22,862 bases of DNA from Priapulus caudatus (Eukaryota; Priapulida; Priapulimorpha; Priapulimorphida; Priapulidae): assembly GCF_000485595.1 (NCBI RefSeq), contig NW_014577711.1, positions 7,151-30,012 of the forward strand, written 5' to 3'. This document shows positions 1 through 22,862 of this stretch, piece by piece. Both the position numbers and the translations under genes were made by a program. The stretch's first letter is position 1. Every line of letters begins with the position of its first letter. The notes under the pieces are model-generated. The model saw only the letters and a list, made by a program, of their open reading frames with translations. It had not been told where the DNA came from and made no database searches.

Positions 1-588
1 CTAACAAACTGTGAAGTACATCTCGGACGCACGACTGAAATTTTACCGTTTATAATCGTTAGCAACAGACCATCAGACTGAGGCCCCAGAGCGCTCTGCG
101 GCGTCTTGTTATTAGGAATTTGGGTTTGTAAATGTACACTCATGGCTTTTGCGCATGCGCGTGATTGAATGATCCGACACGCGCCGGCCGATCGTGGACC
201 CGGGTTGATGGCGCTTCGCAGCGGTCGTCCAGGGTGTCGGGGAGGGTAGGCTAGCCTTTTACTTTATAGAGTACGTCTATAGCTCAAGCAAAAGAACATT
301 CCTCGGAAATGTCGAGGCACGCTAAATATATGCAACACACACAACTGAATTTTTATGTAAAAATTGTATTTGGGGGTATTTCTCAATACCACGAAGAGTG
401 TAAAGGAAAATGTTTCCCACAAGTCAGAGCAACAATATGCACCAAAATCGCGTGCCATGATTTTTAGGCTCACATCTGACATAGTCAGATGCAGCTTGTA
501 GGAATCGCATGATTGTCCGGCGTCCGTCAACAGTTGGGCACAAGATCTCTATAACTGCTCGACCGTACGGTCACGATATTGGGGGCGT

Positions 589-600
589 GGGGGGGGGGGG
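589..600 (+). repeat. G12 homopolymer in a G-rich patch
   Basis: Twelve consecutive G follow GGGGGCGTG from 581. Such a run could form a G-quadruplex and is a common place for consensus length errors. Confidence 0.8.
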
Positions 601-1107
601 TAATCTGAAAACGGAGTTGGTAGTCCGAAGCTGGGCGCGTCAGAAAGCTGTTCAAAGTCAAGAGTGTAGTAAACGAAGGGAACAAATTTGCTCCTTAAGC
701 TTAAGCATATAGGACGGAAATGACACGATGCGGCCACTAAAGTCTAAAACGGCTCTCGACGTAGGCTTGCTGATAGGTCGGTGTATAGATCATGGTACGG
801 ACAAAGCCATCACTCGTGCACGACAGGAAATGGAGGCTTACAGGTCAAGCGTCAATGGGGCACAGGGCAGATCTTAGACATTTTCTGAGGACATGGTTCT
901 GACGGAGCGATTGAAACCTTTGTTTCAAGCGGTGAGCTTCTACCCATTTGTATGCTTTTCTGCAAAGGACCATGAAATGTACTTCCGTGACATGCGAAGA
1001 GTAAGGGTTCGGATAAACCTTTTGACCGCTCAAGAGGGAGCGGTTAAACATGGAATGTGATGACCTGTTAACCAAAGGACTGAACCTGCTTTGCTAGATT
1101 AGAGCTC

Positions 1108-1200
1108 GCGCCTCCGCCACCACCCTCTCCCACCTCCCCCCCACCCACCTTCCCCCACCCCCTCCCCCCTCCTCCCACCCTCCCCCACCACCACCACTAC
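1108..1200. repeat. C-rich polypyrimidine tract
   Basis: About 90 bases composed of C and T runs with CCACC and CCTCCC units and very few purines. This is low-complexity sequence and not a gene. It could form a G-quadruplex on the minus strand. Confidence 0.8.
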
Positions 1201-1960
1201 GCTCGCGCTCGACGCATATCCTCGATAACATGTTAATATAGCGAAGTCATTAAAGTTACACAGCTGTATCTTTACTACTGTACCAGTAGGTATAGCCTAT
1301 CATAGATTTTAGATCTGTATTAGTAGTATCCTAGATATATGCTCTGAGCGCGAACGCGGTGGCAGGAGGGCGCACTTGATTCGGTTGCCAGTGAGTTTAT
1401 CAGAAGAATACCTGGCTACAGTACATGTCAGTTGAGCGCTGTCGCTCTGCGGCACTTGTTTATGAAGTTTCATATTTACCGCAAAAAATGGGAAAACTGC
1501 CTAAAATTTAAATCGTATGTTTGGATTGAAAATATATGCAAATATAGAAGCATAACTCATAAAAGATGGCACTTAATATCAAACCTTGGCGTACTTTTTT
1601 GCAGCAGTGTGTTATTATTAAAACGAGTTTAAAATTAAATTATCTTGAGTTGTAATGGCAGAGAAATATCCATTTATACATAGACTATTGTGGCAGAAAT
1701 CGAAACAGAAATTAGCATTTTTCTTCTTTTGACCATTGATTGACCGCCTGTCTACGAAATGGGTGAACGTATGTGAAACATCTACTGTTAGTACTCGCTG
1801 CAACATATCCATAACTAACTGAAACCACAAGATTGGTAAAATGTTCTGTGCAGCTTGAGAAATTGTGAGAAATTACGAGTTTACCACTTGTGCAATTAGT
1901 GTGCAGAACGTGGGAACGCTGCATACTGCATGAGGTCACTAAGCTGCGTGTCAAGAAACG

Positions 1961-1971
1961 CGTGGCGATGT
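1961..1971. repeat. Target-site duplication, left copy
   Basis: CGTGGCGATGT, identical to 2147-2157, flanks the LINE fragment. Confidence 0.6.
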
Positions 1972-2146
1972 GTTATGTTATCCCTTGTATAAGGCAGTGC
2001 CAAGAGATGTCCAATGTCGTCGGTCTGCTGCTACTGGCCTCAGCGTGTCCCATGACAGGTCCCACATCCGCATCTCCTTCTCGATGGTCCTGCTCCAGGT
2101 CTCCTTGGGTCTTCCCCATCTTCTCCTCCCATCTGGCATCCATCAT
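1972..2146 (-). mobile_element. 5'-truncated LINE (non-LTR retrotransposon) 3' end
   Basis: Read on the minus strand, this piece encodes the basic C-terminal tail common at the end of non-LTR reverse-transcriptase ORFs. The reading is MPDGRRRWGRPKETWSRTIE, then RMWDLSWDTLRPVAADRRHW, ending in a TAA stop and a short GGATAACATAAC tail. The GRPKxTW and ADRxxW motifs are what I recognise. The 11-mer CGTGGCGATGT lies on both sides (1961-1971 and 2147-2157), as expected for a target-site duplication left by target-primed reverse transcription. The copy is about 175 bp and extremely 5'-truncated. A TGA lies just upstream of the MPDG reading. The clade (RTE, CR1 or Jockey-like) cannot be settled from so short a piece. 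Confidence 0.6.
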
Positions 2147-2157
2147 CGTGGCGATGT
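2147..2157. repeat. Target-site duplication, right copy
   Basis: CGTGGCGATGT, identical to 1961-1971, flanks the LINE fragment. Confidence 0.6.
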
Positions 2158-2499
2158 AACGAGGCATAAATGCTATAAGAGGGTTGGGGCTGATAGATTC
2201 GATGAATACATAGAACAAGCAAGTTAGTTCATGTTTCTGACGTCATCAGTAAATGTATGTTTAAAGTTATTATTTCGAACATAATCTCGTGTTTTCCCAA
2301 CTTTTGCGACACTTACCGTTATTGCTTTAGTAACAGCAGCTGTCTAGAAACGATAAAATGGCTTAGAACCTTTGTACTTAGCTATATTCTCGAAGACATA
2401 CATGATTCGAATTTTGAATGTAGTAATGTGTAGTTAATTTGTCTAAATAGCAGTGAGATGTAAACATAATTGCACTTTCGTGATTAGCGCTAGGTCTAT

Positions 2500-3198
2500 A
2501 ACGTGCAAAATGTATCGGCAGAATATGCCAAATTGTGTGGCCACATGGTGGCAGTCCCTCAGATCTGATTGCATCTATTCAATGCCGTTTAAGTCGCTAT
2601 CCAGATGGTATCGCGAAAATCATTGTCTTCGACAAGTACCAAGATGTCTCAGCCAAGGATCATGAGAGTATGCGGCGGGCTGGTGAAGTTATCATCGACT
2701 ATATACTCTCCATTACCAGTTATCTGCCAAAAAGAGCTGCAATCATGAAGAGCAAGAACAACAAGCAGAGGCTGGCAAGCGTGTTGTGTACCTTCAATGT
2801 AGGAGAAAATGCAACAATGGCTACTCGGGACGATGGTGTATTTGGTCACGATGAAGCCGACATTACCATGATCTCCTATGTCCTTATGGCTGCTAACTAT
2901 GGACAAGGCGTAATCTGTGTGCTTAGTGATGTACTGGGTGTATTGGGCACCACCAAGGCATGTGGCTGTCACAAAGAACATCTTTCATGCACGTCATACT
3001 GTATCTGCTCTGATAAAGCGAGCTGCTGCAATCCATACACTAAGAGACGAGATGCTCAGGCTGAAGATGAGAATTGTTGAATATAAGGATGTTGAGGGAG
3101 AGGATTTTGTGGAGGGTATAGATCATGAGGGTGAAGGCCATGTGGATGTTGAGAATAGTCTTTCTGAATCTGATTACCTGGATGATGAGTGGGAGTAA
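2500..3198 (+). pseudogene. Truncated, internally deleted copy of the large CXC/PIN-like family
   Basis: An open frame from 2535 reads 181 codons to 3080. It belongs to the same multi-copy animal family as the gene at 12830-17427. It covers only the C-terminal part: the WPHGGSPSDL and VFDKYQDVSAKDHE segments, an HDEAD motif (2846-2860, equivalent to HEEAD in relatives), then VLSD at about 2918-2929, where the DTDV nuclease-like motif should follow. Instead the frame jumps within about 20 bases to the C-terminal Cys-rich motif ACGCHKEHLSCTSYCIC (from about 2957). I infer a deletion of roughly 200-250 codons. A frameshift near 3070 separates the Cys motif from an acidic tail that stays open in the next frame and ends EWE-TAA at 3196-3198. 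The N-terminal half and terminal inverted repeats were not found here. I judge it a dead fragment; a domesticated short gene is a less likely alternative. Confidence 0.65.
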
Positions 3199-4365
3199 GC
3201 CAATGTTCATGCACTATGCACCATGACTGTGCCTACTGCAGCTAAATAATTTACAACCTACGTGTTAACAGGTGTGATCACATGTTTCAAATATGGCTTC
3301 TTACTGTTTTTCATCGCCAAATATGTCAAATGATATATGATTATCCATTCCTGCTCATGAATAAACTAAAATGTAATTTAGTTGAAATTTCCATTCATTG
3401 TTCATTGCTGAAAAGTAAAATTTGACCTTGACTTGCCGAACGTCAGAAATAGATTCTACGCACCTAAAACACCTATAAAAGATGTATTACACATCATTTT
3501 AGGTCAAGTGGTTAAAAAGTTTTGAAGATGGAGTCCAGCGGCCATTTTGGATTTGTGCAAATTACTAGAGTTGCCTAAAGTTGCCATTTGGGCAACCTAG
3601 CTTAATTTGTTTTAGAACTCCATATAAGTACAAATCAGCAAAAAAACATCATAGGAAAGAATATTTCTAGGTTGGGTATTGAATACATAAGAACGTCAAA
3701 TCGACTATATATACGATATTTCCGAGCTAAAAATATACAAGAAAGCTACTCTTTCGGGATTGCTATCATGACTTTTTGTAATCACACTAGGCTAAGCTTC
3801 AAATCTATACCACTTCCGGCTGGTCCCTCTGAATGGTACATTTGAGCAGGTCTGGCCCATGGACTAGAAGCGCAACTTTGTCAGGGTGGTTGCACAATCA
3901 TGCGGTCTCTTGTCAACGGTCAAAAATAAAGATTTCGAAAAACACTGTTTTATGACAAATGAGAATGCGTGATTGTAAAAGTTTGTAGTTAAATACCATG
4001 ATTTTGGACTTACTATCATAACATACTCTAGGTTATAGTATCCTCTTAAGTGTTTCAGGTGTTAGTCCTAGTTATTGTGACAGCTATTATTTTAGCTGTT
4101 GGAACTATTTAAAATTTACAGGTTGCAGCCTCATAAGAATGCCAACATTGTAGTCTCTTGACATTTTAACTGCAAGATTAACGTAAAATTGGACTTTCAT
4201 CCCAAATCGTCTGATTTATAATTTATAAAGATTACAAAAATGTTGTAGTCCGTGTGACTACAGCATCTTTTAAGTGAGTTATGTACCATGGTAACACACT
4301 GGCTGTAATATGCATGCATGTATCATTTAACGTGTGTGCACCAGTTGATTCAATTGTGTTTGTAG
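3199..4365. other. Non-coding stretch between the family fragment and the AMPK beta exon
   Basis: No convincing coding sequence. An AATAAA lies at 3360-3365, about 160 bases after the acidic-tail stop of the fragment upstream. GTTGCC, GCCATTTGG and GGCAACC around 3570-3600 form a small inverted repeat. The last part before 4366 should be intron of the AMPK beta gene. I looked for the preceding exon (the GSFNNW part of the glycogen-binding domain) and did not find it. Confidence 0.5.
3360..3365 (+). promoter_or_regulatory. AATAAA polyadenylation-type hexamer
   Basis: A canonical hexamer about 160 bases downstream of the TAA at 3196-3198. It could serve the truncated family copy if that is transcribed. 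The hexamer alone is weak evidence in AT-rich DNA. Confidence 0.3.
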
Positions 4366-4459
4366 TACGGAGAATTTCATGACGATCATTGAACTGGCAG
4401 AAGGTGAGCACCAGTACAAGTTCTGTGTGGATGGCGATTGGAAGCATGATCCCAAGCAG
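4366..4459 (+). CDS. PRKAB: AMPK beta subunit, exon encoding end of the glycogen-binding (CBM48) domain
   Basis: AMPK beta is the scaffold and glycogen-sensing subunit of AMP-activated protein kinase. This exon encodes the C-terminal part of its carbohydrate-binding module: FMTIIELAEGEHQYKFCVDG, then DWKHDPKQ. That closely matches the family's LPEGEHQYKFFVDG..HDP segment, whose Trp and Lys contact glycogen. The acceptor is TTTGTAG|TACGG and the donor is CAG|GTACCA. The first base completes a split codon; from 4367 there are exactly 31 codons, ending in phase 0. The boundary after HDP(K)Q equals the one I know in the vertebrate gene. The reading frame is undamaged. The preceding exon should carry the GSFNNW motif and is not in view. 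Confidence 0.93.
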
Positions 4460-4724
4460 GTACCATGCCTCAATCGCATTGATCGCTCAGTTCTAGAGAT
4501 CTATTGGTGTCATGAAATCACTCGCCGAGCTTGACATATATTGCAGTGGAGCTTGCCAGTCATACCCCTGTGCAGTAATGAATTTTCAAACTCTTGCAAG
4601 TATTTTACTTACGAATTGTAGATTTGTAAAATTTTGTAGTGTAGGCTGTAGATTATATGGGTAACAATTAGCTGCAGTGTTTTGCATATGGATAAAATGT
4701 TCATTAGCGATTATTCTTTTTCAG

Positions 4725-4842
4725 CCGGTTGTCAACAACAATTTAGGGTCTGTTAACAATGTGGTGTCAGTAAAAAAGACGGACTTTGAGGTTTTTGAGG
4801 CGTTGGCAGTGGACAGTAGCAAAGATGGTCATGGGTTAGCTG
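4725..4842 (+). CDS. PRKAB: AMPK beta subunit, exon between the glycogen-binding and C-terminal domains
   Basis: The encoded peptide starts PVVNNNLGSVNNVVSVKKTD and continues FEVFEALAVDSSKDGHGLA. It is the direct counterpart of the family's LGTVNN(I/L)I.VKK.DFEVFDAL segment, which closes the CBM48 fold and begins the linker. The acceptor is TTATTCTTTTTCAG|CCG and the donor is GCTG|GTGAGT. The 118 bases give 39 codons plus one base, so the exon ends in phase 1. This fits the next exon, which begins with two bases completing a Gly codon. No stop or indel is seen. Confidence 0.93.
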
Positions 4843-5156
4843 GTGAGTCGACCCTGTTATTGCTGTTGTAGAAATTTTTTAAGTCCAATCAACACACACT
4901 CGTCTAGGTGAGCTGCAGTACTAAAGTACCTGTAGTCACATCACACGGAAATTCACTTATCTTATGAGCGAGTAAGTATTCATGATCAGCAACATTATCG
5001 CAAGTGGCCATGAACTTTTTCTTTACTTCTGCAGGTATTAGTGTACATCGGAAATTGTGCTCTATTCATCCTCTGCTATGATGCTATGCTGTTTCGATTT
5101 TGTTACTTGCCATTGTTTTGCTGCAATGTATATATGTGTTCCACCTTATGCAGCAG

Positions 5157-5293
5157 GGGTGGTGTCAGGGTCACCACCAGGTGAGTACTCACAGGAGATC
5201 CCAGTGAAGACAGCGCACGAGAGGTCATCCGGTCCACCCATCCTCCCCCCACATCTCCTGCAGGTTATCCTCAATAAGGACACACCAGTCTCG
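5157..5293 (+). CDS. PRKAB: AMPK beta subunit, exon with the alpha/gamma-binding segment
   Basis: Two bases complete the split Gly codon, then 45 codons follow and the exon ends in phase 0. The peptide VVSGSPPGEYSQEIPV... leads into PPILPPHLLQVILNKDTPVS. PPILPPHLLQVILNKDT is nearly invariant in AMPK beta subunits and starts the C-terminal domain that holds the kinase alpha subunit and the regulatory gamma subunit together. The acceptor is GCAGCAG|GG and the donor is TCTCG|GTGAGT. The linker before PPILPP is divergent, as is usual. The downstream intron is long (5294-10443) and filled with repeats and transposons. Confidence 0.94.
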
Positions 5294-5394
5294 GTGAGTA
5301 CCATAGTCAATGTGTGCATGTGAGTGGTCCTACCTTCAAGTGAGCTGGTGATTTGAGTGATATATCACTACATCTACTTTCACTGCATGCATGT

Positions 5395-5660
5395 TGTTGT
5401 TGCTGTTGTAGTTGTTGCAGTGGTGGTCGTGGTCATGGTGGTGGTGCAAGTGGCTGTGGAGGCGGCGGTGGTTGTTGTTGTTCTTTTTCTTTTTCTTGTT
5501 CTTCTCCTACTTCTTCTTTTCTTTCTCTTGCATTTGCTTTTGCTCTTGCTCTTGTTCTTCTCGTTGTTGTTGTTGTTGTTGTTGTTGTTCTTCTTCTTCT
5601 TTTTCTTCTCCTTGTGCCTGTTGTTGTTGTTGTTGTTGTTGTTGTTGGTGTTGGTGTTGG

Positions 5661-5691
<31 letters not shown>

Positions 5692-5740
5692 GGTGCTGCT
5701 GCTGCTGCTGCTGCTGTTAAATGTTATTGTTGTTGCTGTT
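5395..5740. repeat. GTT/CTT trinucleotide-rich simple-sequence tract
   Basis: The plus strand is dominated by GTT, CTT and later TGC/GCT units, and is nearly free of A from about 5470 to 5717. It lies in the intron just after the exon ending at 5293. All three plus frames and one minus frame are open across it and would encode runs of Val, Leu, Cys or Asn/Thr. This is the usual artefact of a trinucleotide repeat, so no protein is called. Confidence 0.9.
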
Positions 5741-6075
5741 TTAATGGCTACTAGAGTAAACCACCCCACGTAATACTGCCAATCTCACTTATCACCTGGA
5801 AAATGCCAATGTACAGATCGCTTGTATCTATTTGTACGTAATTTAGCCTTGTAATTCCGCCCTTCTTTAACCGCCAACTGGCAACATTATGGCTATGTAC
5901 AATCCTATATAAATGCATTGAAAATACACTTGTTATACCGCCATCGAGGGTGTTGGTTGGTATTGGTTGTTCAGTTTCTATGGTAACATACACACAGCAC
6001 ATCCACGCAAGTCCTATGTGGTAGCATTAGGCTATACATGTAGTACAGTGTATTGCATCACATTCACTTGCTAGT
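5741..6075. other. Intronic stretch before the Tigger remnant
   Basis: No gene seen. The 5' terminal inverted repeat of the Tigger-like element should lie in or near this stretch, but I could not identify it. Confidence 0.4.
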
Positions 6076-6675
6076 ATGGTGCCTACGAAGCGACCTCGTG
6101 TTGCCTTGCAGGCTCTTGAAAAACGTGAAATTTGCAAATTTTCTAAAAAATATCCCCTGAAGTCACAGCAAGCAGTTGCCGATAATTTCACTGCTCTGTG
6201 GGGTAGAGAAATAAAAAGGCGAACTGTCGGAGATATCCTACAGGCATCTGACAATTGGGATGCTGATCTGTCTAAATCAATGCTCAGCTCAAAAAGATTG
6301 AGACCTGCTAAACACGCGGACATGGAAAAAGCCCTATTCTTGTGGTTCACGTAAACCAGGGCAAAAAATATCACCGTTACGCAGGATATTTTAAGGAAGA
6401 AAGCAATGTATTTTGGAGAACAACTTAAGATTTGTGATAATTTTACTTATTCTAGTGGTTGGATCAGTTGATTTAAGAACCGTTTTGGAATATCTAGTTG
6501 TAAAATTTGCAGTGAGAGTGCTGTTGTGGGCGCAGATGTGATTAAAACGGGAATAGAGAAAGCTAAAGACGTGATTAAAAACTATTCTTCACAGAACGTC
6601 TTTAATTTAACATGGATGAAACTGTGTTATATTTTGCAATGATACCAGACAGATCACTGACGACATACGGAAGGG
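6076..6675 (+). pseudogene. Tigger/pogo-type (Tc1-mariner) transposase remnant
   Basis: The ATG at 6076 opens a frame starting MVPTKRPRVALQALEKREIC. It then shows the helix-turn-helix segment ..QQAVADNFTALWGREIKRRTV and the AKHADMEKALFLWFT motif. This is the CENP-B N-terminal plus Tc5-type DNA-binding arrangement of Tigger/pogo transposases. The same frame continues past a TAA (6352-6354, where relatives have Gln) through DILRKKAMYFGEQL and SSGWIS, a TGA (6469-6471, where relatives have Arg) and FKNRFGIS, to NYSSQNVFNL. After a one-base frameshift near 6610 comes MDETVLYFAMIPDRSLTT, which contains the first catalytic Asp (the DET motif). The match stops at about 6675, where gypsy sequence begins. 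The rest of the DDE domain is absent. Both stops fit C-to-T decay, so the copy is dead. Confidence 0.85.
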
Positions 6676-7483
6676 ACAAAAACAATACAAAACTGGCAGA
6701 TTGTCTCTCGAGACAACCTAATCAGAGAAAGCGTACTACAATTGACCTCGACGTCAAAGTATTACACGTGCAGTACTCGACGTCAAAGCTTCAGCAACTG
6801 CGAGAGGAGTCTAACAAAGACGCCATTCTCTGCGCGTTGTGAGACGTCATCATAGCCAGATGGCCAGATGAGCGACGCGGTCTCCCAACCCCGCTCACAG
6901 TATATTGGTCCTTCCGAGATGAACTGAGTGTCGAGAACGGACTAGTCACGAAAAGTCAAAGAGTGATGATACCAGAGACCATGCAAGCCGATATCCTAGA
7001 GCAGATACACACTGGTCACCAGGGCGTTACCAAGTGGCAACTTAGGGCAAAATCTTGTGTGTTCTGGACAAATATTAACCAGGATATCGACAAGTTGGTG
7101 GCACAATGCTCAGCGTGCCAAAACGCACAAACCGAGCCAACCACCAGAACCGCTTCAACCACATGAGACAAATTTGTTCCATTTTGACGGTGCAGAGTAT
7201 CTGGTACTGGCAGATTACTACACAAAATTTCCCGTAGTGAGGAAAATAGTGGGAGCATGCACAACAGGTGCAGTTGTCCAACTAGTAACATGGACGACCT
7301 GAGCATATCATGTCCGATAACGGCCCACAATTCGGCTCAGCTGAATTTAGGCAGTTTCTACAGTAATGGCAGATAGATGGCGTGACTAGTAGCCCCAGGT
7401 ACCCGAAATTAAATGGATTCATTTAACAAAACGTGCGCACAGTCAAAGAAATCCTGAAGAAAGCTAAGGAAACCAGAGAGACA
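6675..7483 (+). pseudogene. Gypsy pol fragment: RNase H tail and integrase (5' piece)
   Basis: The frame from about 6675 reads LADCLSRQP, the usual end of the gypsy RNase H region, and crosses a TGA at 6840-6842. It reopens in the same frame to the H2C2 zinc-binding module: HTGHQGVTKWQLRAKSCVFW, then VAQCSACQ (about 7008-7125). A frameshift and probable short deletion near 7150 lead to LFHFDGAEYLVLADYYTKFP in another frame. The residue before LFHFDG is Asn, where the first catalytic Asp is expected. A further shift near 7290 leads to PEHIMSDNGPQFGSAEF, which holds the second catalytic Asp (SDNG). It then passes a TAA after FLQ and reads PRYPKLNGFI-TAA-QNVRTVKEIL. The third catalytic residue (Glu) is replaced by that stop. 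The reading breaks at 7483. Confidence 0.85.
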
Positions 7484-7596
7484 TGATACAAGATTGCGTG
7501 GCACAGCTTTGCTGTTGATCCTGAGCGCTGCGCGCGGATGAGACGCGCAGTTCCGCGGGATATGCGCACGCGACCGCGGAGATGTTCAAGTATGAA

Positions 7597-7663
7597 GCGC
7601 TGTCCGCAGTGGAGACGTGCGCCAAATTCGAGGCCCGGCGCACGTCTCCACAGCGGTCAGCGG
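7597..7663. repeat. GC-rich inverted repeat (hairpin)
   Basis: Arms 7597-7623 and 7637-7663 match at about 24 of 27 positions. The core GTGGAGACGTGCGCC is perfectly paired with GGCGCACGTCTCCAC, and the loop is 13 bases. The hairpin sits in a CpG-rich block unlike the AT-rich surroundings. Confidence 0.8.
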
Positions 7664-7944
7664 ATGGTCTGTAGTTTTAGAAGATGACAATGATTATATG
7701 GACGATATTCTAGAAATTGGAAATTGTAAAACAGTAAAAAAATCGCTGTTCCTACGACGTGTAACAGTCGGAGAGCCTGGTCGGTTTAGCCCCAGATTAG
7801 CTGAATCAAAAAGATGAGAATTTAATGTGAACAAAACAAATATAATGGTTATATAAAATTCACAAACAAAGAAAGGATCGAGGGGATTAATAGGCAACCA
7901 AGTAATCAAAAAATGCACCAAATATTCATACCTAGGGGATTTAA

Positions 7945-7978
7945 CACAGACTAACGGATACGTATTCGTTAGTCTGTG
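7945..7978. repeat. 34-bp near-perfect palindrome
   Basis: Half-sites CACAGACTAACGGATAC and GTATTCGTTAGTCTGTG pair at 16 of 17 positions with no loop. GGATTTAA occurs directly on each side (7937-7944 and 7978-7985). Confidence 0.8.
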
Positions 7979-8718
7979 GATTTAATTAATGTTATAGGAG
8001 GTTATAACGCTATGATAAGAGTCGGAACTGAAAAATGTAGGTTAAGGGAAATAATTATGGGCAAAAGAGCAAAATTGTGAAAATCATACTATAGAAGCAA
8101 GAAAAATTATGCGAATACACAGTTTTACCTTTCTTCCTAAATAACAGTGAAACATGGACTAACTTAACTAAGGAAGAAGTAAACATGTTGGAGGATATCC
8201 AAAATGATCCAAGAGATGGCGCTGTGGCATGTAAACATTGGCTCCCGAAGCGAGTTTTTTTGCCGAAATGTTTTCTCTCTAAATTACTGAATGACGCAGT
8301 GAAAATGCGGATAATTTTCCTCCTAGATGCGAAATGCATCAGCCGGGCATTTCATTATTTACAAAAAGTAAATAGGCCGGCGAAAAACGGTAGGTACAGG
8401 AACCGTGGTAACGTCGGTCACGCCCCATTCATGTCCATCAACGAATAAGGCGGGGCTTATTGTGCTTACAGATAGGCGAAATTAGAACAAAAGGACTTAG
8501 CACTGTGCGCAAAACAGCGTGTTATATTCGTATTTGTGCCAAACTCTATCGTATGAAACCGTTCTAGCCTAGCAGAATGCCCTAGTTCCTGAGATCGGCG
8601 ATTCCATGCTCGAATAGTATTAAACCTGAAAGGGATAATACAAGGGTGCGGCGTGGACTGTGATTGGAAGACACAAAGTGTCAATCCTCGGCATCATGGC
8701 CGCATCACGTCAAGGACA

Positions 8719-9303
8719 GATCCTGACCGAGCCCTACTGTGTGTTAGGACAACACCCATTGACAGTCAGTTGCCAAGCCCGGCAGAACTGATGTTTAACC
8801 GAAAAGTGGTTAGTAACCTCCCGGTCAGAACGTCGCCCAGCTATCAACAGTTGTACGATAGGGATAGGGTAGAGGAACGCCTCCAAGAGAGACAGGGTAC
8901 CCAAAAACACTATCACAACCAAGCTGGAGCCAGAGAGTTACCTCCCCTTATGACGGGAGAGACTGTCACGGTACAGGATCAGCAAACTGGACTGTGGTTC
9001 CCTGCAAAGGTAATTCAAAAGTGCCAAGAACCACGGTCTTATATGGTGGAAACACCACACGGAAGAATCCTTAGGCATAATAGACAACAATTACGTAGTG
9101 TGCCCAAAGCAGGCAAGCAAGTCCACTTTGAGGACAATCCAGTCGTTGTGCCGCAGACTACACAGGCGCGGCCGCATCATAACACGACTGAAAGACCTGT
9201 GACCACCAAAACAGGAGTGGCTGTTAGTGGTAGAGCCAACAGTGACACGTATAGAACACGTTCAGGGCGGCATATTAGAACGCCGAAACGTTATTTAGAC
9301 ACC
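8719..9303 (+). pseudogene. Gypsy pol fragment: integrase C-terminal part (3' piece)
   Basis: An open frame covers this region, and its gypsy-like part starts DPDRALLCVRTTPIDSQLPS, then PAELMFNRKV (the segment after the integrase core). It continues with a basic stretch and GETVTVQDQQTGLWFPAKVI, which resembles the GPY/F-like or chromo-shadow-like post-core module, and SYMVETPHGRILRHNRQQLR, ending with TPKRYLDT-TAA at 9304-9306. This 3' piece is free of stops, unlike the 5' piece. The upstream ATG of the open frame at 8653 lies in the inserted DNA and is not the native start. Confidence 0.85.
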
Positions 9304-9441
9304 TAAAAATGGTGCACAGAATATGCATACAATAGTCTTATATTAAGCTATGATTTGTAGTGTGCATCATCGCAAGTCCGATGTTTTGCATTATAATTGA
9401 ATCGTTATTCGTTTAGCTAACTGGCAAAGACGTGCAAAGCA

Positions 9442-9520
9442 ATGAACATTCCAGTTAGCAGTGTTTTATCTGTGAACATTCCGGTTAGCGGAAAGCATTT
9501 ATTTGTGAACGTCTTTGTGG
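9442..9520 (+). repeat. Short decayed tandem repeat in the gypsy 3' region
   Basis: TGAACATTCCAGTTAGC and TGAACATTCCGGTTAGC lie 30 bases apart, followed by a weaker third TGAAC unit. They form part of the untranslated 3' region of the retrotransposon. Confidence 0.55.
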
Positions 9521-9534
9521 CGACGAACGTTGTG

Positions 9535-9758
9535 TAAAAATGTTGAACATTATTCGCACAGTGCAAGGATATTTGCACAAGAATCATGACATTATGTTAT
9601 AAGTTTTCAGTTCTTAGTCAGTTATATGGATACAAACCGCAGCAAGTAAAAATGTTGAACATTATTCGCACAGTGCAAGGATATTTGCACAAGAATCATG
9701 ACATTATGTTATAAGTTTTCAGTTCTCAGTCAGTTATATGGATACAAACCGCAGCAAG
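9535..9758 (+). repeat. 112-bp tandem duplication
   Basis: Copies 9535-9646 and 9647-9758 are identical except for one base (TTCTTAG against TTCTCAG). A third copy may begin at about 9760 (TTAAAAAT) but breaks off at once. The repeat lies between the pol stop and the 3' LTR. Confidence 0.95.
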
Positions 9759-9841
9759 GTTAAAAATTAAATGTCATAATTACGCATATGTTTAATTGTT
9801 ATAAGAAACGGGGGATGTAACATTCCATTTGGAAAGGGGGA

Positions 9842-10023
9842 TGTAATGATGTAACGTTATGACGTGCGTGCATGAGTGTCCGAGATTCTACGAGAGGCCG
9901 CGAGCATGCACGTACTCTCTCTCTGCTACGTGTGCTTGGAAGCGTGAGCTGTGTTTGAGGATGGCTCCTCAGAATAATAAATATTATACCAATTAACAAC
10001 ATGTGTTGATCCATATTATTACA
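9842..10023 (+). repeat. Putative 3' LTR of the gypsy element
   Basis: A purine-rich tract GGAAAGGGGGA (about 9831-9841) is followed by TGTAATGATGTAACG. The unit ends ATTATTACA, giving TG..CA termini and a length of 182 bp. An AATAAA lies at 9976-9981, about 40 bases before the end. A second GGGGGATGTAAC at about 9810 offers an alternative start. No 5' LTR is in the window to compare with, so the ends are inferred. Confidence 0.55.
9976..9981 (+). terminator. AATAAA signal in the putative LTR
   Basis: A canonical polyadenylation hexamer near the 3' end of the proposed LTR, as expected for the R region of a retrotransposon. Confidence 0.45.
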
Positions 10024-10443
10024 CCAGCCAATAATTAAATATCTTATTGTTTCAAATCCTGTGTAACAACATCTGTTAGCTACAACTGGTAATACTGGAT
10101 GCAGGCCAGATAACACCTGAATAAGAAACATTTCTCACACAGAAACAAATAATTGTCTACTAAATAAAACACATTGCAACTAATTAGTTTATTCCTATTC
10201 CAACTATGGCCGATACCACATGCATCCACTACTATTGCTACTAAGAAAAGCTATTGTACTAAGCTAATCTAATCCCACTTTCTCTATAATATCTTCCCGT
10301 CTCCAAAACCATGGAAAACATATATAACACTACTAGCTTCCATTTGCTATGACGAAGTGCCTTTGTGTAAGATTGGGGAGAAGTATATGGCCTGGGTGAG
10401 GTGTCGCTACTATATGTATACTGGTTTTTCATTCTTATTTCAG
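10024..10443. other. AMPK beta intron end
   Basis: No gene or continuation of the Tigger transposase seen. The last bases, TTTTTCATTCTTATTTCAG (to 10443), are a good polypyrimidine tract and acceptor for the next exon. Confidence 0.6.
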
Positions 10444-10512
10444 TGCGAACCGTCTCTCTTGCCTGAACCTCACCACGTCATGCTGAACCATCTATATGCA
10501 CTTTCTATAAAG
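10444..10512 (+). CDS. PRKAB: AMPK beta subunit, penultimate exon
   Basis: Exactly 23 codons, phase 0 at both ends, with an acceptor TTATTTCAG|TGC and a donor ATAAAG|GTAAAT. The peptide CEPSLLPEPHHVMLNHLYAL, then SIK, is the conserved CDPALLPEPNHVMLNHLYALSIK block of the AMPK beta C-terminal domain. This block contributes beta strands to the interface with alpha and gamma. The following intron runs to 19053 and contains the 8.1-kb inverted-repeat element. The exon itself is intact. Confidence 0.95.
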
Positions 10513-10568
10513 GTAAATTATATATACATATCTACATTTAGATATATAATTGAGCCTTGTCCTTATAT

Positions 10569-10570
<2 letters not shown>

Positions 10571-10599
<29 letters not shown>
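10571..10599. repeat. (AT)n microsatellite
   Basis: About 29 bases of uninterrupted alternating A and T, preceded by ATATATAC- and GATATATA-type sequence, inside the AMPK beta intron. Confidence 0.9.
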
Positions 10600-10600
<1 letters not shown>

Positions 10601-10813
10601 CACCACCATATCCATGATAGGTAATAACAAAGTAGGTGAAAGGTAGACCAATTGCCCAGATGTGCTTTTAAAAACAATTATGTCTACTCAAGAATTTGAA
10701 GCGAGAACATCACATGTACTCAAGCAGACTCCTGGGAATTCTATACACGCCATCATAATTTTGTCAGGCGTCCGACCAAACACGGGTCATAAGATCGGGT
10801 ATGATCATGATCA

Positions 10814-10818
10814 CTCAT
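10814..10818. repeat. Target-site duplication, left (CTCAT)
   Basis: The 5-mer immediately before the left terminus; identical to 18962-18966. Confidence 0.7.
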
Positions 10819-11331
10819 CTATGGAAAGCCATCCTCTTCAAAAATCATTTTCAAACATTTCAAATACACAATTTTAAATCAATTTTAAACATTTCAAATT
10901 AATTAATAAAAATGAAAATTACTTTATATTGTTTGAGAAATTTAAATTCAACATTTAAAATCAATTCACAGAATAACAAATCAATTTATTAACTTGCAAA
11001 TTAATTCACAACTTTCCAAAATAATTGACTGATATACAAATTCCTTCACATCATTGTAAAAATTCATTTTCTAAACGTACAATTTATTTTCAAAACAACA
11101 AACCAATTTACTAACTTGCAATTTAATTGAGAACATGTTACATAAACTCACAAATGTTCAAATCTTGCTTCGTCACCCTAGCAATTGAAATTATAAGTTT
11201 GAAATTAATTTACAGAATAACGAATCAGTTGACTAAGTTTGAAATTAATTTATTACTTTTAACATTAATCACCAGAAATGCGAATCTAACTGTTGGTTTC
11301 AGAATTATTAGGTAACAAATGACAAATGTAT

Positions 11332-11381
11332 AGCTTAAATTACAAATTAATCATACAGCTTAAATTACAAATTAATCATAC
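11332..11381 (+). repeat. 25-bp tandem duplication in the left TIR
   Basis: AGCTTAAATTACAAATTAAT plus CATAC occurs twice back to back. The right arm has only one equivalent unit, so this duplication arose in the left arm after insertion, or the right copy was lost. Confidence 0.85.
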
Positions 11382-11534
11382 AGCTTTCAAAACATATAAA
11401 TGTTTACAATCAAAGAGCTCATTTAACAATCAATTTATGCAACTTCCAATCTATTCAAGACCTCTGAAATTACTTTACTAACGTTTACAATTGGCCGCCC
11501 ACTCTGTTGTTTCCAGTCCGTGTGCAAATCTATT

Positions 11535-12034
11535 CAGGAAACTTTGAATCAATTCATAGGACTTGCAATCTATTCACTACACTTTCCGAACCAGCCAACT
11601 ACAAACCAAACTCCAAATCAATTAATTCTAAAAGTGCCCGGATGCTTTACAGGTGATTATAGGCGAAATAGAGTAGTAAATACATTTCGTGTTTATTTAC
11701 CTTTTTTTTTTATTGAGACGTTACAAGTGCCTGTGCCGGCGAACGCTTTTGCCAACCAGCAGAGCTATGTTTACACACGTGACCTGGACGTGACGTCACG
11801 CTGAACGCTCCTTGGGCAACACTGTCACTACACTGTAGTGTACAGCTGTAAACAAACACATCTTTCCCGCAGGGTGGTAAAAATCGGATCCTCCAATACT
11901 ATAGCGTATCCATCCGAGCTGAAGCATCTGGGCACTTTTAGAATTAATTGATTTGGAGTTTGGTTTGTAGTTGGCTGGTTCGGAAAGTGTAGTGAATAGA
12001 TTGCAAGTCCTATGAATTGATTCGAAGTTTCCTG
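11535..12034. mobile_element. 500-bp foldback (MITE-like) element nested in the left TIR
   Basis: It begins CAGGAAACTTTGAATCAATT and ends with the reverse complement of that sequence, ..AAGTTTCCTG. Arms of about 118 bp (11535-11652 and 11917-12034) are almost identical over the outer 105 bp, with one substitution. The right TIR has the uninterrupted counterpart: CTATT|AGTC on the left corresponds to GACT|AATAG at about 18260-18268. This shows directly that the 500 bp is an insertion. No target-site duplication is visible. The 265-bp centre is non-coding and comparatively CpG-rich. Confidence 0.8.
11791..11798. promoter_or_regulatory. Full CRE palindrome TGACGTCA in the foldback centre
   Basis: An exact match to the palindromic cAMP-response element recognised by CREB/ATF bZIP proteins. 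It is followed by a perfect 7-bp-arm inverted repeat CACTACA-C-TGTAGTG at 11826-11840. Function is not shown by the sequence; a single 8-mer can occur by chance. Confidence 0.3.
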
Positions 12035-12258
12035 AGTCCAGGCTAGGCGTAATGGTCATAATAGTGTATGCTTGTTTTTCGACATATATAATGTTTTTTT
12101 GCTGTTTCTGGTCAATGTTAGGGTGCTGATGCCAAATCCGATGTATGCCAGCTCGTAAGTGTTGAGCATTTTTTTCTAGAGCACAAAATACACCCGAAAA
12201 TACACTTTTTTGTAAATAACGGCGATAATATTGTATTTAGACCCCAAGTATGTATGGA

Positions 12259-12829
12259 AATTAAACATTCGTTTTCTACCACGGGCATGCACAGGCGCAC
12301 GATTTATTGATCGTCTGCTGTGCAGCTCCTACTACTGGCAGCGGTTGGCAGCAAGCCACGGGTAGACGGGTATCAGGCCTCACGCTCTGCTAGACAATGT
12401 ACACGCTCTGCGACAAACAGTTCGGCCGCGAACCAGTCTAGCCAGAGGTGACCTTTCAGTGCACCCTGGGTTGCACGCTGGGTTAATGGGCTAGACACTG
12501 CATGACAGGTATCGTTTTAAGCACGAACACCGTAATAAAGATTTGATGTTTTGCCTTGCACTGACAATTGTGTATTTTGTAATTACAAATGTGAATTATA
12601 AGGCAGAAATGTGTGAAATGATGTCATGTAACTATGTGTGAGTACTATATGACCAATTCTAACACGACGAGTCGGGCTACTAGTACTAGCACTCTGGTTG
12701 TATGCGACCGGACCAAGCATTTACCCGACTAGGTCGGTCGAACGTGGGTTAGTGTCGAACCCTGGCGAAATGTAGTTGTAGATGTAGTTGTAGTTTAGTC
12801 GTAGAATTTTGTTCTATTTCAGATAAAGA
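12259..12829 (+). other. 5' leader region of the transposon gene
   Basis: No open reading frame of note. It should hold the promoter and 5' UTR of the large gene. A good polypyrimidine tract and acceptor TTTTGTTCTATTTCAG ends at 12822, only seven bases before the ATG at 12830. This suggests a 5'-UTR intron, but I could not choose its donor. A small GGGTT-AACCC hairpin lies near 12747-12763. Confidence 0.45.
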
Positions 12830-15800
12830 ATGGAGAAGAATTGTATAATATGTGGCTCTAGTGCACCTAAATTGACACATTCATCCAGGATAACTGCACT
12901 ACGCCAAGCAAGCCATCAACGTGGCGATGACCTGGCCAGGAGACTTGCGGATGACGCTACCACATTCTTGTGTCACAAGAACTGCATAAGTACATACTGC
13001 TCCCCACACCACATCCAAAGACTCCTAAAGAAGAGAAAAAATGAGACACCAGCTGACTCGAGCTCGAGTTCCAAGCACTTGCGAAGCAATACTGAATGCA
13101 GTTTCAGTTTCCTGGAACACTGCCTCTTCTGTGGAGAGGAATGCCAAGTGGAGCGACCTCACAAGAATCCAAATAGATAGAGAGAGGCCTATCTTTGCAG
13201 AACTGCTAACAGAGAAGGACAAATCTCATTCAAAGAGTCAGTTCTTAGCCATGCAATACAGAGAAATGATAACTGGGGAAATGAGGTTGCATTCAGAGCA
13301 AATTCAGCTCTGAGTGACTTGCATGCAGCTGACGCTCGTTATCATAAAGAGTGCATGTTGAAGTTTGTCACAAACCGTCCTACTGCATTTACTCTGACTG
13401 ATCATGACACTGCTCTAGAAAAACTCATAAAGGAGCTTCACTCAGATCCAACAAGAACTTGGAACAGTGTTGAATTGCATAAACTATACGAGGAGTTGGG
13501 TGGAAAACAACTGTCACGGCGTTCACTCATCAACTACCTTGGCAAGACCCTTCATCCAGACCTACTTGTTCTTTATTCACCAAGCGTGGCATCTATCCTT
13601 CTGTTCAGAAGCAATGCATCAGCTAACCTTCGGATCGTGGATGATGTCGAAGATGACTGCAATCAAGCCATCTCAAGCCTTGGTAAGAAGATAAAGTCTG
13701 AGTGCCTTGCACAGAAGCCAGATACCAGCACGTATGTAACGCACATATCACTTGACTCAGTCACAGGTACACCTAAAACCTTTGTACATTTTATTTAATT
13801 CCTTTTCAGCAATAGTATGGTGTTTTACAATGAAGAGTGTTTCCATTTTATTATCATATACATGTTATGTGAATATTCTTTTATCGCAGGTGAATGCAGT
13901 CAAACTCTTCTGGCACTCGTGGCAGAAATATCTCCCAAACTGCAGTTTACATTGCCAGCAGCAATGATTGGTAATATTGTTCTAAGCGCTGTTTGTGATC
14001 AAGTCACCAGCTTACAAGTGGCACTCAGTACCCTGTTCAATCAACAGAGAAGTGTAATTGACCAGCTGCACAGTTTTGGAGTAACTTCCAGTAACTAAGG
14101 CGTTTTCGAATTTCGGCAGCCGCAGCTATGGCAAAAGATGATCAAGGTATAGCACAGTTTGACAGTAAGAATGGCCTTGTCCAAGTGGTTGCGGACAATT
14201 TTGACACGCAAATCTCATCCCAAAACGGCCAAAAGTCAACCCATGGCTTGGCTATGATAATCACCCAAGCTGGTCAGCCAAAGTCAGAACCAGTAGATAG
14301 TGAGACAGTCTCTCAAACAATCCAACGTTTGAAGTGGGAAGAGACAAAGGCTTCCAAACTGTCTCTGGTAGATATTAACGTTCAACGTTTTCGTGGCAGA
14401 AAGCAATCTGACATGCCAGAAGAGTATGCTAGAAGAGTTGTACCCACGCTTGCTTTTCTTGCCAGAATGCAATTGTCAAATCAGAGAGCAGCAGCAGAAG
14501 ATTTTGTGTTTCTGAAAGCTGTTACCGGGGAAGATCCGTGTCCAGAATATGGTGGGTTTAACACGAAACAGGCCAGGGAAAGAGGCCAGCAGCCAGAGAA
14601 GAAGACCAGTCTGCTGTACACTCCGTTTCTAGATATGACTACCTCAGAACCAGACAATGAAAACGGCAATGGTTCAAGCACAGGATATCACTACACTGAC
14701 TGGCCAGGAATGGACAATTTTTACCTGTGACCAGCAATTATACAAGGTGGTGGTCAACATAGTATGGTATGAACCAGCTCTCTTCCCAAGGTTTGTGCCA
14801 AGGTTAGGAGGTATGCACTGTTTAATGAGTTTTGTGGGGGCAGCAGGGTCCTTGATGGCTGGCAGCGGCCTTGAAGACATTCTCAAGTCAACATTTGCTG
14901 GGGTGCCAAAGCTTCTCTCTGGCAAGAAGTTTCCAGAAAACATCCGAGCGCTTAGAATTGTGCTGGAAGAACTACTATGGCCATTACTGAACAAGGACGA
15001 GGAATCTAACATTGACAACCTCATGACATACTTGGAAACTATCAGTAGACGCAGTAGGACAACGAAACTGTGGGTTGACTGCCTGATAAAGCCTGTCCTG
15101 ATCATCATGACCTTTGCACGTGCTGAAAGAGAAGGGCAATTGGCCACTTTCATATTGTCTGCCAGTTGAAAAATCTACCGTATTTCTTCTCATCAGACTG
15201 TTAATTACGCAACGTTTATGGACTGTACTATCTGCGCTGCTCATGCAGACGGCTTTCAATCCGAATGTCGCTGGAAAAGTTTCTAGCGGGAGAACATGTC
15301 ATAGCATCACCAATGATGTCTTCTGGAAGCGGTCGTGGTCTGACCTCTTATCGAAAACTAAGAACATGCGCTACGGCAAAGGGCCTCTGGTATCCATTGG
15401 CTCCAACCCTGAATGAAACTACCTCGCCATCCTGGGCTCTATCACTTAGCATGTTTGGACAGTTAGGAGGGATTCTGGGAAGTAGCTACAGGTCAGAACA
15501 TCAGACAGTGGTCCAGCCTGCGATAAGAGGATCGACGACCCGCGTGAAAGGCAGATGCTGCTGACAGACTGAAGATATCGGAAGCACTGTGCACATGCCA
15601 TTGATGTGTATTATAGTGACACACACCAATGGAAGTCTTTGTCACATATATTTTCCTGGTCCAGGTTGTGATGACAAAGGTGTCAATGCTGATGATTCCG
15701 CGTGAATAATTCAGCACTGATCAGTGTTGGAGTATGAAAGGCAGTGGCCAACGGGATTTCACAAGAAGATATGTAAAAGGGTCTAAACCAATGTTACGCC

Positions 15801-17427
15801 GTACAAAAGTCAGAAGATGAGTGGTGGGGTCCCTGAGAACCGTGAAGCACTGAACTTTATCTATGCTCGAGTCATTGGAATCATGCTTCTTCAGGGAGAC
15901 CATTTTCTACACAACCTCTCTTCTCCTATGATACTAGCTCCCATTTCCATCGCTCGTTTAATGCTCATGGTGACCATGAGAGACAACCTCACAAGTCTGG
16001 TGCTGAGTCCAAGATCAAAGTAGAATGTAGTCAAATGAAAACAGGGCGCCTTGCAAGTGTTATTCTAGGCTGGTTGTGGCAGTTCTGTGGACAGTTCCTG
16101 GCCTGCCACACCTGCTCAGGTGTCAACTTTGTTAATGCTGCTTGGCTAGCATAAGCGTCATGTGAATGGAACACGTTTCTTGCATGATGTTTGACAGATA
16201 CTATGGAGACCAGCGAAAAGTCCATGCGTCGCGACAACAACGTGCCAAACGGTGTCAGTCGTATGTACAAAACTTACAACCTAAGATTGGCCCCACTACA
16301 AAGCAAACTGTCACCCTTGAATGTCAGCAGCTAAGCAAAGAGCAGATGCATTCGAATGATCGTTAGATGAACTGATTTGTCTGAGCCGTTCCGAGAGGCA
16401 AGACACATCATTGGTGACGGGCAGAATGCTCGTCCCATTGACGTAGGTACTCTGAGTAGCCAGCTGCACAACCATGGACACCATGAGGACAGCTGACAGT
16501 CCTCATTGCTTATCAATGCAATAAATGAAGCTGTGTGCAGCCATTCATTCTATCAAAGTTGTGTCCTGACGACACAGATGTTCTTGTGATCTTGGCTCAC
16601 CATCTACACATCTGCGCAAACAAAACCGACCATGGCCAAGAGCAGAGTCAAAACTTCTCATGGAGTCATGCACTCAGAAATCCCGCTAATTGATTGATGT
16701 CAAATGAAGTTCGTGAAAAAGCATGCACAAGTTATCGGCCCAACCTACCTGGCAGCTCAAGCACTAACTGGTTGGCGATTCCGTATCCTCTTTGCTAGAA
16801 TTGGCAGGCAACAGTCCTGAAGCAATTGGAAGCATTTGCTGACACATCAAGCTAGAATCTATCTACTTAGCTGACTGAAATCGTCGACTCTTGTCTGGCG
16901 ATATGTAGGACTGTTGTACCGACAGAACATCACGAATCTCTGAGAACATATTACCGATGCGAGCAGCCTTCTTTCAATTCGAAAGCTAGCTGCAAAAGAC
17001 ATTGTACGCACCAAAAACTCAGCAGCTTACCACAAATACAAATGGCGAGCTTTCAGACCACACTGACCCGTGCCCACTATCAGACAGTTCTGCTGTGAAG
17101 TCTCTACTGGCATGAACCGTCCCACTCCACCTCTAGATCCTCACAGTTGGATGGGAGAAGAAGTTCTAACCTGCTCCCAGGCTGTATAAATGTGACGAAC
17201 AGTTATTGTGCCTGATGAGGTATTACATCTCATCAGCTGTGGCTGCAATATCTGGTGCAAATCAGCAATTGTAACTGTAGAAGTTCAGTCTACGCGTGTA
17301 CGGATGTTCTGCACCTGCACGAGGTGAAGGAAACTGCCGAAAATTGGTGAGGAGGGTATCCACAGAAGAACTTAAGCGGTGGATGACGAAGATTAAAGAT
17401 AATGAAATGAAGATGTTTACTGAATAA
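12830..17427 (+). pseudogene. Large zinc-finger / PIN-like / CXC multi-copy family protein, putative transposase, disrupted
   Basis: This is the only gene of the 8.1-kb element, about 1,490 codons when all pieces are counted. In order: a paired-Cys motif CIICG with CHKNC (12842-12990); a second, CLFCGEEC with DARYHKEC (about 13120-13360); GLVQVVADNFDTQISSQNG (about 14170-14230); GGFNTKQARE; FTCDQQLYKVVV (about 14720-14750); PRLGGMHCLMSFVGA; KKFPENIRALR; IYARVIGIML (about 15859); VFDRYYGDQ; a HED..AD remnant (16482-16497) and DDTDVLVIL (about 16568-16594), which resembles PIN/XPG nuclease acidic motifs; then EVLHLISCGC and a Cys-rich CXC-like end (about 17215-17330) and an acidic tail. The Asp of ADNFD and of CDQQ are candidate catalytic residues by inference only. 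Breaks: TAG at 13178-13180 in frame (relatives have Trp), shifts near 14093, 14657 and 15140, then very many to the end. Function in the family is unknown. Confidence 0.8.
13767..13889 (+). other. Intron of the transposon gene (123 bp)
   Basis: The donor GTCACAG|GTACAC and acceptor TTTTATCGCAG|GTGAAT join the frames across a split Gly codon, so that ..DSVTG continues as ECSQTLLALVAEISPK, as in other family members. Without splicing the upstream frame would end at 13796. The intact splice sites suggest this copy is not a processed retrocopy. Confidence 0.75.
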
Positions 17428-17430
17428 TTG

Positions 17431-17436
17431 AATAAA
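17431..17436 (+). terminator. AATAAA signal of the transposon gene
   Basis: A canonical polyadenylation hexamer a few bases after the end of the acidic tail (candidate stops at 17421-17427). It is well placed to end the transcript of the large gene. Confidence 0.5.
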
Positions 17437-18040
17437 GGCATTCTTGTTGTACAGTGAGACCGTTGTTCCTGTGTGACATGACAAGTGATCGAACCATTTG
17501 TCCATTATTTAATTTCTTTGTTCAGATATATTAAGAATATGTCTGAAAATAAGATGTCAAATTACCCCTTAACATCTTTTGGCCATGAGGGCTATTCTTG
17601 GTTGTCCATACAATGTCATTCTGGAAATATAATAGATAAAGAATTGTTCCTCATCTACTATTAAGTAATGATCATTTTAAACTTGAATTAACAAGTTTGT
17701 TACGCGTAATTGAAACTGGCAATTACATAATCACTACAACTATGTCTGCCATATAGGTTTTTGGCTGCCATTTTTACAATTGTTTTTATTCAAAAATGCT
17801 CAACCTGCTATTAACTGGATACATCAGATTTGGAACCAGCTGGTTTGAATTGTGGGAGAAATTGTTAAAACATGTTATACTATGTCGCCTGACATAGCCC
17901 AGAACTAAGCCAGACGGTTGGGATTGCCAGCGATCGGCGAAAAGAAAATATCGCCGTATCATGATCTCAAAACTACACCAAGATAGAGTCAAAGGGTTGT
18001 ACCAAAGTCGCAAATAACACAAGTATAATACTATACATGT
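17437..18040. other. Non-coding stretch between the gene and the right TIR
   Basis: No gene or repeat recognised. It belongs to the interior of the element by position. Confidence 0.5.
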
Positions 18041-18961
18041 TCCACTAACATACTTAGGAGTCAAAATACAATATAATCGCCGTTATTTACAAAAAAATGT
18101 ATTTCTGGTGCCATTTTGATTTTTGTGCCTCTGGAAAAAACATGCTCACACTTACGAGCTGCATAACATCGCGATTTGAATCAGCAATAAAAACATTGAC
18201 AGGAAACCAAAAAAAAACGTTATATATTTCAAAAACAAGCACCTGAGCACTCCTAAGCCGACTAATAGTTGCACACGACCGGACACAACAAAGTGGGCGG
18301 CATAATTGTAAAAAACGTTCAGTAAGTGATTTCCAGAGGTCTTGACATAGATTGAGAGTTGCATAAACTTTGGATTTGTTAAATGAGCTGTCTTTTGATT
18401 GTAAACATTTATATATGTTTGAAAGCTGATATGATTACCTTTGAATAATTAAGCTATACCGTTTGTCGTTTGTTACCTATAATAATCTGAACCAACAGTT
18501 AGATTCGCATTTCTGTGATTAATGTAAACGTAATGATTAATTTCAAACTTAGTGAGCGTGATTCGTTTCCTGTAAAATTCAATTTCAATTTTAAGGTGAT
18601 GCAAGCGGACGGAGCAAGATTGACGATTTGTTGAGTTATGTAACATGTTTCTTATAATTGCAAGTTATAAATAGTTGCTTGTTGTTTTGAAAATAAATTG
18701 TATCGTTTAGAAAATGAATTTATAAAATGATGTGAAGGGAATTTGTAACTAATCAAGCAATTATGCTTCTGGAAAGTTTGAATTAATTCAAGTTAATTAC
18801 ATATTTGTATTCTGTGAATTGATTTTAAATTTTGAATTTAAATTTCTCGAACAATATAAAGTAATTTGTCTTTATTAATTAATTGAAAAATGTTTTAAAT
18901 TGACTTAAAATGTGTATTTGAAATGTTTTTGAAAATGATTTTGAAGGGATGACTTCCATAG
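18041..18961. repeat. Right long terminal inverted repeat
   Basis: The reverse-complement partner of 10819 to about 12258, without the 500-bp foldback. It ends GGGATGACTTCCATAG at 18961. Similarity is high in blocks of 15-40 bases but broken by frequent one- to few-base indels. That indicates either age or consensus error. Confidence 0.85.
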
Positions 18962-18966
18962 CTCAT
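18962..18966. repeat. Target-site duplication, right (CTCAT)
   Basis: The 5-mer immediately after the right terminus; identical to 10814-10818. Confidence 0.7.
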
Positions 18967-19053
18967 ATCTGACAAACAAAGATGTGCAGTAATTAATTGT
19001 CCACATCTACTCATTCGAGCTGGTCTCCAATCCTTTGTCTATGCCATAACCAG

Positions 19054-19136
19054 GATGGTGGTGATGGTGCTTGAGTGACTACAACACAGTTATAAGAAGA
19101 AGTACGTGACGAACCCCTGCTATACAACCCATCTGA
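19054..19136 (+). pseudogene. PRKAB: AMPK beta subunit, terminal exon, carrying many single-base indels
   Basis: After the acceptor ATAACCAG|GATGG the DNA reads like the conserved 25-residue last AMPK beta exon (DGVMVL..HRYKKKYVT..LLYKPI and a stop). The undamaged core is AAGAAGAAGTACGTGACG (KKKYVT), and the end is CCCATCTGA (PI-stop). The expected length is 78 nt and 83 are present. An alignment needs about six one-base insertions and one deletion. Read literally, it hits TGA after six codons (DGGDGA). Position, acceptor, orientation and order make it the natural last exon of this gene. The damage is either consensus error or real loss of the C-terminal strand. The upstream exons are perfect, which argues for local error. 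Confidence 0.8.
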
Positions 19137-19798
19137 CGGCCGCACGACTGCAAACGGCAACAGTGGCCTGCCTGACTACAGGCAGAAAAACATTCTTGCT
19201 CATCTTCTGCTCTTTACCCAAGGTCGCAGACAGCAGCGAATTTCACGAGCGAACAGATATCGAAACTTATTATGGCTCTCATAGTTTGCATTCTGATTTT
19301 CTTAGAAGCTTGAGACAAAGACAACTGTGCTCATGCTGATTCCTCTGACGTGCTGCTCAGCTGTCAGTGGGTTCTCAGTTACTGTGTTAAGTTTTATTGG
19401 TGATAATATCGTGGTGAATTGCAGCTGTTATGTCACACAGCGTTGTGACACAGTGAGGAAGTTGTTTCCGGTTATTGTTACTACTGTATCACACGATTTA
19501 GTGTATCATACAGCATGTCTGTGTCATAGCTCAGTATTGTTAATATTTAGTGTCTTGTTCAATTTCTGAATTGATATTTTATATACTAATTTATAGTATT
19601 TCATATACTTGGATCGAGCAATATTAACACCTCAACAAGACAAACAGCGAATGTGTACATACAATAGTCGGAAACTTTGTAGGAAAAAATGTTCTCAGTG
19701 CCAGCTAAACATGTTTAATTGACATCTTCGTTTTCCTTTAATGATCTCGACAGTTTCTTATGTGCCAAAGCACTGTGGAATGTTCATTATTTTCTTTG
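19137..19798. other. Downstream flank / probable AMPK beta 3' UTR
   Basis: No gene recognised. It should begin with the 3' UTR of the AMPK beta transcript. I found no AATAAA within it. Confidence 0.4.
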
Positions 19799-19934
19799 CT
19801 TTTAATGCTATTTTTGAGCTGGTGTTTACTGTGCACCAGCATTTTTACAAATGCTTAGGCTGTGACCGTAAAATAAGAATGTAGAAACGTTGTCGTAAAC
19901 TGTCTCTACTTCTATTTTAGAGACACAACGTAAC
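19799..19934 (+). repeat. Dispersed repeat, copy 1
   Basis: About 136 bp matching 22286-22423 in the same orientation with scattered one-base differences. It contains two perfect 7-bp stems: GCTGGTG/CACCAGC (19818-19824 with 19834-19840) and TGTCTCT/AGAGACA (19901-19907 with 19919-19925). It is non-coding, of unknown class; it could be a MITE or SINE fragment. Confidence 0.75.
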
Positions 19935-20524
19935 GATGGCACGTGATTGATGTGCTGTTGTGCACGGGTTGACGTGATGTTATGCCGTCTAAACCATGAA
20001 CGGGTCATATAATGTGTTTCATCATTTGCATAGTTGGAATACTGCCGCCTCATTGCTTGGCAATCATGCGTTAGCGAGGTGAGCTTGACTGCACGGAACT
20101 GGGTCTGCGGACAGTTTCAAATGATGCAGGCGAGTTTGCAGCCGTACGTGATGTTTTAATGAACGAAACACCTAGCTGCAATCTACCAGCTCCTTTCAAC
20201 CATGACAGCTAGTGTGGCTTTGTTGAAGGTTGAGAAACTGTCTAACCAGAATTTTCATGAAACGTGGAATCTTAGCACTATTTTTAATTTGTGTCAAAGG
20301 TAGGACCATAGCCTTTATAGCCTTCAGATTTTGGGGATCAATATAAAGATGCCTAATAAATGTGCAATTAACTCTAAAATATATGCAATGAATAATTTAA
20401 GAAAATATCACGCTGCCTAATCTTATCGTACATTTTGTTTACCACTCAACTTTCAAACCGTCCAAAAATTATTTCATAGACATTACCACCAAGGTCTCAA
20501 AATTTTGCTTACTGCTAAAAAGAT
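19935..20524. other. Non-coding stretch
   Basis: No gene, RNA or repeat recognised. Confidence 0.5.
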
Positions 20525-21440
20525 AAAGGCATAATAGGCCCATCGATTATGCAATTTTAACGAATGCTAGAGTAACTGGCACCTTGTGTAGTTAATAAGT
20601 ACATTACCTTATAGCCAAACGCGTATTAGTTTGTCCAATATCACTGCTGGTTACTAAGAAATGTCTAATTGAAATCCGCAGTCCACGAAATCAGTTGACT
20701 GACTTGTTTACATTTTCGAAACCGCATACTTCGAAACGGGTGTGATACAGATTTATAGTCCACCGGACATTTTCGCACGCATGCATTTTCGCTCGGCCGT
20801 ACGCAATGCTAGCGATAGTACAGTACCGTAACTGTATACGTAACAGTAGCTCTGATTGTAATGAACGTGGAATCCACGTACGAATCACTGACGCTCGTGA
20901 TAATAAAGTAGGCTGTGTTGGGGGCCAACGCTATGGGAGGATCGCGGACTAACCACGGCCACAGACTAAACATGGAAAGCAGACGCAACTACGCGTAATT
21001 TACTATAATTTCGGCTCAAACGAATACACGCTGTGTTCTCGAAATGAAGACATGATGGGTACCCGTTCAACTTAGCACCCACGGTATTTACTTGTGCCTC
21101 AATACCTTGAGAATACACCCAGAGATACATTCTACTCAAGCTCATTAGTTCGTATATAAGCATCCCGGGACAAACAATTCTCTGCTAAACACCCGTAGGC
21201 AACGATGTGAGTTGCTAACCGATCGTAGGCTATTTTTGCTTGGCACCAATTCAGCGTTGCGCAGATTACCAGATTTACGGATTTCAATTAAGCATCTTCT
21301 TAGTAATTAGCAGTGCATATTGGACAAATAATACGCGTTTTGAGCTATAAGGTAATGTACCCTACTTATTAATACAGAAGGTGCAGTTACTGTAGCATTC
21401 GGTCAACTTTTGTATAATAAATGGGCCCTATTATGCCTTT
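20525..21440. mobile_element. Small inverted-repeat (non-autonomous DNA) element
   Basis: Left arm about 20525-20683 and right arm about 21280-21440 are inverted copies of about 160 bp. Both ends read AAAGGCATAATAGG(G)CCCAT. Shared anchors include TTATAGC.AAACGCGTATTA with its reverse complement near 21330, and TTTCAATTA/TAATTGAAA at the inner edge. The centre (about 590 bp) has no open frame of note but is CpG-richer around 20760-20960. The flanks are compatible with a TA duplication (20524-20525 and 21441-21442), which would fit a Tc1/mariner-type MITE. Two bases are weak evidence. Confidence 0.65.
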
Positions 21441-22285
21441 TAATTAGGCTATCCCCGTGTATTAGCATCTGATAGACATTTCAGTAGGTGGTGGTTCAAG
21501 CAGGTGAACATGGCAAGTGACCTCGGCTTAATATTTCAGTCGCTTATGTAATGAATATTAAGGGAAAGCTTATATACAGCTGCGTACCGTTAATGAAACG
21601 CAAGGGTATGAAGCTTTCATAACATCTCTTGGGTGCAGGATTTTCTTAACACTTGACTCACTTTACTTGCCTCGCCAAGGACGGTCTGAGCCCCGCTGTT
21701 AAGCACTGGGCTGTTTTGTATTACCGATGCATACACACTTGATATGTCAATATATTGTACTTATTGTATATGGCGAGTTGATTCAGTGTTCAATTTCCTT
21801 TTATCTGTAATCATATCTATGCTTTCGCTTCTTCAAGTGGTTAACCTGATTATAACTGTAGAGCTGGGCAAGCGCTCATGTATATGTAATTAGCCGTTAT
21901 CACGTAACTATAATTTCAATATGCCAGCAGCGAGATCATGGTACCATAGTAATACAGATATATCCTATTTAATGCTTAATAATATATCCAAAAATATTTG
22001 ATTAAGTGTATTGCAGACCAAAGTTATTTAAATTATGTCAAGATCATAGTCTTTGCACACAAGAAGTTTTTATCCAATTTATTATGACAGTCGTAGTTTT
22101 GTAAATGAAAGTATACCGATGTGTGATTGCTTTGATTGCTGCCATATAGTTTGCCAAATAAATTTTGATACTGCCCACTTTGTGCTTTACGAATTCTGTG
22201 AGTAGTCTCACACCTGTCGAAGTAGCAAGTTTCTAATCGCAGCCAAGAAGGCCTATGATTATGAAGGATACCTGAACAGAGCATT
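21441..22285. other. Non-coding stretch
   Basis: No gene, RNA or repeat recognised. The 98-codon minus-strand open frame that begins here has no recognisable domain or coding character. Confidence 0.5.
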
Positions 22286-22423
22286 CTTTTAATGCTATTT
22301 TTGAGCTGTGTTTTACTGTGCACCAGCATTTTTTCAAATGCTTAGGCTGTGAACCGTAAAATAAGAATGTAGAAAACGTTGTCGTAAATATCTCTACTCT
22401 ATTATTAGAGACAAAATGGTAAC
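22286..22423 (+). repeat. Dispersed repeat, copy 2
   Basis: About 138 bp matching 19799-19934 in the same orientation. Differences are mostly one-base changes in homopolymer runs. The second stem (TCTCTA..TAGAGA) is retained; the first stem is slightly disrupted. Confidence 0.75.
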
Positions 22424-22862
22424 ACAAGCGTCGTTTATAAAATCTAGCATCAAGGCGTTAGACAAGCATTATTCCACAAAAATATCCGTTGTAGTTGTAT
22501 TACATATAGCATAGAAGAAACTTAGCAAATGCTTTCCACTGAATCTTTTATTATATTACTTTTATTATTTCACTTTGTTTCAAATTTTGTCTGGTTTCTC
22601 ATTGACAACAATTAAAATTCGCACTACAAACTCAGTCCAGCAAGAGAAATTACAGGTGTAGAAATACACGTTAGTTTAGCCACATGTCTTACGCACATAG
22701 ACGTCGAGACCTGGCTACCGTATTGTACAATTAAGTGACTACTACCCTAGCATTAATCCTTCTGCAATAGTATTTATATGCATGCGCCTGAGAAATCTAC
22801 ACCTGTTCGTTGCGGAGCTCCTTTCCCTTTCTTGATTTCTGCTCCCACATGGTATGGTGACA
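22424..22862. other. Non-coding end of window
   Basis: Nothing recognised. Confidence 0.5.

Follow-up and report, generated by a model that had tools for sequence, protein, structure and literature searches.

Transposons of the hAT and P superfamilies produce 8-bp target duplications and those of the Transib/RAG group produce 5-bp duplications; to our knowledge, the transposases of hAT (Hermes) and of the P element carry no fused XPG nuclease. AcademX encodes an XPG-type nuclease fused to its transposase. As described in the passages of PMC10045372 considered here, Academ comprises two lineages, AcademX with duplications of 3 to 4 bp and AcademH with duplications of 9 to 10 bp, a difference that is tied to the encoded nuclease versus helicase. 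The protein layout of AcademX is absent from the considered passages of PMC10294476, PMC10799480, PMC4455052, PMC8290104, and PMC9587614.

We analyzed a 22,862-nucleotide stretch of the genome of Priapulus caudatus (hereafter, the window), which very probably contains a copy of a cut-and-paste DNA transposon with a gene for a predicted DDE and FEN1/XPG protein of about 1450 residues, from a family that inserts with a 6-bp stagger. By its order of strands and helices, the middle of the protein is predicted to adopt the RNase H-like fold of DDE transposases, with conserved D, D, and E residues and a helical insertion ahead of the candidate last acid. The best structural matches of this predicted part are hAT (Hermes) and P element transposases, which share the helical insertion but differ in the length of the duplication (8 bp vs. 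6 bp here) and in the fused XPG nuclease predicted here; Transib/RAG also differs (5 bp vs. 6 bp). The C-terminal domain resembles the FEN1, EXO1, and XPG nucleases in its predicted fold and conserved acidic residues, but here it lies within a transposase-like protein. The predicted co-occurrence of an XPG-type nuclease and a DDE domain in one protein is shared with AcademX, and the element works like AcademX yet departs from it in the length of the duplication. This length, 6 bp, differs from both the 3 to 4 bp of AcademX and the 9 to 10 bp of AcademH (PMC10045372, same passages). No helicase was found in Pfam scans of sets of 6, 9, 4, and 7 homologues, several of which are partial sequences.

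Element architecture and arm-bearing copies in the host genome

The earlier note, made from the DNA alone, had proposed a transposon with inverted arms of about 0.93 kb net, CTATGG..CCATAG ends, an identical 5-mer on each side, and one large gene in between, and most of this description holds (Table 1). In the inverted alignment, the outer arms (10819-11534 and 18264-18961) are identical in 619 of 658 ungapped columns and end in CTATGG/CCATAG, with an alignment score of 748, whereas 60 random inverted comparisons used as a control reached at most 31. Because the outer arms carry on as inner arms, which extend the pairing inward, the net arm length is about 0.92 kb, near the value in the note. 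The left arm additionally contains a segment the ends of which are 114-bp inverted repeats (11534-11647 and 11922-12035) with 2 mismatches. CTCAT is present on both sides, and among lengths of k = 2 to 12, only k = 5 is compatible with the CTATGG/CCATAG ends of the window. The note's reading of the element as a DNA transposon with terminal inverted repeats (TIRs) is supported.

Table 1. Features of the element in the window
Feature	Position	Strand	Basis
Whole element, family-type termini TATGG...CCATA	10820..18960 (8141 bp)	+	Arm alignment and comparison with other copies
Left CTCAT flank	10814..10818	.	5-mer same as right flank; family 6-bp register mismatched in the window copy
Left outer arm (TIR)	10820..11534	+	About 20-bp internal periodicity; at least 48 match rows in the genome
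Extra segment inside left arm	11534..12035	+	114-bp inverted-repeat ends; found in 31/33 fetched arm-bearing loci
Left inner arm	12069..12259	+	Present in 0/33 fetched loci
Transposase gene, reading frame disrupted in this sequence	12830..17390 (about)	+	Homologue alignments
N-terminal Cys/His (zinc-finger-like) region	12842..13387	+	Homologue alignment
Putative intron	about 13766-13888	+	Splice-like ends; protein alignment
DDE (RNase H-like) region	14095..15400	+	Asp codons 14194-14196, 14203-14205, 14729-14731 conserved; predicted fold
FEN1/XPG-like nuclease region	16070..16820	+	D at 16193, 16495, 16571, 16577, 16777; predicted fold
CXC tail	17238..17337	+	Cys codons recovered 9/9
Right inner arm	18040..18241	-	Present in 0/33 fetched loci
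Right outer arm (TIR)	18264..18960	-	Many gaps vs. left arm and vs. other copies
Right CTCAT flank	18962..18966	.	5-mer same as left flank

A search of the host assembly (385,217,808 bases in 2952 contigs, the window contig among them) with the outer arm, as the note had suggested, yielded at least 48 match rows (40 of 130 candidates scored), which include the window itself and multiple fragments of single copies, the right arm of the window being absent. A subset of these rows was surveyed as 33 fetched stretches, 20 of 1.9 to 10 kb and 13 of 1.8 to 6 kb. In blastn comparisons, the window gene was absent from all 33; stretches below the 8.1 kb of the element could reveal the gene only in part, and one of 1.8 kb (L036) could not have shown it at all. 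Likewise, neither the inner arms nor the sequence separating them from the gene occurred in any of the 33 loci. Conversely, the segment 11534-12035 was detected by blastn in 31 of the 33 loci, which rules out its origin as a random nested insertion; in the gene-less copies, it comes after the outer arm, often flipped in orientation. In L011, an arm, the segment, and an inverted arm make up 1878 bp.

With the nearest downstream inverted end taken as the partner, 13 pairs were obtained, including the window. When the ends are set at TATGG...CCATA, the adjoining 6-mers are identical in 6 of the 13 pairs (GTTCGA in L009, TGCATG in L010, CGTACG in L011, CACACG in L021, CAACGG in L024, and GTTTTC in L029) and agree at 5 of 6 positions in 4 further pairs (L014, L015, L027, and L034), with 4/6 in L017, 3/6 in L013, and 0/6 in the window. 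None of 156 mismatched-pair controls reached 5/6, the top value being 4/6, in 8 of them. The base preceding TATGG varies among the 25 left ends, window included (G in 9, A in 7, C in 5, T in 4), so that the terminus of the family does not include the leading C, although the CTATGG..CCATAG ends as such are present in the window. Given the matching 6-mers and the controls, the family duplication is 6 bp, and the C that the note had placed at the terminus is a target base; a 5-bp duplication as a family trait is thereby ruled out. From these pairs, the family ends in TATGG...CCATA and duplicates 6 bp of its target. The note had regarded the occurrence of arms independently of the gene, as unrelated repeats, as evidence against a transposon: all 33 fetched loci do have arms without the gene, but 12 of these loci pair as inverted ends, 10 of them with adjoining 6-mers that agree at 5 or 6 of 6 positions, as expected of non-autonomous transposons.

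The flanks of the window copy are atypical. CTCAT is a 5-mer shifted relative to the family register, requiring a slip of one base; exactly this slip was observed in 1 of 560 mismatched end combinations, and 9 of the 560 allow some slip of 0 or 1. Three origins are conceivable for CTCAT: a genuine 5-bp event, a 6-mer that suffered damage or misreading, or recombination that left its mark on the left end. For the origin of the left end, we considered insertion of the segment and loss of a palindrome between a neighboring gene-less copy and the element.

The gene and its predicted protein

Tblastn matches of three homologues, P0002, P0008, and P0027, span positions 12827 to 17324 piecewise. The one large gene envisaged in the note is present between the arms, with its reading frame disrupted in this sequence. 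The frame-tolerant alignment with P0002 contains 46 frameshifts, 41 of them beyond 15.2 kb, and 8 in-frame stops, counts that come from a single alignment and vary with the penalties chosen. Frameshifts are absent over 12800-13999 and then number 1, 1, 3, 7, 4, 9, 10, 6, and 5 per 400-bp bin, that is, 1 within 12.8 to 14.4 kb and 4 to 10 per 400 bp at 15.2 to 17.2 kb. In the same alignment, D413, D416, D591, and E723 of the transposase part are recovered in the window, whereas E796 is not in frame (reads K); D413, D416, D591, and E796 are conserved in all 39 sequences of the homologue alignment. In the nuclease part, D1072, D1165, D1189, D1191, and D1251 are recovered, with 5 of 7 acidic positions read as D, whereas L stands at D1029 and D at E1163, and a frameshift takes in K1261. 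All 9 Cys codons of the CXC tail are recovered despite the frameshifts. We doubt that plain ancient decay accounts for the frameshifts: while they climb, many of the catalytic codons and every Cys codon of the CXC tail are kept. The arms of the window differ by 59 gaps and 39 mismatches, compared with 5/24 in L009, 3/19 in L010, 9/28 in L011, and 12/18 in L029; L021 (60/42) and L024 (20/15) are also gap-rich, and hence gap-rich stretches are not peculiar to the window and real decay is possible. The right half of the window copy looks rich in gaps and frameshifts, and we call the gene neither dead nor alive.

The PIN/XPG-like acidic motifs pointed out in the note fit a predicted XPG/FEN-type nuclease fold (5'-nuclease, PIN-like) that includes conserved acidic residues in the model. 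The DDE transposase fold predicted in the protein middle is an addition to that first account. Foldseek searches with the DDE model gave no match at E ≤ 0.001 in PDB or viral structures; of two PDB sequence searches, one returned a single row at chance level and the other nothing, NCBIfam returned only scores far under the cut-off, and Rfam nothing at gathering thresholds.

Homologues and classification

Searches with the window's own pieces as queries (7995 candidates scored) found 132 homologues at E ≤ 0.001. Among the 120 matches listed, the longest have about 1450 to 1540 amino acids, the closest is P0001 (810 amino acids; 57% identity across 99% of the scored part), and the named hosts are Nematostella vectensis and Holothuria leucospilota, along with one Bacteroidota MAG that probably represents eukaryotic contamination. 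A profile search produced 24 matches, including P0128, a full-length representative of a sister lineage with 27% identity and the same four-part order. The DDE region of P0128 itself has 447 homologues (5950 candidates); the named ones among the best 120 of the 447 are mostly from insects, and several are titled Tesmin/TSO1-like CXC. Both sets of homologues support the note's remark that the family is widespread and mostly unnamed. With the patterns used, viral_contigs and genome_contigs yielded no confirmed relatives.

For PF20231 (DUF6589; cut-off 27), P0164 of the sister lineage scores 31.8 over the DDE region, and P0085 and P0013 of the window lineage score 25.8 and 25.1, respectively, under the cut-off; among the matches listed, two window-lineage members carry PF20231 in the precomputed list. 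In the literature collection searched, neither the name DUF6589 nor a paper combining XPG, 'DNA transposons', and TIRs was found. We tentatively propose that the DDE domain, FEN1/XPG nuclease, and CXC tail might mark a broad assemblage of animal transposons with DUF6589 as the catalytic core, in which the window family would be a separate branch with arms of about 0.9 to 1.1 kb, a 6-bp stagger, and a nuclease acting in end processing. The analysis makes a likely transposase, one whose active site can be tested, out of a widespread and mostly unnamed family of animal proteins, and it assigns DUF6589 a likely function as a DDE transposase core. The ends and the target duplication are fixed for one family.

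A diverged second element of the genome, at locus L018 (4559-7753), bears on the classification. Its inverted arms (4559-5324 and 7061-7753; 627 of 657 columns identical) enclose a coding fragment that resembles the nuclease and CXC regions (25% identity to P0002), and it ends in TAGTCAGG...CCTGACTA. The presence of nuclease/CXC genes between long inverted repeats at this locus supports the association of the two independently of the window. Within 4 bases of the ends, there is no direct repeat of at least 5 bp; ACA, 3 bp, is found on either side of this single copy, with a chance of 1 in 64. The shared 3-mer would suit the assignment of the window element simply to an unreported family of the nuclease-encoding AcademX lineage, a reading that has about an even chance: the DDE domain and XPG-type nuclease predicted in one protein also favor it, as does the fused XPG-type nuclease of AcademX, whereas the 6-bp duplication of the window's family conflicts with it. 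The AcademX duplications are 3 or 4 bp and nuclease-linked (PMC10045372, considered passages). A lineage apart from Academ at the superfamily level, characterized by the DDE-XPG-CXC order, arms roughly a kilobase long, and duplications of 6 bp, would accommodate the TATGG ends with the 6-bp duplication and the deep sister lineage of the same four-part order at 27% identity, but appears rather unlikely; against it, AcademX combines the same two domains. Moreover, the length of the duplication varies inside Academ (PMC10045372, considered passages).

Improbable, by our estimate, is the possibility that the arms are part of a separate transposon family without a gene, two copies of which trapped the gene between them or one of which captured it. 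The lack of the gene at all 33 fetched arm loci, the extra segment that the left end shares with 31 of the 33 gene-less loci, and the mismatch of the window flanks in the 6-bp register are what such an event would leave behind. However, no extra segment separates the outer from the inner arm on the right, the inner arms are mirror images of one another and occur in none of the 33 gene-less loci, and CTCAT at the same slip on both sides has a counterpart in only 1 of 560 controls.

For the favored reading, a gene-bearing cut-and-paste element, we envisage that the zinc-finger-like and/or CXC parts of the protein, which has about 1450 residues, attach it to the long TIRs, and that the RNase H-like DDE domain, the fold of which is predicted, would cut and join DNA. 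Insertion is staggered by 6 bp, as seen in the gene-less copies with shared outer arms, which may be mobilized in trans. A probable role for the fused FEN1/XPG-type nuclease is to trim flaps or branched intermediates, either where the element ends or at the donor break; a transposase with its own flap-type nuclease raises the question of whether processing of the repair type is an integral part of transposition. As regards the arms, the best lag of the right one is 22 (0.339), under its shuffle 99th percentile of 0.349, and the left one has a periodicity of 0.427 at lag 20 vs. a shuffle 99th percentile of 0.378, possibly reflecting a putative array of protein-binding sites.

Relatives of the main element's gene

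Besides the gene of the main element, the window holds a diverged, truncated fragment of a second nuclease/CXC gene from the same assemblage of putative DDE transposases fused to a predicted FEN1/XPG-type nuclease and a CXC tail. Positions 2526-2945 share 25.6% identity with P0002, a homologue of the main element's transposase (E 5e-6), and the surroundings of the fragment contain no inverted arms of at least 30 nt. In L018, a stretch of the same genome bearing the main element's outer arm, a further element consists of a diverged nuclease/CXC coding fragment enclosed by ~0.7-kb inverted arms, with the termini TAGTCAGG...CCTGACTA; the ACA on each side of it is possibly a 3-bp duplication.

Left-arm segment and other repeats

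The left-arm segment, which carries 114-bp inverted repeats, was found in 31 of the 33 fetched arm-bearing loci, frequently in flipped orientation, and adjoins the gene-specific inner arm of the main element at the left side only. Elsewhere in the window, retrotransposon remains include an integrase H2C2 zinc-binding domain, the rest appearing Gypsy-like by eye.

Coordinates of the features (window unless L018 is named)
Feature	Position	Detail
Second nuclease/CXC gene fragment	2526-3041	
CXC part of this fragment	2949-3041	
Tc-type transposase helix-turn-helix match	6031-6351	weak, E 0.0015, under cut-off
Retrotransposon remains	6843-9303	
Integrase H2C2 match	6843-7163	E 1.4e-13
Tandem duplication	9534-9757	112-bp unit, one mismatch
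Left-arm segment	11534-12035	502 bp
Further element	L018 4559-7753
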